64,000 nucleotides of DNA, from positions 1,646,396-1,710,395 of the forward strand of contig NZ_BSDC01000001.1 of the NCBI RefSeq assembly GCF_030268045.1, in the 5' to 3' direction. Made by a program: the position numbers and the translations under genes. The notes under the pieces are model-generated. The model was given only the letters and a program-made list of their open reading frames with translations, made no database searches and had not been told where the DNA came from. The DNA comes from Geothrix edaphica. Lineage in GTDB: Bacteria; Acidobacteriota; Holophagae; Holophagales; Holophagaceae. Positions 1-64,000 of the stretch are shown here, piece after piece (position 1 is the first letter of the stretch; each line of letters opens with the position of its first letter).

Positions 1-680
1 AGGCCGTCTCCTGTCGCCCCGGAGGGGTTCGTGGTGTGCAGGTAGAGGTAGCCCAACCCGCCGGTGGCCAGCAGCGTCCGGCGGGCCAGGAGCCCTTCCA
101 CCCCACCCGTAGCGGGGTCGAAGAGGAAGGCGCCGTGGACGCGGATGGGCTCGTAGACCCGCACCGGGCTGATGCAGTGGTGGGGACTGGTGATGAGGTC
201 CACCAGGCAGAGCCCCTCCCGCACGCGGATGTTGGGGTGCTTCCGCACCGCTTCGCTGAGGGCCGTCTGGATGGCCAGGCCAGTGGCATCCTTGGCGTGG
301 TAGATGCGCCGGGCGCTGTGGGCCGCCTCGGCCGTGGGATCGGGCGTTCCGTTGGCCCCCAGGTCGAAGGGCACGCCCAGGCGCTCCCAGAGGAAGCTCC
401 GGCAGAGCTTGGGCCCCTCCTCCGCCAGCTGGCGCACCGCTTCGGGCCGGCAGAGGCCGGCGCCCGCCGCTTCGATGTCCGCGGCCAGCAGATCGGGGGA
501 ATCGCCCTCCTCCGGCGGGGGCTGGCCGATGATGCCGCCCTGGGCCCAGGCCGTGTTGCTGCCGCCCAGCTCGTCCTTGGCCACCAGCACCACCGTGACG
601 CCCTGCTCCGCCGCCCGCAGGGCCGCGGAGCACCCGGCGATTCCCGCGCCCAGCACCAGCAGATCGGCCATGTCCTTCAT
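1..680 (-). CDS. nadB: L-aspartate oxidase, N-terminal part (runs off window)
   Basis: FAD enzyme oxidising L-aspartate to iminoaspartate, the first step of de novo NAD synthesis in the cytosol. Only about 226 N-terminal codons are present; the 3' end lies beyond base 1. Visible are the FAD-binding loop GAGIAG near the N-terminus, the block GSNTAWAQGGI and, about residue 125, HAKDATGLAIQ, all typical of NadB and related succinate dehydrogenase flavoproteins. The ATG at 680 overlaps the stop of the gene before it (ATGA), so it closes a translationally coupled five-gene run. A fumarate reductase flavoprotein is the alternative, but AWAQGGI favours NadB. Confidence 0.85.
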   Translation of the reverse strand, partial: MKDMADLLVLGAGIAGCSAALRAAEQGVTVVLVAKDELGGSNTAWAQGGIIGQPPPEEGDSPDLLAADIEAAGAGLCRPEAVRQLAEEGPKLCRSFLWERLGVPFDLGANGTPDPTAEAAHSARRIYHAKDATGLAIQTALSEAVRKHPNIRVREGLCLVDLITSPHHCISPVRVYEPIRVHGAFLFDPATGGVEGLLARRTLLATGGLGYLYLHTTNPSGATGDG

Positions 681-1465
681 GCCAGCTCCCAGGTGGGGCG
701 GTCCAGGGCCCACAAGGGCCCAATCACCGCATCATCGTCCGCGTCGTCCGTCATGCGCTTCCCATGGTCCAGCCGCCGGGCCGTCAGGTCCAGCGCGAGC
801 TCGGCCCGCACCTCGCCCCAGGGCGTGGCGAGGCGTCCGCCGCAGTCCTCCAGGCGGCCCAGGCTCTCCTCCCACAGGGCCAGCATGCCCCGCAGGTTGT
901 GCTGCTGGAGGTGGTGGTAGCCACCCGCCAGCAGGATGAGGCCCTGGAGCTGGCTCTTCAGGGACCCTTCCGCGGCATCCCAGAGGGGCTCGAGCGCGTC
1001 GTGGCACTCGTGGTAGAGGCCGTGGTTGAAGAGGGAGACGCCGCAGGCCAGCGGATAGCGGGCGCCCAGGGGCAGCGGCGTGAGGGCTGCCAGCTGCCAG
1101 CCACAGCGCAGGCTCACCAGGGGGCCCCAGGCCCCCCATGCGGCAGCGGGGCGCCAGCCGGTGGCTCCCGTCTCCGCCGTGTCGGGCCAGGCGGCGAGGT
1201 GGGCCTGCCAGGCCGCGGCCGGATCGTGGTGCCCGAGGGCGCTCAGCATCCGGGCGGCGTGGTCCCGCAGCGGGGCTTCGGGAATGCCCTCGGGATGGGC
1301 CTTCCGCAGCCCCGGTGCCCCGAGGATCGTGGGCCAGACCAGGACCTGGCGGGCCTCCGGGTCCCCCAGGGCCGCCTCCATCCGGGCCTGGAAGAAGCGC
1401 TGGATCTGCAGCGGGAGCTGGGGCTGGCGCTGCCAGAAGGGGGTCAGGTTGCAGTCGTCGCTCAT
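677..1465 (-). CDS. DUF309-type protein
   Basis: 262-residue protein of unknown biochemical role. The C-terminal half (about residues 145-162) has LFNHGLYHECHDALEPLW, matching the FN.G.Y.E.HE.LE..W helix signature of the DUF309 family, whose conserved His and acidic residues suggest a small helical metal or ligand site. The N-terminal 140 residues have no feature I recognise. The start at 1465 is fixed by an ATGA overlap with the upstream yaaA-like gene, and its own stop overlaps the nadB start. Family assignment is from motif only; function is unknown. Confidence 0.7.
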   Translation of the reverse strand: MSDDCNLTPFWQRQPQLPLQIQRFFQARMEAALGDPEARQVLVWPTILGAPGLRKAHPEGIPEAPLRDHAARMLSALGHHDPAAAWQAHLAAWPDTAETGATGWRPAAAWGAWGPLVSLRCGWQLAALTPLPLGARYPLACGVSLFNHGLYHECHDALEPLWDAAEGSLKSQLQGLILLAGGYHHLQQHNLRGMLALWEESLGRLEDCGGRLATPWGEVRAELALDLTARRLDHGKRMTDDADDDAVIGPLWALDRPTWELA

Positions 1466-2184
1466 GGTTCCACCCGCAACCGGAGGACCAGGCCGCCCCG
1501 GTCGTTCTCGTCCACCCCGAGCCACTGGCAGCCGGGGACCCGCCCCTTCAGCACCTTCCGGGGATCGCCCTGCCCGTGGAGCAGGATCCACCGGGCCACC
1601 AGGCCCCGGTACTTCTTCGAGAAGTGGCTGATGGCCCTGCCGTGGGCGTCGAAGATCTCCACGGTGTGCCGGGGCCGCCCCCAGCCCTTCAGCAGGTCGG
1701 CGGCCTCGCCAGGCAGCAGCTCCCACACGGGCCCCCCGGGCAGGGCCTCCAGCTGCGCCGGCAACGCCTTCCGCCAGTGGGCCTTCAGCCCCGGGATGGC
1801 ACTCAGCTTGAGTTTGTAGGGTGGCACGGGTTCGTCCCCGCGCACGAGGCCCCGGAGGTTGGAGAGGATGAACACCCGGGCCCAGGCCTCCGGTGCCAAC
1901 GAAGCCGCGTCCAGGGCCTGGAAGGCCACGCCGGCATAGCGGGACAGCGCCGGCAGCAGGGGCACGGGCCGGGTCAGCGCCAGGGCCTCTGCGCGGGCCT
2001 TGTCCAGGGCCAGCTCCTTCACGTCGAAGGCCTTCTTCAGGGCCTCCGGCGAGCCGGTCTTCGCCAGAGCCACCAGGCGCTCGCGCACCCAGTGTTGAGC
2101 CGGGGTCTCCGGCAGGCGGCCCCGCACGCCCCCGCCGGCCTTCTCCTCCGAAGGCGCGAGCAGGACGACCGGCAGGCTGGTCAT
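1462..2184 (-). CDS. yaaA: YaaA-like (DUF328) protein
   Basis: 240-residue cytosolic protein with the YaaA/DUF328 pattern: an N-terminal LLAPSEEKAGGG, a middle FILSNLRGLVRGDEPVPPYK corresponding to the family's SGLYG/LRP..PY region, and a C-terminal KYRGLVARWILL block. YaaA of E. coli limits free iron during peroxide stress and binds DNA; that role is inferred by family only. The gene sits between a polysaccharide deacetylase and a DUF309 gene with ATGA overlaps at both ends, so it is co-translated with them. The length is normal for the family. Confidence 0.75.
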   Translation of the reverse strand: MTSLPVVLLAPSEEKAGGGVRGRLPETPAQHWVRERLVALAKTGSPEALKKAFDVKELALDKARAEALALTRPVPLLPALSRYAGVAFQALDAASLAPEAWARVFILSNLRGLVRGDEPVPPYKLKLSAIPGLKAHWRKALPAQLEALPGGPVWELLPGEAADLLKGWGRPRHTVEIFDAHGRAISHFSKKYRGLVARWILLHGQGDPRKVLKGRVPGCQWLGVDENDRGGLVLRLRVEP

Positions 2185-2999
2185 CGCGCCGCCACCCAGG
2201 CATCCAGGGTGGTGAGGCGGATCCCACCCAGCAGCTCGCGCAGGCGGCCCTCATAGCCCCGAAGGGCGATGCTGTGGGTATAGCGGTGGCCCAGGGAGAT
2301 GCCCGCCAGGCGGGGCTGCTCCGCGTCCAGTTCCCAGGGGTGCAGCACCAGGGGGGTGCCGGCGTCCTCCGACGCCAACTCCTCCAGCGCCCGGCGGACC
2401 AGCGCGTAGGGCAGCACCCTCGGCCCCCAGCCCCAGAGGGGCATGCGGACCGGCCCGGACCAGAGCACCGGCGGAGGCAGCTCCCACAGGCCCTCGGTCA
2501 ATCGATAGGGACGCCGGGGTGCCGCCGGGTCCCCGATGACGGCCAGGGGCACGCGGCTGGAGTCGTAGCGGAACCCAAGCTCGGGCAGATCCTGCCACCA
2601 GTCTGCCGCCGGGCCGCGCAGGCTCCACTCCGGGGCCCGGTAGCCCAGCACAGGAGAACCCGTGAGGTCCTCCAGCAGGGCCTTGCCATCGCGCACCGCG
2701 CCCCGCCAGGTGGTCCGATCCATCTCGAAGGCCCGGCGGTGCGTGAGCCCATGGAGGCCGATGGCGTGACCCTGCGCCGCCACGCGCCGCAGCAAGCCGG
2801 GATGGCGCCGGGCCTGGTCGCCCAGGCAGAACCAGGTGGCCGTGGCGCCGAGCTCGGCGCAGAAGGCCAGCGACCGCTCCGTGGCCAGCGGCAGCCGGCA
2901 CTCGAAGCGATCCAGGGCCTCGGGCTGGTCAAAGGGCGGGCAGCAGAGCTGGAACCAGTCCTCCCAATCCAGGGAGAGGGGAAGGCGCAGGCTGCTCAG
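2181..2999 (-). CDS. Polysaccharide deacetylase, XrtA/PEP-CTERM type, probable CTG start
   Basis: NodB-fold deacetylase expected to remove N-acetyl groups from an exopolysaccharide. SLDWEDWFQL at the N-terminus corresponds to the VDVEDYFQV block of the PEP-CTERM-locus deacetylases, and the C-terminal part has HPWELDAEQPR followed by GHRYTHSIAL, close to the family's HPWE.D..QPR...RHY.NL. HGLTHR carries the metal-site histidines. No ATG, GTG or TTG lies in frame near the expected N-terminus. CTG at 2999 overlaps the tolQ stop in the same 4-base way (CTGA) as every other junction of this operon, giving 272 residues. An alternative is the CTG three codons later. Confidence 0.75.
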   Translation of the reverse strand: MSSLRLPLSLDWEDWFQLCCPPFDQPEALDRFECRLPLATERSLAFCAELGATATWFCLGDQARRHPGLLRRVAAQGHAIGLHGLTHRRAFEMDRTTWRGAVRDGKALLEDLTGSPVLGYRAPEWSLRGPAADWWQDLPELGFRYDSSRVPLAVIGDPAAPRRPYRLTEGLWELPPPVLWSGPVRMPLWGWGPRVLPYALVRRALEELASEDAGTPLVLHPWELDAEQPRLAGISLGHRYTHSIALRGYEGRLRELLGGIRLTTLDAWVAAR

Positions 3000-3691
3000 G
3001 TGAAGTTCCGCTCGGAGAGGCTGATGAACTCCAGGGAGAAGTCGTCGAGCTCGGTCTGGAACTGCTTCAGCTGGCCCTGGAAGAAGTTGTAGGCCATGAG
3101 GGCGGGGATGGCCGCCACCAGGCCGATGGCCGTGGCCACCAGGGCCTCGGAGATGCCCGGCGCCACCGTGGCCAGGTTGGCGTTGCCCGTGGCGCCGATG
3201 CCGCGGAAGGCGTCGATGATGCCCCACACGGTGCCGAAGAGGCCGATGAAGGGGCTCACGGCCGCCACCGTGGCCAGGCCGCCCAGGGACCGCTCGAGCC
3301 GCCCCATCTCCACCACACTGGCCCGCTGGAGGCTGCGCTCCACGGCCTCCATGCTGCGCAGCTGGGGCTTCCCGTCCGGGCCCACCTGGCGCAGCTGGTA
3401 GGTGACCTCGCCGTAGCCGGCTACGAAAAGCCCCACGAGCGGACTCAGGGCGAACCGCTCCACCTGCTGCTTGAGGTCCCGCCAGTCCGTGGCGCGCTTG
3501 AAGGCGCCGCGGAACCGCTCGGACACCTCCCGGCTGCGGTGGTAGAGCAGCGCCTTCCGGATGATCACGACCCAGCTCAGGAGGGAGAAGGTGGCCAGGA
3601 TCGCCAGCACCGACTTGGAGACGGGACCTGCATGGAGCATCACCTCCAGCAGGTTGACCTCATTGCCCGTGGGTGCCGCCAGGATCGCCAT
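2996..3691 (-). CDS. MotA/TolQ/ExbB proton channel family protein
   Basis: 231-residue inner-membrane protein using the proton motive force to energise a periplasmic or outer-membrane process. Three membrane segments are visible: one near residues 18-40 (SVLAILATFSLLSWVVII), and two in the C-terminal half, LATVAAVSPFIGLFGTVWGI and ALVATAIGLVAAIPALMAYN, with the invariant LGTVWG and AT..GL..AIPA motifs of TolQ/ExbB. ATG at 3691 puts the first helix at the expected place. It is the first gene of the operon and is divergent from ugd. No TolR/ExbD gene follows, so the partner must be elsewhere. Confidence 0.88.
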   Translation of the reverse strand: MAILAAPTGNEVNLLEVMLHAGPVSKSVLAILATFSLLSWVVIIRKALLYHRSREVSERFRGAFKRATDWRDLKQQVERFALSPLVGLFVAGYGEVTYQLRQVGPDGKPQLRSMEAVERSLQRASVVEMGRLERSLGGLATVAAVSPFIGLFGTVWGIIDAFRGIGATGNANLATVAPGISEALVATAIGLVAAIPALMAYNFFQGQLKQFQTELDDFSLEFISLSERNFT

Positions 3692-3761
3692 GCTGCCTCC
3701 GTCCGGAGAAATGATAGCAAGCGGGGATGCGGCTACACTGTGTGCTTTGCGCGAGGACGCC

Positions 3762-5117
3762 ATGCAGGTGCTGGTCATTGGTTCGGGATACGTGGGGCTG
3801 GTGGCTGCGGCCTGCTTCGCCGAGGCCGGGCACCACATCCTGGGCGTGGACGTGGATGCCGCCAAGGTGGCCACCCTCACCCGGGGCGAATCCCCCATCT
3901 TCGAACCGGGCCTGGACGACCTCCTCGCGAAGCACCTGGCCACGGGCGCCCTGCGCTTCACCACCGACCTCCAGGCGGGCATCGCCGACGCGGATGCCGC
4001 CTTCATCTGCGTGGGCACGCCCCAGAGCGAGGATGGCAGCGCGGACATGAAGTACGTGCTGGCCGTGGCCGGTCAGATCGGCAAGGCCATGGCCCTGCGC
4101 GCCAAGGAGGCCAAGCCGCTCATCGTGGTGGACAAGAGCACGGTGCCCGTGGGCACAGCGGCCCGCGTCCACGCCGAGATCGCGGCCCACACCGATCGCA
4201 CCTTCGAGGTCGTGAGCAACCCCGAGTTCCTCCGGGAGGGTTCGGCCATCGGCGACTTCCTGGAACCCGACCGCGTCGTGGTGGGCTGCCGCACGGACCA
4301 CGCCGAGGCCGTGATGAAGGGCCTCTACCAGCCCTTCCTGGACCGCAGCGGCGGCAAGTGGTTCCGCATGGACCCCCCCAGCGCGGAGCTCACCAAATAC
4401 GCCGCCAATGCCATGCTGGCCCTGCGCATCAGCTTCATCAACGAGATCGCCAACCTGGCGGAATGCGTGGGGGCCGACGTGGACCACGTGAAGACCGCCA
4501 TCGGGGCGGACCACCGCATCGGCCCCGCCTTCCTGAATCCCGGGCCGGGCTTCGGCGGCTCCTGCTTCCCCAAAGACCTGCAGGCCCTGCTGAAGGTGGG
4601 CCGGGAGTATGGCCAGCCCATGATGACCCTGGCCACCACCGTGGAGGCCAACCGCCACCAGAAGCAGGTGCTCCTGCGCAAGGTGAAGGAGCACTTCGGC
4701 GTGAAGGCCGGCGTGCCCGCCCCCCTGAAGGACCGGCGCTTCGCCCTCTGGGGCCTGGCCTTCAAGGCCAACACCGACGACATCCGGGAGAGCATGGCCC
4801 TGGAGCTCATCGACGGCCTGGTGAACCTGGGCGCAGAGGTGGTGGTCCACGACTTCGCCGCCATGGGGGCCGTGAAGGCCAAGATCGGCGACAAGGTCCG
4901 CTACGCCGAGACGCCCCTCGCGGCCTGCGAGGGCGCCGATGCCCTGCTCATCGCCACGGAGTGGCCCCAGTACCGCGAGGCGGATCTGGAAGCCGTCGCC
5001 AAGGCCCTCAAGACCCGCCGCTTGTTCGACGGCCGCAACCTCTTCCGCCCGGAGGCCATGGAGGCCGGGGGCTGGAGCTACCACTCCCTGGGCCGTCGTG
5101 CCGTGGAGGCGAAATGA
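3762..5117 (+). CDS. ugd: UDP-glucose 6-dehydrogenase
   Basis: NAD-dependent oxidation of UDP-glucose to UDP-glucuronate, a precursor for envelope or exopolysaccharide sugars. The 451-residue protein starts with the Rossmann loop GSGYVGLV, has the family block SNPEFLREGSA, the central dimerisation helix with K in ELTKYAANAMLA, and the catalytic cysteine in GFGGSCFPKD (about residue 268), followed by the C-terminal domain LWGLAFKANTDDIRES. ATG 3762 is preceded by a GAGG-type ribosome site at 3752. An exopolysaccharide context is supported by the divergent deacetylase operon. The stop overlaps the next start (ATGA). Confidence 0.95.
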   Translation: MQVLVIGSGYVGLVAAACFAEAGHHILGVDVDAAKVATLTRGESPIFEPGLDDLLAKHLATGALRFTTDLQAGIADADAAFICVGTPQSEDGSADMKYVLAVAGQIGKAMALRAKEAKPLIVVDKSTVPVGTAARVHAEIAAHTDRTFEVVSNPEFLREGSAIGDFLEPDRVVVGCRTDHAEAVMKGLYQPFLDRSGGKWFRMDPPSAELTKYAANAMLALRISFINEIANLAECVGADVDHVKTAIGADHRIGPAFLNPGPGFGGSCFPKDLQALLKVGREYGQPMMTLATTVEANRHQKQVLLRKVKEHFGVKAGVPAPLKDRRFALWGLAFKANTDDIRESMALELIDGLVNLGAEVVVHDFAAMGAVKAKIGDKVRYAETPLAACEGADALLIATEWPQYREADLEAVAKALKTRRLFDGRNLFRPEAMEAGGWSYHSLGRRAVEAK

Positions 5118-5461
5118 CCCGGATCCGCCTTGAGGACATCGCCCACGCCCGCAGCGGGGACAAGGGGGACGGCTCCAACGTGGGGCTGATCGCCTACACG
5201 GAGGCCGGCTACCGGTTCCTCCAGCAGGAATTGACCGCGGAGCGTGTCAAACATCACTTTTCAACCATATGCAAAGGTAGTGTTGAACGTTTCGAAGTTC
5301 CTAACCTCAAGGCCATCAACTTCATCCTGCATGATTCCCTCGGCGGGGGCGGCAGCGAGAGTGTGAAAACCGACGCCCAGGGCAAGACCCACGGGCAAGC
5401 CCTGCTTAGAATGGAACTCGACCTTCCGGCCGGCCTGGCGCTGGCAGACCTCAAACCCTGA
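5114..5461 (+). CDS. Small AtuA C-terminal-like (ferredoxin-fold) protein
   Basis: 115-residue protein with HARSGDKGDGSNVGLIA near the N-terminus, the signature of the AtuA-like ferredoxin-fold domain, which is usually the C-terminal domain of acyclic terpene utilisation protein AtuA or a stand-alone gene beside acyl-CoA genes. The middle has NFILHDSLGGGGSES, the glycine-rich second block. Here it stands alone, coupled by a 4-base overlap to ugd, which is an unusual partner. No catalytic role is established for the isolated domain. The base composition around 5240-5300 is less GC-rich than its neighbours. Confidence 0.75.
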   Translation: MTRIRLEDIAHARSGDKGDGSNVGLIAYTEAGYRFLQQELTAERVKHHFSTICKGSVERFEVPNLKAINFILHDSLGGGGSESVKTDAQGKTHGQALLRMELDLPAGLALADLKP

Positions 5462-5492
5462 AGGGCACTCGCACCCGCCAAGGAGCACGGAC

Positions 5493-5687
5493 ATGGGCAA
5501 TCTCGGAATGATGGAAATCCTGCTGATCGGCATCGCGCTGCTGATCTTCTTCGGCCCCTCCCGCCTGCCCGAGCTGGGCAAGAGCCTGGGCAAGGGCATC
5601 CAGGAGTTCAAGAAGGCCAGCCGCGAGCTGACGGATTCCGTGAAGGAAGACGTCGTCGCCCCGCCCGCCGACAAGGACAAGAAGTAG
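5493..5687 (+). CDS. tatA: Twin-arginine translocase subunit TatA
   Basis: 64-residue pore-forming subunit of the Tat pathway, which exports folded proteins. One N-terminal membrane helix (MMEILLIGIALLIFFGPSRLPEL) with the FGP hinge is followed by an amphipathic helix (GKSLGKGIQEFKKASREL) and a short charged tail, the standard TatA layout. Ribosome site AAGGAG lies 8-13 bases upstream. It precedes tatC but a strong hairpin terminator separates the two, allowing TatA to be made in excess. TatB is not seen; this single protein may serve both roles, as in many non-proteobacteria. Confidence 0.92.
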   Translation: MGNLGMMEILLIGIALLIFFGPSRLPELGKSLGKGIQEFKKASRELTDSVKEDVVAPPADKDKK

Positions 5688-5705
5688 GCCCGCAAGCCCT
5701 TCACC

Positions 5706-5737
5706 GGCCGGCCTCTTTCCGGAGGCCGGCCCTTTTT
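5706..5737 (+). terminator. Rho-independent terminator between tatA and tatC
   Basis: Perfect 10-base stem GGCCGGCCTC / GAGGCCGGCC (5706-5715, 5722-5731) with a 6-base loop, followed by CTTTTT. It lies between the tatA stop and the tatC start, so it probably attenuates tatC relative to tatA. Confidence 0.85.
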
Positions 5738-5751
5738 CCCGCTTGAGGACC

Positions 5752-6522
5752 ATGGCCCTTCCGGTCACGCCGCCCGACAAGATGAGCTTCTGGGAGCACC
5801 TGCAGGAGCTGCGAGTGCGCATCGTGCGCTCGCTCGCCATCGTGGCCGTGGGCTTCGCCGTCACCTACGCCTTCCGGTTCAAGCTCTGGGCCTGGGCCCA
5901 GAAGCCCTTCCTGGAGGCCATGTCGCGCCAGACCGGCAAGGCCGTCTCGGCTCTCGATCCCTTCGCCTTCACGGACCTCACCGAGCCCTTCTTCAGCATG
6001 ATGCGGCTCTCGCTGTGGTCCGCGGCGGTGCTCTGCGCCCCCTTCCTCTTCTACCAGCTCTGGGCCTTCATCCGGCCCGGCCTGCTGCCCAAGGAACGCC
6101 GCCTGGTCATCCCCTTCGTCTTCGTGACCTCGGGCTGTTTCCTCGCCGGCGCGGCCTTCGCCTACAAGCAGGCCTTCAAGTTCCTGGGCGACATCCTCTT
6201 CCAGGAGGCCGCCTCCGCGGGGCTGCGGGCGAACCTGCATGCGTCGGATTACCTGGATCTGTTCATCTCCACCACGCTCATCACCGGCGTGATGTTCGAG
6301 CTGCCGGTCCTGTTCTTCTTCCTGGCCAAGTTCCGCATCGTGACCGCGCGGCTCATGCTGAAGTACTGGCGCCACGCCACCATGGCCATCCTGATCTTCA
6401 GCGCCTTCTTCACGCCGGGCGACGTGGTGGTGACCACCATCTTCTTCAGCATCGTGCTGCTGGGCCTCTACTTCATCTCCGTGGTGGTCGCCTGGCTGGC
6501 GGAACCACGCACGCCGAGGTAG
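5752..6522 (+). CDS. tatC: Sec-independent translocase TatC
   Basis: 256-residue polytopic receptor that recognises twin-arginine signal peptides. It shows the TatC hallmarks: MSFWEHLQELRVRIVRSL at the N-terminus (the signal-peptide binding face), PFLFYQLWAFIRPGL in the first cytoplasmic/periplasmic region, and six hydrophobic segments ending in FFTPGDVVVTTIFFSIVLLGLYF. ATG 5752 is used; a TTG three codons upstream is possible. Its last 55 bases overlap convergently with the 3' end of murG. Confidence 0.92.
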   Translation: MALPVTPPDKMSFWEHLQELRVRIVRSLAIVAVGFAVTYAFRFKLWAWAQKPFLEAMSRQTGKAVSALDPFAFTDLTEPFFSMMRLSLWSAAVLCAPFLFYQLWAFIRPGLLPKERRLVIPFVFVTSGCFLAGAAFAYKQAFKFLGDILFQEAASAGLRANLHASDYLDLFISTTLITGVMFELPVLFFFLAKFRIVTARLMLKYWRHATMAILIFSAFFTPGDVVVTTIFFSIVLLGLYFISVVVAWLAEPRTPR

Positions 6523-7598
6523 TCCGCCAGGTCGTCCAGGCAGAGAGCCACGGCCCGGTTGGGCTCCGGTGGACCGCCCAGCGCCCGCCGGGCGTCGCCG
6601 TCCGCCATGAGCGTCCGCAGGGCGCCCTGAAGACGCGCGGGAAATTCGCCGCCCTGCTCGACGACCGTGGCCCGCCCTTCCCCCACCAGGGCGAGGGCGT
6701 TCCTGCGCTGGTGGTCGTTGGCGCTGGTGGGCAGGGGTACCAGGATCGCCGCCCGGCCCGCGGCCTTCAGCTCGGCGCAGGTGCTGGCCCCGGATCGGCT
6801 CAGGACGAGGCTGGTGGACTCCATGGCCTCGTCCATGCGGGTGATGAAGGGGACCAGGGCATGGCGGACATGGCGGGGGCGGTCCTTCAGGCGCTCGAAC
6901 TCCGCAGGCCCGGCCTGGTGGAGGATCTCCCACTCCGGGGCCGCTTCCAGCAATGGTCCAGCGACCTCCAGCAGCGCTTCATTGAGTGCCCGGGCACCGC
7001 CGCTGCCGCCCAGCACCAGCAGCCGGAGGGGCGGCACCAGGGACGCCGCGGGCCGGAACGCCCGCAGGAAGGCGTCCCGCACCGGTGTCCCGACCACCCG
7101 GCAGTCGGCGCGGGGCAGCAGCGGGCACACCGCCTCGAGGCCACACCAGACGCGCCGGGCCCTCGGGGCGACCAGCTTCACCAGGGCGCCCGGGGCCGCA
7201 TTGCTCTCGTGCAGGAAGAAGGGGATGCCCAGGGCCCGCGCCGCGAGCAGCGCCGGGGCCGCGCCGTAGCCGCCGGTGCCGATCACGGCCCAGGGCCGCT
7301 CCCGGCGCCACAGCGCCTTCAGGTGGGCCGTGGCGCGCCAGAGCTTCCAGGCGGACTTCGCCGCCCGCAGGGGGGAGCGGCCCAGGAAGCCTTCCACATC
7401 CAGCAGCAGATGGGGCCAGGGGCTGGCCGGCAGCTCCCGGGCCTCGATGCCGCGGCGCGCCCCCACGAACGCGATGGCGCGGTCGGGCCAGCGGCGGTGG
7501 GCACCCTCCGCCAGGGCCATGGCCGGGAAGAAATGGCCGCCCGTCCCCCCACCGGTGAGGACGAGGGCTCCAGCGAAGGTCGGGGTGGTGTCGCTCAT
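6468..7598 (-). CDS. murG: UDP-GlcNAc--undecaprenyl-PP-MurNAc-pentapeptide GlcNAc transferase
   Basis: Membrane-associated GT-B glycosyltransferase that turns lipid I into lipid II in peptidoglycan synthesis. The 376-residue protein has the N-terminal GGGTGGHFFPAMALAE loop, the second glycine loop VLGGSGGARALNEAL, HESNAAPG in the acceptor domain, and SRSGASTCAELKAAGRAAILVPLP in the UDP-GlcNAc site. It stands apart from any mur/fts cluster. Start ATG 7598. The C-terminus overlaps tatC on the opposite strand by 55 bases, and the last residues (after about 360) are poorly conserved low-complexity sequence. Confidence 0.95.
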   Translation of the reverse strand: MSDTTPTFAGALVLTGGGTGGHFFPAMALAEGAHRRWPDRAIAFVGARRGIEARELPASPWPHLLLDVEGFLGRSPLRAAKSAWKLWRATAHLKALWRRERPWAVIGTGGYGAAPALLAARALGIPFFLHESNAAPGALVKLVAPRARRVWCGLEAVCPLLPRADCRVVGTPVRDAFLRAFRPAASLVPPLRLLVLGGSGGARALNEALLEVAGPLLEAAPEWEILHQAGPAEFERLKDRPRHVRHALVPFITRMDEAMESTSLVLSRSGASTCAELKAAGRAAILVPLPTSANDHQRRNALALVGEGRATVVEQGGEFPARLQGALRTLMADGDARRALGGPPEPNRAVALCLDDLADYLGVRGSASQATTTEMK

Positions 7599-7785
7599 GA
7601 TCCGACCACCATACCGGAAGGCGCCTTGTTCCTACCCAAAGGCAAGCGCAACTTACCTGGAGACAGACACGTGATTCCAGGCACAAAGATCCTCAAAGGC
7701 CGGTAAAGTGGAAGGTCACGCCGCGCTAGAATCCATTTTTCCGCCGGTCCCCACCGGCCAGTCCATGACGCATCAGGGAGCGCCC

Positions 7786-8535
7786 ATGAAGATCCTCGTC
7801 GCCCTCAAACAGGTCCCCGATACTGAGACCAAGATCAAAGTCGCCGCGGACGGGAAGTCCCTCGATCCCGCGGACGTCAAGTGGATCACCAGCCCCTACG
7901 ACGAGTACGCGCTGGAAGAGGCCATCCGCATCAAGGAGGGCAAGGGCGCCGAAGTGGTCGCCCTCTCCGTCGGCGGCGACACCGCCAAGGATGTGCTGAA
8001 GAATGCCCTGGCCCTGGGCGCCGACACCGCCGTGCTCCTCAAGGGTGACGGCCAGGGCGACGCCTTCGCCGTGGCCCAGATGATCGCCGCCTACGCCAAG
8101 GACAAGGGCTTCGACCTGATCCTCTGCGGCAACAAGGGACTGGGCGGCGACAACGCCGCCATGGGTCCCATGCTGGCGGAGCTGCTCGGCGTGGCGCAGG
8201 CCAACGTCGTGGTGAAGCTGGAACTCGGTGAGGGCACGTTCAAGGCCGAGCGCGAGATCGAGGCCGGCTCCGAGGTCGTCGAAGGCGCCCTGCCCGCCGT
8301 GATCACCGCCCAGAAGGGCCTCAACGAGCCCCGCTACGCCAGCCTCAAGGGGATCATGGCCGCCAAGAAGAAGACCATCGAAGAGCTGGACGCCTCGGCC
8401 GTGACCGCGGGCGCCCAGGTGAGCGCCCTCGCCCTGCCCCCGGAGCGCCCGGCCGGACGCCTCCTGGATGGCGACGCCTCCGCCCAGGCCCAGGCCCTGC
8501 TCCAGGCCCTCAAGGATGAAGCCAAGGTCTTCTGA
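7786..8535 (+). CDS. etfB: Electron transfer flavoprotein, beta subunit
   Basis: 249-residue ETF beta subunit; with EtfA it shuttles electrons from acyl-CoA dehydrogenases or other flavoproteins to the quinone pool. Visible are MKILVALKQVPDTE at the N-terminus, NPYDEYALEEA-type block (SPYDEYALEEAIRIKE), and CGNKGLGGDNAAMGPMLAE, the nucleotide-binding region. ATG 7786 follows GGGAG at 7776. It precedes etfA by 45 bases, a normal etfBA operon. No dehydrogenase or ETF-quinone oxidoreductase is next to it. Confidence 0.95.
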   Translation: MKILVALKQVPDTETKIKVAADGKSLDPADVKWITSPYDEYALEEAIRIKEGKGAEVVALSVGGDTAKDVLKNALALGADTAVLLKGDGQGDAFAVAQMIAAYAKDKGFDLILCGNKGLGGDNAAMGPMLAELLGVAQANVVVKLELGEGTFKAEREIEAGSEVVEGALPAVITAQKGLNEPRYASLKGIMAAKKKTIEELDASAVTAGAQVSALALPPERPAGRLLDGDASAQAQALLQALKDEAKVF

Positions 8536-8580
8536 CCGGTCCTCTTCCGCTGACTGACCCGATTCGAAAGGACGACATCC

Positions 8581-9552
8581 ATGATTCTCGTGTTCTGTGA
8601 ACTGAAGGACGGCCAGATCCGCAAGCCCAGCACCGAAGCCCTCAGCGAGGGCCGTCGCCTGGCCGACGCCTCCGGCAAGAAGGTCGGCGCGCTCTTCGCA
8701 GGCGCCTCCTGCGCCGGCGCCGCCGAAGCCGCCAAGTTCGGCGCCGACGTGATCCTGACCGCCGAGGCCCCCACCCTGGCCTCCTACTCCAGCGACGCCT
8801 TCGCGACCCTCCTCGCCGACGCGGTGAAGGCCAAGGGCGCCACGGTGCTGCTGGCCGCGGCCACCGCCGTGGGCAAGGACGTGCTCCCCCGCGCCGCCGC
8901 GCGCCTGGGCGCCGGCTACGCCTCCGACGTCACCGGCCTCGCCATGGTGGACGGCAAGCTGCAGGCCGTGCGCCCCGTCTACGCCGGCAAGGCCTTCGCC
9001 ACCACCACCTTCTCCAGCGCCGTGCAGACGGCCACCACCCGCCCCAACGTGTTCCCCGCCGCCGAGAAGGCCGGCGCTGGCGCCGTGGAGGTTCTCGCCG
9101 CTCCGGCCGGGGACTTCAAGTCCGTGGTGAAGGAGATCCTCGCCAAGGCTGGCGGCAAGGTGGACCTCAGCGAAGCCAACGTCATCGTGAGCGGCGGCCG
9201 CGGCATGAAGGACGGCGCCAACTTCAAGATCCTCGAAGAGCTGGCGGATGCCATCGGCGGCGTCGTGGGCGCCTCCCGGGCGGCCGTGGACGCGGGCTGG
9301 GGCCTGCCCCACAGCATGCAGGTGGGCCAGACCGGCAAGGTCGTGAGCCCCACCCTCTACATCGCCTGCGGCATCAGCGGCGCCATCCAGCACATCGCCG
9401 GCATGAGCGGCTCGAAGTACATCGTCGCCATCAACAAGGATCCCGAAGCGCCGATCTTCAAGCTGGCGAACTACGGCATTGTCGGCGACCTGTTCGAAGT
9501 GGTTCCAGAACTGACCAAGGCCGCCAAGGCCATGGGCATCGGCAAGAACTAG
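8581..9552 (+). CDS. etfA: Electron transfer flavoprotein, alpha subunit
   Basis: 323-residue FAD-binding subunit of ETF. The C-terminal domain carries [10 protein letters not shown], the FAD motif [19 protein letters not shown] and the block [16 protein letters not shown], then [20 protein letters not shown], all diagnostic of EtfA. It is the second gene of etfBA and is followed at once by a strong terminator, so the transcription unit ends here. Length is normal. Confidence 0.95.
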
Positions 9553-9570
9553 TCCGCGCCGTTCCCACCT

Positions 9571-9604
9571 GCAAAATCGCCCGGCATCCGCCGGGCGATT
9601 TTGC
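9571..9604 (+). terminator. Terminator after etfBA
   Basis: Perfect 15-base stem (9571-9585 with 9590-9604), loop ATCC, arms beginning GCAAAATCGCCCGGC. The A/T ends make it usable on both strands: it closes etfA and the convergent minus-strand gene that ends at 9619. Confidence 0.85.
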
Positions 9605-9618
9605 AGACAGGGAAAAAT

Positions 9619-10068
9619 TCAAACGCCGAACTGCCTCAAATGGTGGTCGAAGTGCTTGTAGATCAGCCGGCCCCACTGCTCGCCGCTGAGCTGCCCGAAG
9701 AAGGGGTGGACACTGCCGTCAACCTTCGCGGCGCCGCGCTGGACAACACGGTCGATGAGCGTCGCCAGCCGGGTGCGCTCGGCCTCGAAGTCCTGGGGGG
9801 CGGACACCACGTAGATGGGATCGGTGGGGGAGTTGCGGCGGAAGGGCTTTTCCCCGAAGACGTGGCTCCGGATGAAGGGCGTGATCAGCTTGCCGATGAA
9901 GAGCTGCTTCACCGGGCGGTCGCCCAGGAGGTCGCCCAGGGCGATGGAGCAGTGCTTCATCATCTGGGCGGGATCCATCTTCCCCCACTGACGCTGGGCC
10001 CCCGGCTCCAGCTCCGCGAACCGCCGGGCCAGGGCGTCGCGGTCGGCCGGGTTGAACAGTGAATTCAT
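9619..10068 (-). CDS. DUF1569-type (DinB-like) protein
   Basis: 149-residue protein resembling the DUF1569 family of the DinB-like four-helix bundle superfamily. [19 protein letters not shown] (about residues 28-46) and the C-terminal [19 protein letters not shown]...HHLRQFG carry the conserved His residues expected to bind metal. Several members annotated this way have no known substrate. The gene is single, convergent with etfA and separated from its upstream neighbour by about 80 bases holding a GC-rich hairpin. Confidence 0.75.
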
Positions 10069-10109
10069 CGTTGGTGTCCTTTCTCAGAATGCCGTTCATC
10101 GCTCCAGGA

Positions 10110-10134
10110 CATCGCCCGGCGACGCCGGGTGATG
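10110..10134 (-). terminator. GC-rich hairpin downstream of the 75-residue gene
   Basis: Inverted repeat CATCgCCCGGC / GCCGGGtGATG (10110-10120, 10124-10134) with a 3-base loop and one mismatch. There is no T-run, so it may be a weak terminator or an mRNA-stabilising stem. Confidence 0.4.
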
Positions 10135-10152
10135 TTCTGGAGGGTGCCAGTG

Positions 10153-10380
10153 CTATACCGGCTCGAACCCTTCATCGCGGAGGAAGTCCCGGGCATCTTC
10201 GGGATCGCCGAAGCGGGCGACGACCATGTCGCCTTCGTTCCCATCGCCATCCAGGGCATCCAGGCTGTTCCGCTCCCGGATCACGCAGGACCCGCCGATC
10301 TCATCCAGGCCGAACTGCACCAGCTCCCGGATGACGCCGTGCTCATCCCGCCACAACTCGACATGCAGATCCGTTCCCAT
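10153..10380 (-). CDS. Hypothetical 75-residue acidic protein
   Basis: Short acidic protein beginning MGTDLHVELWRDEHG and ending in FGDPEDARDFLRDEGFEPV. ATG 10380 is chosen because GGAGG lies 5 bases upstream; a GTG two codons earlier is also possible. It contains no recognisable domain, signal or membrane segment. The alternating hydrophobic/charged pattern suggests a small alpha/beta fold. It lies between the DUF1569 gene and the cNMP/FHA gene, same strand. Function unknown. Confidence 0.6.
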   Translation of the reverse strand: MGTDLHVELWRDEHGVIRELVQFGLDEIGGSCVIRERNSLDALDGDGNEGDMVVARFGDPEDARDFLRDEGFEPV

Positions 10381-10411
10381 GGCCACCTCCGGTGTTCCGT
10401 CCGCCGGAAGG

Positions 10412-11134
10412 TTAGTTCTTTTCGAAGAACAGCACCACCATGCCGAAGCCGACCCGGTCGCCGTGCTTCAGCTCCCGGGGCTCGCCAGGCTGGATGCGCT
10501 CGCCCCGCACGAAGGTGCCGTTGGCGACGCCGGGCTCCTCCAGCAGGAAGTACCGGCCATGCTCGCAGAGGATGCGGGCGTGGCGCCGGGACACGCTCAG
10601 GTTGTGGTCCTCCTCGGTGAGGTCGATGTCGGGATGCACGCCCGTGGTGGGGTCGAAGCGGCCGATGAGGGACCCGTGGGCCAGGATGGGGTGGGGCTTG
10701 CCGCTGAGCACGGACACGAGGTTCGCCACCGGCGTTCCCGCGGCCTTGGCGGGCCGGCTGGCATCCAGCTCCTCCACCCGCTCGCCCAGCTCCCGGTGCC
10801 GCTGCGCCAGGCGCTGCATCATCTTCACGGACACTTCCGGGTTCTGCCGGATCATGCGCATGAAGGTGCCGCGGTTGATGGCGATGAGGTCCGAGTCCTC
10901 CAGGGCCAGGGCCGTGTGCTGGCGCGGCAGGGCCTCCAGGAGGCTGCCTTCCCCGAAGAAATCCCCCTTGGACAGTTCCTCCGCCCATTCCCCCTTGGGC
11001 TCCTCTGAGACATACAGCCGCACCCGGCCCGCGAGGATGATGTACATCTGCTGGGCCATCTCCCCTTTGCGGAAGATGATCTCGCCTTCGCGGAAGCGCA
11101 GCTTGCTTTGGTCGATGAAGCTGGGTTCAGCCAT
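10412..11134 (-). CDS. Cyclic-nucleotide-binding / FHA two-domain protein
   Basis: 240-residue cytosolic signalling protein. Residues about 8-120 form a cNMP-binding beta-roll: FREGEIIFRKGEMAQQMYII, then GDFFGEGSLLE at the phosphate-binding cassette. Residues about 150-238 form an FHA domain: GSLIGRFDPTTG, DHNLSVSRRHARI (the phosphothreonine-binding Ser-Arg-His), and GVANGTFVRGERI. There is no DNA-binding helix, so this is not a CRP-type regulator; it probably links a nucleotide signal to a phosphothreonine partner. No kinase gene is adjacent. Confidence 0.85.
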   Translation of the reverse strand: MAEPSFIDQSKLRFREGEIIFRKGEMAQQMYIILAGRVRLYVSEEPKGEWAEELSKGDFFGEGSLLEALPRQHTALALEDSDLIAINRGTFMRMIRQNPEVSVKMMQRLAQRHRELGERVEELDASRPAKAAGTPVANLVSVLSGKPHPILAHGSLIGRFDPTTGVHPDIDLTEEDHNLSVSRRHARILCEHGRYFLLEEPGVANGTFVRGERIQPGEPRELKHGDRVGFGMVVLFFEKN

Positions 11135-11158
11135 GCGGGTCCCGGAGAGTGCCCTAGG

Positions 11159-11695
11159 TTAACCGATGCCAGGCGATGGGTGAACCTCTCCAGAGAACGC
11201 GCGCGCCATCAGAGCTTCCAGGATCCGGGCCTCGGCGGCCGAGAACCCGCTCGGATGCGGGGAATCCAGGTCCAGCACGGCGCGGAGGCGGCCGCCAACC
11301 GTGATGGGAATCACGAGCTCGGAGCGGGTGGCGTCATCGCAGGCGATGTGGCCGGGAAAGGCCTGGACATCAGGCACCAGCTGGGTGGTTTCCGTGCGGG
11401 CGCAGGCTCCGCAGACCCCCCGCTCGAAGGGGATGCGCAGGCAACCCATGCCGCCCTGATAGGGGCCCACCGCCAGCAGACGCTCGCCGATGCGCCGGTA
11501 GAAGCCGCACCAGTTGACCTGGGGTAGCGTCTCCCACAGGAGGCAGGCCAGGGTCGCCTGGATGGCCACCTCGTCGGTCTCGCCTTCAAGCGCCGCGAGC
11601 ACCTGCGGAAGCGCGGATTCGAGGCGCGCCACCCGCGCGGGTTCTGACAGCAGGGTGCCCCGCGCCACCGGTTCCAGCAGGATCCCCTCGCTCAT
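11159..11695 (-). CDS. msrC: Free methionine-(R)-sulfoxide reductase (GAF type)
   Basis: 178-residue GAF-domain enzyme reducing free Met-R-sulfoxide with thioredoxin. The fRMsr signatures are intact: QVNWCGFYRR, then GCLRIPFERGVCGACA carrying two of the three redox cysteines, and FPGHIACDDATRSELVIPI with the third. Start is taken at ATG 11695 with GAGGAG just upstream; ATG 11698 is equally possible. It is divergent from lpxK and lies downstream of no obvious oxidative-stress gene. A regulatory GAF protein is unlikely because all three cysteines are kept. Confidence 0.88.
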   Translation of the reverse strand: MSEGILLEPVARGTLLSEPARVARLESALPQVLAALEGETDEVAIQATLACLLWETLPQVNWCGFYRRIGERLLAVGPYQGGMGCLRIPFERGVCGACARTETTQLVPDVQAFPGHIACDDATRSELVIPITVGGRLRAVLDLDSPHPSGFSAAEARILEALMARAFSGEVHPSPGIG

Positions 11696-11755
11696 CATCT
11701 CCTCCGCCGCCCTGATGCCGTGACCCCGTGGGGGTTTTGTTGGACACTCTAGCCC

Positions 11756-12784
11756 ATGTCCATTCTGCGCTATCTGGCCGCTCCCCTGTCCCCGTTGTAC
11801 GGGATGGTGGTGCGCGCCCGGAACCGCAGCTTCGACGCCCACCCGGAGCGGATCGCCCACGCCTCCGTCCCGGTGGTGTCCATCGGCAACCTGAGTGCCG
11901 GAGGCACGGGCAAGACCCCCCTCACCCTGTTCCTGGCCGAAGGCCTCGAAGCGGCGGGCTGGCGCAACGCGGTCTTGTCCCGGGGCTACGGGGGACGGCG
12001 CGAGATTGATCCCATGAGCGTGGAAGCGGATTCCGATCCCCGGCAGACCGGCGATGAGCCCCTGCTCATGGCCCGGCGCCTGGGGCCGGAGCGGGTGGTG
12101 GTGGGGCGGAAGCGCCATGCCGCCGCCCTGCGGGCCCTGGCCCAGCGACCGGACCTGCGCTGCCTGCTGCTCGATGACGGCTTCCAGCACCGGGCCCTGC
12201 ACCGGGATCTGGACCTGCTGGTGCTCGATGGCGTGCGGCTCTGGGGCAACGGCCGCATGCTGCCGCTGGGGAACCTGCGCGAGCCCATGGACAGCGCGCA
12301 GCGCGCCCACGCGCTGGTGGTCACGAGGGCCGCCCGCGTGAAGGATCGCGGGATGGTGGAGGTCTGGTGGGCCCGTTTCGGCAGCGGCGGCCCCATCTTC
12401 TGGGTGGACTTCGTCCTGGGGGCGCTGCGCCGCTGGGACACGGGCGACCGCCAGCCCATCCCCCTGCCCGGCCTGGGCCCGGCCTTCGCCTGGTGCGGCC
12501 TGGGCCACCCGGAGGCCTTCTATGCCGATCTGCTGGTGGCCGGCCAGGCCTGGACCGGATCCCACAGCTATCCGGACCACCGGGGCCCCACCCCCGCCGA
12601 GCTGGTCCGGCTCCAGGTCCGCGCCAAGATGGAGGACGCCGCCTGGCTGGTCTGCACGGAGAAGGACGCCGTGAAGCTGGGTCGCGGACATGCCAGCGTA
12701 CTGGAGCTGCCCCTGTTCATCGCCGAGCAGCGGGTCGCCGGTGGGGAAACCTTGCTCGCCTGGCTGAAGTCCGAGCTCGCCTGA
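11756..12784 (+). CDS. lpxK: Tetraacyldisaccharide 4'-kinase
   Basis: 342-residue inner-membrane-associated kinase that phosphorylates the 4' position of the lipid A disaccharide, so the organism makes lipopolysaccharide. It has the N-terminal hydrophobic region, the P-loop-like GNLSAGGTGKTPLT (about residues 43-56), SRGYGG, GDEPLLMA, and LLLDDGFQHRALHRDLDLL with the DDGFQH catalytic signature. It has no other lpx gene beside it. Confidence 0.95.
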   Translation: MSILRYLAAPLSPLYGMVVRARNRSFDAHPERIAHASVPVVSIGNLSAGGTGKTPLTLFLAEGLEAAGWRNAVLSRGYGGRREIDPMSVEADSDPRQTGDEPLLMARRLGPERVVVGRKRHAAALRALAQRPDLRCLLLDDGFQHRALHRDLDLLVLDGVRLWGNGRMLPLGNLREPMDSAQRAHALVVTRAARVKDRGMVEVWWARFGSGGPIFWVDFVLGALRRWDTGDRQPIPLPGLGPAFAWCGLGHPEAFYADLLVAGQAWTGSHSYPDHRGPTPAELVRLQVRAKMEDAAWLVCTEKDAVKLGRGHASVLELPLFIAEQRVAGGETLLAWLKSELA

Positions 12785-12891
12785 ACGGGCCCCCAGGAAG
12801 GAACCGGCGTGGCTTCCCAAAGCCCGGCTGGATCGCTATGCTTGCGCCCACCAAGCCACTCCAACCAGATCCATCTCTTCAGGGGGATACG

Positions 12892-14148
12892 ATGCTCAGG
12901 CAGGCCTTCTACGGTTCTCTCTTGCTGGCGGCCCTCGGCCTTCACGCCGGGGATTCGGTCAAGCTCGCCATCACGGGTCCCTTCACCGGCGGTTCCGCCC
13001 CCATGGGCGCCTCCATGCGGGACGGCGCCAAGCTGGCCATCGCGGAGATCAACGCCGCGGGCGGCATCCAGGTGGGCGGCAAGAAGCTGAAGATCGACAT
13101 CATCGAGCGGGACGATGAGGCCAAGAACGAGCGCGGGGCCCTCATCGCCCAGGAGCTGGCCGCCATGAACGACCTGTCCGGCGTCATCGGCACCGTGAAC
13201 ACAGGCGTCTGCATGGCGGGCGACAAGCACTTCCAGGAGAAGGGCGTCACCAAGATCATCTGCCCCGCCGCGGGTTCCGCCTCCATGACCCAGTGGAGCA
13301 AGGCCGGCGTGAAGGACCTCTCCATCTTCCGGTTCGCGGCCCACGATGGCATCCAGGCCGCCATGGTGGTCGAGGAGGCCATCAACCGCAAGTTCACCAA
13401 GGTGGCGGTGGTCTTCGACTCCACCAACTACGGCGTGTCCGGCCGGGACGACATGCTGAACCAGATCAAGCTGCAGGGGAACAAGCTCCAGGTGGTGGCC
13501 CAGGAGAAGTTCAACATCGGCGACAAGGACATGACCGCCCAGCTGCTCCGCGCCAAGGCCGCCGGCGCCCAGGCCGTCCTGATCTGGGCCATCGGCCCCG
13601 AGCTGGCCGCCGTGTCCAACGGCATGGCCAAGATCGGCATGAAGGCGCCCCTCATCGGCGGCTGGACGCTCTCCATGTCCAACTACATCGACAATGCCGG
13701 CAAGAACGGCAACGGCACCCTCATGCCCCAGACCTTCATCGAGGACCCCATCACCCCCAAGGCCAAGGCCTTCATCGACGGCTACCACAAGACCTACAAG
13801 GTGGACCGCATCCCCTCCGCGGTGGCCGCCGCCCAGGGCTACGACGCGGTCTACATCTTCGCCGCCGCCGTGAAGCAGGCCGGCACCACGGACACCCACA
13901 AGATCAAGGAGGCCCTGGAGGACCTCAAGGAGCCCGTGAAGGGCGTCATCGCCACCTGGAACCACCCCTACACCAAGTGGAATCCCGCGGACGTGACCAC
14001 CCACGAGGCCTTCCGTCGCGAGCAGACTGTCATGGGCATGGTGCAGGACGGCCGCGTGGTCTTCGGCAATGCCGCCGACAAGGCCCGCCTGATCAAGGAG
14101 GCCGCCGCCAAGCCCGCCGCGAAGCCGGCCAAGGGCAAAACCAAGTAG
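12892..14148 (+). CDS. livK: Branched-chain amino-acid ABC transporter, substrate-binding protein
   Basis: 418-residue periplasmic binding protein of the Leu/Ile/Val type. A signal peptide (MLRQAFYGSLLLAALGLHAG) precedes VKLAITGPFTGGSAPMG, the canonical start of the mature fold; GGKKLKIDIIERDDEAK and the hinge sequences of the type I periplasmic fold follow. ATG 12892 has AGGGGG upstream. The C-terminus is a Lys/Ala/Pro tail (KPAAKPAKGKTK). It is the first gene of a liv operon and is separated from the permeases by a hairpin that would lower downstream expression. The true ligand could be another amide or amino acid. Confidence 0.9.
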   Translation: MLRQAFYGSLLLAALGLHAGDSVKLAITGPFTGGSAPMGASMRDGAKLAIAEINAAGGIQVGGKKLKIDIIERDDEAKNERGALIAQELAAMNDLSGVIGTVNTGVCMAGDKHFQEKGVTKIICPAAGSASMTQWSKAGVKDLSIFRFAAHDGIQAAMVVEEAINRKFTKVAVVFDSTNYGVSGRDDMLNQIKLQGNKLQVVAQEKFNIGDKDMTAQLLRAKAAGAQAVLIWAIGPELAAVSNGMAKIGMKAPLIGGWTLSMSNYIDNAGKNGNGTLMPQTFIEDPITPKAKAFIDGYHKTYKVDRIPSAVAAAQGYDAVYIFAAAVKQAGTTDTHKIKEALEDLKEPVKGVIATWNHPYTKWNPADVTTHEAFRREQTVMGMVQDGRVVFGNAADKARLIKEAAAKPAAKPAKGKTK

Positions 14149-14171
14149 CTGACCTGGCCTCATCGCCGCTC

Positions 14172-14197
14172 CGGGGGGCTTCGGCCCCCCGCCTTTT
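14172..14197 (+). terminator. Attenuating hairpin between livK and livH
   Basis: Stem of 8 pairs, CGGGGGGC / GCCCCCCG (14172-14179, 14184-14191), closed by a TTCG tetraloop and followed by CCTTTT. A very stable hairpin with a short T-run, expected to attenuate rather than abolish read-through, giving more binding protein than permease. Confidence 0.75.
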
Positions 14198-14221
14198 CCG
14201 CCCGTCACCGGGGGCCCAGAC

Positions 14222-15100
14222 ATGAACCCTTCGATCATCGGACAGATGGCCGTCAGCGGCGCCCTCATGGGGCTCGTGTACGCCCTCATCGCCTACGGCT
14301 TCCAGCTCACCTACGCCACGAGCAAGAGCATCAACTTCGGCCAGGGCGAGCTGGTGATGGTGTCCGCCTTCTTCAGCCTCACCCTCACCAACCTGGGCCT
14401 GCCCTACTGGCTGATGGTGCCGGGGGGCCTGCTCTTCGGCGCCCTGCTCGGCCTGATCGTCGAGCGGGCAGGCGTCCGGCTCGCGCTGGAACAGAAAAGT
14501 GAAGGCTGGATCCTGCTCAGCATCATCATCGGGCTCTTCTTCTTCTCTGCCGCCGAGAACATCTGGGGGCGCGATGACCGTCCCTTTCCCACTCCGATCT
14601 CCGCCGATCCCATCCACATCCTGGGCGTGGATATCACCCGCCTTGAGCTGTCGGTGGCCGTGGGCGTGCTCGCCATCATGGGCCTGGTCGAACTGTTCAA
14701 GCGCCGCACCCTGCTGGGCAAGGCCTTCGAGGCCGTGTCCGCCGACCGGGATGCGGCCGAGCTCATGGGCATCTCGGCCACGCGCACGGTGATGCTCTCC
14801 TACGCGCTGTCGGGTGCCGTCGCGGCCCTGGCCGGCATCCTCGTCTCACCCATCACCACCGTCGGCCCCACCATGGCCTCGGCCCTCATCCTCAAGGCCT
14901 TCTCCGTAGCCGTGGTGGCGGGGCTGGATTCGGGCTTCGGGGTGGTGCTCATCGGCATGGCCCTCGGCGCGCTGGAGAGCCTGGCGAGCTTCTACCTGGG
15001 CAGCGGCTGGCGCGAGGCGCCCGGCCTCACCCTCCTGATCCTCGCCCTGGCCGTGCGCCCCACCGGTGTCTTCGGCAAAGCCGTCATCCGGAAGGTGTGA
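14222..15100 (+). CDS. livH: Branched-chain amino-acid ABC transporter permease LivH
   Basis: 292-residue inner-membrane permease with about eight hydrophobic segments. It starts GQMAVSGALMGLVYALIAYG and has the LivH blocks NFGQGELVM and AVSADRDAAELMGI (the EAA-like coupling loop contacting the ATPase), ending in LGSGWREAPGLTLLILAL. It forms the transmembrane channel with the LivM half of the next gene, whose start is one base past this stop. Confidence 0.92.
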   Translation: MNPSIIGQMAVSGALMGLVYALIAYGFQLTYATSKSINFGQGELVMVSAFFSLTLTNLGLPYWLMVPGGLLFGALLGLIVERAGVRLALEQKSEGWILLSIIIGLFFFSAAENIWGRDDRPFPTPISADPIHILGVDITRLELSVAVGVLAIMGLVELFKRRTLLGKAFEAVSADRDAAELMGISATRTVMLSYALSGAVAALAGILVSPITTVGPTMASALILKAFSVAVVAGLDSGFGVVLIGMALGALESLASFYLGSGWREAPGLTLLILALAVRPTGVFGKAVIRKV

Positions 15101-15101
15101 C

Positions 15102-17054
15102 ATGCGCCGCATCCTTCTCCTTCGCGGCGCCGAACTCGCGGTCTTCGCCTTCCTCGCCACCGTCCCGCTGCTGGTGGTGAATCCCTACGCTCTGGGCCTC
15201 CTCACCCTCCTGGCCATCTACGGGATCCTCCTCATCGGATTGGATGTCACCGTGGGTTACCTCGGCCAGGTGAACCTCGGCCATGTGGCCTTTCTGGGGC
15301 TGGGCGCCTACGCCGCCGGCCTCGCCGTCACCCGGTTCGGCCTTGGCCTGGTTCCCGCGCTGGCCGTGGCCATCATCGTAGGTCTGCTCCTGGGAGCGCT
15401 GCTCGCTCTGCCCGCCCTGCGCCTCGAAGGGCCGCAATTCGCCCTGGCGACGTTGAGCTTTGCGGCCCTCAGCACCACGGCCCTCAATGAGCTGGAGACC
15501 CTCACCGGCGGCGCCCAGGGCCTCAGTCTCGTGCGCCCGCCACTGTTCGGACATGCCCTCACGCCCTCGCTCTTCTACTGGCTGTGCATGGTCCTGCTGG
15601 CCCTGGTCTGGATGGTGATGCGGAACCTGCTGTCCTCCCAGTGGGGCCGGGCCTTCGAGGCCCTGCGGGACAGCCCCATCGCCACGGACGCCATGGGTGT
15701 GGGCACCTACTACCACAAGGTCGCCGCCTTCTCCCTGGGCTCGGGCCTCGGGGGGCTCGCCGGCGGGCTCTACGCCTTCAACTTCCAGTACCTCCAGCCC
15801 CAGAGCTTCGTCTACGAGCTGATGATCATCCTCCTGCTGGGCGTGGTGCTGGGCGGCCGCAAGAGCCTGTGGGGCGCCTTTGTGGGCGCCACGGTGGTGG
15901 TCCTGCTTCCCAACCTGCTGTCCAACCGGATGCTCTTCCATGTCTTCAGCGGCGCCGGATTCGCCGTGGCCCTGGCCGCGGGCCTGCGGGGCCTGGTGAA
16001 GAAGACCACGCGGCCCTTCCAGGCCTTCGCCCCCGTGGTGGCCATGGGCCTCCTCGCCGTCGGCGGCTTCTTCGTGGAGAACACCGAGGACTGGCGCAAG
16101 GGCATCTTCGCCCTGATGCTCTTCTCCGTGGTGGTAGGCCTGCCCGAGGGCCTCATGGGCTTCCTGGCCATCTTCCTGGCCAAGCTGTTCCGGGTGCCCC
16201 CCGCGCCCCTACCTGCGCCTTCGGACCTGGACGCGGTGCTGCCCCTGCGGGGCCAGGGCGACGGCCCCCTGCTCGTCCTGAGCGACCTCCACCGCCATTT
16301 CGGCGGCGTGAAGGCCGTGGATGGGCTGTCCATGCAGGTGCGCGCCGGCACCATCCACGGCCTCATCGGGCCGAACGGCTCGGGCAAGAGCACCGTGGTG
16401 AACGTGATCTCCGGCCTCTACACGGCGACTTCGGGCGGAATGTCCCTCCGCGGGTCGGAGCTGCCCCAGGGCAGCCTCAACCGGGTGGCCCGGGCCGGCG
16501 TGGCCCGCACCTTCCAGAACCTCCAGCTCTTCAGCGAGCTCACGGCCCTCGAGAACGTGATGGTCGCGCTCAAGGGCGTCTACAGGATGCCCCTCCCCCT
16601 GGTGCTGCTGGGCTTCGCCCGGGCCGAGGAGCGGCACGCCCAGGCCGACGCCCTCGCCCTGCTGGAACTCATCGGCCTGAAGGACCAGGCGCGGGCCAAG
16701 GCCAAGGACCTCACCTATGGCGCCCAGCGCTTCCTGGAGATCGCCCGGGCCCTGGCCCGCAAGCCCGACCTGCTGATCCTGGACGAACCCGCCGCGGGGC
16801 TCGCCCACCCGGATGTCATTCAGCAGATCGAAATCATCAGGCGGGTCCACGCCCGGGGCGTCACCATCATCCTCATCGAGCACCACATGGATGTCGTGAG
16901 TGAGCTCTGCGACCAGGTGACGGTGCTGGACGGCGGCAAGGTCATCGCCGAGGGCGCACCGGACGAAGTGAAGCGGCATCCCAAGGTGATCGAGGCCTAC
17001 CTGGGCCAGGCCAGCGGCTCCGGGCCTTCCGGCGCCGAGCCCCTGCCCGCGTGA
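15102..17054 (+). CDS. livM-livG: LivM permease fused to LivG ATPase
   Basis: 650-residue fusion of two ABC importer subunits. Residues 1 to about 365 are LivM: eight or nine membrane segments, VGYLGQVNLGHVAFLGLGAY, and the coupling loop FEALRDSPIATDAMGV. After a short linker, residues from about 385 are a LivG-type ATPase: Walker A GPNGSGKST (about 423), signature LTYGAQRFLEIARAL, Walker B LLILDEPAAGL, and the switch His in LIEHHMD. Both parts look complete, so this is a true fusion rather than a frameshift. It pairs with LivH and the separate LivF. Confidence 0.93.
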   Translation: MRRILLLRGAELAVFAFLATVPLLVVNPYALGLLTLLAIYGILLIGLDVTVGYLGQVNLGHVAFLGLGAYAAGLAVTRFGLGLVPALAVAIIVGLLLGALLALPALRLEGPQFALATLSFAALSTTALNELETLTGGAQGLSLVRPPLFGHALTPSLFYWLCMVLLALVWMVMRNLLSSQWGRAFEALRDSPIATDAMGVGTYYHKVAAFSLGSGLGGLAGGLYAFNFQYLQPQSFVYELMIILLLGVVLGGRKSLWGAFVGATVVVLLPNLLSNRMLFHVFSGAGFAVALAAGLRGLVKKTTRPFQAFAPVVAMGLLAVGGFFVENTEDWRKGIFALMLFSVVVGLPEGLMGFLAIFLAKLFRVPPAPLPAPSDLDAVLPLRGQGDGPLLVLSDLHRHFGGVKAVDGLSMQVRAGTIHGLIGPNGSGKSTVVNVISGLYTATSGGMSLRGSELPQGSLNRVARAGVARTFQNLQLFSELTALENVMVALKGVYRMPLPLVLLGFARAEERHAQADALALLELIGLKDQARAKAKDLTYGAQRFLEIARALARKPDLLILDEPAAGLAHPDVIQQIEIIRRVHARGVTIILIEHHMDVVSELCDQVTVLDGGKVIAEGAPDEVKRHPKVIEAYLGQASGSGPSGAEPLPA

Positions 17055-17065
17055 AGGAGACCGGC

Positions 17066-17782
17066 ATGCTCGTGGTGGATGATCTTCATGCGGGATACGG
17101 CGCCAGCGAGGTGCTGGTCGGCACGTCGCTGACCGTGAAGCCCGGCGCCGTGGTGGCGCTCATCGGGGCCAACGGCGCCGGCAAGACCACCACCATGCGC
17201 GCCATCTCCGGCCTGCTCCGGCCCTCCCATGGCCGCGTGGTGCTGGATGGCAGGGAGGTGCAGGGCCTCGACGCCTCGCGCATCGCCCGGCTGGGCCTCG
17301 CCCACTCCCCCGAGGGCCGCAAGGTCTTCGGCCCCCTGTCAGTGGAGGACAACCTGCTGCTGGGCGCCTACGGCCGCCTGCCGAAGTTCCTCGGGTACAA
17401 GGCCGGGGCCCGGGCGGACCTGGACCGCATCTATGAGCTGTTCCCCCGCCTCAAGGATCGCGCGCGCCAGTCAGCCGGCACCCTCTCCGGCGGCGAGCAG
17501 CAGATGCTCGCCATCGGCCGCGCCCTCATGGCCCGGCCCAAGGTGATGCTGCTGGACGAGCCCTCCATGGGCCTGGCGCCGGTCATCGTGCAGGAGGTCT
17601 TCCGCACCATCCGCCGTCTCAAGGAGGAGGGCATCACCCTGCTCCTGGTCGAGCAGTTCGCCAAGAGCGCCCTGGAAGTGGCCGACTACGCCTACGTCAT
17701 GGAGCGCGGCCACATCGCCGTCGAAGGCACCCCGGAGGAACTGGGCCGGAACGAGCGGGTCCTCGCCGCCTACCTCGGCTGA
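17066..17782 (+). CDS. livF: Branched-chain amino-acid ABC transporter ATPase LivF
   Basis: 238-residue second ATPase of the Liv importer. It has Walker A GANGAGKTTT, the LivF block HSPEGRKVFGPLSVEDNLLLG, signature LSGGEQQMLAIGRALM, Walker B VMLLDEPSMGLAP and the H-loop replaced by the family's VEQ. ATG 17066 has AAGGAG at 17054; a GTG at 17051 overlapping the previous stop (GTGA) would add five residues. It is the last gene of the operon. Confidence 0.93.
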   Translation: MLVVDDLHAGYGASEVLVGTSLTVKPGAVVALIGANGAGKTTTMRAISGLLRPSHGRVVLDGREVQGLDASRIARLGLAHSPEGRKVFGPLSVEDNLLLGAYGRLPKFLGYKAGARADLDRIYELFPRLKDRARQSAGTLSGGEQQMLAIGRALMARPKVMLLDEPSMGLAPVIVQEVFRTIRRLKEEGITLLLVEQFAKSALEVADYAYVMERGHIAVEGTPEELGRNERVLAAYLG

Positions 17783-17829
17783 GCAGGGCTGGCCCGGCGC
17801 CGGGCCTTGAGGTAGGATGATTCCCTGCC

Positions 17830-17904
17830 GCGGGCGTAGTTCAGTGGTAGAACGTCAGCTTCCCAAGCTGAATGTCGCCAGTTCAATCCTGGTCGCCCGC
17901 TCCA
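17830..17904 (+). tRNA. tRNA-Gly (anticodon CCC)
   Basis: Complete cloverleaf: acceptor GCGGGCG / CGCCCGC, D arm GTTCAGTGGTAGAAC, anticodon stem TCAGC / GCTGA enclosing loop TTCCCAA (anticodon CCC, reads GGG glycine codons), T arm GCCAG-TTCAATC-CTGGT, discriminator T, and encoded CCA. It is a single tRNA gene on its own transcript. Confidence 0.95.
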
Positions 17905-17941
17905 AATCAGAAGGCCCGCCATTCGGCGGGTCTTCTGATTT
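17904..17941 (+). terminator. Terminator of the tRNA-Gly gene
   Basis: 17-pair stem (17904-17920 with 17925-17941; one G-T pair) with loop ATTC and A-rich/T-rich ends. It begins at the last base of the tRNA CCA and could also end the convergent minus-strand gene at 17979. Confidence 0.8.
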
Positions 17942-17978
17942 GGAGTCGGAGAAAGGATGGGACCGGACGAACGATGAC

Positions 17979-19088
17979 CTACCCCTTCCCCTGCGCCTTC
18001 TGTTCAAGGAACCGCTTGGCTTCGCGGCGCAGCAGTTCGGCCACGTTGCGGTCCTTCACCAGCAGCTTCATGTCGCTCTCGAGCAGACGCTTGAAGTGGG
18101 TCATGGCCAGGGGGAGCGGGGTGCGCGGGTTCAGGACCAGAGCCTTGGTGATGGTGTATTTCTTCATCCATTCCCGGTTGCTGGCGATGATCCGCAGCAC
18201 CTCGTCGTTCACGGTGCGCATCTGCGCGATGTAGGCCACCTCGCCTTCCGTGATTCGACCGTTCCGCATGACGTTCACCTGGATGAGGCGGTTGGCCTCG
18301 CGGATGAGGATGGTGCGCTCCTCCTTGCCGCCCTTGATGGCCAGCATGATCTTCTGGTTGGTCCGCAGCTTCGCCACGCGCTGAGAGAGGGTGAGGACGA
18401 TCTCCTCGCCCTGGTCGTCCACCAGGGGCCTCTGGGCCAGCAGGCGCCGCTCCGCGGCCATCTCCTCGGACTCGATCTCCGCCTCTTCCTCTTCCCTGGA
18501 CTTCTCTTTCGGCAGGGGCAGCTCCGCCCAGGCCTTGTCCAGGTGCCCCGCCTCCACCTCGTCGAGGATCTCCAGCCGCTCCTTCTTGACCTCCTCGGGG
18601 ACCAGGCGCAGCACATCGAACCGATACTCGTTCACGCGGCGCTTGATGACGTACTCGCCCTCGGGATGCTCCTCCAGCAGGTCGAGGATCCTCGGCCGCG
18701 CCATCCACATCACCTGGTTGTTCAGCACGATCTCCAGCACCGAGCCAGGCAGGCTGGGGACCGAGGCCTCCACGATCTCCGCCGTCAGCGACGGGTTCAG
18801 CAGGGCCTCCTCCAGCAGGGCCGGCTCTTTCCGGTGGCAGAGCACCAGCTGCAGGGGCCCCGGCGGTTCTACGGCATCAAGGAAAACCCCCGCCAGCATG
18901 GACTCGGGCATGGCCCCGAGGCACTCGAGGGCCCGGGCCGTGTAGGGCGTTTCCCGAAGCGCGGCGTGGGCCAGGGCCTGGAGGAGATCCCTGGTCGGAA
19001 CCGGCAGGCCCCCGCCCACCAAGGTCATCCCCATGGGCTCAGGCAGGGTGCCCTGCAGGAAACGTTCGACAATGGGGTTCAGACTCAT
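17979..19088 (-). CDS. Uncharacterised 369-residue protein of the RodZ-MoxR operon
   Basis: I do not recognise a named family. The protein is soluble with no signal or membrane segment. The first 165 residues look like short helical repeats; residues about 185-215 are very acidic and coiled-coil-like (KEKSREEEEAEIESEEMA). The C-terminal 140 residues are rich in basic/hydrophobic helices (LSQRVAKLRTNQKIMLAIKG, ILIREANRLIQVNVMRNGRI). ATG 19088 overlaps the stop of the RodZ-like gene, so it is the last member of a coupled four-gene operon. A structural or scaffold role is plausible but unproven. Confidence 0.8.
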   Translation of the reverse strand: MSLNPIVERFLQGTLPEPMGMTLVGGGLPVPTRDLLQALAHAALRETPYTARALECLGAMPESMLAGVFLDAVEPPGPLQLVLCHRKEPALLEEALLNPSLTAEIVEASVPSLPGSVLEIVLNNQVMWMARPRILDLLEEHPEGEYVIKRRVNEYRFDVLRLVPEEVKKERLEILDEVEAGHLDKAWAELPLPKEKSREEEEAEIESEEMAAERRLLAQRPLVDDQGEEIVLTLSQRVAKLRTNQKIMLAIKGGKEERTILIREANRLIQVNVMRNGRITEGEVAYIAQMRTVNDEVLRIIASNREWMKKYTITKALVLNPRTPLPLAMTHFKRLLESDMKLLVKDRNVAELLRREAKRFLEQKAQGKG

Positions 19089-19903
19089 GGCGCGGTTCCG
19101 TCCTCTTCGTCATCGGGGGGCTGGGGCTCGGCGGGCGTGGGGGCCGGCGGCGCCGGTGGCCGGAGCCAGCGACCCTCGGCATCGAAGTGGCCGGACCAGG
19201 CCTCGCCCACGTTCTGGCCGTGGGCGATCCGCACGCCGGCCACCTCCACGTTCACCACGCCTGCGTTGTCCAGGCTGAGGGCGAACGGCCCCTTCACGCG
19301 GAGCCGCCAAGGCTCCGACACACGCAGGGTGCGGGCCTGGGCCGGCGCCCCCGATTCCGGGGAGGGCTCCAGGCGAACCTCGCAGGTGTCCAGAGCCCGC
19401 AGGCTGATCAGCACGCCCTGGTCGTTGAGGGGGGCCTCCGGCAGCAGCTCCCCCAGCACGGGATAGGGCGAGGTGGAGGGCGCCGGCGGCGGCGGCAGGG
19501 CGGCCTTGGGGAGGCTGGTCAGGTAGCTGGCGGCCACCTTCCGGCCGAGGCTGGGGCCAGGCACCACCAGCCAGGCGGCCACCAGCACCGAGGCGGCGGT
19601 GAGGAGGCCCATGACGATGCGCTCGAGCCGCTCCTGCCTGGGATCGGGAGGCGCCAGCTCCCGCACGCCGGGCACGGTCTGGAAGGCGCCCGTGTGGAAG
19701 TCCAGATCCACCCCCAGGCGCGCGGCCAGCTGCCGGGCCAGGGGCCGGGGCCGGCCCGGCGGGAGGGCCGCCCAGTCATCAGCCTCGATGGCCTCGATGT
19801 GGCGCACTGGCAGCTTCAGCTCCACCGCGAGGATCTCGCGGGAGAGCCCCTTCGCCACGCGCGCGTCCCGCAGGATCTGGCCTACGGTCTCGCCCTCTCT
19901 CAT
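19085..19903 (-). CDS. RodZ-like helix-turn-helix membrane protein
   Basis: 272-residue bitopic protein. Residues about 5-70 form an Xre-type HTH (VGQILRDARVAKGLSREIL, PVRHIEAIEADDWAALP), one membrane helix lies at about residues 97-117 (VMGLLTAASVLVAAWLVV), and the extracytoplasmic C-terminus (ISLRALDTCEVRL, PWRLRVKGPFALSLDNAG) matches the DUF4115 domain of RodZ. RodZ links MreB to the envelope. ATG 19903 is chosen because it forms an ATGA overlap with the MoxR stop; an ATG three codons earlier would extend further into moxR. No mre genes are nearby. Confidence 0.82.
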   Translation of the reverse strand: MREGETVGQILRDARVAKGLSREILAVELKLPVRHIEAIEADDWAALPPGRPRPLARQLAARLGVDLDFHTGAFQTVPGVRELAPPDPRQERLERIVMGLLTAASVLVAAWLVVPGPSLGRKVAASYLTSLPKAALPPPPAPSTSPYPVLGELLPEAPLNDQGVLISLRALDTCEVRLEPSPESGAPAQARTLRVSEPWRLRVKGPFALSLDNAGVVNVEVAGVRIAHGQNVGEAWSGHFDAEGRWLRPPAPPAPTPAEPQPPDDEEDGTAP

Positions 19904-20883
19904 CCCGCCCATCCCACGGGCAGTTCCTTGACCAGGCGGGCCAGGTGCTCCCGGCGATCAGTCCGGCTGAGGCGCCGGTCGTCCAGGCTGCCGCGATGGG
20001 CCATGGTGTCCGCCAGGGTGGCCTGCAGGTCATCGGGCGTGATGAAGTCGCGGCCCTCCAGCCAGGCCTCCGCCTGGGCCAGCCCGAGCCAGTGCTTCAC
20101 GGCCCGGGTGGAACAGAAACCGCCACCAGTGCGGATGCGGTCCACCATCCGCTCGGCGTAATCCATCACCGCCTCGGACACGCGGACGGCCCGCACCGCG
20201 GCGCGGGCCAGTTGCCAGCCATCCAGATCCAGGGCGGGACGCAGCCCGTCCAGCCGCTCGGAACCCGCCTCGCCCTTGAGGATCCGCCGCTCCGCCTCGC
20301 GGTCCGGGTAGCCCAGGTGCAGGGAGCAGGAGAACCGGTCCAGCTGACTCTCCGGCAGGGGGAAGGTGCCCGCGTGGTCCAGGGGATTCTGGGTGGCGAT
20401 GACGAAGAACGGATCCGGGAGCTTGTGGGTGCTGCGGTCCAGAGTCACCTGTCCTTCGACCATTGCCTCGAGCATGGCGCTCTGGGTCTTGGGGCCGATG
20501 CGGTTCAGCTCGTCCAGCAGCAGCACCTGGCAGAACACAGGGCCGGGCTGGAATCGGAAGGCCTGTTCCTTGGCGTCCCAGAGGTGCACGCCCAGCAGGT
20601 CCGAGGGCAGCAGGTCGTTGGTGCCCTGCACCCGCTGGAAGCTGCCGCCGAGGATGCGGGAGAGCCCCTTGGCCAGGGTGGTCTTGCCCACCCCGGGCAG
20701 ATCCTCCAGCAGCACGTGCCCCCCCGCCAGCAGCGCCGCGAAGGCGCGCCGCACCTGGGCATCCTTCCCCACCACCACGGCCTGGAGCGCCGCGAGGCCC
20801 GCCCGGGCTGCGGGACGGACAGCCTCCGGCGACCGCACCGGCGGGGCGAGGACGGGAGGGGCCTGGGCTGGGTCCTGGATCAT
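19900..20883 (-). CDS. MoxR-family AAA+ ATPase
   Basis: 327-residue chaperone-like ATPase. Walker A LEDLPGVGKTTLAKGL (about residue 58-73), Walker B VLLLDELNRIGPKTQSAMLEAM, sensor ATQNPLDHAGTFPLPESQLDRF, all MoxR signatures. MoxR proteins usually act with a VWA-domain partner on envelope or cofactor assembly; no VWA gene is present here. Instead it is coupled by ATGA overlaps to a degenerate NtrC-like regulator upstream and a RodZ-like protein downstream. Confidence 0.92.
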   Translation of the reverse strand: MIQDPAQAPPVLAPPVRSPEAVRPAARAGLAALQAVVVGKDAQVRRAFAALLAGGHVLLEDLPGVGKTTLAKGLSRILGGSFQRVQGTNDLLPSDLLGVHLWDAKEQAFRFQPGPVFCQVLLLDELNRIGPKTQSAMLEAMVEGQVTLDRSTHKLPDPFFVIATQNPLDHAGTFPLPESQLDRFSCSLHLGYPDREAERRILKGEAGSERLDGLRPALDLDGWQLARAAVRAVRVSEAVMDYAERMVDRIRTGGGFCSTRAVKHWLGLAQAEAWLEGRDFITPDDLQATLADTMAHRGSLDDRRLSRTDRREHLARLVKELPVGWAG

Positions 20884-22133
20884 GGGGCCTTCCGGGGGAG
20901 AGGGCTTTCTCTATCTTCCAGAGGGATGCCATGGTCCCGCAAGCGCTGAGCCAGGCCGCGCAGGGTGAGGCCGAGGCGTTCCGCCGCCTCCGGAAGGTCG
21001 CCGTCAGACTGGGCGAGGGCCCGCCGCAGCAGCTGGGCCTCGGCTGATCGCGCAGCGGCCCGCACCATGGCGTCCAGAGGCCCCCGCTCGGGCCAGGGCA
21101 GACTCAGGAGCTCCGAGCAGCCCAGTTCCAGGTCCGGGAAGGCCCGGATGGCGGGCCCGTCCGAGAGGCCCAGGGTCCGGCCCAGCAGGGCCTCCAGCTC
21201 CCGCACGTTCCCCGGCCAGGCGTGTTCGAGCAGCTGGCGCTCCGCCGGCCGCTCCAGCCAGGGGACCGGCCGGCCCTCCAGGCGGGCACCCCGTTCCAGC
21301 AGCGCCTTGGCCAGGGCCAGGAGATCCTCCCGGCGCTCGCGCAGGGGCGGCACCCGCAGCTCGAGCGCGCCCAGGCGCTGGGCCAGCTCCGGAGCCAGCG
21401 ATGCCCCCGCTTCCAGTCCCGCCAGCCAGTGGAACCCCGGACCGGCCGCATCCATGGCCCGGATCAGGGGCGCGACGGACTCCGGCGCCAGGTGCTCCAG
21501 CCCCGCCAGGTACAGGCTTCCCCCCTGGACCCGCTGGAGGAGGGCCGGGTCCGGTCCCTCGGGTCCCAAGGTGGCTGCGGCCAGCGCGAGGTAGGGCGCG
21601 CCGGGATGGCGCAGGGTATGGAGGCGCCGGGCGCACCGGCCCTTGCCCGCCCCCCGCTCGCCGAGGAAGAGCACCGGCAGGTCCGTGCCCGCCGCCCGCC
21701 GCAGGGCCTGGTCCAGGGCCTGCATGGGGGCGCTGTGGGCGATCCATGGCTCGGCGGGGTCCGGCGGCGGCGCGCCCACCAGGGCCCGCAGGCGGTCCAA
21801 CAGGGCCAGGAAGACCTCCAGGTCGAAGGGCTTGGGCAGGAAATCCTCCGCCCCCAGGCGCATGGCCGCCACGATGTCCCGGGGCTCCCCGAAGGCGGAC
21901 ATGAGCACCACCCGCAGCGTGGGGTGCAGCTGGCGGGCCCGGCGGATCAGCTCCAGGCCGCTCATGCCCGGCAGGCGCAGGTCCGTCACCAGGACCTGGG
22001 ATGGCGCCGCTTCCAGGGCGCGCAGGGCCTCCTGCGGATCCGCCACCGCCCGCACGGTCCAGGCCGAGCCCTCGAGGGCCTGGATCAGCAGGCGCCGGAA
22101 GCTGTCCTTGTCCTCGACGAGCAGAAGGTCCAT
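20880..22133 (-). CDS. NtrC-like response regulator with degenerate AAA+ domain
   Basis: 417-residue protein with an intact receiver (residues 1-120: LLLVEDKDSF, phosphoacceptor in LVTDLRLPGMSG, conserved Lys in LPKPF), a sigma54-activator-like AAA+ domain and a Fis-type C-terminal helix-turn-helix. The AAA+ domain is eroded: the Walker A is GERGAGKGRCARR, the GAFTGA loop is absent, and the Walker B region reads GGSLYLAGLEHL without the DE pair. The HAWPGNVRELEALL sensor II block is kept. It probably binds DNA or partners without activating sigma54. It is the first gene of the moxR operon. Confidence 0.85.
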   Translation of the reverse strand: MDLLLVEDKDSFRRLLIQALEGSAWTVRAVADPQEALRALEAAPSQVLVTDLRLPGMSGLELIRRARQLHPTLRVVLMSAFGEPRDIVAAMRLGAEDFLPKPFDLEVFLALLDRLRALVGAPPPDPAEPWIAHSAPMQALDQALRRAAGTDLPVLFLGERGAGKGRCARRLHTLRHPGAPYLALAAATLGPEGPDPALLQRVQGGSLYLAGLEHLAPESVAPLIRAMDAAGPGFHWLAGLEAGASLAPELAQRLGALELRVPPLRERREDLLALAKALLERGARLEGRPVPWLERPAERQLLEHAWPGNVRELEALLGRTLGLSDGPAIRAFPDLELGCSELLSLPWPERGPLDAMVRAAARSAEAQLLRRALAQSDGDLPEAAERLGLTLRGLAQRLRDHGIPLEDRESPLPRKAP

Positions 22134-22143
22134 GGGTAGACGC

Positions 22144-22171
22144 TATCAGCTATCAGCTGTCGGCTGTCGAC
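22144..22171. repeat. Four tandem 7-base units (TATCAGC/TGTCGGC type)
   Basis: TATCAGC TATCAGC TGTCGGC TGTCGAC in direct tandem, lying between the aroDE stop and the response-regulator start and overlapping the last codons of aroDE. The same GCTGATA heptamer family is a frequent intergenic repeat in several phyla. Confidence 0.8.
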
Positions 22172-23555
22172 TTGCCCCAGCACAGTCCGTGAGGAACCGC
22201 CGACTCTGGGCCTCGGCCTGGGCGTCGAAGAGGGCCGCGCCCGAGACCAGCTCCAGACCGGCCTGTCGGGCCCAGGCTGCGAAGGCGGTGTCCTCCTTGT
22301 AGATCCACTCCATGGCCCAGCGGGCGCTGGGAAGCGCGGCCTCCAGCAGCTCGGGGAAAGGTGGCGGGTCTTCCGGCTTCATGCCCAGGCTGGTGGCCTG
22401 CATGACACCCACCGGCGCGAAGGCGGTCACGACCCCGGGGGCGACGGGAGCCTGGCGCGAGGCCTGCAGCACGGGCCGGCCCGCGGCCTCCAGCACCGCG
22501 CGGCTCGTGCGGCCCACACCACCGCCACCGAGGAGCAGCACGGGGCCCGGCTCAAGCTGCGACAGGGCCTGGCCAAGCGCCTCGGCGTCTGTGTTGGCCC
22601 CCTGCCAGGGCTCCCCCAGCGATCGGCGCCAGAGGGTGTTCAGGGGGCCCTCCTGGCCGAGGGCCCGCGGCAGGGTCAGCTTGAGGGGCGCGGTGATGCT
22701 GAGGCCCAGGATGCCGAGCGCCTCCAGAGCCTCCGCCGCCTCATCCGCATCGCCGCACACCAGGGGGAGGTAGACGAGATTCTTGAAGGCCTTCTGGAAC
22801 CGCGGGTTGTGGAAGGCCGGGCCCCGGGAGTGCAGCACGGGATCCCCGATGACGCCGCAGAGGCCGTGGCTCTGGCCCAGCTGCGCGCAGCGCCAGGCCC
22901 GGAGGGTGGCCAGGGGGAGCTGGCCCGGAGCGGCCGCGGGACCATCATCCGGCGCCGCATAGGTGAAGGCGCCGCCCCAGGCTCCCTGCATGGCCCGGCT
23001 GGGAAGGCCCTTCGGCCCCATGAGGAAGGCGGAGAGGGCCACGCCCTGATTCCGGGCCCAGGCCAGAGCGGGCCGAAGGCGGCCGTTGTCCCCCAGGCGT
23101 CCGGCCCAGCCCACCCACTTGAAGGCGTCGCCTTCGGGAAGGGCCGCCAGCCGCTGATCCAGGTCGAAAACACCGGGCGCCACATGCACCGAGCGCAACA
23201 GGCCCACCCCGGGCCGGGCAGCCTGGAGCTCCGGCGGCACCGGCAGGTCCCATTCCAGGTCCACCCAGGTTGGTCCGGCCGCCACGGCCCGCAGCAGGTA
23301 GGCCAGCCGTCCCGCCTCGTCCTCGTCCGGCCAGCGGCCGCCCTCGGATTGCCGCCGACAGGTCACGAGGCAGCGGCCCCCAAGCGCCCGGACCAGGTCC
23401 CCGGGATCGGCTTCTGGAAAGAGATCCAGCCTCAGTTCAGGCAGCGCGCCCGGCCCCAGGCTGCGGGCACAGGTGAGGGCCTGGCCCCAGGTGGCGTGGG
23501 TCAAGGTCACCAGATGGAAGGGAAGGGGCATCACAGGGAGGCGCTCACAGGTCAT
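22146..23555 (-). CDS. aroDE: 3-dehydroquinate dehydratase / shikimate dehydrogenase fusion
   Basis: 469-residue bifunctional enzyme for steps three and four of the shikimate pathway. The N-terminal ~215 residues are a type I dehydroquinase: ELRLDLFPEAD, LVTCRR, SVHVAP with the catalytic His, and FKWVGWAGRLGD with the Schiff-base Lys. The C-terminal part is AroE: GVIGDPVLHSRGPAFHN, SITAPLKLTL (Lys), GANTDAEALGQAL (Asp), and the NADP loop LLLGGGGVGRTSRAVL. The AroE SLSP block is altered to HSRGPA. The last residues are encoded by a tandem heptamer repeat. ATG 23555 is taken; ATG 23531 would also leave both domains whole. Confidence 0.92.
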   Translation of the reverse strand: MTCERLPVMPLPFHLVTLTHATWGQALTCARSLGPGALPELRLDLFPEADPGDLVRALGGRCLVTCRRQSEGGRWPDEDEAGRLAYLLRAVAAGPTWVDLEWDLPVPPELQAARPGVGLLRSVHVAPGVFDLDQRLAALPEGDAFKWVGWAGRLGDNGRLRPALAWARNQGVALSAFLMGPKGLPSRAMQGAWGGAFTYAAPDDGPAAAPGQLPLATLRAWRCAQLGQSHGLCGVIGDPVLHSRGPAFHNPRFQKAFKNLVYLPLVCGDADEAAEALEALGILGLSITAPLKLTLPRALGQEGPLNTLWRRSLGEPWQGANTDAEALGQALSQLEPGPVLLLGGGGVGRTSRAVLEAAGRPVLQASRQAPVAPGVVTAFAPVGVMQATSLGMKPEDPPPFPELLEAALPSARWAMEWIYKEDTAFAAWARQAGLELVSGAALFDAQAEAQSRRFLTDCAGASRQPTADS

Positions 23556-23618
23556 CGTAGCCTGCCCCGGGGCCGGCGCGGGACGGGCCCGACGTCCTTC
23601 GGCCCTCATTCATGAGCA

Positions 23619-23709
23619 TGGTTTACCAACTTAAGAAAGTGGTGACGCCACCATTCACTACCGATTGGTCTGCTACCATCTGCGTCATCATCGGTCGGTG
23701 GTCAGACCA
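23619..23709. promoter_or_regulatory. Cluster of four TGGT/ACCA dyads, one matching the FadR-subfamily operator
   Basis: The aroDE/dcuA intergenic region holds TGGT..ACCA inverted repeats at 23619-23628 (gap 2), 23640-23653 (gap 6), 23676-23688 (gap 5) and 23699-23709. The last, TGGTCAGACCA, is a perfect match to the TGGTCNGACCA operator of the GntR/FadR subfamily and lies about 30 bases before the dcuA start, where it could block transcription. Confidence 0.6.
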
Positions 23710-23739
23710 CAGGACCGAAAAAATCTAGGAGGTTCAAAG

Positions 23740-25074
23740 ATGTCCCCAGCCTTGATGTTCTGGACCCAATTCTTCCTCGTGCTTGCCGCCATCCTTCTGG
23801 GCATCCGGAAGGGCGGCGTCGCCCTGGGCCTCATCGGCGGCCTGGGCGTGGCCGTGCTGGTGCTGCTGTTCCGCGTCGCCCCCGGCACCCCGCCCATCGA
23901 CGTGATGCTCATCATCCTGGCGGTGGTGACGGCCTCGGCCACCCTCCAGGTGGCGGGCGGCCTCGACTACCTGGTGCAGCTGACGGAGCGCGTCCTCCGC
24001 GCCCACCCCAAGTACGTCACCATCCTCGCCCCACTCTCCACGTTCCTGCTCACGGTCTGCGTGGGCACGGGGCACGCGGTCTACGCGCTGCTGCCGGTCA
24101 TCTCCGACGTGGCCCTGAAGACCCGCATCCGCCCCGAGCGTCCCATGGCCATCTCCAGCGTGGCCTCCCAGATGGGCATCACCGCCAGCCCGGTGGCTGC
24201 CGCCGTGACCACCTTCCTGGCCATGGCCGCCAAGAACGGCCATCCCGTGGGCCTCTTCGACATCGTCCGCATCACCCTGCCCGCCGGCATCATCGGCGTG
24301 CTGGCCGCGGCGGCCTGGAGCTTCAACCGAGGCAAGGAGCTGGACCAGGATCCGGAGTTCCTGGAGCGCATGAAGGACCCCGAGTTCGCCAAGGCCCTGG
24401 ATGCCAACGTGACCACCCTCGACAAGAAGATCCCCTTCACCGCCAAGCTCTCGGTGGGGCTCTTCTTCGCCGGCGTGCTGACCATCATCCTCATCGCCAT
24501 GAAGCCCAGCCTGCTCCCCCTGGTGAACGGCAAGGCCGTGCCCATGACCACCGTGGTCCAGATCGTCATGCTGGCCTTCGGCTCCTTCATCCTCTTCGCC
24601 ACCCAGGTCAAGGCCCCGGACATCGCCCGCTCCAGCGTCTTCATCGCGGGCATGATCGCCGTCGTCTCCATCTTCGGCATCGCCTGGATGAGCGAGACCT
24701 TCATCAAGGCCAACGAGGGCTACCTGGTGGCCAACATCAAGGCCATGGTGCAGATGGCGCCCTGGACCTTCGCCCTGGCCATGTTCGCCGTCTCCGCCTT
24801 CGTGAAGAGCCAGGCCGCCACCCTCACCATCATGCTGCCCTTCGGCTACGCCCTCGGCCTGCCCACGTCCCTGCTGCTGGGCCTCATCCCCGCAAGCTAC
24901 GCCTACTTCTTCTTCGCCTTCTACCCCAGCGACCTCGCCGCCATCAACATGGACCGCACCGGCACCACGCGGATCGGCAAGTACCTCCTCAACCACAGCT
25001 TCATGATCCCCGGCCTCATCGGCGTCAGCGTCTCCACCTGCGTCGCCTACGGGCTGTCGAAGATCCTCGGCTGA
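23740..25074 (+). CDS. dcuA: Anaerobic C4-dicarboxylate transporter, DcuA/DcuB family
   Basis: 444-residue inner-membrane carrier for fumarate, malate, aspartate and succinate exchange or uptake. It shows the Dcu layout: hydrophobic N-terminus, ILAVVTASATLQVAGGLDYL, GTGHAVYALLPVI, RPERPMAISSVASQMGITASPVAAA (the most conserved family block), and C-terminal YPSDLAAINMDRTGTTRIG. ATG 23740 has AGGAGG at 23727. Upstream is a cluster of GntR-like operators. A second dicarboxylate carrier is convergent, and a tartrate/D-malate-type dehydrogenase follows, making a dicarboxylate-use island. Confidence 0.92.
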   Translation: MSPALMFWTQFFLVLAAILLGIRKGGVALGLIGGLGVAVLVLLFRVAPGTPPIDVMLIILAVVTASATLQVAGGLDYLVQLTERVLRAHPKYVTILAPLSTFLLTVCVGTGHAVYALLPVISDVALKTRIRPERPMAISSVASQMGITASPVAAAVTTFLAMAAKNGHPVGLFDIVRITLPAGIIGVLAAAAWSFNRGKELDQDPEFLERMKDPEFAKALDANVTTLDKKIPFTAKLSVGLFFAGVLTIILIAMKPSLLPLVNGKAVPMTTVVQIVMLAFGSFILFATQVKAPDIARSSVFIAGMIAVVSIFGIAWMSETFIKANEGYLVANIKAMVQMAPWTFALAMFAVSAFVKSQAATLTIMLPFGYALGLPTSLLLGLIPASYAYFFFAFYPSDLAAINMDRTGTTRIGKYLLNHSFMIPGLIGVSVSTCVAYGLSKILG

Positions 25075-25090
25075 GCACCGCTTCCGACGT

Positions 25091-25120
25091 AAAAAGCCCC
25101 GCCATCCGGCGGGGCTTTTT
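25091..25120. terminator. Bidirectional terminator between the two dicarboxylate carriers
   Basis: Perfect 13-base stem AAAAAGCCCCGCC / GGCGGGGCTTTTT with loop ATCC. It has T-runs on both strands and serves the convergent dcuA (+) and DASS (-) genes. Confidence 0.92.
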
Positions 25121-25135
25121 TGCAGGTTGGGAAAG

Positions 25136-26884
25136 CTACCAGAGCCCCAGCACCTTCCACCACAGGCCGCCGAGGCCCACCCAGATGACGATGTTCACGA
25201 CGCTCACGATGAGCCCCGTGCGCCACCAGGTGCCGATCTCCACGTAGCCCGTGCCGAAGAGCACCGGCGCGGGTCCCGTTCCGTAGTGGGTCATGCCGGC
25301 GAAGAGGTTGCTGAAGAAGGCGAGCACCAGCGCCGCCAGCACGGGCGGGGCGCCGGCGACGATGGACACACCGAGGAAGGCCGCGTACATCGAGGCCACG
25401 TGGGCCGTGTTGCTGGCGAAGAAGTAGTGGCTGTAGAAGTAGACCAGCGCGAGCACCAGGAAGGCCGCGATCCAGCCCTTGCCCGCCACCATGCCGCCCA
25501 TGGTCTTGCTGAACCAGGGCACCATGCCCAGCTTGTTGAGGAAGCTGGCCATCATCACCAGGGCGGCGAACCACACCAGGGTGTCCCAGGCACCGGTCTC
25601 GGCCTTGATGTCATCCCAGGTGAGGACCCCGGAGAGCAGCAGCACCGCCAGGCCCGCCAGGGCGGAAGTGGTGGGGTTGAGGTCGCCCAGCTGCTTGGCG
25701 AAGATCCAGAGGATCAGCAGCATCACGAAGACGCCCAGCATCATCCACTCCTGGCGCTTGATGGGCCCCAGGTCCCGCAGGTGTCCCTTGGCCATCTCCA
25801 CGGCCTCCGGGGTCTCCGTGATCTCCGGCCGGTGGAGGCGATAGATGATGAATGGGACCAGCAGCAGCGCCACCAGGCCCGGCACCACCGCCGCGACCGC
25901 CCAGCCGACCCAGGTGATGTTCACCTTCAGGTCGCCCGCCAGCTTCTGGGCCAAAGGGTTGGCGGCCATGGCCGTGAGGAACATGGCGCTGGTGATGCAA
26001 TTCACCTGGTAGGCCGTCAGCGTGAGGAACGACCCCATCTTCCGGGCGCTGGCGTCGCCGGGGTTGCTTCCGTAGGCGCGGGCCAGCGAGGCCATGATGG
26101 GCATGACGATGCCGCCGCCCCGGGCGGTGTTGCTGGGAATGGCCGGCGCCAGAACCAGGTCCGTGGCTGCCAGGCCGTAGCTGAGCCCCAGCGTCCGCTT
26201 GCCGAGCAGGGCCATGAAGGTGTAGGCGATGCGGGCGCCGAGGCCCGTCTTGATGAAGCCCCGGGAGATGAAGAAGGCCAGGACGATGAGCCAGATCACC
26301 ACGTCGGAGAAGCCGCTCATGGAGTCCGCGATGCCGAGGGTGCCCGTGAGGGCCGTGACGGCGATGCCGATCATGGCCACCGCGCCCATGGGCAGCGCCT
26401 TCACGATGATCCCCACGATGGTGGTCACGAAGATCGCGAAGAGGTGCAGCCCCTTCACCCAGTCGGCCTTCCGCTTGGTTTCGGCCTCCACCTTGGCCTT
26501 GGCCTCGGCGTCGGCCTTCACCTTGGCATCGGCTTCCGCCTTCGCTTTGGCCTCCGCCTCGACCTTGGCCCTGGCTTCCGCCTCCACCTTCGCCTTGGCT
26601 TCCTGCTGGGCCTTGGTCAGGGGTTTGGCAGACAGCGGGGCGGCCGCGGGAGCCGGCGCGGGAACGGGCTTGGCCGCTGGCTTGGCGGGCATGGCCGGGA
26701 CCGGCTTGGCAGCTGCGGGCTGGCCCGTGAAGAGCTTGGCATCGGGCACGGATACCAGCCTCGGCAGGCCGAAGTACAGGATCAGCCCCAGGACCAGCGT
26801 GACGAGGGCCGGAAGCGGCCTGGCGCCCTGCCAGCCGGACAGGCCTCCGGCGGCGGCCGTTCCGGAAACGGGTTCATGGCTCAT
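25136..26884 (-). CDS. DASS-family anion:Na+ symporter with TolA-like charged insert
   Basis: 582-residue divalent-anion symporter (SLC13/CitT-like), about 110 residues longer than usual. After a first membrane helix (about 27-42) comes a Pro/Ala/Lys segment and then about residues 85-140 of Ala/Lys/Glu repeats of the type [10 protein letters not shown], a single long charged helix like TolA. The carrier core follows: [18 protein letters not shown] with the Ser-Asn-Thr motif of the first substrate loop, and [16 protein letters not shown] with the second. ATG 26884 has GGAGG 6 bases upstream. The insert replaces the ordinary first cytoplasmic or periplasmic loop. Confidence 0.9.
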
Positions 26885-26940
26885 GAGGAGCCTCCATGGT
26901 TAGGATGGGTTGGAATTTCGGTGCGTAGTCTACCCCTGAG

Positions 26941-26953
26941 TCACATAGTGTGA
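26941..26953. promoter_or_regulatory. TCACA-TAG-TGTGA dyad between divergent transporter and dehydrogenase
   Basis: Perfect 5-base inverted repeat with 3-base spacer in the 147-base gap separating the DASS carrier (-) from the tartrate/D-malate dehydrogenase (+). It is a candidate operator for either or both genes; the cognate regulator is not in the window. Confidence 0.4.
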
Positions 26954-27031
26954 AGAGGTATCTGCGCTGCCTTCCCGCTCCATTCCTTCACCAATTAGAT
27001 ACATTTGCATCTTTCTTCACAGGAGCATCCC

Positions 27032-28087
27032 ATGCGCGACTTGAGGATCGCGGTCATCCCCGGCGATGGCATCGGCAAGGAGGTGGTGCCCGAGGGCATC
27101 CGCGTGCTGGAGGCCGCCGCGGCCAAGCACGATCTGCGCTTCAAGTGGGACGAGTTCCCCTGGAGCTGCGAGTACTTCCTCGAACAAGGACGGATGATGC
27201 CCGTGGACGGCCTGGACCGCATCCGCCACCACGACGCCATCTTCCTCGGCGCCGTAGGCTTCCCCGGCGTGCCCGACCACGTCTCGCTCTGGGGCCTGCT
27301 CATCCCCATCCGCCGCGGCTTCAAGCAGTACGCCAACGTCCGCCCCGTGAAGCTCATGCCCGGCGTGCCCTGCCCCCTCGCGGGCCGGCAGGTGGGCGAC
27401 ATCGACTTCATCGTGGTGCGCGAAAACAACGAAGGCGAGTATTCCTCCATCGGCGGCCGGCTCTACGAGGGCACCGATCAGGAGATGGCCGTGCAGCAGA
27501 CCGTCTTCACCCGCCAGGGCGTGGACCGCATCTTGAAATACGCCTTCGAGCTGGCCCAGTCGCGGCCCAAGAAGCACCTCACCTCGGCCACCAAGTCCAA
27601 CGGCATCGCCATCACCATGCCCTACTGGGACGAGCGGGTGAAGGCCATGGGCGCCCGCTATCCCGAGGTGAAGGTGGACCAGTTCCACATCGACATCCTC
27701 TGCGCCCACTTCGTCCGCAATCCCCACTGGTTCGACGTGGTGGTGGGCTCCAACCTCTTCGGCGACATCCTCTCGGACCTGGGCCCCGGCTGCACGGGCA
27801 CCATCGCCATCGCGCCCAGCGCGAACCTGAATCCCGAGCGCGAGTTCCCCTCCATGTTCGAGCCCGTCCACGGTTCGGCGCCGGACATCTACGGCAAGGG
27901 CATCGCCAACCCCATCGGCCAGATCTGGGCCGGGGCCATGATGCTGGACCACCTGGGCTGCCCCGAGGCCGGCGCCTCCGTCGTGGCCGCCATTGAGAAG
28001 GTGCTGGCCAGCGGCCTGCGCACCCCCGACATGGGCGGCAAGGCCAGCACCACCGACATGGGCCGGGCCATCGCCGACGCGGTGTGA
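27032..28087 (+). CDS. ttuC: Tartrate / D-malate dehydrogenase (decarboxylating), TtuC/DmlA type
   Basis: 351-residue NAD-dependent beta-decarboxylating dehydrogenase of the isocitrate/isopropylmalate fold. DFIVVRENNEGEYSSIGGR is the TtuC/DmlA signature, distinct from LeuB; KSNGIAITMPYWDERV and VGSNLFGDILSDLGPGCTG carry the catalytic Lys and metal Asp; the NAD motif FEPVHGSAPDIYGKGIANP is intact. ATG 27032 has AGGAG at 27021. The location beside two C4-dicarboxylate carriers supports oxidation of tartrate or D-malate, though 3-isopropylmalate cannot be excluded by sequence. Confidence 0.88.
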   Translation: MRDLRIAVIPGDGIGKEVVPEGIRVLEAAAAKHDLRFKWDEFPWSCEYFLEQGRMMPVDGLDRIRHHDAIFLGAVGFPGVPDHVSLWGLLIPIRRGFKQYANVRPVKLMPGVPCPLAGRQVGDIDFIVVRENNEGEYSSIGGRLYEGTDQEMAVQQTVFTRQGVDRILKYAFELAQSRPKKHLTSATKSNGIAITMPYWDERVKAMGARYPEVKVDQFHIDILCAHFVRNPHWFDVVVGSNLFGDILSDLGPGCTGTIAIAPSANLNPEREFPSMFEPVHGSAPDIYGKGIANPIGQIWAGAMMLDHLGCPEAGASVVAAIEKVLASGLRTPDMGGKASTTDMGRAIADAV

Positions 28088-28088
28088 A

Positions 28089-28619
28089 TCACCGCGGCCG
28101 GATGGCCCCCGGGCCCGGCGGCAGGCCCGTTCCGCAGGACGGTCCACCCGCGTGGCCCTGCTTCTCACGGACCTTCGCCTGGAGGGTCCGGGCGGCCCGG
28201 CCGCGCAGGCGGATCACCCGCCCGTCGGCCCCCAGCCGGAACTCGGCCGCGCTGAGGAAGGCCCAGGAGGACTCGTCGGCCGCCTTCTCCACACGGATCT
28301 GGTCCCAGGGGATGGAGGCCGGCCCCTGCCACCAGGCGGGCTGAAAGGGAAAGGGCTGCTTCAGGTGCAGGCAGCGCCGGCCCACCTTGAGGGAGATGGG
28401 CGAGTGGCCGCGCAGGGCCCCGAACTCCACCTGCGGCCAGCCCAGGCTCCGCTCGATGGGATCCGTGGGATCGGCGGGAAAAGCGGCGTAGAGCGCCGGA
28501 AGGCCCATGAGCCGGTTGGAGAACCAGGAGATCGCCAGGAAGACGGCCGGGACCAGCAGGAACACGAAAGGTGGTGGCGGGGGGCCACCCCGCGAGACGA
28601 GCAGTGCCAGGGCCATCAT
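28089..28619 (-). CDS. Hypothetical membrane-anchored protein after mazG
   Basis: 176-residue protein with a hydrophobic N-terminal helix (PPPFVFLLVPAVFLAISWFS, about residues 14-33), then a soluble beta-rich region that includes SLKVGRRCLHLKQPFPFQP and a basic C-terminus. ATG 28619 forms an ATGA overlap with the mazG stop, so it is co-translated. I recognise no domain. Only one base separates its stop from that of the convergent ttuC, with no terminator between them. Confidence 0.65.
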   Translation of the reverse strand: MMALALLVSRGGPPPPPFVFLLVPAVFLAISWFSNRLMGLPALYAAFPADPTDPIERSLGWPQVEFGALRGHSPISLKVGRRCLHLKQPFPFQPAWWQGPASIPWDQIRVEKAADESSWAFLSAAEFRLGADGRVIRLRGRAARTLQAKVREKQGHAGGPSCGTGLPPGPGAIRPR

Positions 28620-29404
28620 GAGGTCGCCTTCCGCTTGGCCGCCTGCCAGGCCGCTTCCATCTGGTCGAGGTTCCGGAATTCCCACCCGCCTGCGGATCGC
28701 GCATCATCCTCCACCGCGAGGAAACGGCCCTTGAAGCGCATCATCTGGCGACGCAAGGCGGTGTCGGGGTCCACGCCCTTCTTGCGGGCCCACTGCATGA
28801 GGCTGAACAGCACGTCGCCGAACTCCTCCTCGACCCGCACAGGATCGGATTCCGCCTGCAGCTCGGCCACTTCCTCCTTCACCTTGTCGAGGACACCTTC
28901 CATATCGGGCCACTCGAAGCCCACCTTGGCGCAGCGGCGCCCGATCTCCAGGGCCTCCTCCATGGGCGACAGCGAGGCCGGGATGCCCTCCAGGAGGCGC
29001 GGCTCCCCGCCGTGGAGCCCCTTCTCCTCGCGCTTGATGGCGGCCCAGTTCGTGAGCACCTCATCGGCGCCATCGACACTGACCTCGGCGAAGACATGGG
29101 GGTGGCGGCGCACCAGCTTCTCCACCACGGTGCGTTCGACTTCGTGGAGGTCCCAGGCCCCGCGGTCCGCCGCCAGCTGGGCGTGGAAGGCGATCTGGAG
29201 CCAGAGGTCGCCCAGTTCCTCGCAGAGGTGGGCCTCCGTGGCCGGGTCGCCGGGCGCGTGGGCCGCCAGGGCATCCAGCACCTCCGCCGCCTCCTCCCGC
29301 AGGTAGCGGGCCAGGCTCTGGTGGTCCTGCTTCAGGTCCCAGGGGCAGCCCGTCTCCGGCTTCCGGAGCGCGGCCATGACAGCGCGGAGGGTCGTGGGTT
29401 CCAT
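28616..29404 (-). CDS. mazG: Nucleoside triphosphate pyrophosphohydrolase MazG
   Basis: 262-residue house-cleaning enzyme that hydrolyses (d)NTPs to monophosphates. Two MazG repeats are present: the first with CPWDLKQDHQSLARYLREEA and CEELGDLWLQIAFHAQ, the second with KVGFEWPDMEGVLDKVKEE and EEEFGDVLFSLMQWARKKG, each carrying the EEx..E..D metal ligands. It follows the L,D-transpeptidase/Mur-ligase gene by 32 bases. The length is normal for the two-domain form. Confidence 0.94.
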   Translation of the reverse strand: MEPTTLRAVMAALRKPETGCPWDLKQDHQSLARYLREEAAEVLDALAAHAPGDPATEAHLCEELGDLWLQIAFHAQLAADRGAWDLHEVERTVVEKLVRRHPHVFAEVSVDGADEVLTNWAAIKREEKGLHGGEPRLLEGIPASLSPMEEALEIGRRCAKVGFEWPDMEGVLDKVKEEVAELQAESDPVRVEEEFGDVLFSLMQWARKKGVDPDTALRRQMMRFKGRFLAVEDDARSAGGWEFRNLDQMEAAWQAAKRKATS

Positions 29405-29436
29405 ACCCTGAGGGTACCGCGAACCTAGCCCCGCCA

Positions 29437-31377
29437 TCAGGCCGGAAGCGCCCCCAGGATGGCCTTGGCCAGATCCGTCAGCGAGGGATCCCGCGCACCC
29501 ATCACCAGGATGAGGTCTCCGGAGTTCGCCTCGGCGGCCAGCCGGTCCACGAGCCAGTCCCGCGAGGACGCCAATTCCGTGGCCACACCCCGGGCGGCGA
29601 TGTCCGCGACCACCTCGGCGCTGGTGATGTCGCGGCTGGCGGTGCCCCCGGCGTAGAAGACATCCAGGAACCAGAGGTGGTCCCGGGGCGCCAGCTCGGC
29701 TGTGAAGGCCTCCACGAATTCCGCCCGGAGGAACTTGAGGGGTCCGAAGCCGTGGGGCTGGAAGACCGCCAGCACGCGTCCCCCCGCGGCCGCCACGCGC
29801 AGGTGGGCGGCCCGGATCGAGGCCGACACCTTCGCGGGGTTGTGGCCGAAGTCGTCCACGACGGTGATGCCCTGCCGCGCGCCCAGCACCTGGAAGCGCC
29901 GCGCCACGCCCTGGAAGGCGGCCAGCGGCGCCGCCATGGCTTCCAGCCTCACTCCCAGCGCCTGGCAGGCCCCAAGGGCCGCCAGCGCGTTCTCGACGTT
30001 GTGAAGCCCGGTCACAGGAATGACAAAGTTGGTCCTCCCGACGCGGAAAGCGGAGCGTTCCGCGCCAAGCGACAGGCCTTCGGCCCGCAGGCCGGCCCCT
30101 TCCCCGAACCCGAAGGTCGCCGCCCCCGCCGCGAATTCCCGCAGGTTCTCCGCCTCGCCCACCACCGCGGCCTCGCGCACCTGGGCGCGGAAGAGCCGGA
30201 ACATCCCGGCCACCGCATCCATCTCCTTGTGGTCCTTCTGGAGATTCAGGATCACGCCCACGGCCGGGTGGTAGCGCACCACGGAGCCGTCGCTCTCGTC
30301 GGCCTCGATCACCAGAAGATCGGAAGCCCCCGCCCAGGCGTTGCCCCAGCGACCCTCGCGCTGCAGGGCCACCAGCTCGCCGCCGGTGATGACTGAGGGA
30401 TCCAGCCCCGCGCCGCGCAGGATCTCGAAGACCATGGCCACCGTAGTGGACTTGCCGCTGGTGCCCGTCACGGCCACCGTGCGGTACCGCGCCACGAGGT
30501 GCGCCAGCAGTTCCGACCGGTGCAGGACCGGCACCCCCAGTCGCCGCGCCGCCACCACATCCGGCACCTCCTCTTCCACGGCCGTGGACACCACCAGGGC
30601 CGCGCAGTCTCCTTCCAGGCCCGAGCCATCCTGGGGATGGATCACCACTCCCAGGGCCTCCAGCTGAGCCCTCGCCTCGGGCCGCTGGTTGCGGTCGAAG
30701 GTGCGGTCGCTGCCGCTGGCCCGGCCACCCTTCAGGGCCGCGAACTGGGCCAGGGCGCTCATGCCGCTGCCGGCCACGCCGGCGAAGTGCAGGCGGCCGA
30801 GGCCCAGGCCAGCGCCCGGCAGATCCTCGGCGATGAGGACGGGATCGCCCTCTGCCACGCGCTCGAAGAGGTCCTCCACGTCGGTGTTCGACAGGCGCAC
30901 GCAACCGTGGGACACGGGCGTGCCCAGCTCGTGCTCCTGGTTGGTGCCGTGGAGGTAGATCCAGCGCAGCCGCGAGTCCCGCCCCGGCCCGCGGTTCCAG
31001 CCCTCCTCCAGCCCGTCCAGCGTGAGTACGCGGGTGAGGATGAGATCCTCCTCCCGGGCCTCGCCCCGCCACACCTCGCCGGTGGGCTTCTGGGCCTTGA
31101 ACACCGCGCCGGGCTCGGCCCCGTCGCCGATGCGTGCGAGGATGCGGTGCCAGCCCGTGGGCGTGCGGTACGAGTTCTCCTCGCAGCCCAGGCCGTTCTT
31201 CGCCGTGGAGATGACGGCCTCGAAGGCCAGACGGCCGCCCACCAGCAGGCCCAGGCGCTGGCGCGCCACATCCACCACGACCACAGGCCCCAGGGGATCC
31301 CAACCCGGTGCGCCCGGACGGGCGAGGTTCGCCAGCACCAGGGCGCGGTAGCGGGCGGCGAGGACGGGATCGATCAC
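29437..31377 (-). CDS. L,D-transpeptidase (YkuD) domain fused to a MurC/Mpl-like ligase
   Basis: 646-residue two-domain protein. Residues about 30-183 are a YkuD domain with YLHGTNQEHELGTPVSHGCV: catalytic His143, Ser156-His157-Gly158 and nucleophile Cys159 all in place. Directly after it, residues about 195-646 are a Mur ligase: GVAGSGMSALAQ, P-loop VTGTSGKSTT (about 303), IEADESDGS, and FGHNPAKVSASI. NLQKDHKEMD replaces the usual MurC NIDxDHLD, so this is a side branch of MurC/Mpl. There is no signal peptide or membrane segment. Start GTG 31377 overlaps the upstream stop (GTGA). The reading frame is open throughout, with no sign of a frameshift. Confidence 0.92.
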   Translation of the reverse strand: MIDPVLAARYRALVLANLARPGAPGWDPLGPVVVVDVARQRLGLLVGGRLAFEAVISTAKNGLGCEENSYRTPTGWHRILARIGDGAEPGAVFKAQKPTGEVWRGEAREEDLILTRVLTLDGLEEGWNRGPGRDSRLRWIYLHGTNQEHELGTPVSHGCVRLSNTDVEDLFERVAEGDPVLIAEDLPGAGLGLGRLHFAGVAGSGMSALAQFAALKGGRASGSDRTFDRNQRPEARAQLEALGVVIHPQDGSGLEGDCAALVVSTAVEEEVPDVVAARRLGVPVLHRSELLAHLVARYRTVAVTGTSGKSTTVAMVFEILRGAGLDPSVITGGELVALQREGRWGNAWAGASDLLVIEADESDGSVVRYHPAVGVILNLQKDHKEMDAVAGMFRLFRAQVREAAVVGEAENLREFAAGAATFGFGEGAGLRAEGLSLGAERSAFRVGRTNFVIPVTGLHNVENALAALGACQALGVRLEAMAAPLAAFQGVARRFQVLGARQGITVVDDFGHNPAKVSASIRAAHLRVAAAGGRVLAVFQPHGFGPLKFLRAEFVEAFTAELAPRDHLWFLDVFYAGGTASRDITSAEVVADIAARGVATELASSRDWLVDRLAAEANSGDLILVMGARDPSLTDLAKAILGALPA

Positions 31378-33326
31378 GCCCCCGCCTCCACGATGCGCCC
31401 GGCCAGGGCGCTGGCGGCGACGGTGGCGGGGCTGGCCAGCCACATCTGGCCCGGTCCGCTGCGGCCAGGGAAGTTCCGGTTGATGGCGCTGATGGTCACC
31501 TCGTCGGGTCGCGTGGACACGCCGGGCCCCGCGTTGATGCAGGCGCCGCAGGAGCTGCCCAGCACCACGGCACCCACGGCCTCGAAGGCCGCGAGCCAGC
31601 CGTGTGCCTCGGCGTGGCGGCGCACATCCTCGCTGCCGCACTGCACGAAGAACCGCACGCCCACAGGCACTCGCCGCCCTTCCGCCGCGGCAGCCTTCAC
31701 CACCTCGTAGGCCCGGCGCAGGTCCTCGCGCTTGCCGCCGGTGCAGCTGCCCAGGTAGGCGATGTGGATGGGCACGGCCTCGCCCAATTCCGCCAGGGCC
31801 ACGCCATTCCCGGGATCGCCGGGTCGGGCCAGCATGGGACCCAGGGCCGCGCCGTCCACGACCAGGGTGTGGGCGTATTCGGCGCCCGCGTCACCCTGCA
31901 TCCAGGGTTCCAGCGCGAGGTCCGCGCCGCGCCGCTCCTTCACGAAGCGCACGGTCTCCGCATCCGGCGCGATCAGCCCCGTGAAGCCGCCGATCTCCGC
32001 GGCCATGTTCGTGAGCGTGGCCCGCTCATCCGTATCCAGGTCCAGCAGCCCTTCGCCCTGATACTCGATGACATGGCCGATGGCCCCGCCCTCGCGGATG
32101 AGGGGCTGGGCCAGGAGGTGCAGCACCAGGTCCTTGGCGGACACACCCGGGCGCAGGCGGCCGTCCAGGCGCACCCGCAGGGTGGGCGGCACGGTCACGC
32201 GCACGTCGCCCGTCACCCAGGCGTTGGCGATGTCCGTGGTGCCCACGCCGAAGGCCAGGCAGCCCAGCGCCCCGGCGTGGGGCGTGTGCGAGTCCGTGCC
32301 CACCACCACCTGGCCCGGCAGGGCGTAGCGCTCGGCCATGAGCGCGTGGCAGATGCCCTCGCTGCCGGAACCATCCGGAAGCTCGCCGTGGAGCCGGATG
32401 CCGTGCTTCGCGCAGAAGGCCTCCTGGGCGGGCTTCAGGCGCTCGGCCACCGTGAGCAGGCCCATGGCCCGGTGCTCGGCCGTCATGCTGTGGTGCAGGA
32501 AGGTCAGGTGGTCGCGGAAGGCGAGGATGGAAGCGGGATCGCGCAGCTTCGAATCCGGTCCCAGGGCCCTCTCCAGGAAGCTCGCCGCCATGGGCGTCAC
32601 GTACTCGTGGCTGAAGCGCCAGTCCGCCCGCACGAAGAGGCCATCGCCGGGCCTCACGGCGGGGAGTCCCACCTGCCCCGCCGCCGCGTCCACCACGGCG
32701 TGGCGGGCCAGCAGCTTCTCGGCGTAGGTCATGGGGTGCGGCTCGTGGGCGGGCAGCGGAGGCTTCACGTCGCCCGTCATGCGGGCGGCGTTGTAGGGGA
32801 AGAGGCCGCCCCGACGCACGATCTCGGCGGTGACGGGGTCCAGGCCCGCGGTGAACTCCGCCAGGGGGATGGCCTCGCCCCGCCGGAGGCGCGGAATCAG
32901 ACCGAAGTCCGTGCTGGTGAGCAGGCCCAGGTTCTGGGCGTTCTGCCGGTAGATGCGCTCGAAGCTCTCCGCGATCACCAGGCGGAGGCCCGCGCATTGT
33001 TCCGCGTAGGGGCTGGCCTCCCGGCTGCTGCCCTTGCCCCGGCGCCTGCCGGCCACACTCACGGCGAAGCCCCCGGCCCGCACGGAGCCTTCCTTCACGG
33101 GGAAGGCCTCGCCGCACTTCAGGCCCAGGTAGGGGAAGTCGCCCAGCTTCTCGTCGAAGTGGTAGCAGATGAAGGCCGGCGTGATCTCGTCCGTGCTGAT
33201 CTGGTCGCGCAGGGGAAGTGCTTCGCCCAGCTCGAAGTCCTCGCCTTGCAGCTGGCGGAGGATCCGCTCCGGATCCTCCGTGAGGAAGAGCACTCGGCCA
33301 TCGAAGCGGATCGGATCAGGCAGCAT
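31374..33326 (-). CDS. Aconitase-superfamily dehydratase, LeuD-like swivel domain fused ahead of LeuC-like core
   Basis: 650-residue hydro-lyase with reversed domain order. The N-terminal ~170 residues are the small swivel domain (LRDQISTDEITPAF, VAGRRRGKGSSREASP with the substrate-binding GSSRE), and the rest is the [4Fe-4S] core: VGTDSHTPHAGALGCLAFGVG, cluster cysteines in YLGSCTGGKREDL and LGSSCGACINAGPG, and the final NRNFPGRSG. ATG 33326 lies just after GGAGG. The substrate is not fixed by sequence: isopropylmalate, aconitate or a homologue are possible. It is the first gene of the run leading to the transpeptidase/ligase fusion. Confidence 0.87.
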   Translation of the reverse strand: MLPDPIRFDGRVLFLTEDPERILRQLQGEDFELGEALPLRDQISTDEITPAFICYHFDEKLGDFPYLGLKCGEAFPVKEGSVRAGGFAVSVAGRRRGKGSSREASPYAEQCAGLRLVIAESFERIYRQNAQNLGLLTSTDFGLIPRLRRGEAIPLAEFTAGLDPVTAEIVRRGGLFPYNAARMTGDVKPPLPAHEPHPMTYAEKLLARHAVVDAAAGQVGLPAVRPGDGLFVRADWRFSHEYVTPMAASFLERALGPDSKLRDPASILAFRDHLTFLHHSMTAEHRAMGLLTVAERLKPAQEAFCAKHGIRLHGELPDGSGSEGICHALMAERYALPGQVVVGTDSHTPHAGALGCLAFGVGTTDIANAWVTGDVRVTVPPTLRVRLDGRLRPGVSAKDLVLHLLAQPLIREGGAIGHVIEYQGEGLLDLDTDERATLTNMAAEIGGFTGLIAPDAETVRFVKERRGADLALEPWMQGDAGAEYAHTLVVDGAALGPMLARPGDPGNGVALAELGEAVPIHIAYLGSCTGGKREDLRRAYEVVKAAAAEGRRVPVGVRFFVQCGSEDVRRHAEAHGWLAAFEAVGAVVLGSSCGACINAGPGVSTRPDEVTISAINRNFPGRSGPGQMWLASPATVAASALAGRIVEAGA

Positions 33327-33353
33327 CCCTCCAGAGTACCGGCTCTTCCCCCT

Positions 33354-33389
33354 CCGCACGAAGGCCCCCAACCGGGGGCCTTCGTGCGG
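33354..33389 (-). terminator. Hairpin between DUF1292 gene and aconitase-like gene
   Basis: Perfect 16-base stem (33354-33369 with 33374-33389), loop AACC, arms starting CCGCACGAAGGCCCCC. No T-run follows on the minus strand, so termination may be partial. Confidence 0.65.
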
Positions 33390-33406
33390 ACGATGGGTGG
33401 TGCCCG

Positions 33407-33754
33407 TCAGTCCTTCTCTTCCTCGGCCTTGAGCTTGGCTTCCTGCTCGTCGAGGTGCTTCATGAGGCGCTCGGCCAGTTCCTCGTCCTCGAGGGGCGTG
33501 AACATGTCGTCCTTCACCTCGAAGATCTCCAGGCTCAGGCCCTCCTCGGGATCCGCGGTGCCTTCCTCCTGGGCCTGCAACTCAGCCAGGGGCGCCAGGA
33601 TGGCGAAGTTGCGGCCCTCGAACTCAAGCTCTTCCAGGATCGCGAACTCTTCCTTCTCGCCATTCTCGTCTTCGAGCTCAACGACTTCGATCTCGAAGGA
33701 ATCGTCGTGATCGTGGTTGCAGTTCGGTCCGTGTTCGTGACCGTCATGAGCCAT
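33407..33754 (-). CDS. DUF1292-type acidic protein with His-rich N-terminus
   Basis: 115-residue, very acidic protein. The core FEIEVVELEDENGEKEEFAILEELEFEG matches the DUF1292 (YrzB-like) family, usually a small Firmicutes protein beside DNA-repair genes. The N-terminus MAHDGHEHGPNCNHDHDD is His-rich with one Cys and could bind Zn or Ni. ATG 33754 is preceded by AAGGAGGAG at good spacing. The C-terminus is a Glu/Lys helix. Function unknown. Confidence 0.75.
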   Translation of the reverse strand: MAHDGHEHGPNCNHDHDDSFEIEVVELEDENGEKEEFAILEELEFEGRNFAILAPLAELQAQEEGTADPEEGLSLEIFEVKDDMFTPLEDEELAERLMKHLDEQEAKLKAEEEKD

Positions 33755-33844
33755 GGGCTCCTCCTTGCGCAAGGGACCAGAATACGGCCGGAAGCCTTTC
33801 CAGCCAAGGAAATATGCCGAAAGGGACCAGCCGTCGCGGGTCCC

Positions 33845-33880
33845 CTAAAAAAGGATCGGCCTCCCGAAGGAGGCCGATCC
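33845..33880 (-). terminator. Rho-independent terminator of the cold-shock gene
   Basis: Perfect 12-base stem GGATCGGCCTCC / GGAGGCCGATCC (33853-33864, 33869-33880), loop CGAA, followed on the minus strand by TTTTTT. It lies 33 bases past the csp stop. Confidence 0.93.
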
Positions 33881-33913
33881 ATGGTGAACAGTAGGGTCTA
33901 GATCTTGATGATG

Positions 33914-34117
33914 CTAGATCTTGGTGACGTTGGTCGCCTGGGGGCCCTTCTGGCCCTGACCCACGTTGAAGCTGACGCGCTGATTCTCGTCCAGGGTGCG
34001 GAAACCCGTGGTCTCGATGGCGGAGTGGTGAACGAACAGATCCGCACCACCGTCATCGGGGGTGATGAATCCGAAACCCTTTTCGGCGTTGAACCACTTC
34101 ACGGTTCCCTGAGCCAT
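33914..34117 (-). CDS. csp: Cold-shock protein (CspA family)
   Basis: 67-residue single OB-fold RNA chaperone. Both RNA-binding motifs are present: KGFGFI (RNP1) and DLFVHHS (RNP2), starting from [14 protein letters not shown]. The gene has an AT-richer leader of more than 100 bases upstream (34118-34260), as common for cold-regulated csp mRNAs, and its own strong terminator, so it is monocistronic. Confidence 0.95.
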
Positions 34118-34260
34118 TTGACTACCTGCTTTCTTCGTCCTGGATGTAGATGCATTGTTCCTTCCAGGCGAGGCAGCAACGCTTTTAGATACCCGCACGA
34201 CCGGCGGGCGATTTCCAGTGTAAGGCCATTCCGGATGCAATTTTCAAAAAATCGACGAAA
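34118..34260 (-). promoter_or_regulatory. Leader/promoter region of the cold-shock gene
   Basis: About 140 bases without a gene, visibly more AT-rich than the surroundings. It must carry the csp promoter and 5' leader; I cannot assign exact -35/-10 boxes with confidence. Confidence 0.4.
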
Positions 34261-34276
34261 TGATTCGGGAGGGCCT

Positions 34277-35062
34277 CTACAGATAGCTCTTCGCCCCGAC
34301 GAAGGCCCGGCTGTAGTAGCGATCCGCCAGCCGGTCCTGCCGGATGCCCTGCCCCGGGCGCGGCGCGTGGATGAAGGCGCCCTGCCCCAGGTACAGCCCC
34401 ACATGGCTCACCCGGTCGCCACCGTTTGTGGCGAAGAAGAGGAGGTCCCCGGCCCGGGCCTCGTCCAGGTCCACCGAGCGGCCAGCTTCGAACTGCGCCT
34501 GGGAGGAGCGCGGCAGCTTCAGCCCGTTCAGCCGGTACACGGCTCCCGTGAGCCCGCTGCAGTCGAAGCCCCGCTCCGTGGTGCCCCCGAAGAGGTAGGG
34601 CACGCCCAGGTAGCCCCTGGCCGTATCCACCAGGCTGGCCCGCAGGCCCCGCTCATCCTCGGGATGCGCCTGGAAGCGGCCGCCCGCACCCGGGGCGGAG
34701 CCGTCCGGCGCCACCACCCAGTAGGCCTCGATGGTCCCGGCCGACTTCAGCGCCTCGCCCCGGGCCCGGGCCCGCTCCTTCGTGGCGAAGTCCCCGAACC
34801 GCACCCGGTAGAGGCCATCGCCCGAGGCGTAGTAGGCGGCCTCCAGCCCCTGGGCCTGCAGCGATTGCGAGAACCGGGCCGCGTTCTCCACCTTGGCGAA
34901 GGCCCCGGCCTGCAGCGTGTAGCCCAGCTTGGGAAGGGCCCTGACCGCACCTGGGCCCGACGCCGGGCGCGCGGCCACAGAGCGGGGTGCCCGGGTGCAG
35001 GCCGTGGACAGCAGCAGGGCCGCCACCACGACTGGACCGATCCTGTGCCTCAGGCGCCGCAT
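34277..35062 (-). CDS. SPOR and NlpC/P60 domain lipoprotein
   Basis: 261-residue putative peptidoglycan endopeptidase. The signal ends in a lipobox LLLSTAC, so it is a lipoprotein. Residues about 45-120 are a SPOR-like domain (YTLQAGAFAKVENAARFSQ, YRVRFGDFATKERA), which binds denuded glycan strands. The C-terminal NlpC/P60 domain has the catalytic Cys in FGGTTERGFDCSGLTGAVY and the His in DRVSHVGLYLGQGAFIHAP. ATG 35062 with GGAG 4 bases upstream is preferred over ATG 35074. A role in cell separation is inferred. Confidence 0.9.
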   Translation of the reverse strand: MRRLRHRIGPVVVAALLLSTACTRAPRSVAARPASGPGAVRALPKLGYTLQAGAFAKVENAARFSQSLQAQGLEAAYYASGDGLYRVRFGDFATKERARARGEALKSAGTIEAYWVVAPDGSAPGAGGRFQAHPEDERGLRASLVDTARGYLGVPYLFGGTTERGFDCSGLTGAVYRLNGLKLPRSSQAQFEAGRSVDLDEARAGDLLFFATNGGDRVSHVGLYLGQGAFIHAPRPGQGIRQDRLADRYYSRAFVGAKSYL

Positions 35063-35129
35063 GGGACTCCGCATGAAAGTCTGGAGGGATCCTAGCAGGG
35101 GGCGGCATCGAGAGCCCCCTTACCCACAA

Positions 35130-35155
35130 AGAGGCGGGGCCGAAGCCCCGCCTCT
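35130..35155 (-). terminator. Terminator after the MBG-repeat gene
   Basis: Perfect 11-base stem AGAGGCGGGGC / GCCCCGCCTCT with a 4-base loop (TTCG on the minus strand), followed on the minus strand by TTTGTG. It lies 29 bases past the stop at 35185. Confidence 0.75.
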
Positions 35156-35184
35156 GGTTCGTCGGCCGCCTGCGGCCGAACCCA

Positions 35185-37953
35185 TCAGTTCGTCAACTGG
35201 ATCGGGAAGGGGCCGTTCACCTGCTTCGTCACCCCGGAGGTGATGTAGATGTAGTAGGTTCCGGGTGTGAGACCGGTGGTCTTCCAGTTGAACTGCCAGG
35301 TGTTGGTGGTCGTGTCGTATTGGTAGCCGCTGGAACCGGCATCATCCAGGGTGATGGCTCCGTCGGAGGATGCGTAATCCGCGACCTTCAGGATCCTGAT
35401 CTCCGGAGCGGCGGTCCCGCTGGGAATGGCCACGTTGGCGGCGTTGGTGTACTGCCACTTGAGCGGGATCGCGCTCTTGATCTTGTACGACTTGTTGGGC
35501 GTGTAAGGGGACAGCAGGCCGTAGAAGCCGTAGGTGATCACGTCATGGACCGTGCCACTGGCGGAGTTGTAGTTGGTGTTGCCCGCAAAGCTCCAGGCAT
35601 CGGCCGGGTAGTCGCCGGGGCTGGTGTGCGTGGTGCCGCTGAGGGTCAACAGGCCGGCCAGGCTCTCGCCCTTCACACCCGTGGCTGTGCCTGTGGCGGT
35701 GTGCGAATTGCCGTCGTAGATCGTGTTGTAGGGCGTCACGGTGATGGTCGCGTTGGCTTTGGTAAGCGTGATGGCCACGCTGCCGCTCGTGTTGTTGTAG
35801 TTGCCGGTGATATCGGTGAAGGTCCAGTTGGCCGTGCCACCCGGAACGTCGGTGAAGCTGGCGCCCAGGTTGAGGCCGCTCAGGGTCTCGCCCTTCACGC
35901 CCGTGGCCGTGCCGGTGGCCCCGTGGGGGTTGCCGTCGTAGACGCCCGTGTAGCCCGTCACATTGACCGTGGCATTGGCCTTGGCAATGGCGTCGTGGAT
36001 CGTGCCGCTGGCAGGGTTGTAGTTCGTATTGCCCGCGAAGCTCCAGGCATCCGCCGGGTAGTCGCCGGCGTTGGTGTGCGTCGTACCGGTGAGCGTCAAC
36101 AGGCTGCCCAGGTCGGCGGGGACGCTTTCCACGCCCCTGGCTGTGGCAGTGGCCGTGTGCGCATTGCCATCGTAGGTCACGCTGTAGGGTGTGACGGTGA
36201 TGATCGCGTTGACCTTGGCGATCTTGTCGGTGATGGTGCCGCTGGCCGCCTTGTAGTTGGTGTTGCCCGCGAAGCTCCATCCGTCGGTCGCGTAGGTGCC
36301 CGCGTCGGTGTGGGTCGTGCCGGTCAAGGTCAGCAGGCTGGAGAGATCCAGACCGGCGAGCCCGGTGGCCGTCCCGGTGGCCGTGTGGGCAGTGCCGTCG
36401 TAGTTGACGTCGTAGGGCGTCACCACGATGGTCGCGTTGATCTGGGCGATCTTGTCCGTGACCGTGCCGCTGGCGGCCTTGTAGTTGGTGTTGCCCGCGA
36501 AGCTCCAGCCATCGGTCGCGTAGGTGCCCGCGTCGGTGTGGGTCGTGCCGGTCAAGGTCAGCAGGCTGCTCAGATCCAGACCGGCGAGCCCGGTGGCCGT
36601 CCCGGTGGCCGTGTGGGCAGTGCCGTCGTAGTTGACGTCGTACGGGGTCACTACGATGGTCGCGTTGATCTGGGCGATCTTGTCCGTGACCGTGCCGCTG
36701 GCGGCCTTGTAGTTGGTGTTGCCGGCGAAGCTCCAGCCGTCGGTCGCGTAGGTGCCCGCGTCGGTGTGGGTCGTGCCGGTCAAGGTCAGCAGGCTGGAGA
36801 GATCCAGACCGGCGAGGCCGGTGGCTGTGCCGGTGGCCGTGTGGGCATGGCCGTCGTAGTTGACGTCGTACGGGGTCACTACGATCGTGGCTTCGGCCTG
36901 GAACACCTGGAAGGTCTGATCCACATCCGTCGCGGCAGTGTAGGTTCCGTTCCCGCCCTGGGAGGCGCGCACGGTCACATAGCCCGCTCCCGTGATGGTG
37001 AGCGTATTCCCGGACAAGGTGGCCGGGCCGGAGAAGATCGTGAAGGTCACGGGCAGGCCTGAGGAAGCCGAAGCGGACAAGCCGAAGGCCGTGTCACCGT
37101 AGGTGTGGTCGGGGATCGCGCCGAAGCTGATGGTCTGCCCCAGCTTGCCGATGTTCCGGACGCTGCCGGTACCCAAGGAAGCCAGATCCGCTGCCAGGTA
37201 GGTGCGGCTGTTGTTGAGGGCATCCAGGGTGGTCACCTTGCTGAGCTGATAGAGGCCCGGCACGGAGCCCGCGGGGATGGTCACCGCACCGCCCCAGGTG
37301 CCGCTCAGGGTCGTGCCCGAGCCCAGGGCGGTGGCTCCGGGATACAAGGCCCCATCCGGCCCCGTGAACCAGAAGCTGACCGAACTGGTGCCCGACAGGT
37401 TGTCCGTCACCGAGAAGCTGGCATTGATGGCCTGGGCGGCGCTGGTGGTGTCGATGGTGGACGGGCTGAGGCTGAAGGAAGCCAGCAGAGGTGCCGCGGT
37501 ATCCGCCGTGCTGCTGATCACGTCAACAGTGGCCGGGGGGAAGTCCTGCTTGAGGCGCCCCCACGGGTACTGCGCCTCGGGTCCAGAGCCCTCCGTCGCG
37601 TGAAGGGACAGCTGCCAGGTGCCGGCAGCCCCCTGGTAGGGGACGCTCAGGCTGATCTGGAAGTGGCCAGGCGAGAGCATGGTGCCTGCGACATAGCCGG
37701 TGGTCTGGCTGCTGGTCGGACTGCTGGCTCCCGCCAGGGTCAACGAGGCGCTCACCGAAGAGGCGGCCGTATCCGTCACCGTGACCACCACGGTCCGGGC
37801 GGAGGCGCTGACATCCACCGAGCCGGGACTGATGGCCAGGGCCGTGACATTGGCGGGCTGCGCACCGAACAGGGAGGAGGCCGCGAGGAGCAGCAGGGCG
37901 GCGGCTGTCCTGGCGAGCCGAGGGAGGAGGCGAGGTGTCATGGACCGTCTCAT
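35185..37953 (-). CDS. Secreted MBG-repeat / Ig-like protein
   Basis: 922-residue exported protein. A signal peptide (ARTAAALLLLAASSLFGAQ) is followed by Ig-like regions, then six tandem MBG-type beta repeats of about 76 residues from roughly residue 355 to 800 (ATIVVTPYDVNYDG, GLAGLDLSSLLTLTG, DGWSFAGNTNYKAASGT), ending in a C-terminal domain (NKSYKIKSAIPLKWQYTN). The first three repeats are nearly identical; the last three are diverged. No sorting signal or membrane anchor is seen at the C-terminus. ATG 37953 overlaps the upstream stop (ATGA). Probably a surface or secreted adhesin-like protein. Confidence 0.85.
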   Translation of the reverse strand: MRRSMTPRLLPRLARTAAALLLLAASSLFGAQPANVTALAISPGSVDVSASARTVVVTVTDTAASSVSASLTLAGASSPTSSQTTGYVAGTMLSPGHFQISLSVPYQGAAGTWQLSLHATEGSGPEAQYPWGRLKQDFPPATVDVISSTADTAAPLLASFSLSPSTIDTTSAAQAINASFSVTDNLSGTSSVSFWFTGPDGALYPGATALGSGTTLSGTWGGAVTIPAGSVPGLYQLSKVTTLDALNNSRTYLAADLASLGTGSVRNIGKLGQTISFGAIPDHTYGDTAFGLSASASSGLPVTFTIFSGPATLSGNTLTITGAGYVTVRASQGGNGTYTAATDVDQTFQVFQAEATIVVTPYDVNYDGHAHTATGTATGLAGLDLSSLLTLTGTTHTDAGTYATDGWSFAGNTNYKAASGTVTDKIAQINATIVVTPYDVNYDGTAHTATGTATGLAGLDLSSLLTLTGTTHTDAGTYATDGWSFAGNTNYKAASGTVTDKIAQINATIVVTPYDVNYDGTAHTATGTATGLAGLDLSSLLTLTGTTHTDAGTYATDGWSFAGNTNYKAASGTITDKIAKVNAIITVTPYSVTYDGNAHTATATARGVESVPADLGSLLTLTGTTHTNAGDYPADAWSFAGNTNYNPASGTIHDAIAKANATVNVTGYTGVYDGNPHGATGTATGVKGETLSGLNLGASFTDVPGGTANWTFTDITGNYNNTSGSVAITLTKANATITVTPYNTIYDGNSHTATGTATGVKGESLAGLLTLSGTTHTSPGDYPADAWSFAGNTNYNSASGTVHDVITYGFYGLLSPYTPNKSYKIKSAIPLKWQYTNAANVAIPSGTAAPEIRILKVADYASSDGAITLDDAGSSGYQYDTTTNTWQFNWKTTGLTPGTYYIYITSGVTKQVNGPFPIQLTN
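36208..36891. repeat. Three tandem 228-base repeats within the MBG gene
   Basis: Units 36664-36891, 36436-36663 and 36208-36435, exactly 228 bases (76 codons) each, nearly identical in DNA sequence; the next unit downstream is clearly diverged. Recent duplication or gene conversion is implied, and repeat number is likely to vary between strains. Confidence 0.92.
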
Positions 37954-38492
37954 TTCCGGATCCTCCCACGCGTATCCACGCCAATCTGGCCATGGAGCAG
38001 GTCGAGGTTCCCGATGACGGAGAGGTTGCCGGTCGCCGAGGCCAGGACGCCAGTGCCGCCGGTGATCACGAGGGCTCCGTCCAGGCCGTAGACCCCTTCC
38101 GTATCCGTCGGGGTCAGCAGCACCTCGTCCAGGGTGGTAATGGAGCTGCCGTCGGCGAAGAGGAAGACATGGCTGCCAGTGGCATGGAGGAGGCCATCCT
38201 CCGCCAGAGCCTCGGGGATGCTCAACTGCTGGGTCACCTGGGCCCACCGGCCCACGCCGTTGGCCCGGACCTCCGCCATGCCCAGAAACCCGCCCTTGGG
38301 GCTACGCGCGAGCTGGGACCGCAGGGCCACCTCATTGGTGCCGAAGTCGATCCAGATCGCGCCCGGGATGGCGCCGTCGTCCAGCGTGGCCGCCGCCAGC
38401 CGGGGCCGGGCCAATCCGCACACGCCCGCGGCTGCGACCGCGAGCAGCGCAAAGAGCGCCCTTCTCCGGCGGGAAGTGATGATGTGACGCAT
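37950..38492 (-). CDS. Hypothetical exported protein upstream of the MBG gene
   Basis: 180-residue protein with an Arg-rich N-terminus and hydrophobic signal (RRRRALFALLAVAAAGVCGL). The mature part has no domain I recognise; its end is Gly-rich and beta-like (ITGGTGVLASATGNLSVIGN). Its stop overlaps the MBG gene start (ATGA), so the two are co-expressed and possibly exported together. ATG 38492 follows AGGAGG within 10 bases. Confidence 0.75.
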   Translation of the reverse strand: MRHIITSRRRRALFALLAVAAAGVCGLARPRLAAATLDDGAIPGAIWIDFGTNEVALRSQLARSPKGGFLGMAEVRANGVGRWAQVTQQLSIPEALAEDGLLHATGSHVFLFADGSSITTLDEVLLTPTDTEGVYGLDGALVITGGTGVLASATGNLSVIGNLDLLHGQIGVDTRGRIRK

Positions 38493-38594
38493 GGCGTACC
38501 TCCTTAGATTTCATGTAAATTCTGCAAATGAAGCGTTAATACAAACTACAGAAGGGCCGCCCCCCGGATGCGCGGAGGAACGGGGAAGGGGTGC

Positions 38595-38894
38595 TCAGGC
38601 GAGAAACTGCAGGCCCACACGGAAGCCGTTCCGGGTCCGCTGGGTCCACCTCACCTGGGAGATGACGGGCACACTGGCGCGCTCCGCTTCGATGGGGACG
38701 TGGAGCTTCAGGATCTCCCCAGGCTGCAGGGCACAGTCCGTGAGGAGACTCGCCCCCTCCGGGCTGATGTCGCGCCCGACCCCTTGGGTCGGTTCCTCCT
38801 CCATCAGGCCGGACTCGGAGGCAGTGCGTTCGAAGCGGACGACCTGGTGCAGGTCCGTCCGAGGACTGGCGCGTTTTTCCTCAGGGGTATCCAT
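38595..38894 (-). CDS. PilZ-domain protein
   Basis: 99-residue single PilZ domain, a predicted cyclic-di-GMP receptor. EEKRASPRTDLHQVVRFE gives the RxxxR arginine motif, and GRDISPEGASLLTD corresponds to the (D/N)xSxxG motif; VRWTQRTRNGFRVGLQFL ends the fold. ATG 38894 lacks a clear ribosome site; a GTG at 38918 could be used instead. It is divergent from the LuxR-type regulator and monocistronic. Confidence 0.85.
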   Translation of the reverse strand: MDTPEEKRASPRTDLHQVVRFERTASESGLMEEEPTQGVGRDISPEGASLLTDCALQPGEILKLHVPIEAERASVPVISQVRWTQRTRNGFRVGLQFLA

Positions 38895-38995
38895 GAGCCC
38901 GAAGCTTAGGGCCTCCACCCCCCGGGGCCAATCCCCCCGAAAGAGGGGTTTTTCCTAGGTAGACCTTTTCTTCGTTTGGATTATGTTGTTATCCA

Positions 38996-39556
38996 TTGAC
39001 CAGCCTCTCTGGAATCGTCCGACAGCGCTCTGCGCCGGGGGTCCTCATTTTTGATCTTGAGGGCAGGATGGCTTTTGCCAATGAGCAGGCCCTGGAGCTG
39101 CTCGTCACCCTGCTTCCGGTCGAGAGCCCAGCCGGCACCATCCCCGAGCCCATCCTCACCCTCTGCAAGAAGGCGCAAGGCGGCGGCGAGACCACAGTGA
39201 CGCTGCGCTCACCGGGCCCGGCCTGGGCCGGCCTGCCGGAAGGGGTGCTGCCCGCCTGCGCGTTGCGGGCTCTGCCCCTGGGCGCCCCGGGGGAGAAGGG
39301 CCCCGCGACCCACACCATGGTCCTCATGGAGCGGGTCGTGGAGAAGCACCAGATCGACCTGGAGAAGGCCCGCGCCGCCTTCCAGCTCTCCAAGCGGGAA
39401 GCAGAGGTGCTGAATCTGCTGGGCCTGGGCTTCACCAACAAGAAGATCGCAGAGATGCTCTACATCTCCGAGCACACGGTGAAGGACCACATCAAGAACA
39501 TCATGAAGAAGCTGGGCGCCAGTTCCCGGGGCGAGGTCGTGGCCACCCTGAGGTAA
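38996..39556 (+). CDS. LuxR-type transcriptional regulator with degenerate PAS-like N-terminus
   Basis: 186-residue regulator. The last 65 residues are a LuxR/FixJ helix-turn-helix (LSKREAEVLNLLGLGFTNKK, ISEHTVKDHIKNIMKKLGA). The first 110 residues start with GVLIFDLEGRMAFANEQALELL, the opening of a PAS fold, but no receiver domain is present. The only in-frame start before the PAS block is TTG at 38996; ATG 39068 would cut into it. Gene density and spacing suggest it is monocistronic. Confidence 0.8.
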   Translation: MTSLSGIVRQRSAPGVLIFDLEGRMAFANEQALELLVTLLPVESPAGTIPEPILTLCKKAQGGGETTVTLRSPGPAWAGLPEGVLPACALRALPLGAPGEKGPATHTMVLMERVVEKHQIDLEKARAAFQLSKREAEVLNLLGLGFTNKKIAEMLYISEHTVKDHIKNIMKKLGASSRGEVVATLR

Positions 39557-39645
39557 GGCGTCCACCCTCGCGGGCATGACCACTGGCACCCTCCCCCATG
39601 GAACCGAAACTGAGTCTCTGGACTCACTTCCTGGGGAGGTGCCCG

Positions 39646-39912
39646 ATGAGGAAACGCTCGTTCGTCGTCCTTGCCTGCCTGATGGCCAGCCCCCTGGCAG
39701 CCCGGATCGCCAATCCGGCCAAGACTCCCGCCAAGGCCGAAGCCAAGGCCGAGGCCATCGTGGGCTGCAAGGAGACGAAGCTGTACCACAAGGCCGACTG
39801 CAAGTGGGTGAAGGAGATCGACAAGGCCCACACCCGCGTGGACTTCAAGTCCGTGGCCGAGGCGAAGAAGGCCGGCATGAAGCCCTGCGAGGACTGCAAG
39901 CCCGGCAGCTGA
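39646..39912 (+). CDS. Small exported cysteine-motif protein
   Basis: 88-residue protein with an N-terminal signal (RSFVVLACLMASPLAA), a Lys/Ala linker and a compact C-terminal motif: GCKETKLYHKADCKWVKEI ... FKSVAEAKKAGMKPCEDC. Four cysteines in the spacing C..YH...C....F.S..EA...G..PC..C resemble the Ada-like zinc-binding module found at the end of some secreted nucleases. ATG 39646 has GGGGAGG 6-12 bases upstream. Stand-alone function is unknown. Confidence 0.75.
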   Translation: MRKRSFVVLACLMASPLAARIANPAKTPAKAEAKAEAIVGCKETKLYHKADCKWVKEIDKAHTRVDFKSVAEAKKAGMKPCEDCKPGS

Positions 39913-39983
39913 GGCCTTCTGGCCAAGGAGGGTCGGCCAAGCCGGGGGAAGTGGGCCCTGGTGTCCGTGCTGCCAGGGCCCAC

Positions 39984-40026
39984 TCACCGTGAATCACTGT
40001 CCATCAGCGGGTAAACATCTCTTTTC
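39984..40026 (+). repeat. Dispersed intergenic repeat, copy 1
   Basis: CACCGTGAATCACTGTCCAT followed by CAGCGGGTAAACATCTCTTTTC. It aligns with 41352-41394 and, inverted, with 41248-41270. Confidence 0.7.
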
Positions 40027-40063
40027 GGGAATCCGGCCCCAGTGACGCAGACGCCCGTCCGGG

Positions 40064-41092
40064 CTACTTGAGCTTGTCCAGCTCGCCCTGGATGCGGGTG
40101 CGCTGGTCGGCCTGCTTCACCCGTTCGAGGGCCTTGCGGTAGTTCGCGGCGGCCTGGGCCTTGTCGCCCTTGAGGGCGTAGGCCTCGGCGAGGCTGTCGT
40201 AGGCGTTCCAGGAGTCGGGGTGATCCTGCACGTTCCGCTGGAAGAGGACGATGGCCTCGTCCAGCTTCTTCTGGCCCAGCAGCGTGTAGCCCAGCTGGTT
40301 GACCTCCACCTCCGTGGCCTTCGCCAGGGCCTTCGCCCGCAGGGCCTCGGCACCCTTGGCGTCGCCCTTCTTGTCCAGCAGCGCGGCCTTAGTGCGCAGG
40401 GCCGTGAAGGACTCTCGCATGGTGAGGGAGCGGTCGACCCAGGTCATGGCCTCGTCCAGGTTCACATCGTTGCGGGCGCACCAGCCCGCGGCGCCGCTCC
40501 AGGCCTCGGGGAAGAACTGGTGGAGGCCGCGCAGCTGTTCCCGCAGGCTCTGGACCACCACGGCCTTGGTGTCCACGGCCACCGGAATGGGCACCCGCAG
40601 CTTCTCCCAGCGCAGCGACAGGGTGACCCCCTGCTCGCTGGGATCGTCGAAGGTGTAGGCGAGGCGCTCCGTGGGCTCGGCGACCAGGGGCGTCACCTGC
40701 ACCCGGGCCACGTCCTCCTTGGCGTCGTAGCTGTAGCTGCCCCAGCCGTGGGACTGGCTGCTGAAGATCACGGTCCAGGCCGTGGCCGTGGGCAGCATGT
40801 GGAGGCCGTAGCGCCCCGCCGGCAGCGGCGTCCCGCCCACGCGGACGGGGCTGGAGAAGGTCACCACGGTGTTCTCGTTGGCCCCGGCCCGCCAGACCTG
40901 GCCGTAGGGCACCAGCCCGCCCCAGACCTTGCGGCCGTTCACCGCCGGCCGGTGGTAGCTCACCTCGATGTCCGTCAGCCCCACCGTCTGGCTGGCGTGG
41001 GCCCGGGGGCTGGCCTCGGGCAGCGTGAGGGGCGGCGCCTGGGCGACGAGCACCGGCGCGACCACAAGAAGAGCAAGGGCGATGCGACGCAT
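40064..41092 (-). CDS. DUF2911 protein with C-terminal TPR repeats
   Basis: 342-residue exported protein. A signal peptide (RIALALLVVAPVLVAQ) precedes a DUF2911 beta-rich domain: VSYHRPAVNGRKVWGGLVPY, WRAGANENTVVTFSSPV, and PAGRYGLHMLPT. The last 120 residues are tetratricopeptide-like helices (LGYTLLGQKKLDEAIVLFQR, SLAEAYALKGDKAQAAANYR). Proteins of this architecture are common in Bacteroidetes and Acidobacteria and have no known activity. The gene is flanked on both sides by copies of a dispersed repeat. Confidence 0.88.
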   Translation of the reverse strand: MRRIALALLVVAPVLVAQAPPLTLPEASPRAHASQTVGLTDIEVSYHRPAVNGRKVWGGLVPYGQVWRAGANENTVVTFSSPVRVGGTPLPAGRYGLHMLPTATAWTVIFSSQSHGWGSYSYDAKEDVARVQVTPLVAEPTERLAYTFDDPSEQGVTLSLRWEKLRVPIPVAVDTKAVVVQSLREQLRGLHQFFPEAWSGAAGWCARNDVNLDEAMTWVDRSLTMRESFTALRTKAALLDKKGDAKGAEALRAKALAKATEVEVNQLGYTLLGQKKLDEAIVLFQRNVQDHPDSWNAYDSLAEAYALKGDKAQAAANYRKALERVKQADQRTRIQGELDKLK

Positions 41093-41200
41093 GGGACACC
41101 TCCGCGAGCATCCTGGCCGGAAGCCCTCGAAACCGGAAGCAGGCTGGGGCCAGCGGTGCGATTCCGGGGGCGGACCGGGAGACCAAGGATAATTTGAGCC

Positions 41201-41230
41201 ACGGATGAACACGGATGGACACGGATTGAA
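41201..41230 (+). repeat. Three 10-base tandem units (ACGGATGAAC type)
   Basis: ACGGATGAAC ACGGATGGAC ACGGATTGAA in direct tandem, a short repeat type found between genes in many bacteria. Confidence 0.8.
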
Positions 41231-41247
41231 AAGCAAAAGCATTCAGC

Positions 41248-41270
41248 CGGTGATGAACGGTGATTCACGG
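41248..41270 (-). repeat. Dispersed intergenic repeat, inverted copy
   Basis: Read on the minus strand it contains CCGTGAATCACCGTTCATCA, matching copies 39984-40026 and 41351-41396. Its internal period is 10 bases. Confidence 0.7.
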
Positions 41271-41350
41271 GGATTGGGCCCTGGCAACACGAGTCTGGGC
41301 TCCACCGGAAGCCGCCGAAGGCGGGCCCATGCGGGCCCCTGCCCGGCTTT

Positions 41351-41396
41351 ATCACCGTCCATCACCGTTCATCACCGGGTAAAAAAGCTCTTTTCA
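41351..41396 (+). repeat. Dispersed intergenic repeat, copy 3
   Basis: ATCACCGTCC ATCACCGTTC ATCACCGGGT in three 10-base steps, then an A-run and CTCTTTTC. Can pair with the inverted copy at 41248-41270 to form a long stem. Confidence 0.7.
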
Positions 41397-41610
41397 TTCG
41401 CCCCGCGACTACCGTTCAGAGGCCGATTCAGCCCCGTTCGCCCGGTTGTGACGAGCGTCCGACCGGCTTAGTGACAGCATGAGCACGGATTTCCAGCACC
41501 CAGCATTTCCACATCACCACCCAAACAAAGGCATCGATTGCAATCCAGTCGTGCGAATCGCCTAATTTTGAGTTAGGCCGACGTGGGCGGGCTCGGCACA
41601 ACGCTTTCTG

Positions 41611-41730
41611 GTCTAACTTCCCCGAGGTCCCGTCGCGCTAAAGTGGATTACCCAATCACCGTCACTTCCCGCTGGTCCTGGCTTTTCGTTCGTTCGCCCT
41701 TTCCCATTCTCAGCGCTTGGGCCGTTAGAT
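41611..41730 (+). other. Degenerate attC-like site 1
   Basis: Inverse core GTCTAAC and core GTTAGAT, 120 bases apart end to end, complementary except for one G-T pair. Inner L boxes are not clear, so this one rests on the terminal heptamers. Confidence 0.45.
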
Positions 41731-41809
41731 CAGGCGCTGTGGCCTCACCCGCCCACCTCCGCCTAACGTGCCCGTCTCCTGGGCTCGGTTCACCGGGCAT
41801 CGGCGTACG

Positions 41810-41933
41810 GCCTAACCTTGCGCTCAACTCGGACCCCGCCTACATTGCCTTCCGCTCTCTCTCAGCTTCCCGCTTCCTCGGCTCCGTTCAGCGCCTCGGT
41901 GCAGGCAGGGCCGGTTAGCTTCATTCGTTAGGC
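41810..41933 (+). other. attC site 2
   Basis: 124 bases from GCCTAAC to GTTAGGC (perfect complement). The inner pair CAACTCGG (41825-41832) and CCGGTTAG (41911-41918) pairs with one extrahelical T, the strand-marking feature of attC. Confidence 0.8.
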
Positions 41934-41938
41934 CGCCG

Positions 41939-42349
41939 ATGAACACTCCGCAAAAATTCCACCGGCATTGGTCGTTTATTGTTTGCGACAAAAGGTACTT
42001 CTATCCCTTCGTCATTGCCCTATTTGTCCTGGGGTTATGGGCCGCGTTTCACTTCAAAGATGCATCTCACTTTGCGAGAGTCGGAAATTTCATCATTGGT
42101 GGTGGCGTTTGGATCAGCATGAGATCTACTTTGCGTGAAGCGTACAAAGAAGGCACTAACTTGGCAGATCTTTCTCCGTTCATTCCTGGTACCAACGCGC
42201 TCAATTCAACTTTCTTCAACAACATTACTTTCGCGGCCGAGGATAAACGTCTTCAGATCCATGGCTTTGTATTAGTTATCCTTGGTTCATTGATTAGCTC
42301 TTATGGCGATCTTTTTCTCAAGGCATTGTCGCCTGGGTCGTTCCTATGA
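41939..42349 (+). CDS. Cassette-encoded small membrane protein
   Basis: 136-residue protein starting 6 bases after the cassette recombination point, the usual cassette position. Two or three hydrophobic segments are visible (YFYPFVIALFVLGLWAAF, FARVGNFIIGGGVWISM, GFVLVILGSLISSYGDLFL). Codon use is AT-rich, for example ATT, TTT and AAA, unlike all neighbours, indicating acquisition by transfer. There is no ribosome site; cassette genes often rely on leader translation. I do not recognise the family. It is carried between two near-identical attC sites. Confidence 0.75.
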   Translation: MNTPQKFHRHWSFIVCDKRYFYPFVIALFVLGLWAAFHFKDASHFARVGNFIIGGGVWISMRSTLREAYKEGTNLADLSPFIPGTNALNSTFFNNITFAAEDKRLQIHGFVLVILGSLISSYGDLFLKALSPGSFL

Positions 42350-42361
42350 TCGCAGCGGTCG

Positions 42362-42485
42362 GCCTAACCCTCCGCTCAACTCGGACCCCGCCTGCATTGC
42401 CTTCCGCTCTGTCTCATCTCCCTGCTTCCTCGGCTCCGTTCAGCGCATCCGCGCAGGCGTGGCCGGTTAGCTTCATTCGTTAATT
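42362..42485 (+). other. attC site 3, end of array
   Basis: 124 bases from GCCTAAC to GTTAATT, nearly the same as site 2, with the same L-box pair (42377-42384 and 42463-42470) and extrahelical T. The altered last heptamer is what is expected where an array joins chromosomal DNA. Confidence 0.75.
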
Positions 42486-42513
42486 GCCCCCTTTTCCGTT
42501 ACCAAGGCCCTCC

Positions 42514-43140
42514 GTGAAACCCCTCCTGCTCCCCTCCGCCCTCCTGCTCTCGCTGTTCGCCTGCACGCCGAAGCCGCCGATCTACGTGGTGACGGCGGCT
42601 TCGGCGGACAGCCTTCGGCCCATGCGGGACGCGGCCTTCCAGACCAAACCGGTCGCCAAGATCGATCTGCATGACTTCAAGCGGGCCTTCGTCAAGAAAT
42701 ACGGCAGCGAGGCGGCCTTCATCGAGGGGTTCCAGAAGGATCTGGCGCAGTCGCTGTCGGCAGGCGTGGCGACCGGGACGGGGGTCACCTATGTCCTGGA
42801 GCTGCCCCGGCTGGATGTGGACAGCGTGACCATCGGCTACTGGACCTCCGTGGGTGGCGGGCCCCACATGCCGCCTCAGCAGGTCTACCACAGCACCGAA
42901 TACTGCGTGATCACCCTCGACTACCGCGTGAAGGACGCCTCGGGCCGCGAGCTCCTCGGCGGCACCGTCCGGGAGAAGACCGCCAAGGGCGAGTTCCTGC
43001 ACCCCAACCAGAGCAAGCTGGCCAACGCCGTCCAGGGCGTCCAGGCCCACCTGGTGGACTACCTGCGGGGCCGCCTCGCCCCCGAGAACATCGGCGTCCC
43101 CGAGGCCCCCAAGGCCGCCCCGGCCACGGCCGCCAAGTAG
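42514..43140 (+). CDS. Hypothetical lipoprotein
   Basis: 208-residue lipoprotein. GTG 42514 gives a short signal MKPLLLPSALLLSLFAC with Cys at the lipobox end. The mature part has no recognised domain; YVLELPRLDVDSVTIGYWTS and EYCVITLDYRVKDASGRELL are beta-strand-like, and the C-terminus is Ala/Pro/Lys-rich. It starts 29 bases after the integron array ends, so its promoter may have been supplied or altered by the array. Convergent with dnaE2, 3 bases apart. Confidence 0.78.
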   Translation: MKPLLLPSALLLSLFACTPKPPIYVVTAASADSLRPMRDAAFQTKPVAKIDLHDFKRAFVKKYGSEAAFIEGFQKDLAQSLSAGVATGTGVTYVLELPRLDVDSVTIGYWTSVGGGPHMPPQQVYHSTEYCVITLDYRVKDASGRELLGGTVREKTAKGEFLHPNQSKLANAVQGVQAHLVDYLRGRLAPENIGVPEAPKAAPATAAK

Positions 43141-43143
43141 GCG

Positions 43144-46080
43144 TCAGGCCACCTCGAACACCGCCAGCCCATCCTGCAGGGTCGTCTGCCCGCTGATGGG
43201 CACGACATCGCCCACGCGGAAGGGGCGCTGGCGGCGGCGGATGGTGTCGGGGAAGGCCACGGCTTCGCAGAGGCCGGTGTCGTCCTCGAAGGTGACGAAC
43301 TGCATGCGCCCGCCTTTCTCGGTGGCCACTTCCTTGTCGGCCACCACCAAAGCCCAAAACCGCAGGCGGCGGCCCGGTTTCTCCCCGGCCAGGACCTTGG
43401 CCACATCGGCGGCGCGGTCGGGGCCCCCGCCCTTCCGCACGCGGGCGAGGGCCGCCGGGTGGATCTCCAGCGTCAGGCCCATGGTCTGCAGCTCCAGGTC
43501 GGCGCGGTCGAAGGCGTCCGTGGGGCGCGGGCGCACGCCCGGGGGCACGCCGCCCAGCCGCGCCCACATGAGGCGCGTGCGGTCGCCGTCCGGCGCCCAG
43601 CGGTCGAAGGCCCCGGCAGCGCAGAGGGCCTCGGCGGTGGTGACCGACAGCTTCACGCGGCCCAACAGATCGCCCAGATCCGCGAAGGGGCCCTGCTGCT
43701 CCCGGTTCTCCAGCAGGGCCTCCACCTCCTTCGCCAGGGCGCCCTGCACCTGCATCAAGCCCACGCGCAGGGCCTGCTCGCCCTCGGCGGTGAAGGGCCA
43801 GGCGGAGGCGTTGGCGTCGGGCCCCCGCACCACCAGGCGATGGCGGCGGGCGTCGCCCAGGTAGGCGATGGCGGGGTAGTAGCCGCCCTGGTTGGTGACC
43901 ACCGATGCGAAGAACACCGCCGGGTGGTGGGCCTTGATCCAGGCGCTCTCGAAGCTCACCTGGGCGTAGCTGGCCGAGTGCGGCTTGCAGAAGGAGTAGC
44001 CCTGGAAGGTGCGGATCATGTCCCAGGCCTCGTCCACCGTTGAAGGGCGCACGGCGCGGGCCGCGCAGCCGCTGCGGAACCGGGCCTCGAAGTAGGGCAG
44101 CTTCTCCTCGCAGTCGGGCTTGCCCAGGAGCTTGCGCAGCTGGTCGGCCTCGAAGTGGCTCCAGCCCGCCAGCTCCACGCAGACCTTGATGACGTCCTCC
44201 TGGTAGACCAGCACGCCGAAGCTGTCGGACAGCAGGTTCGCAAAGACGGGATCGCTGGGCTCCCAGACCTCCTCGCCCCGGCTGCGCTTCACGTAGCGGT
44301 CCACCCAGCGGTAGGCGGCGGGGCGGATGAGGCTGCTGTGGATCACCAGCGTCTCGAAGTCGCCCTTCCGCACCCGCTGCTGGAGCTGGCGCGTGGCGGG
44401 GCTCTCGACATAGAACACACCGATGCTGTCGCCCCGGGCCAGCAGGGCCTGGGTGTCGGGGTCGTTCCGCGAATGGGTGCCGGGATCGGCGGGCTTGCGG
44501 TCGCCCAGCACTTCGTAGGCATCGCGGATGACGGCGAGGCTGCGGTTGCCGAGGAGGTCGATCTTCACCAGGCCGTAGTTCTCCACGCCGTCCTTGTCCC
44601 AGGTGGTGGTGGACACGCTCTCCTTGGCGGGCGCGGGCTGGAAGGCGGCGTGCTCCCAGAAGGCCTTGGGCGTGACGACGGTACCGCCGGGGTGCACGGA
44701 GAACTGGTGGAAGTGGCCCTTCAGCGCCAGGGCCTGGCGCAGGATCGTGTCCCAGGCCGGGTTCTCGGCGGCGCGGACGAGGCCCCCTTCCCAGCCGCGG
44801 ACGTAGCGGGCCAGCTGCTTGAGCTCGCTGTCGGGCCGCCCGTGAGCCTGGGCCACGGCCCGCAGGGCGCCCTTGGCCTTGAAGAAGGCGTGGTTGGCCA
44901 CCATGGCCACGCGATGGCGCCCGTAGCGCTCGAACACCTTCTGGATGACGTCCTCCCGCTCGTCCCAGGCGAAGTCGATGTCCATGTCCGGCGGATCCTT
45001 GCGCTCCTTCGTGAGGAAGCGCTCGAACATCAGGTTCGTGGCCACGGGATCCACGTTGCTGAGGCCCAGGGCGTAGCTCACCAGGGAGGCGGCGCCGCTG
45101 CCCCGGCCGCAGATGCGCGGCATGGCGCCCTGGGCGGCCCGCACGATGTCCTCCACCAGGAGGAAGTAGCGGGCGAAGCCCTTGAAGGCGATGAGGTCCA
45201 GCTCCTGCTCCATACGCGCCAGCACCTCGCCGTTCGGATTCCGGAAGCGCGCCGCCACGCCCACCCGCACCTTCTCGCGCAGGAGGGCGTCCAGGTCCGC
45301 GCCCTCGCGGCCCAGGGGCTCAGCCAGCACCCACTTCCCCCAGTGGAGGTTCCAGCCCGAGATGCGCTCCAGGACGGTCGCCGTGGCCCGTTCCACGACG
45401 GGCTCGCCGAAGGGGAAGCGCGCCTCCCAGTCGGCCCGGGGGACAGCGGCCTCGGCGGGATCCCACAGGGCCTCCGTGCGGATGAGCGTCATCTGCTGAT
45501 CGATGGCCCGCTTGAGGCGGTGCATCTCCAGGCCCTCGGCGGTGCGGAAGCGCAGCACCTGGGGCGCCACCACCTCCAGGCCCGCCGCCAGGGCCTTCCG
45601 CGCCTCCTGCGCCCGGCGGGGGTGGGCCAGCAGGGCGCCATAGAGGCCCTCCCGCAGCAGGGCGTCCAGGCCCGCGAGATCGTCGGCCAGCAGGACGCAG
45701 TCCTGGGGCGGCTCGGGGGCGCCCAGGCCGGGAATGTCCGGCCCCGGTGCCGCATCGTGGGCCTGGGCCGAGAGCAGGCGGTTCAGGGCGGCGTAGCCCG
45801 AATCACTGAAGGGAAGCGCCCCGTAGCCGTGGCCCCGCCAGGTGAAGCGGCTGCCCAGGTGCAGGCGGAAGCCCGTCCACCGCGGGTCCGGTGGCAGGCC
45901 CTCCAGGCGCCGGGCCTCGTGGATCCACTCCAATTCCGCCCGCAGCTTCGGGTAGCCCGCCACGCCCCGGTCCCAGCAGACCAGGTCGCGGTAGCCCAGC
46001 TGCCGCGCCAGCGACAGCAGCTGCTTCGCCGGGTAGACGCCTTCACCTACAGAGAAATCGGAGATGCCGAGGGCGAACAT
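43144..46080 (-). CDS. dnaE2: Error-prone DNA polymerase DnaE2 (ImuC)
   Basis: 978-residue C-family polymerase of the SOS mutasome, which copies damaged DNA with ImuB. The catalytic acid motif PPDMDIDFAWDERED, CGRGSGAASLVSYALG, NHAFFKAKGALRAVA and GYSFCKPHSASYAQVSFESA in the fingers are all present; an OB fold ends the protein. It is shorter than typical DnaE2, and the N-terminal PHP domain lacks the usual HSNFSFL metal histidines (it reads GISDFSVGEG), so that domain is inactive. ATG 46080 lacks a strong ribosome site. A toxin-antitoxin pair separates it from imuB. Confidence 0.93.
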   Translation of the reverse strand: MFALGISDFSVGEGVYPAKQLLSLARQLGYRDLVCWDRGVAGYPKLRAELEWIHEARRLEGLPPDPRWTGFRLHLGSRFTWRGHGYGALPFSDSGYAALNRLLSAQAHDAAPGPDIPGLGAPEPPQDCVLLADDLAGLDALLREGLYGALLAHPRRAQEARKALAAGLEVVAPQVLRFRTAEGLEMHRLKRAIDQQMTLIRTEALWDPAEAAVPRADWEARFPFGEPVVERATATVLERISGWNLHWGKWVLAEPLGREGADLDALLREKVRVGVAARFRNPNGEVLARMEQELDLIAFKGFARYFLLVEDIVRAAQGAMPRICGRGSGAASLVSYALGLSNVDPVATNLMFERFLTKERKDPPDMDIDFAWDEREDVIQKVFERYGRHRVAMVANHAFFKAKGALRAVAQAHGRPDSELKQLARYVRGWEGGLVRAAENPAWDTILRQALALKGHFHQFSVHPGGTVVTPKAFWEHAAFQPAPAKESVSTTTWDKDGVENYGLVKIDLLGNRSLAVIRDAYEVLGDRKPADPGTHSRNDPDTQALLARGDSIGVFYVESPATRQLQQRVRKGDFETLVIHSSLIRPAAYRWVDRYVKRSRGEEVWEPSDPVFANLLSDSFGVLVYQEDVIKVCVELAGWSHFEADQLRKLLGKPDCEEKLPYFEARFRSGCAARAVRPSTVDEAWDMIRTFQGYSFCKPHSASYAQVSFESAWIKAHHPAVFFASVVTNQGGYYPAIAYLGDARRHRLVVRGPDANASAWPFTAEGEQALRVGLMQVQGALAKEVEALLENREQQGPFADLGDLLGRVKLSVTTAEALCAAGAFDRWAPDGDRTRLMWARLGGVPPGVRPRPTDAFDRADLELQTMGLTLEIHPAALARVRKGGGPDRAADVAKVLAGEKPGRRLRFWALVVADKEVATEKGGRMQFVTFEDDTGLCEAVAFPDTIRRRQRPFRVGDVVPISGQTTLQDGLAVFEVA

Positions 46081-46093
46081 GGGGGGAGGGACC

Positions 46094-46432
46094 TCAGGCC
46101 CCCCGGTGGTGGATGAGATACTCCACAGCGGCCATTTGAAGGAGCGCATTCAGGGAGAGGCCTTCGGCCTTGGCCCTGGTCTGGAGCTGTTCCAGGAGGG
46201 CTTCGGGCAACCGGATGGCCTTCACCACCGTCGGAGCGGCGGCTTCCCCGGCCTTCGGCCGTCCCCGGCGCAGGCGAATGGGCGCTCCCAACACCTCCCT
46301 GCCCTGGAATGCCCGTTCCGCCCAAGCGGCATCGGCCTCCTGGCGAGCCCGCAGAGCGTCCAGGGGCTCGCCTGGTCCGGAGACCTTCTCGAATTCGGCC
46401 ATGGACATGCGCTTGGCTTTCTTGGAAGTCAT
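46094..46432 (-). CDS. brnA: BrnA-like antitoxin (ribbon-helix-helix)
   Basis: 112-residue putative antitoxin. Residues 1-45 start MTSKKAKRMSMAEFEKVSG and are expected to wrap the toxin; LRRGRPKAGEA leads into a ribbon-helix-helix VVKAIRLPEALLEQLQTRAK plus AEGLSLNALLQMAAVEYL, which would bind the operator. ATG 46432 overlaps the toxin stop by ATGA. Toxin-first gene order is normal for BrnTA. Its stop lies 13 bases before the dnaE2 start. Confidence 0.85.
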   Translation of the reverse strand: MTSKKAKRMSMAEFEKVSGPGEPLDALRARQEADAAWAERAFQGREVLGAPIRLRRGRPKAGEAAAPTVVKAIRLPEALLEQLQTRAKAEGLSLNALLQMAAVEYLIHHRGA

Positions 46433-46680
46433 GGCGTCCTCCTGCGTTTGGGGCTCATCCAATGCGCGGTGATGACCCGGAAGCCCTCGGGGAAAACTCT
46501 GGCGAAAGCCACCTTGAGCGTCCGATCTTCCACGGTGGCCTCCAGCACCCATCGGTTCAGCCGGGCGGCATCCGGAAAGACCGTGACGTCTTCGGCCTGG
46601 AAAGCCGCCTTCGCCTGGAATTCGGAGATGCCGTGCCGGGCGATGTGGGCCCGGTTTTCGTCGTCCCAATGAAAGATCAC
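46429..46680 (-). CDS. brnT: BrnT-like toxin
   Basis: 83-residue protein with the BrnT layout: FHWDDENRAHIARHGISEF at the N-terminus (family: W D..K...N..KHG.sF..A), a beta-sheet core, and VFPEGFRVITAHWMSPKRRR, matching the R.ISAR.A...E/R C-terminal motif. BrnT folds like RelE and is a ribonuclease in the studied family. GTG 46680 has GGAG 8-11 bases upstream. The gene has its own promoter inside the imuB end. Confidence 0.85.
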   Translation of the reverse strand: MIFHWDDENRAHIARHGISEFQAKAAFQAEDVTVFPDAARLNRWVLEATVEDRTLKVAFARVFPEGFRVITAHWMSPKRRRTP

Positions 46681-46693
46681 TCCGGCTCCAATA

Positions 46694-46721
46694 AATGTAG
46701 AACAATTAATCTACCTGTCAA
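46694..46721 (-). promoter_or_regulatory. Promoter and operator of the toxin-antitoxin pair
   Basis: On the minus strand: -35 TTGACA (46721-46716), 16-base spacer, -10 TACATT (46699-46694). A perfect inverted repeat GTAGA-N8-TCTAC (46697-46714) overlaps the -10 and spacer, the expected place for autorepression. The -35 lies in the imuB stop region. Confidence 0.7.
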
Positions 46722-47854
46722 CACGGAACCTCCCGCCCCATCCACCCCGGCAGGACGGCGCGGTCGGGGAAGCGGCGGCGGAGGCGGGCGAGGGCGGGCT
46801 CGAGGCGCTCGAGCTTCTCGTTCCGGGGGTCCTCGAAGAGGCCGCGCGCGCGGCCCAGGCCCCAGGCCAGGCGCAGCTCCACCTCGCGCACGAGGAGGCG
46901 GCGGGTGGCCAGGGCCAGGAAGGCCTGCTGGAGGCGGCGGGCCAGGGCCAGGGGCGGTGCCGTGAGGTCCTCGGGCGAGGCCCGCCAAGTGTGGGGCTCG
47001 CCGTCCACGTCCCACCAGCGCAGCACCAGCGTCCTGGGATGGCGGGGATCGGACCAGAGCCACTCCAGGCAGCGGGCGGCCAGGGCCACCTCCTCGGGCA
47101 GGCGGGGGGGCTGGAGGCGCCAGCCGTGGCGGGCGTGGCCGGGGCGCTCCGTGAGCAGGGGCAGGCGCGGCCGGTCCTCGCCCCGCACCCGGGCCCGCAG
47201 GTCCGGTGCCAGCTTGGGGTTGGTCAGCTCCGCCAGCACAGACAGGGGCACGGGCTGGAGGTCGCCGAAGGCCCGCAGGCCCAGGCGGTGGAAGCGGTCG
47301 TGGAGGCGCGGGGGCAGGTCCGGCAGGCGGCGCAGGGGCTGGGGAGCCAGGAAAGTAGCCTCGCCGCCATCCGTCACGCGCTCCAGGTGGTGCTCGGCCC
47401 GGGCGGCGAGCTGGGCGGCGGTGGCGCTGAGGGACAGGCCCCCGTGGCTGGCCCAGCCGCGACGCTCGGCCAGCTCCCGGCGGATGCGCTCAGCGGTGTC
47501 CGCCAGGGGCCCGAAGATCCGTTGGGTGCCCTGGAGCTCCACCAGGGCCTCGCCCAGGCGCCCCAGCTGGCCCTGGGGCGTCCAGTGCTGGAGGAAGTCC
47601 CCCAGGTCGGCCTGGGCCTCCCACCAGACCTGGGGCGAGGGATCCAGCACCCGCAGCCCCGGCGCCCGTCGCAGGGCCTGGTCCAGGGGCAGGCCCGGCC
47701 CCAGCCCCTCGGCCCGCCCCAGGCGGTTCACGAACCAGAGGGTGGGCGAGCGGGGGGTGTCCGGGCTCAGGAAGGCCAGGGGCCGGTCCCGCAGGGCGCC
47801 ATCCCGTCCGCAGGCCAGCTGGAACGGCAGTTCAGGAACCCACATCGCCAGCAC
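46718..47854 (-). CDS. imuB: ImuB-like Y-family pseudo-polymerase
   Basis: 378-residue Y-family-like protein of the SOS mutasome that acts as a scaffold for DnaE2 rather than a polymerase. The N-terminus is MWVPELPFQLACGRD where active Y polymerases have a catalytic D..FF..VE, so the acidic site is missing. LGPGLPLDQALRRAPGL matches the Y-family 'G...GM...A..LCP' block, and RVRGEDRPRLPLLTE the little-finger entry. GTG 47854 has AGGAGG 5 bases upstream; ATG 47845 is the alternative. Shorter than proteobacterial ImuB, with no clear clamp-binding tail. Confidence 0.82.
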   Translation of the reverse strand: MLAMWVPELPFQLACGRDGALRDRPLAFLSPDTPRSPTLWFVNRLGRAEGLGPGLPLDQALRRAPGLRVLDPSPQVWWEAQADLGDFLQHWTPQGQLGRLGEALVELQGTQRIFGPLADTAERIRRELAERRGWASHGGLSLSATAAQLAARAEHHLERVTDGGEATFLAPQPLRRLPDLPPRLHDRFHRLGLRAFGDLQPVPLSVLAELTNPKLAPDLRARVRGEDRPRLPLLTERPGHARHGWRLQPPRLPEEVALAARCLEWLWSDPRHPRTLVLRWWDVDGEPHTWRASPEDLTAPPLALARRLQQAFLALATRRLLVREVELRLAWGLGRARGLFEDPRNEKLERLEPALARLRRRFPDRAVLPGWMGREVPC

Positions 47855-47881
47855 CGGATCCTCCTGGGGGATCCAAGTATG

Positions 47882-47899
47882 GCGAAAATTTAGCGAAAA
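47882..47899 (-). promoter_or_regulatory. Direct repeat TTTTCGC-N4-TTTTCGC upstream of imuB
   Basis: Two copies of TTTTCGC 11 bases apart start to start, just upstream of imuB. The period of one helical turn fits a dimeric regulator and makes this a candidate damage-response (LexA-type) box. There is no second promoter-like element to test it against. Confidence 0.4.
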
Positions 47900-47904
47900 A
47901 CAAG

Positions 47905-48339
47905 CTACATCTGGAACCGGTGCGTGCACTCCACCCAGCTCTCGGAGCCATCCTTGTAGCGCTCGCGCTTCCAGATGGGCACGCGCTGCTTGATCTCGTC
48001 CATGATCCAGGCGGCGGCCTGGAAGCTCTCGGCGCGGTGGGCGCTGCTGGTGGCGACGAGAACAGCGGCCTCGGTGAGGGGCACGACGCCGATGCGGTGG
48101 TGGATGGCGCAGCGGGTGAGGCCGTAGCGCTCGATGGCCTTCTCGCGCAGGAGGCCCAGCTCCTTCTCGGCCATGGGCACGTAGGCCTCGTAGGCCAGCT
48201 CCAGCACGGCGCGGCCTTCGTGGTGGTCCCGGGCCCGGCCCTCGAAGAGGACGAGGGCCCCGGCATGGGGGTCCTCCATGACACTTCGTAAAGCCATCGC
48301 CCCAAGAGGCGCTTCCTGAACCGATATCCAGGGAATCAT
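47905..48339 (-). CDS. moaE: Molybdopterin synthase catalytic subunit
   Basis: 144-residue large subunit of MPT synthase, converting precursor Z (cPMP) to molybdopterin with MoaD. GALVLFEGRARDHHEGRAV, YEAYVPMAEKEL, HRIGVVPLTEAAVLVATSSAHR and the catalytic region RVPIWKRERYKDGSESWVEC are diagnostic. ATG 48339 has GGAG 7 bases upstream. No other moa gene is here, so it is an orphan in an imuB-proximal position. Confidence 0.92.
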   Translation of the reverse strand: MIPWISVQEAPLGAMALRSVMEDPHAGALVLFEGRARDHHEGRAVLELAYEAYVPMAEKELGLLREKAIERYGLTRCAIHHRIGVVPLTEAAVLVATSSAHRAESFQAAAWIMDEIKQRVPIWKRERYKDGSESWVECTHRFQM

Positions 48340-48393
48340 GCGTGTCTCCGCTTCGATCCCAACCATACACTGAACCGTTTTCAGGGGTTTGCC

Positions 48394-49734
48394 ATGTCCA
48401 GTCCGCACGTCGATCCGAACGCCGTTTTCGAGACCCTGGGCCGCCACATGCTGGTGGACGGGTTCCACCTGGTCATGGACCTGGAGAAGTCCCACGGCTC
48501 CTGGATCGTGGATGCCCGGGATGGCCGCAAGTACTTGGATTTCTACACCTTCTTCGCCACCACACCCCTGGGGCACAACCATCCCCGCCTGCGGGAGCCG
48601 GAGTTCGTCCAGCGCCTGGGCGAGATCGCCGTCAACAAGCCCGCCAACTCGGACATCTACACCACGGCCTTCGCGGAATGGGTGGAGGCCTTCGGCACCC
48701 ACGCGGCGCCGGACTACCTGCCCCACCTCTTCTGGATCGACGGGGGCTCCCTGGCGGTGGAGAACGCCCTGAAGGCGGCCTTCGACTGGAAGGTGCGCAA
48801 GAACCTGGCGGCGGGCAAAGGCGAGAAGGGCTCGCAGGTCATCCACTTCCGCGAGGCCTTCCACGGCCGCAGCGGCTACACCCTGAGCCTCACCAACACG
48901 GCCGATCCCCGCAAGCACCAGTACTTCCCCAAGTTCCCCTGGCCCCGGGTGCCGAACCCGAAGCTGACCTTCCCCATGGACCTGGCCAAGATCGAGGCGG
49001 CCGAGGCGGAAGCCGTCGCGGCCATCGAGGCCGCCGTGGCCCAGAATCCCGATGACATCGCCTGCCTCATCGTGGAACCCATCCAGGGCGAGGGCGGCGA
49101 CAACCACTTCCGGGGCGAGTTCCTGCGGAAGCTCCGGGTCCTGGCAGACCGTCATGATTTCCTGTTGATCTTCGACGAAGTGCAAACGGGTTTCGGCGCC
49201 ACGGGCAAGTGGTGGGCCCACCAGTGGTTCGACGTGCAGCCCGACATCATCGCCTTCGGCAAGAAGGCCCAGACCTGCGGCATCGCCGCGGGCCGGCGCC
49301 TGGACGAGGTGGAGAGCGTGTTCAAGGTGCCCAGCCGCATCAACAGCACCTGGGGCGGCAACCTGGTGGACATGGTGCGCGGCACCCGGATCATCGACGT
49401 CATCCGCGAGGAGAACCTCCTCGATCACGGCGTGAAGCAGGGCGAGCGGCTACTGAAGGGCCTGCAGGAGATCCACCGCGACTTCCCCGACTTCACCGCG
49501 AACCCCCGCGGCCGCGGCCTCTTCTGCGCCCTGGACATCGCCACGCCGGAGCTGCGGAGCGCCGTGGTGGCCAAGGGCCACGAGCTGGGCATGATGATCC
49601 TCTCCACTGGTGAGAAGGGCCTGCGCTTCCGCCCCGCCATGAACCTCCGCCCGGAGGATCTGGACCTGGGCGTGGAGCTGCTCCGCAAGGCCGTGGCACA
49701 AGTCGCGGCGGCTTCTTCTACTCTGGTGGGATGA
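48394..49734 (+). CDS. lat: L-lysine 6-transaminase
   Basis: 446-residue PLP-dependent class III aminotransferase, expected to convert lysine and 2-oxoglutarate to aminoadipate semialdehyde and glutamate. [18 protein letters not shown] and [16 protein letters not shown] are typical of the lysine-specific group; PLP contacts include [16 protein letters not shown] and the Schiff-base Lys in [13 protein letters not shown] 48394 has AGGGG upstream. It overlaps rnhA by 4 bases. A GABA or ornithine aminotransferase is less likely from the substrate-pocket blocks. Confidence 0.9.
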
Positions 49735-50174
49735 AGATCGAGCTCTACTGCGACGGCGCGTGTCTCGGCAACCCCGGCCCGGGCGGCTGGGGGTACCTGC
49801 TGCGGGTGCATCTCGCCACGGGCATCCAGGAGAAGGAGGGCTCGGGCCCCGAGGCGGACACCACCAACAACCGCATGGAGCTGACGGCCGCCATCCGCGG
49901 CCTGGAGGCGCTCACCAAGCCCTGCCAGGTGCTGCTCCAGAGCGACAGCCAGTACGTGGTGAAGGGGATCACCACCTGGCTGAAGGACTGGAAGCGGCGG
50001 GGCTGGAAGAAGGCCGACGGCAAGCCCGTGCTCAACGCGGACCTCTGGCAGGCCCTGGACGCGCAGCTGGCGCGGCATCACGTGGAGGCCCGCTGGGTGA
50101 AGGGGCACGCCGGACACGCGGAGAACGAGCGGGTGGACCGCCTGGCCAATGCGGCGGCGCAATCCTTAACGTAG
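49731..50174 (+). CDS. rnhA: Ribonuclease HI
   Basis: 147-residue nuclease that cuts RNA in RNA-DNA hybrids. Catalytic acids are present: Asp in [15 protein letters not shown], Glu in [10 protein letters not shown], Asp in [12 protein letters not shown], and Asp in [12 protein letters not shown], with His in [14 protein letters not shown] 49731 overlaps the lat stop (ATGA), an odd pairing with an amino-acid enzyme. Length is standard. Confidence 0.95.
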
Positions 50175-50199
50175 AAGGGCCGCTTGTCGGCGGCCCTTC
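50174..50199 (+). terminator. Hairpin after rnhA
   Basis: 10-base perfect stem GAAGGGCCGC / GCGGCCCTTC with a 6-base loop, starting at the last base of the rnhA stop. No T-run. Confidence 0.6.
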
Positions 50200-50252
50200 G
50201 GCGGTGAGGTGGCGGCTTCCTGGGGCGGGTCTCCCGACCCGGGAAGCGGGGG

Positions 50253-50297
50253 TCCGGGGGGACATCGCGAGCAACGCGAGCAGGCGGTCCCCCCGGA
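50253..50297. other. Long GC-rich stem with repeated loop motif
   Basis: Perfect 11-base stem TCCGGGGGGAC / GTCCCCCCGGA (50253-50263, 50287-50297) enclosing a 23-base loop that has GCGAGCA twice. It lies between the convergent rnhA and TonB-fusion genes and could be a terminator structure or a small RNA. Confidence 0.5.
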
Positions 50298-50301
50298 GTG
50301 A

Positions 50302-52125
50302 TCAGCGGCGCTTGGGGAACTTGTAGACGATCTCGGGCGTCCAGCCGCGCACGGGCCGGCCATCGCGGATGGCGGGCGCGAAGGAGGACTTGTTGGCGGC
50401 CTCGATGGCGGCTTCGTCGAAGCCGAAGGCCCCCGACACGCCCTCGACCACGGACACCTTCAGGGGCTGGCCCTGCTCGCCCACGAACACCTTCAGGCGC
50501 ACGAAGTGGTCCAGGTTCGTCTCCCACCGCATCTGGGTGGCGCGGAGGGGGAAGATGGGCACGACCTGGCTCACCACGCGGGCGGCCTGGTCATTGGTGG
50601 AGGGAGCAGCCTGCTGGGGAGCGGCGGCCTGGGGCGTGGGCACGGCCGTCGGCGTGGGCACGGCGGTCTGGCGTGAAGCCTCCTGCATGGGCTGGGGCTT
50701 GGGGACCTCCTGCACCGGCGGGGCGGCTGCGACCTTGGTCTGGCTGGCCTTCTTCTGCTCGGCCAGTTTCTGCTCGGCCAGTTTCTGCTCGGCCAGCCGC
50801 TGCTCCGCGGCCTTCTGCTGCCGCTCGAGATCCAGCTTGCGCTGCTGGTTCTCCTCGAGCTGCTTCTGGATCTTCACCTTCTCCTCAGCGGACTTGGTCT
50901 CGCCGAGCTGCTTCTGGAGCTGGGAGGTCTTCTCGGCCTCGGCCCGGGCCTTGGCGTCGAGGTCGGCCTTCTGCTGCTCCATCTCCGCCTTGATCCGCTG
51001 GAACTCCACCAGCTGCGCCTGGATGGCCGGATCCACCTTGGGGCGGCCGAAGAACATGTAGCCCAATCCCAGGATCACCACGGCGGCGAGGCCGCCGCCG
51101 ATGAGGACGGTGCGGTTCTTCTGGCTGACCTGCTCATCCGCATGGCCGTCGATGTGCTCGGCGCGGGTGGCGCCGCTGCGCAGGCTCTCGCCGGCGGCGG
51201 TGTAGGCGAGGAAGTTGTCGCCCTGTTCGGCCTTCATGGACGTGGCGTCCCGGTCGTTCTCCTCCCGGAACAGCGTGTGCATGAAGAAGGCCATGTTGAA
51301 GGTGGTGGGGCTGTACTCGCCGTCGTAGAGGACGCGCTCGAGCTCGGTGCTGAAGGCCTCCACTGTGGGGAAGGGCTGGCGGCCCAGCAGCAGGCGGCCG
51401 AGGAAGGCGCGGATCTCCACGGGCAGGGCGGCCTCTTCCTGGGCGGCCTTGAGGGTGGCCTGGTCCAGGGTGGCCTGGAGGTCGCCGCCGACGGGCAGCT
51501 TCTCGAAGGTGAGCAGCTCGTAGAGCACGGCGCCCAGGGCGAAGAGATCCTGCTGGAGGGCGTCGTTCTCGGGCCCCTGGAGGTAGGGGGCGAGCTTGCG
51601 CTTCGCGTTGGGGGCCTTGGCCAGCATGCTCTTGACCAGGGCGGCGAAGGGCGCGTCCACGACCTGGGTGGCCCCCTCGAAGCTAACCCACACGCTGTGG
51701 GGGCTCAGCACGCCGTGGGAGACGCCCTTGGCCTGCATCTGGACGATGCCCTGGGCCACGCCCTGGATGACCGTCAGCGCGTGGTCCACGCCGAAGGGGA
51801 CCTGTTCCGACTTGGCCTTGTCGATGAGCTGGGCGAGGCTGCGGCCAGGCACGTAGTCCCAGGCCACGTGGGGCGCCTTGGTGCTCTCCAGACGGTAGCC
51901 CAGGCCGTAGATGCGGGCGCCGCCGAGCAGGGGCACCACCCGGCCGGCCTCGGCCAGGCGCGTGTTCATGCCCGCCTGGAACAGCTCCTCCGAGAAGGTC
52001 CGCACCAGCATGTGGCGGTCGAAGTTGCTGCCGGCGATGACCACGGCCCGGTGAATTGATCCGAACGGATCAGTGGCCAGTTCGGAGGCCAGGAGGTAGG
52101 ACCCGAGGCGGGTGTAGGTGCCCAT
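50302..52125 (-). CDS. Pseudokinase - membrane helix - coiled coil - TonB C-terminal fusion
   Basis: 607-residue envelope-spanning protein. Residues 1 to about 270 have the shape of a Ser/Thr kinase but not the catalytic residues: the HRD..N loop reads HGVLSPHSVWVS, the VAIK-like strand has Arg for Lys, and DFG is not kept. A membrane helix follows at about 343-363 (GGGLAAVVILGLGYMFFG), then a Lys/Glu/Gln coiled coil (about 370-460), a Pro/Ala/Thr linker, and a TonB-type C-terminal domain (VRLKVFVGEQGQPLKVSVVE, PAIRDGRPVRGWTPEIVYKF). The kinase-like part is cytosolic, the TonB part periplasmic. ATG 52125. Confidence 0.88.
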   Translation of the reverse strand: MGTYTRLGSYLLASELATDPFGSIHRAVVIAGSNFDRHMLVRTFSEELFQAGMNTRLAEAGRVVPLLGGARIYGLGYRLESTKAPHVAWDYVPGRSLAQLIDKAKSEQVPFGVDHALTVIQGVAQGIVQMQAKGVSHGVLSPHSVWVSFEGATQVVDAPFAALVKSMLAKAPNAKRKLAPYLQGPENDALQQDLFALGAVLYELLTFEKLPVGGDLQATLDQATLKAAQEEAALPVEIRAFLGRLLLGRQPFPTVEAFSTELERVLYDGEYSPTTFNMAFFMHTLFREENDRDATSMKAEQGDNFLAYTAAGESLRSGATRAEHIDGHADEQVSQKNRTVLIGGGLAAVVILGLGYMFFGRPKVDPAIQAQLVEFQRIKAEMEQQKADLDAKARAEAEKTSQLQKQLGETKSAEEKVKIQKQLEENQQRKLDLERQQKAAEQRLAEQKLAEQKLAEQKKASQTKVAAAPPVQEVPKPQPMQEASRQTAVPTPTAVPTPQAAAPQQAAPSTNDQAARVVSQVVPIFPLRATQMRWETNLDHFVRLKVFVGEQGQPLKVSVVEGVSGAFGFDEAAIEAANKSSFAPAIRDGRPVRGWTPEIVYKFPKRR

Positions 52126-52223
52126 GACTGCTCCAGAGGGATGGTTGGAACGATAGCCCGAAAGTCGCGATTCGCCTAGCCCATGCCGGAATCAGAGGCC
52201 AGGTGGAATCCATTCACCGCCCC

Positions 52224-52884
52224 TCAGGGCTGGGAAGGGATTTCCCACTGATCACCCGCCGCGCGCCAGGCCAGGATCCAGAGGTTGGCTGTGGCGTGTA
52301 CACCATTGGAAAAAGCCAGCTGGAGCTGGGCGAAGGGCAGCGACAGATCATCCCAGGGGCCGATGCGGCGGCCGGTGGCATCGTCGAAGTGCTCGCGGAG
52401 CCGGCGGTTCCGTTCCTGCTTGGTGGCCAGGAGGCGCTGGAGGGCCGGTTCCGGATCCAGGCTGCCCGTGGCGGCCCAGTAGGGCTCCTGGGTCACCAGC
52501 AGGTGGGTCAGGTTCTGGTCCGCGTAGGCTTCGAAGCTCTCCCGGAGCGGGCTCAGCCCCTCGGTGGCGGAAGGATCCGTCAGCAGCTGGACCATGTGGG
52601 CCAGCACGCCCAGGTCGCGGACGATGTCCCCGGGCCGGCGGTGCTCCTCGCTGAGGCGCAGGATCGTGCGGTACTGGGCCTGCACCTGCTCCGTCGTGGG
52701 CGGCTGGTCGTTGGCCACGCCCCGGGCCCCCTCCAGCAGCTCCTGGGGGTGGGCCCGCAGCAGGGCCGCCAGGTTCCGGGGCAGCAGGCGGACCGCCTTG
52801 GCCGTCTGGGCCTCATGGACCTTGGGCGACCAGGCCCCCAGCGGGAGGCCGGCCAGCAGGAGGCCCAGGACGAAGCCGTTCGGT

Positions 52885-52892
<8 letters not shown>
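52224..52892 (-). CDS. Hypothetical exported protein, phospholipase-C-like helical fold
   Basis: 222-residue protein with an N-terminal signal (NGFVLGLLLAGLPLGAWS). AWSPKVHEAQTAKAVRLLP and LGVLAHMVQLLTDPSATEGL recall zinc-dependent phospholipase C/S1-P1-type helices (W-first residue and H..D pattern), but several metal His/Asp are missing. Function is uncertain. Its start overlaps the ntrC-type gene by 8 bases, so it is co-expressed with it. Confidence 0.65.
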
Positions 52893-54306
<1,414 letters not shown>

Positions 54307-54371
54307 GCCTGTCAGAGTCCCGGGCTTGAGGCCCCCTGTCAAGGTTTGGACAGTCCGGCTAGACTGCCCCC

Positions 54372-56702
54372 ATGCTTTCCAGATCCAGCCTGTGGCAGCG
54401 CCTCGCAGGAGCTTCGCTCTGGCCTGTGGCCTGGGCCCTGGCCGCCGCCTGCGCCGTGCCCTGGCTCGTGCCCGAGCGCTGGGACGGCGGAATCGCCGGA
54501 CGGTGGGCGGTCCTCGGCGGTCTGGCCTGGTTCCTGACCCTCCCCCTGCTCCGCTTTCGGCGCTGGGCCGTGGTCCCCCTGGCCCTGGGGCTCGCGGGCT
54601 TCACCTTCCTGGGGCTCGCGCGCAAGGCGCAGTGGGAGAGGGCCCTGCCCGCCGGATTCCAGGCCCTGGAGGGCCGCATCGACGCTCCCTGGACCCTCCA
54701 GGGCGAGCGGCTGCGGAGCCGCCTCGAGGTGGCCACGCCCGGACCGCTGCGGGGCCTCGCCCTGCCCCTCACGGTGCCCGCCGATGGCGAGCAGATGCCG
54801 CCCCCGCCGGGCACCCCCGTGCGCCTCCGCGCGGAGCTGAGGCCCGTCCAGCCCGCGCCCGTCTTCCTGGCAGAGCGCCCCCTGTGGCGGGCCCGCAGCG
54901 ACGAGGCCCCCCGTCGCATCCACCTGGCCTCGGCGCAGCTGATGGAACCGCTGGGCCCGCCGCGCCCGTCCTGGCTGCTGCGCCTCCAGGCCTTCGCCCG
55001 GCGCCAGTTCGAGGCCCTGCCCCTGGGCCCCACGGCGAAGGATCTCTGGGGTGCGCTGGCCCTGGGCATCCCCCCCGCGGACGAAGCCCACTTCAGCGTG
55101 TTCGCCGAAAGCGGGACCATCCACATCCTCGTCGTGTCGGGTCTGCAGGTGACGCTGGTGATGGCCGTGATCGAGGCCCTCCTGCGCCGCCTGCGCCTGC
55201 GTGGCGTCAGCGCCGGGGCCATCGCCGCTGGGCTGCTCTACTCGGCCCTGGTGGGCTTCTCGGCGCCCGTGTGGCGGGGCCTGTTCATGGGCATCGCCTG
55301 GGCCATCGGTCGCTCCAGCGGCTGGAAGCTGCCGCCGGTGGCAGGCCTGCACGTGGCCCTGCTCCTCTGGCTGCTGGGCCATCCGGCGGCGGGCGTCGAG
55401 CCGGGCTTCCTGCTGGCCTGGTGGGCCCTGCTGGGCCTGCTCTGGGGGGCGGAGCCCCTGGCGGGACTGCTGTCCCCCCTGCTGGGCCGCCTGGCCCTGC
55501 CCTTCGCCCGGCTGGCGGCGCCCTGGCTGTCCACCCTGCCCCTGCTGGCCCTGCTGCACGGCGGCGCGCCCTGGTGGGGCATCCTCGCCAACCTGCTGGT
55601 GCTGCCCCTGGTGGCCTTCCTCACCCCCCTCTGCCTTCTGCTGATCCTGGTGCCCCTGCCCTGGCTCACCCAGGGCGCCGCAGCCACCCTGACCTGGATG
55701 GGCGAGCGCCTCGTGCCCGCGCTCACGGGCATCGCGCCCCTGGCCACGGGCCTGCTCTGGCCCTGGCTCCTGCTGGCGCTGGGCTGGCTGGCGCTGGCCC
55801 ACCTCCAGGGACGCCTCATGCGCACTCGCGCCCTCACCCTCGGGCTCGTGACCATGTCCCTGGGCCTCCTCGCCTTCCGTGGCACAGGCCGGGCGGCGGA
55901 CACCCTGTCGCTGGAAGCCGTCGATGTGGGCCAGGGCGATGCCCTGCTGCTGCGGGTGCCCGGCGGCGAGGCCACCCTCATCGACTCCGGCCCCGGTCCC
56001 TGGACGGGCCGCCGCCTCGCCCGTGTGCTGAGCCGACGCGGCGTGCGGGAGCCGGTGCACCTCGTGCTCACCCACGCCCACGGCGACCACGCAGGCGGCT
56101 GGGCCACCCTCGCGCGGATCTGGCCCCTGGCTTCCACGTCCGTTCCCGTGACCGCCGAGGAGGAGGACCCCTGGGCGCCCTTCCGTCCCGCCGGGGGAGC
56201 GGAACCCACAGGGCTCCTGCGGGGCGATGCCTGGACTCGCGGCGAGGCGGCCTTCAGCGTGCGCTGGCCCGCCCGGGCCTTCGCCCTGCCGGACGCCAAC
56301 ATGGTGTCCACGGTGCTGCGCGTGGCCTGGCGGGACCGGGAGCTCTGGCTCATGGGCGACGCGCTGGCCATCCAGGAGCGGGACCTGATGGATCTCGGCG
56401 ATCCGGGCCTCTCGCCCCATCGCCTGCTGAAGGTGGGGCACCACGGCAGCCGGAACGCCACGGATCCGGCCTGGGTGGCGTCACTGGGGCCGGAGGTGGC
56501 CGTCATCCCCGCCGGCCTGCGGAACCGCTTCGAGCATCCCCATCCGGAGACCCTGGCGACGCTGCACCGGGCGGGAACACCGGTCTGGATCACAGGCCCC
56601 GGCGCCGGCGTGCGGATCTCCGCCGTGGCGGATGGCTGGCGCGTGGAGACCGGCGACGGAACCGCGTGCCTCACGCCTCTTCGAAGAAGCCCGAGGCCCT
56701 GA
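54372..56702 (+). CDS. comEC: ComEC/Rec2-type DNA uptake channel
   Basis: 776-residue competence protein that takes single-stranded DNA across the inner membrane. An N-terminal DUF4131-like region is followed by the Competence domain (GIPPADEAHFSVFAESGTIH, ILVVSGLQVTLVM, about eight or nine membrane segments), and the C-terminal metallo-beta-lactamase domain with VDVGQGDALLLRV, THAHGDHAGG (zinc site) and KVGHHGSRNAT. All conserved blocks are in place. Its 3' end overlaps the next gene by 32 bases on the other strand. Confidence 0.94.
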   Translation: MLSRSSLWQRLAGASLWPVAWALAAACAVPWLVPERWDGGIAGRWAVLGGLAWFLTLPLLRFRRWAVVPLALGLAGFTFLGLARKAQWERALPAGFQALEGRIDAPWTLQGERLRSRLEVATPGPLRGLALPLTVPADGEQMPPPPGTPVRLRAELRPVQPAPVFLAERPLWRARSDEAPRRIHLASAQLMEPLGPPRPSWLLRLQAFARRQFEALPLGPTAKDLWGALALGIPPADEAHFSVFAESGTIHILVVSGLQVTLVMAVIEALLRRLRLRGVSAGAIAAGLLYSALVGFSAPVWRGLFMGIAWAIGRSSGWKLPPVAGLHVALLLWLLGHPAAGVEPGFLLAWWALLGLLWGAEPLAGLLSPLLGRLALPFARLAAPWLSTLPLLALLHGGAPWWGILANLLVLPLVAFLTPLCLLLILVPLPWLTQGAAATLTWMGERLVPALTGIAPLATGLLWPWLLLALGWLALAHLQGRLMRTRALTLGLVTMSLGLLAFRGTGRAADTLSLEAVDVGQGDALLLRVPGGEATLIDSGPGPWTGRRLARVLSRRGVREPVHLVLTHAHGDHAGGWATLARIWPLASTSVPVTAEEEDPWAPFRPAGGAEPTGLLRGDAWTRGEAAFSVRWPARAFALPDANMVSTVLRVAWRDRELWLMGDALAIQERDLMDLGDPGLSPHRLLKVGHHGSRNATDPAWVASLGPEVAVIPAGLRNRFEHPHPETLATLHRAGTPVWITGPGAGVRISAVADGWRVETGDGTACLTPLRRSPRP

Positions 56703-57252
56703 GGGCCTCCACCAGCCGCCGGCTGCCCTCGGCGTGGTTGGCCTTCCACTGGATGGGGGCCTCGGGCCCCACGTCGTTCACGACGACCAGCGCCCCGCCG
56801 CAGGGCACGCCGGCCGCATGGCAGGCGGCGAAGACGCCCGTGAGTTCCAGGTGCTCGGCCGGGGCCACGGAAGCCAGCAGGGCCGCACCTTCGGAGGTCT
56901 TCGTGATGGCGGGCACCACCGCCACGGCACGCGGCGGCAGCGGTCCCGGGAGGGTCGAGATCCACCGGATGCGTTCGAGGCCGGGCCGATAGGCGCCACC
57001 GCGCCGTTCCTCCAGGGAGGTGGCGATGGCCTCCGAAGCCCACAGGCACTCGAACAGCGCCAGCCGCTCGTCGTAGCGCCCGCAGGTGCCCAGGAAGAGC
57101 ACGGCCTCGGGCTGCCGCTCGGCCAGCAGCCGGGCCGTGGCCACCGCCGCCGTCACGGCGCCGATGCCCACGGTGGCCGTCTCCCAGCCCGGGGGCGGAT
57201 CTTCCGCGAGGGGGCCCAGTTCCGGGGCGAAGGCGGACAGCAGGAGGCGCAT
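56671..57252 (-). CDS. Nucleosidase/phosphorylase, possible futalosine hydrolase
   Basis: 193-residue member of the purine-nucleosidase (PNP/UDP) superfamily. TVGIGAVTAAVATARLL is the substrate-ribose strand, LFLGTCGRYDERL the purine loop, and VVNDVGPEAPIQWKANHAEG carries the catalytic Asp region. Short length and the VVNDVG block favour futalosine hydrolase (MqnB, menaquinone by the futalosine path) or a relative over MTA/SAH nucleosidase. No other mqn gene is beside it. The C-terminus overlaps comEC convergently. Confidence 0.65.
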   Translation of the reverse strand: MRLLLSAFAPELGPLAEDPPPGWETATVGIGAVTAAVATARLLAERQPEAVLFLGTCGRYDERLALFECLWASEAIATSLEERRGGAYRPGLERIRWISTLPGPLPPRAVAVVPAITKTSEGAALLASVAPAEHLELTGVFAACHAAGVPCGGALVVVNDVGPEAPIQWKANHAEGSRRLVEALRASGFFEEA

Positions 57253-57261
57253 GGACAGAGT

Positions 57262-58119
57262 CTACAGGTGATCCAGGGCCCACGCGGCGACAGGGATGGA
57301 CAGGCCGTTCCCCAGCAGGCGGTAGCGGGCCTCCAGCGACAGCTCCGCAGGAAAGCGGAAGCCCTTCGGCAATCCCAGCAGCCGCGCCACCTCGGAGGGT
57401 GCGAACCGGCGGACGCCCCGCTCCGTCCGGAGGAAGGAGCCGCTGCCCACGAAGCGCTGGCCATAGCCTCCGATGAAGCAGGTGCTCCGGTGGTCCTCCG
57501 GCGTGACGAAGTCCAGGCCGTGGCGGTGGCGGGCGAGAACTTCCGGCCGGAGGTAGAGGCCTTCGTCCTCCTCGGCATCCAGGAAATCAGCCAGGGGACG
57601 GGGAGGCAGGTCCGGCAGGCGGCGCGCGGTCAGCGGGTGGCGGCCGGCCACCACGAACACCCGCGGCCGCTGGTTGGGCAGGCCGAACCGGCTGGGGCAG
57701 GCCTCCAGATCCAGCTGATGCAGGCCATGGGCTCTGATGCGCTCCGACAGCAGGACATGGGCGTCCGAGCCCAGGAAGCCGCGGACGTTCTCCAGCACCA
57801 GGCGCTCGGGCGGCGCTTCGAGGAAGAGGTCCAGGAGGTGGCGGAAGGCCCGGCAACGGCGGTCCTCCAGGCCCTGGTGTTTTCCCATCCGACAGAAGGG
57901 CTGGCAGGGCGGGCTGAGAAGCCAGGTGTCGGCCCCGTGGGCGGCCAGCTCCGCCAGCGGCACCGCGGCCAGTTCCCGGGCCTTCGGCCGTTGGCCGTGG
58001 TTCAGCGTGTAGGTGGCGTTGGCGGCCTCGCTCACATCGTAGGCGGCCGCGACGCTGCCCCGGTCTCCGAGGGCGCAGCGCCAGCCTCCGAGACCCGAGA
58101 ACAGCTCGAGGACGCGCAT
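57262..58119 (-). CDS. Dnmt2-like cytosine-C5 methyltransferase
   Basis: 285-residue methyltransferase. Motif I LELFSGLGGWRCAL, motif IV LLSPPCQPFCRMGK with the catalytic Cys, and motif VI LVLENVRGFLGS. The target region has STCFIGGYGQRFVGSGSFL, close to the eukaryotic Dnmt2 'CFTKGYG...EGTGS', and motifs IX/X RYRLLGNGLSIPVAAWALD match the Dnmt2 'QRYRLLGNSLNV.VVA'. Dnmt2 methylates C38 of tRNA-Asp/Glu. There is no restriction enzyme beside it, so an orphan DNA methylase is less likely. The gene is in an operon with a membrane protein and EttA. Confidence 0.85.
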   Translation of the reverse strand: MRVLELFSGLGGWRCALGDRGSVAAAYDVSEAANATYTLNHGQRPKARELAAVPLAELAAHGADTWLLSPPCQPFCRMGKHQGLEDRRCRAFRHLLDLFLEAPPERLVLENVRGFLGSDAHVLLSERIRAHGLHQLDLEACPSRFGLPNQRPRVFVVAGRHPLTARRLPDLPPRPLADFLDAEEDEGLYLRPEVLARHRHGLDFVTPEDHRSTCFIGGYGQRFVGSGSFLRTERGVRRFAPSEVARLLGLPKGFRFPAELSLEARYRLLGNGLSIPVAAWALDHL

Positions 58120-58123
58120 CCGC

Positions 58124-58741
58124 CTAGCCGCAGCCGCAGCTTCCGCAGCCGCCGCAGGAGGCCGCCGTGGACAGGGCCGTGCCCCGGGCCAGCGCCTGTC
58201 CCTCGATGAACAGGCGCACCCCCATGGCGAGCCCGGCAGCCGCATCGGCCCAGGGGAACCAGCGGCCGAGCAGCACCCCAGCCAGGAGCAGGCCGCCCAG
58301 CTCCAGCCAGGCGCGGGTCCGCGAGGCGTCCGAAGCCAGGCTGGGATGGAGCCCTGCCTGCGCCCGTCGGATCCACCAGAGGGGCGCCAGGATGGCCAGG
58401 GCGGCACCCGCCAGGATGAGCGGGACGGCGCCCGCCTGGGGCCTGCGGTCGCCCATGAGAGCCGCCACGGCGGTCAGGATGGCGCCCAGGGCCAGGAGGC
58501 GCAGGAGGTGGCTGGCGGCCCGGAGGGTCAGTCGCTCCCGCTCCAGGCCGCGGTTCCCGAAGCCCTCGCGGACGCGCTGCCCCACCACCAGGGAGGGCAG
58601 GCCCTGCAGGAGGCCGGCGGCCCCGAAGGTCCAGAGGGCGATGGCGCCCTGATCCAGACCGAGCCAGAGGGCCGGTGCACCCAGAAGCAGACCCGCGGCG
58701 GCGGTGGCGAAGGCGGGGACCGGAGAAGCGCCCGTCTTCAT
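58124..58741 (-). CDS. CDF-like membrane protein with Cys-rich tail
   Basis: 205-residue protein with six hydrophobic segments, resembling cation diffusion facilitators: DASRTRAWLELGGLLLAGVL and PWADAAAGLAMGVRLFIEGQ correspond to CDF helices V/VI, but the metal His/Asp in helix V are largely lost. The C-terminus is CGGCGSCGCG, a small Cys-Gly metal-binding tail. ATG 58741 overlaps ettA stop (ATGA). Substrate unknown; Zn, Cd or Cu are reasonable. Confidence 0.65.
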   Translation of the reverse strand: MKTGASPVPAFATAAAGLLLGAPALWLGLDQGAIALWTFGAAGLLQGLPSLVVGQRVREGFGNRGLERERLTLRAASHLLRLLALGAILTAVAALMGDRRPQAGAVPLILAGAALAILAPLWWIRRAQAGLHPSLASDASRTRAWLELGGLLLAGVLLGRWFPWADAAAGLAMGVRLFIEGQALARGTALSTAASCGGCGSCGCG

Positions 58742-60435
58742 CGCGTGAGCTTCCGGTACTTGATGCGGTGCGGATCGAAGGGCTTCAGGCCCAGCACGTC
58801 CTTGCGGTACTGCTCGTACTCGGTGTAGTTCCCGTCGAAGAACTGCACCTGGGAATCGCCCTCGAAGGCCAGGATGTGCGTGGCCAGGCGGTCCAGGAAC
58901 CAGCGGTCGTGGCTCACCAGCACGGCGCTGCCGGCGAAGGACTCGATGGCCTCCTCCAGCGCCCGCATGGTGTTCACGTCCAGGTCGTTGGTGGGTTCGT
59001 CGAAGAACAGCAGGTTGGATTCACTTTTCAGCGTCAGCGCCAGGTTCAGGCGGTTCTGCTGGCCGCCGCTGAGCTCGGACACCTTCTTCTGCTGGGAGTC
59101 GCCGGAGAACCCGAAGCGACTCAGCCAGGCGCGGGCGTTGATGAGCTTGCCGCCCAGCTCGATCTGCTCGTAGCCGCCAGACACCGCCTCGAACACGCTC
59201 TTGTCCGGATTGAGCCCAGACCGCAGCTGGTCCACATAGGCCATGCGCACGGTCTCGCCGAGGCGGATGGTGCCCGCGTCCGGCTGTTCCTGGCCCGTGA
59301 GGAGGCGCAGCAGCGTGGACTTGCCGGCGCCGTTGGGACCGATGACGCCCAGGATGCCGCCGCGGGGGATGGCGAAGCTGAGGTTGTCGAAGAGCACCCG
59401 GTCGCCGTAGGCCTTGGACACGCCGTCCAGCTCCGCCACCAGGTCGCCCAGGCGGGGGCCGCTGGGGATGTAGATCTCCAGCTCCTGCTCCTTCTGGCGG
59501 CCCTCCTCGCCGGCCAGCCGCTCATAGTTGGCGATGCGGGCCTTGCTCTTGGTGTGCTGGCCCTTGGGCGACATGCGGATCCACTCCAGCTCGCGCTCCA
59601 GGGTCTTCTGGCGACGCTGGTCGGACTTCTCCTCCTTGGCCAGACGGCCCTGCTTCTGCTCCAGCCAGCTGGAGTAGTTGCCCTTCCAGGGGATTCCTTC
59701 GCCGCGATCCAGCTCGAGGATCCACTCGGCCACATGATCCAGGAAGTAGCGGTCATGGGTGACGGCGATGACCGTGCCCTTGTAGTCCTGGAGGTGCTTC
59801 TCCAGCCAGGCCACGGTCTCCGCATCCAGGTGGTTGGTGGCCTCGTCCAGCAGCAGGATGTCCGGCTCCTGGAGCAGCAGGCGGCAGAGGGCCACGCGGC
59901 GGCGTTCGCCGCCGGACAGCACGGCGATCTTCGTATCCGGGTCCGGGCAGCGCAGGGCGTCCATGGCCTGCTCCAGGCGCGAGTCGAGGTCCCAGCAGTC
60001 GTGGGCGTCGATCTTCTCCTGCAGCTCGGCCTGCATGGCCAGCAGCACGTCCATGTCCGCGTCGGGATCGGCAAACTGGTCGCTGATGGCGTTGTAGTCC
60101 TTCAGCCACTTCACCTTCTCGGCGGCGCCCTCCTCCACGATCTCGCGGACCGTCTTGGCCTCGTCGAGCTGTGGTTCCTGGTCCAGGATGCCCGTGGTGT
60201 AGCCCTTGCTGAGAACCGCCTCGCCATTGAAGTCGGGGTCCACGCCGGCCATGATCCGCAGGACGGTGCTCTTGCCGGAGCCGTTGAGGCCCAGGACGCC
60301 GATCTTGGCGCCATAGAAGTAGCTTAGGGATATGTCCTTGATGACAGGCTTGTTGTTGTAGATCTTGCTGACCCGCATCATCGAATAGATGATCTCGGGC
60401 TGCTCGGATGAAGCCTTGGTCGCGGTCTTGGCCAT
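58738..60435 (-). CDS. ettA: Energy-dependent translational throttle protein EttA
   Basis: 565-residue ABC-F protein that binds the ribosomal E site and gates the first elongation cycle by ATP/ADP ratio. Two ABC cassettes: first GLNGSGKST, LSGGERRRVALCRLLL, LLLDEATNHLD; second GPNGAGKST, LSGGQQNRLNLALTL, LLFFDEPTNDLD. Between them an Arm and P-site-tRNA-interaction segment with RGEGIPWKGNYSSWLEQK and KTLERELEWIRMSPKGQHTK. It lacks membrane segments, as expected. It is the first gene of the run with the CDF-like and Dnmt2-like genes. Confidence 0.95.
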   Translation of the reverse strand: MAKTATKASSEQPEIIYSMMRVSKIYNNKPVIKDISLSYFYGAKIGVLGLNGSGKSTVLRIMAGVDPDFNGEAVLSKGYTTGILDQEPQLDEAKTVREIVEEGAAEKVKWLKDYNAISDQFADPDADMDVLLAMQAELQEKIDAHDCWDLDSRLEQAMDALRCPDPDTKIAVLSGGERRRVALCRLLLQEPDILLLDEATNHLDAETVAWLEKHLQDYKGTVIAVTHDRYFLDHVAEWILELDRGEGIPWKGNYSSWLEQKQGRLAKEEKSDQRRQKTLERELEWIRMSPKGQHTKSKARIANYERLAGEEGRQKEQELEIYIPSGPRLGDLVAELDGVSKAYGDRVLFDNLSFAIPRGGILGVIGPNGAGKSTLLRLLTGQEQPDAGTIRLGETVRMAYVDQLRSGLNPDKSVFEAVSGGYEQIELGGKLINARAWLSRFGFSGDSQQKKVSELSGGQQNRLNLALTLKSESNLLFFDEPTNDLDVNTMRALEEAIESFAGSAVLVSHDRWFLDRLATHILAFEGDSQVQFFDGNYTEYEQYRKDVLGLKPFDPHRIKYRKLTR

Positions 60436-60629
60436 GATTCGCTCGAAAAGGGTGATTCTATCGCGCTTCCCCGCAGGCCCCTCCTGCGGCTTTCCAAGGC
60501 GGCTTCGGTCTCACGGGCCTCCGACCCAGGGGGCTTGCGCCAGAATCCGATCGTTTGTAATTTAAAGACAACAAATCTCGTGTGCAGGTGGATTCGACAT
60601 CCGCATGTCCGACCAATCTGGAGGCTTCC

Positions 60630-61025
60630 ATGAACCAAGTGGTGGCGCGATTCCTGGACGGGACGACCCTGAAGGGCCAGACCAACGACTTCCTTCCCGC
60701 GAAGGAGCTCTTCCACATCTCGGCGAACGGGAGCGTTGAGGCGAAGCCGCTGGAGGTCAAGGTCCCGGATCTCAAGGCCCTGTACTTCGTCCGGAGCCTC
60801 AACGGGGATCCAGAGCACCAGAAGACCAACGAGTTCCCGCCCCAGGCCCCGGCGCCGGGCCGGAAGGTCAAGGTCACCTTCAAGGACGGTGAGGTGCTGG
60901 TGGGCACCACGCAGGGGTACCAGCCGGGCCGGCCGGGGTTCTTCCTGCTCCCGGCCGACCCGCGATCCAACAACGAACGGTGCTACATCGTGACGTCCGC
61001 CACCCAGTCCGTGGCGTTCGTCTGA
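60630..61025 (+). CDS. Uncharacterised 131-residue beta-rich protein
   Basis: Two copies of a short beta unit are visible: VVARFLDGTTLKGQTNDFLP near the N-terminus and VKVTFKDGEVLVGTTQGYQP in the C-terminal half, each followed by a phenylalanine-hydrophobic strand. This looks like the small 'RFLDG..LKG.T..F' proteins annotated as DUF6982, often near signalling genes. ATG 60630 has GGAGG 5 bases upstream. Monocistronic between ettA and ppdK. Function unknown. Confidence 0.75.
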   Translation: MNQVVARFLDGTTLKGQTNDFLPAKELFHISANGSVEAKPLEVKVPDLKALYFVRSLNGDPEHQKTNEFPPQAPAPGRKVKVTFKDGEVLVGTTQGYQPGRPGFFLLPADPRSNNERCYIVTSATQSVAFV

Positions 61026-61035
61026 GCCACGCTGC

Positions 61036-63750
61036 TCAGCCCAGGGCCGCCTGGGCCGCCGCCAGGGTGGCGATGGGCACCCGGTAGGGGCTGCAGCTCA
61101 CGTAGTCGAGCCCCACGTGGTGGAAGAAGGTCACGCTGCGGGGATCGCCACCGTGCTCGCCGCAGACGCCCAGCTTGATGCCGGGACGCGCCGCGCGGCC
61201 CTTCTCGCAGGAGATGCGCACCAGCTCGCCGATGCCCTCCTGATCCAGGCTCTGGAAGGGATCATCCTCCAGGATCTTCTTCCCGACGTACTCGGGCAGG
61301 AAGGTGCCCGCGTCATCGCGACTGAAGCCGAAGCCCATCTGAGTGAGGTCGTTCGTGCCAAAGCTGAAGAACTCGGCCTCCACGGCGATCTTGTCGGAGG
61401 TGAGGGCGGCCCGGGGGATCTCGATCATGGTGCCGATGGGGCAGGCGAACTGGGTGCCGCGCTCCCGGTTCACCTGGGCGATCTCGTCCAGCATCTCGGT
61501 CTTGGTGTAGATCAGCTCACGCACGGTGCCGATGAGCGGGACCATGATCTCCGGTACGGCCTTGATGCCCTTGGCGGCCACGTTGAGCGCAGCCTCGGTG
61601 ATGGCGCGCACCTGCATGCGGATGATCTCGGGGAAGGTGATGCCCAGGCGGCAGCCGCGGTGGCCCATCATGGGGTTGAACTCGTGGAGCTGCGTCACGC
61701 GGCGCTCCACGGTGCCCAGGTCCACACCCAGCACCTCCGCCATCTCCCGCTGGCCCGCCTCATCCTGAGGCAGGAACTCGTGGAGGGGCGGATCCAGCAG
61801 GCGGATGTTCACCGGCAGGCCATCCATGGCCGTGAAGAGGCCTTCGAAGTCCTCGCGCTGCATGGGCAGGAGCTTGGCCAGGGCCTTCTTGCGGCCTTCG
61901 GTGTCCGAAGCGAGGATCATCTCGCGGACGGCCAGGATGCGGTCGCCCTCGAAGAACATGTGCTCCGTCCGGCAGAGACCGATGCCCTGGGCGCCAAAGG
62001 CGCGGGCCACGGCCGCGTCATGGGGCGTGTCGGCGTTGGTGCGGACCTTCATCCGCTTGGCTTCGCGGCTCCAGGTCATGATCTTGGCGAAGCGCTGGTA
62101 CAGCTCGCTGTCTTCGGCCTTGAGGCGGCCATCCACCAGCACCTGGTTCACTTCAGAGGGATGGGCGCTGAGCTTGCCGGCGAACACCTCACCGGTGGAG
62201 CCGTCCATGGAGATCCAGTCCTGGCCGGCCTTCAGCTCGTGGACACCGACCTTCACCACGCCGCGCGCCACGTCGATCTGCACGGCCGAGGCCCCGCAGA
62301 CACAGGGCTTGCCCATGCCGCGCGCCACCACCGCCGCGTGGCTGGTCATGCCGCCGCGCGCCGTGAGGATGCCCTGGGAGGCCACCATGCCGGAGATGTC
62401 CTCCGGACTCGTCTCCACGCGCACCAGCACCACGGGCCCCTCCTGGGCCATCTGCTCCGCCTGCTCGGCGGTCAGGGCGATACGGCCCGTGGCGGCGCCG
62501 GGTCCGGCGTTCAGGCCCTTGGTCAGCAGCTGGCCCTCCTTGCGCAGGCGGTCCTTCTCCTTGGGATCGAAGACCGGCGCCAGCAGCTGCGACAGGCTGT
62601 CGGCATCAATGCGCTTCAGGGCCGTGTGGCTGTCGATGAGGCCTTCGTCCACCAGGTCGATGGCGATGCGGATGCCCGCCATGGCCGTGCGCTTGCCGTT
62701 CCGGGTCTGCAGCAGGTACAGCTTCCCGCGCTCGATCGTGAACTCGATGTCCTGCATGTCCTTGAAGTGAGTCTCCAGGCGCTTGCAGGTGGCGTCCAGC
62801 TCGGCGAAGGAGGCCGGCATGGCCTCCTCCAGGCTCTTCAGGCCCGTGCCTTCGGCCTGGGCGCGGGTGATGGGCTGGGGCGTGCGGGTCCCGGCGACCA
62901 CGTCCTCGCCCTGGGCGTTGATGAGGTACTCGCCGTAGAACAGCTTCTCGCCCGTGGCGGGGTCGCGCGTGAAGGCCACGCCGGTGCCGCAGTCATCGCC
63001 CATGTTGCCGAAGACCATGCTCTGCACGTTGACGCCCGTGCCCCAGTCATCCGGGATCCGGTTCAGGCGCCGGTAGGTGATGGCACGCGCCGTGTTCCAG
63101 CTCTCGAAGACGGCGCGGATGGCGCCCCATAGCTGATCCATGGGCTCCTGAGGGAAGGCCTGTCCGGTCTCCTCCAGCACGATGTCCTTGAAGGCGGTCA
63201 CAAGGACCTTCCAGTCCTCGACGAGGAGGTCGGTGTCCTGATGCCTGCCGAGACGCTCCTTCGCGCGCTCCAGCTCCGCTTCGAAGAGCGCGTGCTCCAC
63301 GCCGAGCACCACGTTGCTGTACATGGTGATGAAGCGGCGGTAGGAATCCCAGGCGAACCGCGGGTTGCCGCTGGCCTTCTCCAGAGCCAGCACGGTGCGG
63401 TCATTGAGGCCGAGGTTGAGGACTGTGTCCATCATGCCCGGCATGGAAACGCGTGCGCCGGAGCGGACGGACAGCAGCAGGGGGTTCTCGATGGAACCGA
63501 AGCCGCAGCCACGCACGCCTTCCAGCCACTTCAGGGCCTCCAGCACTTCCGTCTTGAGCCCCTCGGCCAGCTGCCGGCCATTGGTGTAGTAGGCGCCACA
63601 CTGCTCGGTGGTGAGCGTGAAACCCGGAGGCACGGGAATGCCGAGCCCGGCCATCTCCGCCAGGTTGCAGCCCTTGCCACCGAGAAGGTTGCGCATGGCG
63701 GCGCCGCCTTCGTTACGGTTTCCCCCGAAGGTGTAAACACCTTTGTTCAT
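61036..63750 (-). CDS. ppdK: Pyruvate, phosphate dikinase
   Basis: 904-residue enzyme interconverting pyruvate + ATP + Pi with PEP + AMP + PPi; gluconeogenic or PPi-linked glycolysis. N-terminal ATP-grasp (GGKGCNLAEMAGLGIPVPPGF), the phosphohistidine domain TARGGMTSHAAVVARGMGKP with catalytic His, and the C-terminal TIM barrel with KMRFFPHHK-equivalent GLCRTEHMFFE and CGEHGGDP near the end. ATG 63750 has GGAGG 5 bases upstream. The length is normal. Separated from the rRNA operon by a terminator. Confidence 0.96.
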   Translation of the reverse strand: MNKGVYTFGGNRNEGGAAMRNLLGGKGCNLAEMAGLGIPVPPGFTLTTEQCGAYYTNGRQLAEGLKTEVLEALKWLEGVRGCGFGSIENPLLLSVRSGARVSMPGMMDTVLNLGLNDRTVLALEKASGNPRFAWDSYRRFITMYSNVVLGVEHALFEAELERAKERLGRHQDTDLLVEDWKVLVTAFKDIVLEETGQAFPQEPMDQLWGAIRAVFESWNTARAITYRRLNRIPDDWGTGVNVQSMVFGNMGDDCGTGVAFTRDPATGEKLFYGEYLINAQGEDVVAGTRTPQPITRAQAEGTGLKSLEEAMPASFAELDATCKRLETHFKDMQDIEFTIERGKLYLLQTRNGKRTAMAGIRIAIDLVDEGLIDSHTALKRIDADSLSQLLAPVFDPKEKDRLRKEGQLLTKGLNAGPGAATGRIALTAEQAEQMAQEGPVVLVRVETSPEDISGMVASQGILTARGGMTSHAAVVARGMGKPCVCGASAVQIDVARGVVKVGVHELKAGQDWISMDGSTGEVFAGKLSAHPSEVNQVLVDGRLKAEDSELYQRFAKIMTWSREAKRMKVRTNADTPHDAAVARAFGAQGIGLCRTEHMFFEGDRILAVREMILASDTEGRKKALAKLLPMQREDFEGLFTAMDGLPVNIRLLDPPLHEFLPQDEAGQREMAEVLGVDLGTVERRVTQLHEFNPMMGHRGCRLGITFPEIIRMQVRAITEAALNVAAKGIKAVPEIMVPLIGTVRELIYTKTEMLDEIAQVNRERGTQFACPIGTMIEIPRAALTSDKIAVEAEFFSFGTNDLTQMGFGFSRDDAGTFLPEYVGKKILEDDPFQSLDQEGIGELVRISCEKGRAARPGIKLGVCGEHGGDPRSVTFFHHVGLDYVSCSPYRVPIATLAAAQAALG

Positions 63751-63826
63751 CAGATCCTCCACGCGGAACATCCAGTGTATCCGGCACCGGGCCAAAAACC
63801 CGCATGGATGCGGAATGAGGGTACGC

Positions 63827-63859
63827 AAAAACGGGCCACCCCGGTGGGGGTGACCCGTT
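63827..63859 (-). terminator. rRNA operon terminator
   Basis: 13-base stem with one mismatch, AACGGGtCACCCC / GGGGTGgCCCGTT on the minus strand, loop CACC, then TTTT. It lies 9 bases beyond the 5S 3' end. Confidence 0.85.
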
Positions 63860-63867
63860 CGATTTAA

Positions 63868-63982
63868 CGTCGCAGCGACCTACTTTTCCACTCCTGTGAG
63901 GAGCAGTATCATCGGCCCTCCAAGTCTTAACTGCCGTGTTCGGGATGGGAACGGGTGTGACACTTGGGGAAAAGCCACGACG
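63868..63982 (-). rRNA. rrf: 5S ribosomal RNA
   Basis: Minus-strand 5S of about 115 bases. Conserved blocks are seen: CACACCCGTTCCCATCCCGA, ACACGGCAGTTAAG and CTGCTCC...GGAGTGGAAAAGTAGGTCGC; the ends CGTCGTGGC and GCTGCGACG pair. The 23S should lie just upstream, outside the window (above 64000). Confidence 0.95.
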
Positions 63983-64000
63983 AAGGGTTAAGAAGGGTTG

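Follow-up and report, generated by a model that had tools for sequence, protein, structure and literature searches.

The cytosolic enzyme ElsL (also known as LdtK) of Acinetobacter baumannii is described as cutting tetrapeptides and not pentapeptides, and as feeding the murein peptide ligase Mpl (PMC8649774; PMC9239154). LdcA, an L,D-carboxypeptidase of peptidase family S66 (PF02016), carries out the same trimming step, whereas Mpl (TIGR01081) joins the recycled stem peptide to UDP-MurNAc. The UDP-MurNAc--L-alanine ligase MurC (TIGR01082) binds L-alanine through Arg377 and Arg380 (HiMurC numbering; PMC3060825). For genomes without Mpl and LdcA, it has been suggested for many species that stem peptides are likely broken down rather than reused (PMC13046382).

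The window (the entire stretch of 64,000 nucleotides of Geothrix edaphica DNA that was analyzed) contains one gene in which a YkuD domain and a Mur ligase are joined. This gene begins with GTG, encodes 646 amino acids followed by a stop, and its start overlaps the stop of an upstream aconitase gene by 4 bases. All four Pfam domain matches in the protein are above the Pfam gathering scores. The features are as follows.

29437..31377, minus strand: YkuD-Mur ligase fusion gene, 646 aa, GTG start (single open frame and domain matches)
30832..31284, minus strand: YkuD (ElsL-type L,D-carboxypeptidase-like) domain, residues 32-182 (PF03734, 75.4 bits; NF040925 ElsL, 133.5 bits)
30901..30912, minus strand: YkuD catalytic motif Ser156-His157-Gly158-Cys159 (conservation among fused relatives)
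30793..30831, minus strand: short linker, residues 183-195 (gap between Pfam matches)
30481..30792, minus strand: Mur_ligase domain, residues 196-299 (PF01225, 62.8 bits)
29968..30471, minus strand: Mur ligase central ATP-binding domain (Mur_ligase_M), residues 303-470 (PF08245, 48.1 bits)
30442..30468, minus strand: P-loop TGTSGKSTT, residues 304-312 (alignment)
29491..29901, minus strand: Mur ligase C-terminal, acceptor-binding domain (Mur_ligase_C), residues 493-629 (PF02875, 61.6 bits)
29731..29763, minus strand: acceptor-site motif FQPHGFGPLKF, residues 539-549 (alignment to HiMurC)
29488..29502, minus strand: MGARD motif of the clade, residues 626-630 (GAG in the MurC rows)

An earlier note on this DNA described a complete YkuD active site followed directly by a Mur ligase in one open frame; the gene agrees with that description and holds both domains in full, and the motif positions given there (His143, Ser156-His-Gly-Cys159, the P-loop, EADESDGS, and NLQKDHKE) were all recovered. 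The stretch between the two halves is variable among relatives; in a further Geothrix locus (L075, 690 aa), the ligase match begins about 50 residues past the end of the YkuD match.

The N-terminal half belongs to the YkuD family (PF03734, 75.4 bits versus a gathering score of 23.4; E-value 9e-21) and has the catalytic histidine and the SHGC motif. Among the 231 fused relatives, His143 and Cys159 are kept in all and His157 in 229. By sequence, its nearest known counterpart is ElsL, an L,D-carboxypeptidase that acts in cytosolic recycling. The ElsL model NF040925, which is the best and only strong NCBIfam match, aligns with residues 33-184 at 133.5 bits, whereas the next YkuD model, which is the best L,D-transpeptidase model, scores 29 bits. 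Like ElsL, the domain has the catalytic cysteine and an N-terminus without a hydrophobic stretch; unlike the stand-alone ElsL (model length 164), it forms the first third of a fusion, and its 133.5 bits fall below the curated ElsL cut-off of 270 bits. This cut-off was reached in none of the 247 sampled Acidobacteriota genomes. When the YkuD half alone was used as the query, 741 shorter proteins were found; among the best 120 of these, the top ones are fragments of fusions like this one, and many proteins of about 194 aa show approximately 55–65% identity.

Within the first 45 residues, the maximum mean hydropathy over 15 residues is 1.25, a crude test rather than a signal-peptide prediction. 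The cytosolic YkuD enzyme suggested in the earlier note is likely. One correction to that note is that a cytosolic YkuD enzyme has already been described, namely ElsL of Acinetobacter (PMC8649774). An ordinary periplasmic L,D-transpeptidase was rejected on the model scores and the absence of a hydrophobic stretch in the N-terminus. Many YkuD enzymes are transpeptidases, and the catalytic residues are complete here, such that the YkuD half might also replace the D-Ala at the end of a cytosolic peptide with a different D-amino acid, with the ligase installing the product. This possibility appears very improbable, given that the ElsL model has a lead of about 104 bits over the best transpeptidase model and that the characterized ElsL is reported to be a carboxypeptidase (PMC8649774). 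Of the two activities that had been proposed for this half, carboxypeptidase trimming is thus more likely and D-amino acid exchange less so, because a cytosolic ElsL is known and the YkuD half resembles it.

The C-terminal half is a member of the Mur ligase superfamily, with three Mur domains above the Pfam cut-offs, the P-loop lysine, and the glutamate and histidine of the Mg site. The P-loop reads SGKS in the clade of this ligase versus HGKT in the MurC and Mpl rows. As noted earlier, NLQKDHKE replaces the usual MurC motif; it is a mark of the clade as a whole, most members having N..DHK, although the Asp-His is kept and its histidine aligns with the Mg-binding histidine of MurC. Every NCBIfam ligase model scores under its cut-off. 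The best is the MurC model TIGR01082 (292.7 bits, curated cut-off 335.1), and the Mpl model TIGR01081 gives 127.7 bits (curated cut-off 388.7). The predicted structure of the protein (pLDDT 83.9, pTM 0.85) is matched along the ligase by MurC structures (TM 0.86–0.88 for the eight best targets). Both in sequence (293 versus 128 bits) and in fold, the ligase has more in common with MurC than with Mpl. In the ligase tree, it forms a separate clade with full support (100/100) and a stem of 1.18. The clade falls on the MurC and not the Mpl side, where one Akkermansiaceae MurC is its unstarred neighbor (92/82), and does not group with canonical MurC. This tree contains 52 rows minus L083 (123 aa), which was dropped for length; L075 and most further Geothrix loci are absent from it, and 1 of its 21 MurC-labeled rows (L171) and 2 of its 8 Mpl-labeled rows (L187 and L199) are below their own cut-offs. 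The description of the ligase as MurC/Mpl-like in the earlier note thus requires revision, as it passes neither cut-off and belongs to a separate clade.

Descent from Mpl is ruled out by the score below the cut-off, the tree placement, and the lack of the Mpl motif (S/T)AFFDKRSK (as given in PMC3060825), which none of the fused or split ligase rows covering the site contains. In place of the EPRSNT or similar of most Mpl rows, the clade has QPHG..P. If the protein were a second MurC, its ligase half would add L-Ala to UDP-MurNAc, with an accessory role for the YkuD half. This would be in line with the best ligase model and the best structural matches, as well as with the source names, which for many cluster entries are UDP-N-acetylmuramate--alanine ligase. 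However, the score is below the murC cut-off, the clade is separate with full support, and, in the alignment, Gly543 and Pro546 occupy the positions of HiMurC Arg377 and Arg380. Gly543, Pro546, and Arg629 are invariant in all 240 relatives compared, which combine the best 120 proteins of one search with the best 120 of another, include the protein of the window itself, and are skewed to close relatives. Among the MurC rows, Arg380 is arginine in 21/21, whereas Arg377 is not universal (Arg in 15/21, Leu in 6/21). In addition, canonical murC is found over the cut-off in 13 of the 17 genomes that carry the fused or split pair. Despite the likeness to MurC in the P-loop lysine and Mg-site residues, we consider a second MurC very improbable. 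The separate murC that the earlier note proposed to look for is present elsewhere in the G. edaphica genome (552 bits), which rules out the fusion as the only murC of this genome. Among the four pair-bearing genomes with no murC over the cut-off, one (G288) has only a murC piece (profile positions 162-448), and the other three (G283, G290, and G294) are without most Mur ligases. For G290 and G294, both Nitrospiria, the fusion as sole MurC was rejected; with most other Mur ligases missing, these genomes are incomplete and nothing follows on this idea.

All four domains are present in one protein in the best 120 of 5648 protein clusters, including the cluster of the window's protein, and in 111 of the best 120 from the second search. 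The homologue in Geothrix fermentans shows 86% identity. The fusion is found in 21 of the 247 sampled Acidobacteriota genomes; in one of these (G182), it was reported as two matches that lie within one open frame. The 1.2-Mb genome G174 of the same family has kept murC and has no match to the fusion. In Krumholzibacteriota and Fibrobacterota, the ElsL-type and ligase genes are separate and overlap by 8–20 bases at the junction-nearest start (9 loci), with the ligase in the +1 frame in 9/9. Programmed +1 frameshifting was considered for these split genes, and an overlapping TTG start explains the +1 frame equally well. With such overlaps, the loss or gain of one base would give a fusion, and an artefact of sequencing or annotation that joined two genes had been raised in the earlier note. 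The fusion stands, and an artefact is ruled out: the same architecture recurs across many assemblies, in the leading clusters of both searches and in 21 Acidobacteriota genomes, and the fused groups are in two separate places on the ligase tree (AU test, p 2.8e-6).

The ligase clade occurs in five phyla, either fused to an ElsL-type gene or immediately downstream of one. The genome scan covered the best 80 of 587 matches. The pairing is a two-gene module, fused in some lineages and overlapping in others. It is strong and not absolute because of two exceptions. The genome of an uncultured Verrucomicrobia bacterium (G299, the source of L118) has a looser ligase relative (motifs DDYAHNPEK, RPHGYAP, and GARDP) apart from its ElsL gene, and the ligase start of L083 is 2.5 kb downstream with other frames between. 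In the YkuD tree (61 hand-chosen rows), the two pair groups are not united by their YkuD halves and stand-alone ElsL rows lie between them, suggesting that the pair may not have been assembled a single time.

The gene content of these genomes is relevant to recycling. The G. edaphica genome has no other YkuD match, no LdcA/S66 (PF02016) match, and no match over the Mpl cut-off. It does have a permease matching TIGR00901 (425 bits, cut-off 350; model output name 2A0125), which we take to be the AmpG family. Such a permease is over the cut-off in 20 of the 21 fusion genomes, and LdcA is also present in four. Mpl (E-value ≤1e-80) was found in 157 of the 247 sampled Acidobacteriota genomes, 110 of them over the cut-off, versus none of the 21 with the fusion (Fisher's exact test, p 1e-10; these 21 represent one family and thus nearly one event). 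Across phyla, Mpl is over the cut-off in none of the 17 fused- or split-pair genomes, at least three of which are clearly incomplete, and in 6 of the 9 genomes with a stand-alone ElsL. Amidase_2 (AmpD-type) had no match in 5/5 genomes searched from the class, so the peptide-freeing step must be performed by something else; G013, which has an Mpl match under the cut-off (324 bits), is likewise without Amidase_2.

Based on these patterns, the fusion is probably a cytosolic two-step recycling enzyme, with both activities predicted from sequence. The YkuD half would first remove D-Ala from recycled tetrapeptide stems. Using ATP, the ligase half would then attach the tripeptide left by this cut (L-Ala-gamma-D-Glu-diaminopimelate) to UDP-MurNAc. 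For comparison, the Psychrobacter Mpl is reported to ligate tripeptide at 260 per min and L-Ala at 0.7 per min (PMC3060825). One protein would thus do the work of two, ElsL (or LdcA) and Mpl. The fusion may also help to exclude tetrapeptides from the precursor pool, where they block D-Ala-D-Ala addition. For this protein, we infer both activities, the tripeptide acceptor, the cytosolic location, and the advantage of coupling. The role in recycling that the earlier note had mentioned is likely in view of the ElsL-likeness, the absence of Mpl over the cut-off, and the AmpG-type permease, although the neighboring genes (aconitase and MazG) are not recycling genes.

Alternatively, the order may be reversed, such that the ligase accepts stem peptides of any kind for joining to UDP-MurNAc, and the YkuD half then acts as a proof-reader that converts UDP-MurNAc-tetrapeptide to UDP-MurNAc-tripeptide. 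Trimming before and after ligation are indistinguishable by sequence. The Psychrobacter Mpl is reported to accept the tetrapeptide as well, 44 times slower (PMC3060825), and loss of ElsL is reported to admit tetrapeptide to lipid II (PMC8649774). However, ElsL is described as acting before Mpl, on imported anhydro-MurNAc-tetrapeptides (PMC8649774), and the reversed order seems unlikely.

Trimming followed by ligation remains our preferred reading. More broadly, we lean slightly toward the view that this clade represents a third class of UDP-MurNAc:peptide ligase, neither MurC nor Mpl, which is present in at least five phyla, forms one unit with an ElsL-type editing domain, was fused at least two times (Holophagaceae/Eisenbacteria and Nitrospirota), and replaced Mpl wherever both were sought. 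Among the literature matches listed, no title or beginning of an abstract describes a YkuD-Mur ligase pairing, in agreement with the earlier note; preprints and most subscription journals were outside the scope of this search.

If the proposed function is correct, peptide reuse in groups such as Geothrix, Krumholzibacteriota, Fibrobacterota, and some Nitrospirota would follow a route that is hidden by annotation as MurC or L,D-transpeptidase. The fusion connects the ElsL and Mpl steps, which so far have been known as separate, and predicts a substrate for an uncharacterized ligase clade. It would also allow trimming and ligation to be tested together in a single protein.

The gene encoding both a YkuD domain and a Mur ligase is one uninterrupted reading frame with a GTG start. 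The Pfam matches and the absence of a stop bear out the single frame proposed in an earlier note, and the motifs reported there (His143 and Ser156-His-Gly-Cys159 of YkuD, the ligase P-loop and DESDGS) were all found at those residues. The gene and its surroundings in the window are as follows.

29437-31377, minus strand: fusion gene, 646 amino acids
Residues 32-182 of the fusion protein: YkuD domain, above the Pfam gathering score
Residues 196-629 of the fusion protein: three Mur ligase domains, each above the Pfam gathering score
31374-33371, minus strand: aconitase-family gene upstream of the fusion gene, its stop overlapping the fusion start by 4 bases; the Aconitase_C match precedes the catalytic domain
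34277-35074, minus strand: SPOR and NlpC/P60 protein whose N-terminus looks like a lipobox by eye, likely an envelope peptidoglycan endopeptidase
35185-38247, minus strand: long, apparently secreted protein; tandem repeats of about 75 amino acids, nearly identical to one another (TPYDVNYDG...HTATGTATGLAGL), can be seen by eye in its translation
25136-26884, minus strand: sodium/sulphate-type symporter (PF00939); Ala, Lys and Glu repeats alternate in an unusual stretch at its N-terminus

A MazG gene follows downstream on the same strand. The order aconitase-fusion-MazG recurs at six relatives' loci (L015, L018, L073, L074, L075, and L078), and at L080 the aconitase gene lies beside the fusion, behind which the sequence ends. 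Neither gene was found in the flanks examined at L072, L076, L077, L093, and L133, and the flanks of L031, L032, and L034 are too short to judge.

Among 5648 protein clusters with a match, the best 120, to which the window's own cluster belongs, all combine the YkuD domain with three Mur domains. Of 247 Acidobacteriota genomes sampled, 23 gave a match at E<=1e-60, and 21 of these have a true fusion. All 21 belong to the window's own family (18 from its genus and three from three other genera); the remaining two (G147 and G241) have ligase-only matches with 39% identity. Two matches were reported in G182, yet both lie inside one open frame. G174, a 1.2-Mb genome from the window's family but a fifth genus, has no fusion match and has kept murC. 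The architecture for which the earlier note had suggested searching elsewhere is thus present in these clusters and genomes, which rule out a sequencing or annotation artefact.

The best NCBIfam YkuD model for the YkuD half is ElsL (NF040925; 133.5 bits, residues 33-184), and the best L,D-transpeptidase model scores 29 bits. This half falls short of the ElsL cut-off (270 bits), which none of the 247 Acidobacteriota genomes passes either. The fusion protein is the sole YkuD match in the window's genome. Among 240 proteins compared (the best 120 from each of two homologue searches, the window's own included), His143 and Cys159 are kept in all 231 that have a YkuD half. In P0242-P0361, the largely Nitrospirota-like fusions of the second search, SHGCVRL is mostly SHGCVCLR or SHGCVCMR, such that the Arg that normally follows the catalytic Cys is missing there and an Arg appears two residues later. 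According to PMC8649774 and PMC9239154, Acinetobacter baumannii ElsL is a YkuD L,D-carboxypeptidase of the cytosol; it converts tetrapeptides to tripeptides, leaves pentapeptides untouched, and feeds Mpl. In its absence, tetrapeptides are loaded by Mpl and aberrant lipid II results. A YkuD domain without a signal peptide, presented as unusual in the earlier note, therefore has a precedent.

A GTDB genome scan with the YkuD domain as query was evaluated for the best 80 of 587 loci. Ten of these 80 have a fused pair (an ElsL-type YkuD domain and the ligase in one protein), with titles naming Geothrix, Holophagaceae, or Acidobacteria (six), Eisenbacteria (one), a Methyloceanibacter MAG (one), and Nitrospirota (two). 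In the ligase tree, the fusion of the Methyloceanibacter-titled 1.9-Mb MAG (G282, L077) falls closest to the Eisenbacteria fusion; the title of this MAG may be wrong for the contig. Nine others have a split pair, in which the ElsL-type gene is immediately followed by the ligase gene (four Krumholzibacteriota and five Fibrobacterota), and at L083 the ligase starts 2.5 kb downstream with other frames intervening. The remaining 60 loci (from Gammaproteobacteria, Verrucomicrobiota, Bacteroidota, and other groups) have no match to the fusion's ligase at E<=1e-5 within 6 kb on each side, or less at contig ends. In all nine split pairs (L079, L081, L082, L084, L086, L087, L095, L096, and L130), the ligase is in the +1 frame, and the closest start codon to the junction, a TTG, lies within the last codons of the YkuD gene, giving an overlap of 8-20 bases with its stop. 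L087 has an additional ATG 4 bases past that stop and L086 an additional GTG further on. A G-rich stretch (e.g., GGAGG) lies just upstream of the ligase start at the four Krumholzibacteriota loci. The ligase of split pairs may be translated from a coupled start or by a +1 frameshift. In a profile search from ten ligases, 111 of the best 120 clusters are fused and the other nine unfused; Nitrospirota, Syntrophus, Chitinispirillales, and Krumholzibacteria are among the few sources named.

The ligase half misses the cut-offs of both murC (TIGR01082; 292.7 against 335.1 bits) and mpl (TIGR01081; 127.7 against 388.7 bits), as do one Eisenbacteria fusion, one Nitrospiria fusion, one Krumholzibacteriia ligase, and one Fibrobacterota ligase. 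Many matching entries bear the source name UDP-N-acetylmuramate--alanine ligase. A separate canonical murC, a check raised in the earlier note, is present elsewhere in the window's genome (552 bits). In a tree of 51 ligase domains (22 fused or split, 21 labelled MurC, and eight labelled Mpl), the 22 form one clade (support 100/100, stem 1.18) on the MurC side, and Mpl forms another (100/99); long branches affect four MurC or Mpl rows and none of the 22, four of which have an unusual letter make-up. In the alignment, the P-loop of the fused/split clade reads SGKS, whereas MurC and Mpl rows have HGKT. The NLQKDHKE variant remarked on earlier reflects an N..DHK motif common to most members. The clade also has DD[FY][GA]HN, with HH in MurC and all but one Mpl row; QPHG[FY].P, with QPH[RL]..R in MurC and EP.S in seven of eight Mpl rows; and a C-terminal MGARDPS. 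In a MurC complex described in PMC3060825, His376, Arg377, Arg380, Tyr346, and His348 are believed to hold the incoming amino acid; the corresponding residues of the fusion protein, counted along an alignment, are His, Gly, Pro, Phe, and His, respectively. All 240 proteins compared share Gly543, Pro546, Arg629, and the P-loop Lys309. Position 380 is a better MurC mark than 377, since it is Arg in 21/21 MurC rows and the latter is Arg in 15 and Leu in six. An AlphaFold2 model of the fusion protein (20-sequence alignment; pLDDT 83.9, pTM 0.85) is of low confidence over parts of the YkuD domain and over residues 575-583. In Foldseek, the modelled ligase matches MurC (TM 0.86-0.88, eight best targets) better than Mpl 3hn7 (TM 0.67).

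In the ligase tree as in the YkuD tree, the Nitrospirota fusions are nested among the split pairs of Fibrobacterota, and constraining all fusions together makes the ligase tree 184.8 log-likelihood units worse (AU p 2.8e-6). Given this nesting and the cost of the constraint, at least two fusion events, or a fusion followed by later splits, are needed to account for these sequences. In the YkuD tree, the Fibrobacterota/Nitrospirota group is apart from the Krumholzibacteriota/Eisenbacteria/Holophagaceae group, which counts against a single origin of the pair. Stand-alone rows L092 and L118 join the latter group (96/91), and the stand-alone label requires two changes. The Verrucomicrobia-titled genome of L118 (G299) has a looser ligase relative (L253:398-1702, minus strand; motifs DDYAHNPEK, RPHGYAP, and GARDP) apart from its ElsL gene.

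The fusion protein probably acts in recycling, with the YkuD half trimming the tetrapeptide stem and the ligase half joining the tripeptide to UDP-MurNAc. At E<=1e-80, a threshold of our choice, 157/247 Acidobacteriota genomes contain Mpl, 110 of them with a score over the cut-off, and all 21 fusion genomes lack it (Fisher p 1e-10). Since these 21 represent a single family, the absence amounts to little more than one evolutionary event. Among 17 genomes from different phyla that have a fused or split pair, not one has Mpl over the cut-off; 13 have murC over its cut-off, and at least three of the other four are clearly incomplete. Mpl is over the cut-off in six of nine genomes with stand-alone ElsL; G013 (324 bits) and G301 (170 bits) fall below it, and G299 has no match at E<=1e-25. 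The TIGR00901 permease (output name 2A0125), which we take to be the AmpG family, is over the cut-off in 20/21 fusion genomes (G150 falls below, at 162 bits) and in 45/247 Acidobacteriota genomes, with matches among the controls in E. coli, Caulobacter, and Bacteroides. The window's genome gave no match to LdcA (S66); this enzyme occurs in 19/61 genomes of the class, including 7/7 of family f3 and 0/9 of family f2, and stand-alone ElsL is present in 4/4 f2 genomes searched. LdcA also occurs in four of the 21 fusion genomes (G065, G097, G182, and G150), which have a weak second TIGR00901 match (in G150 the sole one), located within 25 kb of the S66 gene in G097 and G182. This association is only a lead, because the second match also occurs in G087, G106, and G133, which lack S66. 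Amidase_2 had no match in any of the five genomes searched, which counts against a role in recycling; G013, a sister-family genome that does have ElsL and an Mpl-like gene, likewise lacks it.

Under the recycling role, imported anhydro-MurNAc-tetrapeptide would presumably lose its sugar to some amidase. By analogy with ElsL, Cys159 is predicted to attack the diaminopimelate-D-Ala bond and release D-Ala. The ligase half would activate the carboxylate of UDP-MurNAc with ATP for attack by the amino group of the tripeptide, its predicted acceptor; this chemistry is assumed for all Mur enzymes in PMC3060825. MurF would next add D-Ala-D-Ala. The trimming and ligating activities are each already known from other proteins. 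In the literature searched, we found no description of an enzyme with this pairing, consistent with the earlier note, nor of the ligase clade, its coupling to ElsL, or its occurrence in place of Mpl. Psychrobacter Mpl is 44 times slower on tetrapeptide than on tripeptide (5.9 and 260 per min; PMC3060825), and for this reason a built-in trimmer would be expected to give a higher yield and to prevent mis-charging.
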